Assembly (NCBI GenBank): GCA_003696125.1
Contig: RFHZ01000075.1
Location: 1 to 8,596 of the forward strand
Source of the DNA: Nitrospinota bacterium
Lineage (GTDB): Bacteria > Tectomicrobia > Entotheonellia > J063
DNA: 8,596 nt
Direction: 5' to 3'
Shown: positions 1 to 8,596 of the stretch, one piece after another
How the letters are laid out: each line of letters opens with the position of its first letter
Position numbering within the stretch: position 1 is the stretch's first letter
Translations under genes and position numbers: made by a program
Notes under the pieces: model-generated
What the model saw: the letters and a program-made list of their open reading frames with translations, nothing else
Told to the model about the DNA's origin: nothing
Databases searched by the model: none

Positions 1-227
1 ACTGTGCCCTCTGCCACGGAAAGGATGCCAGGGGGAACGGTCCGGTGGCCAAAAAGTTCGTCCCGCCTCCCAACCTGACCCTCGAGTTATTCAAACAGCG
101 GACGGACGGCTATCTGTACGGAACCATCACCAATGGAGGGGCGCTGATGCCTTCCCAGGCGGAAAACCTCTCCCCCACGGAACGGTGGGATGTGGTCAAT
201 TATCTTCGGAGCTTACAGGGACCATGA
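1..227 (+). CDS. actE: ActE-like monoheme cytochrome c of alternative complex III, C-terminal part (5' truncated)
   Basis: The gene enters from the left edge; the readable frame begins at base 3 and ends at TGA 225-227, giving 74 visible residues. The first visible residues are a c-type heme site, CALCH, followed by a G-K-D-A-R-G-N-G-P segment typical of class I cytochromes c. The likely axial methionine lies in the G-A-L-M-P-S segment, and the C-terminal helix W-D-V-V-N-Y-L-R-S-L is the usual cytochrome c end. On its own this is only a small cytochrome c. The subunit name rests on the next gene, an ActF homologue that overlaps its stop by 4 bases, matching the actE-actF order of ACIII operons. 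In ACIII the monoheme subunit faces the periplasm and takes electrons onward from the complex. The signal peptide and N-terminus lie outside the window, so the ActE assignment is contextual. Confidence 0.8.
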   Translation, partial: CALCHGKDARGNGPVAKKFVPPPNLTLELFKQRTDGYLYGTITNGGALMPSQAENLSPTERWDVVNYLRSLQGP

Positions 228-1489
228 ACGGACAGGAACAAAGGCAAGAGCAATATGCAGGTATGCTTCATTACCAAACTCGTGGCCTCATCTGGGGGCT
301 GGGAGTGTTACTGGTAGCGGGCATAGGGACATTTGTTCTGGGACTGCTGTGGCTCGATCCGCTTCGAGTCTGGCAGACTTTCCTGGTCAACTGGCTTTTC
401 TGGTCCAACATGGCCCAAGGGGGACTGATCTTTGCCGCCATCTATCACCTCACCCAGGCCCGATGGGGAGAAACGGTGAAGCGGGTAGCCGCAGGGATGG
501 CGGCCTTTTTACCGGTCTCTTTCCTCCTCTTCTTTGGCCTCTTCTTTGGACGCCAGCGTCTCTTCCCCTGGATTGCGCATCCCATTCCGGCGAAAGCGGT
601 CTGGCTCAACGTCCCTTTTCTCTTTACCCGTGATGGGATAGGCTTACTCGTCCTGTATGGCTTAAGCCTCTATTACCTCTACCATCTGTTCCGTCCGGAA
701 GTGGGAGCGGCCCTTACCCAGAACAGGGAAAACAGCGGGAGTCTCTCAGCCCTCTTTCGCCGTGGCTGGCGGGGATGGGAAGCCGAGGAGGAGCGGAGTC
801 AGCGGCTCCTTGCTTTCCTGACCCCTCCCCTCTTCGTCATTTACGCCATAGTCTTTTCTCTGATCGGGTTCGATCTGGCCATGTCCCTGGAGCCGGAATG
901 GTACAGCACGCTCTTTGGCGCCTTCTTCTTCCTGGGAGGATTGCACCTGGCGCTGGCAGCTATCGCCATAGTAACGGTGGTGGTGAGAAAGTATTTGCGG
1001 TTGGAGATGCATGTTACCCGTCGTCAATTGCACGACCTGGGAAAACTGATCCTCGGTTTTTGCCTGCTGGCAGGTGGGTACTTCTTCTGGGCCCAGTACC
1101 TGGTGATCTGGTATGGCAATCTGCCGGAGGAGACGGCGTACATCATCCGGCGTACCCAGGAATTACCCTGGGCTCCGCTTTCGGGGGCTATCCTGGTGGG
1201 CAGTTACCTGGGGCCATTCCTCATTCTCCTCAGCCGGGGAGTAAAAGAGAATCCCACCACCCTCTTTACCGTGGCGGCCTTTATTGTAGGAGGGATGTGG
1301 CTGGAACGGTACATCATGGTTGTACCGGCGCTGTGGACGAAACCGACCTTGCCGCTGGGCTGGGTGGAACTTGGTATTACCATCGGCTTCTTTGCCGCCA
1401 TGGCCCTGACCTACCTCGTCTTTCTCCGTCACTTCCCTCTGGTACCCCTTCCCCGTACCACCCGGTCCCAGACCCGGCAAGAGGAATAG
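224..1489 (+). CDS. actF: ActF, quinol:cytochrome c oxidoreductase membrane subunit of alternative complex III
   Basis: A 421-residue polytopic membrane protein with about ten hydrophobic segments (roughly residues 22-44, 52-74, 87-108, 133-156, 200-222, 230-256, 276-298, 325-345, 355-378 and 388-408). Segments I recognise from the ActF/NrfD-like family include SLEPEWYSTLFGA (about residue 225), WAQYLVIWYGNLPEE (about 290) and GGMWLERYIMVVP (about 365). In ACIII, ActC and ActF are the paired NrfD-like integral subunits, and ActC is the one credited with the main quinol site. I chose ATG 224 although the frame is open further upstream. It overlaps the preceding stop as ATGA, has an AGGGA element a few bases upstream, and removes a non-conserved N-terminal extension. 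The overlap implies translational coupling to the preceding cytochrome gene. The family identification is strong. The exact number of membrane helices is my estimate from hydrophobicity. Confidence 0.9.
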   Translation: MNGQEQRQEQYAGMLHYQTRGLIWGLGVLLVAGIGTFVLGLLWLDPLRVWQTFLVNWLFWSNMAQGGLIFAAIYHLTQARWGETVKRVAAGMAAFLPVSFLLFFGLFFGRQRLFPWIAHPIPAKAVWLNVPFLFTRDGIGLLVLYGLSLYYLYHLFRPEVGAALTQNRENSGSLSALFRRGWRGWEAEEERSQRLLAFLTPPLFVIYAIVFSLIGFDLAMSLEPEWYSTLFGAFFFLGGLHLALAAIAIVTVVVRKYLRLEMHVTRRQLHDLGKLILGFCLLAGGYFFWAQYLVIWYGNLPEETAYIIRRTQELPWAPLSGAILVGSYLGPFLILLSRGVKENPTTLFTVAAFIVGGMWLERYIMVVPALWTKPTLPLGWVELGITIGFFAAMALTYLVFLRHFPLVPLPRTTRSQTRQEE

Positions 1490-1540
1490 GCTCTATCGGT
1501 TTGACAACGAGCCATAGCGTTTCTGGCAGGAGGGAGAAAC

Positions 1541-2218
1541 ATGAACAGATCGGTGATAGGAATCGTCATAGGACTCTACTTGGTATGGGGAGATCTGGGG
1601 TGGACGCAATCGCTCCCCAGCGGGGATGTGCAAAAGGGGGAGCAGGTCTATAATAAGCTCTGCTGGACGTGTCATGGACGGTACGGGCGTGGTGATGGCC
1701 CTGCAGCGCAGTATCTCACCGTGACTCCGCCGGATTTTACCGATCCCTCTGTTCTGGCAGACACACCGGATCAGGCCCTTATCGACCAGATCGTGGGAAA
1801 AGGCACGGAGAGCGGGGGGGCGCACATGCCTATGGTGCTGGGACAGGTACTCGATACAGCAGCTTTGCGGGATGCACTTGCCTACATCCGCACCCTCTCC
1901 GTGCCCGGTGAGCACGTCAGCATCCGGGCAGGCCGCGATATCTACAATACTTTTTGCTGGGGCTGTCATGGGGTGAAAGGGGACGGGAAAGGGCCGGCAG
2001 CGAAGAATCTGGTCGGAGCAAAACCCCGGGATTTTACGGCGAAAGATTTTGTGATCACTGGCCGAGAAGAAGAGCTTTTTCGCACTATTTTTCTCGGTGC
2101 AGCTCAGGCCTATCACGGCTCACCGTACATGCCGCCGTGGAAGACGAGTCTCTCTCAGCAGCAGATTCGCGATCTCATCGCCTATCTCAAGACGTTCAAA
2201 CCCTCTAAAAATAGATGA
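1541..2218 (+). CDS. Secreted diheme cytochrome c
   Basis: A 225-residue protein with an N-terminal hydrophobic export segment (residues 4-18; cleavage probably near residue 23) followed by two homologous class I cytochrome c domains. The heme sites are C41-W-T-C-H45 and C139-W-G-C-H143. Each is followed by a G-D-G-x-G/P-A-A pattern and a P-x-D-F-T segment, so the protein looks like an internal duplication. Candidate axial methionines are M96 or M98 in domain 1 and M197 (S-P-Y-M-P-P-W) in domain 2. ATG 1541 has a strong AGGAGG at 1528-1533, seven bases upstream. It lies 51 bases after actF with no obvious terminator between them, so it is probably part of the ACIII operon. The likely role is electron transfer in the periplasm, as acceptor from ACIII or feeder to a terminal reductase or oxidase. 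The partner is inferred from position only. Confidence 0.9.
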   Translation: MNRSVIGIVIGLYLVWGDLGWTQSLPSGDVQKGEQVYNKLCWTCHGRYGRGDGPAAQYLTVTPPDFTDPSVLADTPDQALIDQIVGKGTESGGAHMPMVLGQVLDTAALRDALAYIRTLSVPGEHVSIRAGRDIYNTFCWGCHGVKGDGKGPAAKNLVGAKPRDFTAKDFVITGREEELFRTIFLGAAQAYHGSPYMPPWKTSLSQQQIRDLIAYLKTFKPSKNR

Positions 2219-2286
2219 TCCCCCTTCTGTGACTCCTCCACCGGCCGCATTCCAGAGGGAGATCAGGTACCGTTTGGAGAGAAGAG

Positions 2287-2607
2287 ATGCTTCACGTAAA
2301 AAAGAAAGGAGAAAAACTTCTTATCCGGTTTGTGGGAGAACTGGATGGCTCCTCAGCCTTGGAAATGGAGCGCATCTTAAAAGAGCATGTGGCCAAAGGA
2401 TGCCAGGAGATCGATATCGATTTTCGGTATACACGACACTTCCACCCTTTCGGAGTGGCTATCGCCGGTAGAGCACTCGCCGGGTTGCAGCGAGAGAAGC
2501 CTCGCCTGCATGTCTACGGCCTGACCAAAGTGGAAGTGCAATTATTCCAGACATTCGGTGACATGGAAGGGCTGGATTTCCCCTGTTTTAGCGTGAAGCC
2601 TGACTGA
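2287..2607 (+). CDS. STAS-domain-like protein lacking the phosphorylatable serine
   Basis: A 106-residue cytoplasmic protein that reads like a complete STAS fold. It has an N-terminal beta strand (L-L-I-R-F-V-G-E-L-D, residues 11-20), helix 1 (S-A-L-E-M-E-R-I-L-K-E-H-V), a central strand (E-I-D-I-D-F, residues 41-46), then a loop and helix starting F-G-V-A-I-A-G (about residues 55-61), and the last strand and helix with V-Y-G-L-T-K-V-E-V-Q-L-F. In SpoIIAA-type anti-sigma-factor antagonists the loop reads D-S-S-G and its serine is phosphorylated. Here the aligned residues are H53-P54-F55-G56, so phospho-switching by a standard anti-sigma kinase looks impossible. ATG 2287 has GGAG at 2276-2279, seven bases upstream. 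No partner kinase is visible. It lies between the cytochrome gene and a sigma-54 promoter. It may be a binding or scaffold STAS protein. The fold call is by eye. Confidence 0.6.
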   Translation: MLHVKKKGEKLLIRFVGELDGSSALEMERILKEHVAKGCQEIDIDFRYTRHFHPFGVAIAGRALAGLQREKPRLHVYGLTKVEVQLFQTFGDMEGLDFPCFSVKPD

Positions 2608-2629
2608 GGAGAGGAAGGTGTCATGCTCT

Positions 2630-2646
2630 CTGGCACAACTTTTGCT
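2630..2646 (+). promoter_or_regulatory. Sigma-54 (-24/-12) promoter upstream of the SPW gene
   Basis: The sequence reads C-TGGCAC-AACTT-TTGCT. It matches the RpoN consensus TGGCAC-N5-TTGCW at every defined core position, with exactly ten bases between the invariant GG (2632-2633) and GC (2644-2645). The predicted transcription start is about 2657, giving a leader of about 106 nt to the SPW start codon. It lies just after the STAS gene stop in a non-coding gap, as a real promoter should. I did not recognise an activator site upstream; a cognate enhancer would lie inside the STAS gene. Confidence 0.8.
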
Positions 2647-2692
2647 GTATCTTTGGGGTGAGAAAGAGGGTTAGCAGATGGGAAACAGGGAT

Positions 2693-2713
2693 ACTCTTGG
2701 TAGAAACAAGAGT
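2693..2713 (+). other. Leader hairpin upstream of the SPW gene
   Basis: A perfect 7-bp inverted repeat, ACTCTTG and CAAGAGT, separated by 7 bases. It falls at about +37 to +57 of the transcript predicted from the sigma-54 promoter. A second A/T-rich inverted repeat (TTTCTT 2732-2737, AAGAAA 2743-2748) abuts the AAAGGAG ribosome-binding site at 2746-2752 but leaves its GGAG unpaired. The function is unknown; it could be an mRNA stability or translational control element, or a protein-binding site. Confidence 0.4.
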
Positions 2714-2762
2714 GGATGGAGATAAAGCGAATTTCTTAAGTGAAGAAAGGAGATAAATCACG

Positions 2763-2957
2763 ATGTGGCAGCAGTGGACAACCTTCGTGCTCGGGCTGTG
2801 GTTGATTGTTGCTCCGTTTACCTTCCAGTATACGGGCACGGCTCGCTGGAACGACGTCGTTTTGGGGGTGCTCATCGTCATCCTGGCGTACTGGGGAGCC
2901 ATGCAGCAATCAACCAGCCAGATCCGTGAACAGCCTGAGCACGTTGGACACCATTGA
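2763..2957 (+). CDS. Small SPW-repeat membrane protein
   Basis: A 64-residue protein with two membrane segments (about residues 6-22 and 31-46). The pattern W-x-x-F-V-L-G-L-W-L-I-V-A-P-F followed by W-N-D-V-V-L-G-V-L-I-V-I-L-A matches one SPW repeat, a family of small membrane proteins that often carry two such repeats and have no established biochemical function. The hydrophilic tail (about residues 48-64) ends in G-H-H. ATG 2763 is preceded by AAAGGAGAT at 2746-2754. The gene sits about 106 nt downstream of a consensus sigma-54 promoter start site, so it is probably controlled by an activator and not constitutive. ftsH follows 241 bases later, separated by strong hairpins. The family call is fairly secure. 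The role is unknown, with membrane stress or membrane packing being guesses. Confidence 0.8.
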   Translation: MWQQWTTFVLGLWLIVAPFTFQYTGTARWNDVVLGVLIVILAYWGAMQQSTSQIREQPEHVGHH

Positions 2958-2959
2958 GA

Positions 2960-2993
2960 CTCCTCGCTTCGTTGGCGATAAAGACGCGAGGAG
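2960..2993 (+). other. Alternative hairpin after the SPW gene (possible antiterminator)
   Basis: CTCCTCGC at 2960-2967 pairs perfectly with GCGAGGAG at 2986-2993 (8 bp, 18-base loop), starting 3 bases after the SPW stop codon. Its right arm shares GAGGAG (2988-2993) with the left arm of the longer downstream hairpin, so the two structures exclude one another. Pairing was done by eye and no energy was computed. Confidence 0.4.
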
Positions 2994-3040
2994 AGGGGAG
3001 GACAGAAGGGCATATCCCTTTTGTGTCCTCTCTTCTCCTC
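2988..3040 (+). terminator. Long stem-loop between the SPW gene and ftsH
   Basis: Bases 2988-3004 pair with 3024-3040 over 17 positions, 15 Watson-Crick and two G-U in RNA. The loop contains a further 5-bp stem (AAGGG 3006-3010 with CCCTT 3016-3020). This is by far the strongest hairpin I see in the window. The following stretch is pyrimidine-rich, with short T runs but no long uninterrupted T tract. It could terminate SPW transcription, attenuate read-through into ftsH, or stabilise the SPW mRNA 3' end. Confidence 0.55.
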
Positions 3041-3125
3041 TCTTTCCCACTTCCCTCTATTTCTCCCTGTTCAGTAATACGAGATGAATAAGCCAAAAAC
3101 ACTCGGCGTCCTCGACAGTGTAAAC

Positions 3126-3137
3126 CTCAACGTTGAG
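3126..3137. promoter_or_regulatory. 12-bp perfect palindrome upstream of ftsH (candidate operator)
   Basis: CTCAACGTTGAG is its own reverse complement and ends 61 bases before the ftsH start codon. Perfect 12-mers of this kind often bind dimeric repressors, but no matching regulator is recognisable here. A TATAAA at 3177-3182 is too close to the ribosome-binding site to be a confident -10 box. The ftsH promoter is therefore not resolved. Confidence 0.3.
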
Positions 3138-3198
3138 TCCTGGGGGTAGAAAAGTGCTCAAAATGCCAGGCATAGTTATAAATTAAGGAGCAAAGTGG

Positions 3199-5052
3199 AT
3201 GGAAAAGAAACAGCGATTCTCCCTTTGGTACTTCATGGCCACCTTTTTGATCCTCTTGATCATAGAGAGTTTTCTCTCTTCCCCACATAGCGAGACCATC
3301 TCCTATAGCGATTTCAAGCGGCTCGTGAAGGCAGGGAAGGTCGTGGATCTCACTATCGGAGAACGAACGATTACCGGACGACTGAAGCCAGAGGGGTTGG
3401 AAGGACTCCTTCCCCAAGAGAAAATCGAGGAGATTCGGAAGGCTGGGAAAGGGGAGCATCGTTTTTTCACCCTCCGTGTAGACGATCCCTCTCTGGCCCA
3501 GGAACTGGAAGCGGCCAACGTGCGCTTCAGCGGACGGGTGGAGAATACCTGGTTCTCTACCCTCCTCTCCTGGATCCTGCCGGCTTTGATCTTCTTCGCC
3601 CTGTGGGCGTTTTTCATCAAACGGATGGGGGCAGCCAGCGGGGTCATGGAACTCGGCAAGAACAAGGCCAAAGTCTATATGGAGAAACAGACCGGCGTAA
3701 CCTTTGACGATGTGGCAGGGATCGATGAGGCCAAAGAGGAGCTCATGGAGGTGGTGACATTTCTGCGGAGTCCGGAACGATATCGCCGTCTGGGAGGAAA
3801 GATCCCCAAAGGGGTGCTGCTCGTCGGTCCTCCCGGAACCGGAAAGACCCTTCTGGCCAAAGCAGTGGCCGGAGAGGCAGAGGTGCCATTCTTTAGTATG
3901 AGCGGGTCAGACTTCGTGGAGATGTTTGTGGGAGTCGGGGCCGCCCGGGTACGCGACCTCTTCGCCCAGGCGCAGAAAAAAGCGCCCTGTATTATCTTTA
4001 TCGATGAACTTGACGCCCTGGGGAAAGCACGAGGCCTCAACCCGATGGGTGGTCACGACGAGCGAGAGCAGACCCTCAATCAGCTCCTGGTGGAGATGGA
4101 TGGCTTTGACACCAACACAGGGGTCATCATCATGGCGGCGACCAACCGGCCAGAAATCCTGGACCCGGCTTTGCTGCGTCCCGGACGTTTTGACCGGCAC
4201 GTGGCCATCGATCGTCCTGATCTGCAGGGACGAGAGAAGATCCTGCGGGTTCATGCCCGGCAGATTCGCCTCGCCCCAGCAGTCGATCTCTCCGCCATTG
4301 CCGCCCGCACACCGGGCTTTGTAGGGGCTGACCTGGCCAACCTGGTGAACGAAGCGGCACTGCTGGCCGCCCGGAAGGGGAAGGAGGCGGTGGAGATGAC
4401 CGACTTTGATGAGGCGATCGATCGGCTCGTGGCCGGACTGGAGAAGAAGACACGGGTGATGAATCTCAAGGAGAAGGAAATCGTGGCTTACCATGAAGCC
4501 GGTCATGCTCTGGTGGCCGAATCCCGACCTCATGCGGATCGAGTCACCAAGGTCTCCATTATCCCGCGGGGTGTGGCAGCACTGGGCTATACTCAACAAC
4601 AGCCGACCGAGGATCGCTACCTCTTAACCAAGGCGGAACTTCTTGACCGATTAGACGTGTTACTCGGTGGACGGGTGGCCGAAGAACTCGTCTTTGAGGA
4701 TATCTCAACCGGGGCACAGAACGATCTCCAGCGAGCCACCGATCTGGCCCGCCACATGGTCATGCAGTATGGAATGAGTGAACATCTGGGATTGGTCACG
4801 TTTGAAGAACCGCGTACGGCGGCCTTTCTCAATATGCCTATGTCTCCCAGACCGCGAGAGTATAGCGAGCAGACCGCCCAGACCATCGATGCGGAGATCC
4901 GAAAGCTTCTTACCGACGCACATGCCCGGGTCAAAGAGACGCTTACCTCTAAGCGTCAGGCCCTGGAAGCACTGGCCAAGTTGCTGCTTGAACGCGAAGT
5001 GGTTGACCGGGCCATGCTGAAGCAGGTGTTAGCCATTCCCACCGCTACCTAG
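3199..5052 (+). CDS. ftsH: ATP-dependent zinc metalloprotease FtsH
   Basis: A 617-residue membrane-anchored AAA+ protease that degrades misfolded membrane proteins and selected cytosolic proteins as a hexamer. An N-terminal membrane helix (about residues 9-26) is followed by a periplasmic domain (about 30-118) and a second helix (about 121-140). The AAA domain has Walker A GPPGTGKT (210-217), pore motif F243-V-G, Walker B C-I-I-F-I-D-E (264-270), and a second region of homology [20 protein letters not shown] (314-333) with arginine fingers R327 and R330. The protease domain has the zinc site HEAGH (432-436) and third ligand D509 (G-A-Q-N-D). All catalytic elements are intact and the length is normal. 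ATG 3199 has AAGGAG at 3184-3189, nine bases upstream. It stands as a single gene between the SPW gene and a second sigma-54-type promoter. Expression may include read-through from the SPW promoter. Many genomes with this gene type carry more than one ftsH, so it need not be the essential copy. Confidence 0.97.
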
Positions 5053-5087
5053 AGCAGAACGGGTTAAGATCGTTATATCCCTCTGCT
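5053..5087 (+). terminator. Weak candidate terminator after ftsH
   Basis: AGCAGA (5053-5058), immediately after the ftsH stop, pairs with TCTGCT (5082-5087), and GGG 5061-5063 can pair with CCC 5079-5081. The stem is short and interrupted, and no T tract follows, so this is a low-confidence call. Confidence 0.3.
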
Positions 5088-5122
5088 TCTCGTGTTCATA
5101 CGCGTTTTGCCCGGAAAATTGA

Positions 5123-5172
5123 GGGACAAAATGGACGGGACAGTTTGGTAAAAGGTGTCCCTATTTGGGACA
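5123..5172 (+). promoter_or_regulatory. GGGACA half-site cluster, candidate activator sites of a sigma-54 promoter
   Basis: The hexamer GGGACA occurs at 5123-5128, 5137-5142 and 5167-5172, and its complement TGTCCC at 5156-5161. The last two form a palindrome, TGTCCC-TATTT-GGGACA (5156-5172). The palindrome centre is about 99 bp before the predicted start site of the downstream sigma-54-type promoter, and the other half-sites are about 126-140 bp before it. Dimeric enhancer-binding activators usually bind in this distance range. The activator is not encoded in the window and its identity is unknown. Confidence 0.6.
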
Positions 5173-5236
5173 GCATGGAAGGGCACAAGTCTCTTCTATG
5201 CTGGTGAAGAGGGGAAGAATAGCGGACCAAAAGTTC

Positions 5237-5252
5237 TGGCATGAAGATTGCC
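5237..5252 (+). promoter_or_regulatory. Sigma-54-type (-24/-12) promoter upstream of the secreted protein gene
   Basis: TGGCAT-GAAGA-TTGCC has the invariant GG (5238-5239) and GC (5250-5251) exactly ten bases apart. It departs from the core consensus at the last base of each element (T for C and C for A/T). The predicted start is about 5263, giving a 49-nt leader to ATG 5312. The upstream half-site cluster at the right distance makes this weaker match more believable. Confidence 0.65.
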
Positions 5253-5311
5253 TGAACAGATGCGAAGAAACTATTCGCAAACACAGATTTGGGAGAGAGG
5301 AGTAACGAGCC

Positions 5312-5764
5312 ATGATCGCTAGAGGAAAAGCAGGACGCACCCTTGTGCTCACCAGTAGCCTGGTAGTATGGATGCTTTCCCTGGCCTTCTCTGCCCAGGG
5401 ACTCAGTGAGGAGGCTCTCACCCGCCAGCAGCGTGGCGGAGGGGTCATGATAAGCCTTACCTACCTCAATCCCTTGCAGAAAGCGCCGGAAGGAAAGATG
5501 GCTTTTGCCCTTAGCATGAATACTCATTCTGTAGACCTGGATCAGTACGTCATCGAACGACTCGCCTCGCTCCGTAATGACCGGGGCCAAGAGGTGCAGG
5601 CGCTCTCCCTGTCTTCTCCAACCGGAGGTGGTCATCATCGTTTTGGCGTCCTTCTCTTTCCCCAGACCGATGCCGCGGGAAATCCCTTGGTGACGAAGGA
5701 CACCAAATATCTGCAGGTCATTATCCGGGAGGTGGCCCAAAAAGAGCGCTGGGTCTTCCAATGA
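5312..5764 (+). CDS. Conserved secreted protein with THSVDLDQY and GGGHHR motifs
   Basis: A 150-residue exported protein. Residues 10-29 form a signal peptide with cleavage likely near A28-Q29. The mature part (about 120 residues) looks all-beta. Its marked motifs are GGGV (42-45), T71-H-S-V-D-L-D-Q-Y79, L-R-N-D-R-G-Q-E-V (87-95), G105-G-G-H-H-R110 and a C-terminal strand with V-I-I-R-E-V. I recall similar unnamed secreted proteins sharing the THSVDLDxY and GGHHR signatures, but know no function. The histidines and acidic residues could bind a metal; that is speculation. ATG 5312 has AGGAG at 5298-5302, nine bases upstream. It follows a sigma-54-type promoter with candidate activator sites and precedes the beta-propeller gene by 55 bases, so the two secreted proteins are probably made together. 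Confidence 0.75.
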   Translation: MIARGKAGRTLVLTSSLVVWMLSLAFSAQGLSEEALTRQQRGGGVMISLTYLNPLQKAPEGKMAFALSMNTHSVDLDQYVIERLASLRNDRGQEVQALSLSSPTGGGHHRFGVLLFPQTDAAGNPLVTKDTKYLQVIIREVAQKERWVFQ

Positions 5765-5819
5765 GATCTTCCCCTGCAGAAGTAAAGTTGCCTTACACGG
5801 AGAGGAGAGCATATTCATT

Positions 5820-6872
5820 ATGGATTTATATGCACGTTACCATGTTTGCCAGAAACGGAGAGGGTGGAGGTTTGTGCTCTGCTCTTTGCTGGGGTGGGTT
5901 TTGTTCATGCTTGGGGGAAGTGGTTCCATCGCCATAACGTGGGCAGGGACACCAGAAGGGCCAGAGGCCTTGCTCTACGTTCCTCTGGGACCAGGCAAGA
6001 AGATCGCGGTGATCAACCTGGCCTCGCAGCAGATCATGAACATCTTTGCTGTGGGGATTGAAGCGCACGGCCTGGCGGTGACTCAGGACGGAAAAGAACT
6101 CTATGTACCTGCCTTACGGGGAGCTACCGATATCGCCATCTTCCGCACAGACACCAGGGAGCGAATCGGAACAGTAGAAGTAGGGGGGACCTCACACCAT
6201 CTGACCCTTTCCCCAGATGGCCGGTTCCTCTATGCTACCGTCATGCCCTCCTCAGTGGTAGTCATCGATACGAAAACGCGCCAGGTTGTCTCCACACTTA
6301 CCGTGGGACCAGGACCAGGCATGGTGGTGGTGACCCCGGATGGCAGGTACGCCTACGTTACGATTGGGGAACTGGATCAGGTTGCCGTGCTGGATCTGGC
6401 TGCGCAGAAGGTGGTGACCACCATTCCGGTCGGTGCCCTCCCGGACCATGCGGCCATCACGCCGGACGGTAAACGCATCTACGTGACCAATAATTTTTCC
6501 GGGAACGTCTCGGTCATCGATACAACGCAGAATACGGTCGTTGCCACCATCCCTACCGGGAAGGGTCCTCATGGCGTCGCTGTCAGTCCAGACGGAACCC
6601 GGGTCTATGTGAGCAACCGGGGAGAGACAACCTATGCGGTGATCGATACCGCCACGCAGCAGGTGCTTCGACGGGTCGAGGTGGGACGCGAGCCGGGACA
6701 CCTCTCCCTTATAGAGCAATCCGGAACGCTACTCCTCTATTTAAACCTCCTCAGCACCCATCAGGTCCTGGTTATCGAGGCGCAAACAGATAAGGTGCTA
6801 ACACGACTCGAGGTGGGTGTCGATCCTCATGCCCATGCCCTCTTTCTTCCCCCATCCTCTCCCTTCCGTTAA
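5820..6872 (+). CDS. Secreted YVTN-family beta-propeller repeat protein
   Basis: A 350-residue protein with a basic N-terminus (K-R-R-G-W-R, residues 12-17), a hydrophobic export segment (about 18-41) and then about seven repeats of about 42 residues. Each repeat has the YVTN pattern: V-x-V-I-D-T, a turn, V-V-x-T-I-P-V-G, a P-H-G/A-x-A stretch and S/T-P-D-G-x-x-x-Y-V. The clearest copies lie at about residues 120-285 (for example T-P-D-G-K-R-I-Y-V-T-N-N). These form a beta-propeller, normally a periplasmic or surface protein used for binding rather than catalysis; the ligand cannot be predicted. The start has GAGAGGAG upstream, with a rather long gap of about 12 bases to ATG. The first blade (Y-V-P-L-G-P-G-K-K-I-A-V-I-N-L) begins soon after the signal. 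It is probably co-transcribed with the preceding secreted protein. Confidence 0.88.
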   Translation: MDLYARYHVCQKRRGWRFVLCSLLGWVLFMLGGSGSIAITWAGTPEGPEALLYVPLGPGKKIAVINLASQQIMNIFAVGIEAHGLAVTQDGKELYVPALRGATDIAIFRTDTRERIGTVEVGGTSHHLTLSPDGRFLYATVMPSSVVVIDTKTRQVVSTLTVGPGPGMVVVTPDGRYAYVTIGELDQVAVLDLAAQKVVTTIPVGALPDHAAITPDGKRIYVTNNFSGNVSVIDTTQNTVVATIPTGKGPHGVAVSPDGTRVYVSNRGETTYAVIDTATQQVLRRVEVGREPGHLSLIEQSGTLLLYLNLLSTHQVLVIEAQTDKVLTRLEVGVDPHAHALFLPPSSPFR

Positions 6873-6885
6873 CGTCCCCTGGCCC

Positions 6886-6904
6886 CTGGGTTATTGTAGC
6901 CCAG
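6886..6904 (+). terminator. Weak hairpin after the propeller gene
   Basis: CTGGG (6886-6890) pairs with CCCAG (6900-6904) around a 9-base loop, followed by TTTAAGC. It lies 14 bases after the stop codon between convergent genes, where a terminator is expected. The 5-bp stem and short T run make it weak. Confidence 0.3.
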
Positions 6905-6916
6905 TTTAAGCAAGGA

Positions 6917-6937
6917 GGGCACAGCGACGCTGTGCCC
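6917..6937. repeat. REP-like palindrome, 9-bp perfect stem
   Basis: GGGCACAGC-GAC-GCTGTGCCC: two 9-base arms around three bases, in the convergent gap. It is followed by CTACC, and on the other strand it reads as a G-rich TAGGGGCACAGC element. I recall similar G/C-rich GGGCAC...GTGCCC palindromes as dispersed intergenic repeats in many bacterial genomes. Whether this one is repeated cannot be seen from the window. It could also serve as a bidirectional terminator, but it lacks a T tract. Confidence 0.5.
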
Positions 6938-7080
6938 CTACCAGGCAAGACTTCGGATCTTTATACCAATTGTCCAACGAAAGGCCCATATTTAGGATGA
7001 TGATAAGACCTCGATTGACTTGTAAATCCAATTCCACCCAGCCAGGTACTTCACACGCGCCGAATCGGCTGCAGTGGAGG
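6938..7080. other. Intergenic gap without recognisable genes
   Basis: The bases between the palindrome and the end of the DUF5615 reading frame contain no convincing gene on either strand. Open frames here lack ribosome-binding sites and resemble no family I know. The stretch is more AT-rich than its surroundings in its first half and may be remnant or mobile-derived DNA. Confidence 0.4.
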
Positions 7081-7460
7081 TTAGGCGGTGTCGTTCTCTT
7101 CTGGCCTGGTCGCTCGGCGTCGGATGCGAACGGCTCCCGAACTAATAACTGTAAAGGCCTGCTCCATTTCATCGCCATGCGCTACAAGGGCAGCTATCAC
7201 GATCTCCGCCTTGCGGGTCGGAGAGATACCTGCTAGCCGTATGAGGATGACGCCCTTTGTTATCCGTTCTTGACGAAATACAAGCTCACCAAGTCCTTGT
7301 CTGCCGTGAGCAATATAGCCCCTTCCCGATTCGCCAAATCCAGGACGACTTCGTCGGGAATCCCTGGCTCCATTTCGGCAACATACCATACCCGATGCTT
7401 ACTCTGGCGTATCCTCTCCACAATCGGACGATCTACGCCCTCATCGGCCAGGATCTTCAC
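7081..7460 (-). pseudogene. DUF5615 PIN-like toxin gene, broken by a one-base frameshift
   Basis: The first part, from GTG 7460 on the minus strand, encodes 56 residues with the DUF5615 pattern: M-K-I-L-A-D-E-G-V, Y-V-A-E-M-E-P-G-I-P-D, L-A-N-R-E-G and L-L-T-A-D-K-D. It then reads a short foreign tail and stops at 7260-7262. Shifting by one base at about 7290/7291 restores the family continuation G-E-L-V-F-R-Q, then V-I-L-I-R-L-A-G and a C-terminal A-F-T-V-I-S-S-G-A-V-R-I-R-R, ending at TAA 7081-7083. Restoring one base (a Phe codon third position, giving D-K-D-F-G-E-L) yields about 126 residues, a normal length for the family. DUF5615 proteins are PIN-like and act as putative ribonuclease toxins with DUF433 antitoxins. 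GTG 7460 overlaps the DUF433 stop by 4 bases. It could be a true pseudogene, a programmed shift or a sequencing error. Confidence 0.88.
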
Positions 7461-7696
7461 GTCGGCACCTCTATGGGATATACCACATCGGCTCGTAACG
7501 CTTCAGCAGCAAAGGCCAGCGCCGCTTGAATCGCCTCATGTGTCAGCCGAGGATGCGCTTCCAGCAGGTCTTCTATCGTCTCGCCAGCTGCCAGCTTTTC
7601 TAAAATGAGCTCCACCGTGATCCGGGTTCCGACGATTACCGGTTTGCCCATCATCACCGAAGGGTTCGAGACAATCCATTCTCTCCACGTTTTCAT
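7457..7696 (-). CDS. DUF433 antitoxin-like protein
   Basis: A 79-residue protein with the DUF433 signature: I-V-S-N-P-S-V-M-M-G-K-P-V-I-V-G-T-R-I-T-V-E-L (from about residue 8), then L-A-A-G-E-T-I-E-D-L-L-E-A-H-P-R-L-T (about 35-52) and a final A-A-L-A-F-A-A-E helix. These are small winged-helix-like DNA-binding proteins, usually encoded directly before DUF5615 PIN-like genes as presumed antitoxins. ATG 7696 has AAGGAG at 7704-7709 on the minus strand, seven bases upstream. The stop overlaps the toxin gene's GTG as GTGA, so the pair is translationally coupled. The antitoxin itself looks complete. No clear promoter was found, and autoregulation would be typical for such modules. The C-terminal tail (Y-P-I-E-V-P-T) is unremarkable. 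Confidence 0.9.
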   Translation of the reverse strand: MKTWREWIVSNPSVMMGKPVIVGTRITVELILEKLAAGETIEDLLEAHPRLTHEAIQAALAFAAEALRADVVYPIEVPT

Positions 7697-7981
7697 CTCT
7701 CAACTCCTTGCTTGCCAGAAGATAACCACCTACTGTTTAGAGCCGAGCTGCCGCTGGTAAAGAAGGATCAGTGTTCCGCCCTCTTACGGACGGTGAACCG
7801 CTTCTGGCCGGGCGCAGGCACCGCCGAGGCAGTAGCACTCCCCTTCCCACTGCTGTTCCCTGGCTCTTGCTTCTTGATCCATGGTCGGTCAAGCCGATGG
7901 CTATGGCCGGCGTCCGTGGCTGAGAGCGTTGCCCAAACCACCTCTTGATGGAGTAATTACCGATTGACAGGAACCCAAGAC
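7697..7981. other. 285-base gap between the cyclase gene and DUF433
   Basis: Apart from the DUF433 ribosome-binding site (7704-7709), I see no supported gene, strong terminator or promoter. Translations in all directions give low-complexity or arginine- and serine-rich peptides without family resemblance. A decayed gene or mobile-element relic is possible but cannot be shown. Confidence 0.4.
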
Positions 7982-8596
7982 TCATCCAGAGGCAGTGGGT
8001 TTCTCCGCGTTGCCGAGAGCGGGCGATAAGGGAATGTCGGCAAAGCGATCCACTTTGTACAGGGTGACCGGCTGCTGAACTCCTTTGAGCTGAACACGCA
8101 GAGTAGCCTTGATTTTTACCTTGGCCTGTATGTACCGATAAACGGTTTCGGAGATCACCACCTCTCCCCCTTCGGCCAGGGTCTGGATGCGCTGGGTGAT
8201 GTTGACCGCTGACCCCACAATGCCGTACTTGGCCCGTGTTTCCGAGCCGATATTCCCCACCACCACCTCGCCCGCATTGACCCCGATCCCCATCTCCAGC
8301 TGGGGCACCTGCTCCGCCTGGATCTCTGTCCGGAACCGTTCCATTGCCCTTTGCATCTCTATGGCACACCGCACAGCTCGCTCCACCGCTGGTGCCACTG
8401 CCCCGTTCCAGGGATCGAAGAAGACCAGGATGCCATCACCAAAAAAATCGACGATGATCCCTCGATGCTGCTGGATCACCTCGATCATGGCGGCAAAGTA
8501 CCGGTTCAGGAGGCTGATGGTGGCTTCAGGACTCAGCGATTCGGCCAGCGGGGTAAATCGTCGCAGATCAGAGATCAGGATGGCTACCTCACGTCT
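7982..8596 (-). CDS. Class III adenylate/guanylate cyclase, C-terminal catalytic domain (5' end outside window)
   Basis: The last 204 codons are visible, reading from the right edge to TGA 7982-7984. The catalytic domain begins R-R-E-V-A-I-L-I-S-D-L-R-R-F-T, whose D10 is the first metal aspartate. F-F-G-D-G-I-L-V-F-F supplies the second (D54). V-N-I-T-Q-R supplies the transition-state Asn (N132) and Arg (R136), so the core chemistry looks intact. The residue before F-F-G-D that is usually the base-selecting Lys is Asp (D50), and the second selectivity position (G-S-A-V-N) is Ser (S129). Such replacements occur in a subgroup of bacterial cyclases, so cAMP versus cGMP cannot be decided. After the domain there is a short tail of about 50 residues. 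Any sensor domain (CHASE2, GAF, HAMP and so on) lies upstream outside the window. No partner gene is visible. Confidence 0.92.
   Translation of the reverse strand, partial: RREVAILISDLRRFTPLAESLSPEATISLLNRYFAAMIEVIQQHRGIIVDFFGDGILVFFDPWNGAVAPAVERAVRCAIEMQRAMERFRTEIQAEQVPQLEMGIGVNAGEVVVGNIGSETRAKYGIVGSAVNITQRIQTLAEGGEVVISETVYRYIQAKVKIKATLRVQLKGVQQPVTLYKVDRFADIPLSPALGNAEKPTASG

Follow-up and report, generated by a model that had tools for sequence, protein, structure and literature searches.

A sigma-54-type promoter with a palindromic putative operator ahead of two putatively exported proteins in a Nitrospinota bacterium

Layout of the locus and its promoter

The window, which is the whole stretch of 8,596 nucleotides that was analysed (contig C128), belongs to a genome (G000) of 4.18 Mb in 990 contigs, which is 94.8% complete with 8% estimated contamination. 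In the genome collection used, the phylum is represented by only five genomes, four of which are same-class relatives (G001-G004). The features of the locus are the following, motifs A and B being the two operator classes described below.

3199-5052, + strand: ftsH, the upstream neighbour (TIGR01241 above cut-off)
5123-5128, + strand: first GGGACA half-site; 5123-5137, GGGACAAAATGGACG, fits motif A weakly (6.4 bits)
5137-5142, + strand: second GGGACA half-site; 5137-5151, GGGACAGTTTGGTAA, fits motif A weakly (5.4 bits)
5156-5172: putative activator operator TGTCCCTATTTGGGACA, a 17-bp palindrome of the motif B class, TGTSSCA-N3-TGSSACA
5237-5251, + strand: sigma-54 -24/-12 element TGGCATGAAGATTGC, GG-N10-GC with TGGCAY and TTGC
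5312-5764, + strand: THSVDLD protein, 150 aa, with a putative signal peptide and a beta-sandwich in the model
5820-6872, + strand: YVTN-type beta-propeller, 350 aa, putatively exported (Pfam YNCE and NCBIfam beta_rpt_yvtn above cut-off)

An adenylate/guanylate cyclase catalytic domain is also found in the window, at 7982-8488 on the - strand.

Counted from the -12 GC at 5250-5251, the -24/-12 element would place the start of transcription at about 5262. The ATG at 5312 is a good translation start, with a ribosome-binding-like GGAG just before it. RpoN is encoded in the genome (RpoN DNA-binding domain on C633, E 1.4e-64), and the pattern TGGCAYN5TTGC occurs at 48 sites genome-wide, compared with 5 for the reversed pattern. 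Given this excess and the presence of the RpoN gene, TGGCATGAAGATTGC belongs to a class of sites that is really used by the genome. Among the relatives, the pattern also exceeds its reversed control in G003 (68 vs 6) and G004 (88 vs 17), while the excess is low in G001 (26 vs 13) and absent in G002 (17 vs 19).

The half-sites and the -24/-12 match could be coincidental, the genes being transcribed from a different promoter or by read-through out of ftsH. Allowing two mismatches, TGGCAN6TTGC is no commoner in the window than expected by chance; moreover, ftsH and the THSVDLD gene lie on one strand both here and at a homologous locus (L294), and no clear terminator is found between them in the window. 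Nevertheless, the exact pattern is about ten times more frequent than its control genome-wide, no sigma-70-like site is present on the + strand of the region, and the upstream operator class is common to other sigma-54 promoters, which makes this explanation highly improbable. From its sequence, the stretch 5123-5252 looks like the real control region of an RpoN-dependent promoter with an activator palindrome.

With regard to other sigma-54 sites, a second exact element, TGGCACAACTTTTGC, is present at 2631-2645 (+) of the window, ahead of a short ORF at 2764, judged by eye to be a possible SPW-repeat membrane protein, and of ftsH at 3199. Given this upstream element, ftsH may also be RpoN-dependent. 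Elsewhere, sigma-54 sites lie directly before Hsp20-type and GroES-reading ORFs (L104, L110, L099, L093), which suggests that heat-shock genes are under RpoN in this organism. The 39 bases of the window between operator and promoter (5199-5237) are 87% identical to positions 1501-1538 of L111 in G002 (E 2e-5), where the match lies directly before an opposite-strand gene reading like a transporter binding protein.

Half-sites and two operator classes upstream of sigma-54 elements

The sequence-only reading had described three GGGACA hexamers and one TGTCCC, the latter forming a palindrome with a 5-base spacer, and these were found at 5123, 5137, 5167 and 5156 (-). TGTCCC at 5156-5161 and GGGACA at 5167-5172 form a perfect palindrome, TGTCCC-TATTT-GGGACA, that is unique in the window. 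The half-sites are located at about -140 to -90 relative to the putative start, in line with the distance given in that reading, and the palindrome ends 64 bp upstream of the -24 element, which fits the distance of about 80-150 bp from the start for NtrC-type dyads. GGGACA is not rare across the whole window (9 vs 6.3 expected); what stands out is the clustering of four copies in 50 bp.

The 259-bp gap holding the palindrome is single-copy in the genome and is therefore not a dispersed repeat. As TGTCCC...GGGACA resembles the ends of REP or IS elements, such an origin was considered and ruled out: besides the gap being single-copy, only matches of chance length (15-21 bases) occur elsewhere, the genome has one Y1 transposase gene, TAGGGACA is not over-represented, and no plasmid match was obtained. 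With regard to RNA elements, Rfam gave no match in the gap; its matches in the rest of the window were weak and of eukaryotic type.

The half-sites are enriched at the other sigma-54 sites of the genome. Outside the window, the regions 40-170 bp upstream of the other 47 sites hold 17 copies of GGGACA/TGTCCC where 5.9 would be expected (rank 6 among all hexamers), in contrast to 9 copies downstream of them (6.0 expected, rank 253). Over -30 to -220 and with the window included, 24 copies are observed vs 7.5 in shuffles. The proposal of a sigma-54-type promoter with upstream activator sites is thus borne out by the RpoN gene, by the tenfold excess of the promoter pattern, and by an enrichment confined to the upstream side. 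As de novo motif searches drifted to base composition, they were replaced by shuffle counts, an unbiased dyad search and a matrix of fixed size. Two dyads are enriched over shuffles in G000, GGACA-N3-TGTCC (20 vs 4.7) and, with up to two mismatches, TGTCC-N7-GGACA (20 vs 4.8); the top words of the unbiased dyad search are related to the latter, not identical with it. GGACA-N3-TGTCC is enriched upstream of sigma-54 sites in G003 (21 vs 4.6) and G004 (7 vs 2.2) as well. GGGACA as such is weakly enriched in G003 and shows no enrichment in G004. The most enriched hexamer upstream of the G003 sigma-54 sites is TGAGAC/GTCTCA (22 vs 3.3; e.g. L157-L213), which may represent a further activator motif.

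The first operator class, motif A, corresponds to GGACA-N3-TGTCC (full form GGGACA-N3-TGTCCC) and often occurs in tandem, with 20-21 bp between sites (C831, C692, C556, C509 and C749 in G000; L176 in G003; L224 in G004). Its hard-EM score is 331.8 vs 231.8 (sd 11.1), and the exact GGACAN3TGTCC is found 11 times in G000 vs 3 for the control. A sigma-54-like site lies at most 260 bp downstream of the exact motif on C49, C556, C692 and C831. On C692, the gene that follows looks like a universal stress protein gene, and its promoter had been missed by the strict pattern. The motif A loci noted are L122, L255, L101, L100, L021 and L342 in G000, L176 and L206 in G003, and L224 in G004. Based on these sequences, motif A is a candidate operator of a class-wide stress regulon, with universal-stress-protein and P-ATPase-like targets in three genomes of the class, and is thus more widely spread than the operator class of the window palindrome. 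At L342 (C749, 4499-7790, -), a kinase and an NtrC-type activator (4499-5944) are encoded behind a sigma-54 site at 7849 (-), and a motif A pair at about 8029-8062 lies ahead of them. This NtrC-type protein is a candidate activator for motif A, apparently autoregulated.

The promoter of the window could itself be served by the motif A activator, as part of a general stress regulon including universal stress proteins, with degraded operators at 5123, 5137 and 5147. The enrichment of motif A in three genomes and its hard-EM score are compatible with this, and all three GGGACA copies on the + strand are followed three bases on by TG, as motif A would be. In contrast, against a motif A matrix built without the window, the best scores of the window are 6.4, 5.4 and 3.9 bits, compared with 13-23 bits for good sites, and 102 places in the scanned sequence score at least 8. 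The window was therefore not assigned to motif A, and control by its activator is rather unlikely.

The second class, motif B (TGTSSCA-N3-TGSSACA, 17 bp), is defined from few sites. In G000, its hard-EM sum is 321.6 vs 236.1 in shuffles (sd 15.3); by the same method it is not enriched in G003, and it has so far been found in G000 only. A matrix was built from four sites, at positions 6311, 9419 and 17007 of C814 and 3041 of C163, with the window excluded. In a scan of 444 kb of whole contigs of this genome and partly overlapping loci, the window palindrome is the best untrained hit, with 19.6 bits, followed by a hit of 18.0 bits at the end of C814. In order-3 Markov sequence of 50 Mb, 3 hits attain 19.6 bits, i.e. 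0.25 per 4.18-Mb genome, and the chance of such a hit within 200 bp of any of the 48 sigma-54 sites is arithmetically about 6e-4; both figures understate chance, since it was the window that led to the search for TGTCC-N7-GGACA, and a single contig supplies three of the four training sites. In its CA-N3-TG core, the window site deviates from motif B, with T replacing A on the left-hand edge. Exact motif B is absent from 104 kb of contigs chosen without regard to sigma-54 sites.

As the palindrome is the best untrained motif B hit and the window scores poorly against motif A, 5156-5172 is taken as the operator, and the GGGACA copies at 5123 and 5137, poor matches to both classes, as accessory half-sites or bystanders. 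Of the cluster of activator sites described by the sequence-only reading, the palindrome thus stands as a member of an operator class present at other promoters, whereas the two separate copies do not fit well into either class. The exact TGTCCC-N5-GGGACA, which that reading proposed to look for near other promoters, is found at only one other place in the genome, on C662, where no sigma-54 site was found downstream; it is the related motif B that recurs, on C814 and C163.

The putative regulon and the THSVDLD family

The genes sharing motif B point to metals and the cell envelope. On C814, one site (6311) separates copA (898 aa; TIGR01511, 609.9 bits against the cut-off of 397) from a divergent reductase gene, and a sigma-54 site is present at 6254 (-). 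A second site on this contig precedes the operon of an HtrA-type protease that passes the TIGR02037 cut-off, and the genes that follow look like those of Rieske, rhodanese and heavy-metal-associated proteins. The third is flanked by two more sigma-54-like sites, which are divergent. On C163, the motif B site precedes genes that, from their sequences, read as those for a Met-rich exported protein and a DUF302-like protein. As this operator class is common to the copA, HtrA and Met-rich/DUF302 operons, the regulon is probably shared, and the idea of a dedicated activator, as initially put forward, is not supported. The likeliest signal, considering these targets, is copper or another metal or protein stress of the envelope. 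No activator gene was found adjoining a motif B site or within the window, nor was a sensor kinase/activator pair found on C814 or C163 in this assembly of 990 contigs, which was partly read.

An activator specific to this operon, at an otherwise real promoter, would make the resemblance to the copA and htrA operators a matter of general NtrC-type site geometry. A regulator that probably has its own, apparently private operator is indeed found on C762 (L343), where three GGTCA-N3-TGACC dyads come after an NtrC-type gene (427-1890), with a sigma-54 site at 2003; in Desulfovibrio, the reach of most such activators is one to four operons, and different activators use TGT...ACA dyads (PMC4641369). 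Yet whole half-sites (TGTCCC, TGGGACA) are common to the window site and those of copA, htrA and C163, whose matrix has the window site as its best untrained hit, and the window contains no sigma-54 activator gene. An operon-specific activator is thus improbable.

We favour, with a probability of about 0.6, an RpoN promoter driven by the NtrC-type activator of a shared copper/envelope regulon, with the two exported proteins as targets. Under metal or envelope stress, a kinase would become active and phosphorylate the NtrC-type activator (Fis-HTH, AAA+), while sigma-54 RNA polymerase would wait at TGGCATGAAGATTGC. The activator would bind TGTCCCTATTTGGGACA, perhaps aided by the extra GGGACA half-sites, and by DNA looping bring about open-complex formation. 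A transcript from about 5262 would carry both genes as one operon, and the THSVDLD protein and the propeller, once exported, could help to handle metal or damaged proteins.

The protein encoded at 5312 belongs to no Pfam or NCBIfam family. Its 64 relatives are found mostly in Chloroflexi, and also in Tectomicrobia, Deltaproteobacteria and others; none of the four same-class genomes, G001-G004, has the gene, and the homologues elsewhere are about 30-49% identical. Among 26 aligned relatives, F65, T71-H-S-V-D-L-D77 and G107-H-H109 are invariant. A P-ATPase with a CPC motif is encoded on the same strand in 19 of the 64 homologue loci, and all four of those tested pass the copper model TIGR01511. 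At L294, the order copA - ftsH - membrane protein - THSVDLD on one strand also ties the ftsH of the window to the copper theme. A relative of the propeller is present in 5 of the 64 loci, in one of which (L270/L006) it adjoins the THSVDLD gene, and at L007 the THSVDLD part appears to be fused behind a Spy/ZraP-like region. As none of 40 homologues checked has a comparable sigma-54 site closely upstream, the promoter itself is not seen conserved. Within this genome, C188 encodes a paralogue of the propeller that is 38% identical and contains an insert rich in Met and His; it lies behind a sigma-54 site of its own, with no clear motif B site.

The AlphaFold2 model of the 5312 protein is a beta-sandwich (pLDDT 85, pTM 0.73), for which Foldseek gave no match at E < 0.001. 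Its structural matches include CrdA (PDB 9ll2 and 9ll4; Z 8.7 and 8.6 over about 96 residues) and copper-bound P19/FetP (Z about 7); as the nearest structures also include unrelated beta-sandwiches, the likeness of the model to copper proteins is weak evidence. We tentatively suggest that the THSVDLD protein is the founding member of an exported family for copper handling that has not been described before. In this family, the invariant THSVDLD and GHH residues could be metal ligands, and the protein would sometimes be paired with a YVTN propeller or joined to a Spy/ZraP-like region; here it would be switched on by a sigma-54 copper/envelope regulon with the undescribed operator TGTSSCA-N3-TGSSACA.

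Relation to known systems

In enterobacteria, the QseF/GlrR operator TGTC-N10-GACA lies upstream of a sigma-54 promoter, with glmY as target. The window resembles it in having TGTC/GACA half-sites ahead of such a promoter and differs from it by its spacing, TGTC-N9-GACA, and by its metal/envelope targets. The term QseF/GlrR appears in PMC8745638. Three groups of Desulfovibrio sigma-54 activator motifs have TGT and ACA half-sites 9, 11 or 12 bp apart (PMC4641369), and the window palindrome can likewise be written as TGT-N11-ACA. Desulfovibrio belongs to a different phylum, and the likeness is one of half-site spacing.

Motif A has a close parallel in NmpR of Myxococcus xanthus, an NtrC-type regulator linked to oxygen limitation, with paired palindromic operators upstream of sigma-54 sites and targets that include a P-type ATPase as well as a universal stress protein (PMC11841059). 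The operator given there, GCGCA-N5-TGCGC, is neither GGACA-N3-TGTCC nor TGTCCC-N5-GGGACA. Motif A would be a second, class-wide operator ahead of stress genes.

With regard to the THSVDLD protein, CrdA, the copper resistance determinant of Helicobacter pylori, is among the best structural matches to its model; at 10% identity, with a Z-score near the common beta-sandwich range and a Foldseek E-value of 0.016, this match alone is not evidence of shared function. A partial literature search, in which the family was not searched by name, gave no description of the motif B operator or of the THSVDLD family.

A known system of similar function is CorSR, with the curA operon, of Myxococcus xanthus, in which copA and envelope proteins are under a sigma-54-dependent response regulator of the NtrC type (PMC3707914). 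Its targets lie behind several sigma-54 promoters and include a lipoprotein with PQQ_2 (propeller-type) domains. Here, too, copA lies behind a sigma-54 promoter with the operator class of the window, so that copper control by a sigma-54 activator and a propeller-type envelope target would be common to both. Unlike in CorSR, the targets here are scattered, and in the part of the assembly that was read the copper operons had no sensor kinase/activator pair next to them. Sigma-54 control of copper genes is hence of a known kind, while the operator and the protein family appear to be undescribed. Together with the NmpR and Desulfovibrio TGT-N11-ACA precedents, this means that the finding adds to a known kind of system: for a phylum that is uncultured and sparsely sampled, it yields an operator and a set of targets by which sigma-54 control of copper/envelope stress can be tested, and it links a gene family with no Pfam or NCBIfam model to copper transport via 64 neighbourhoods.
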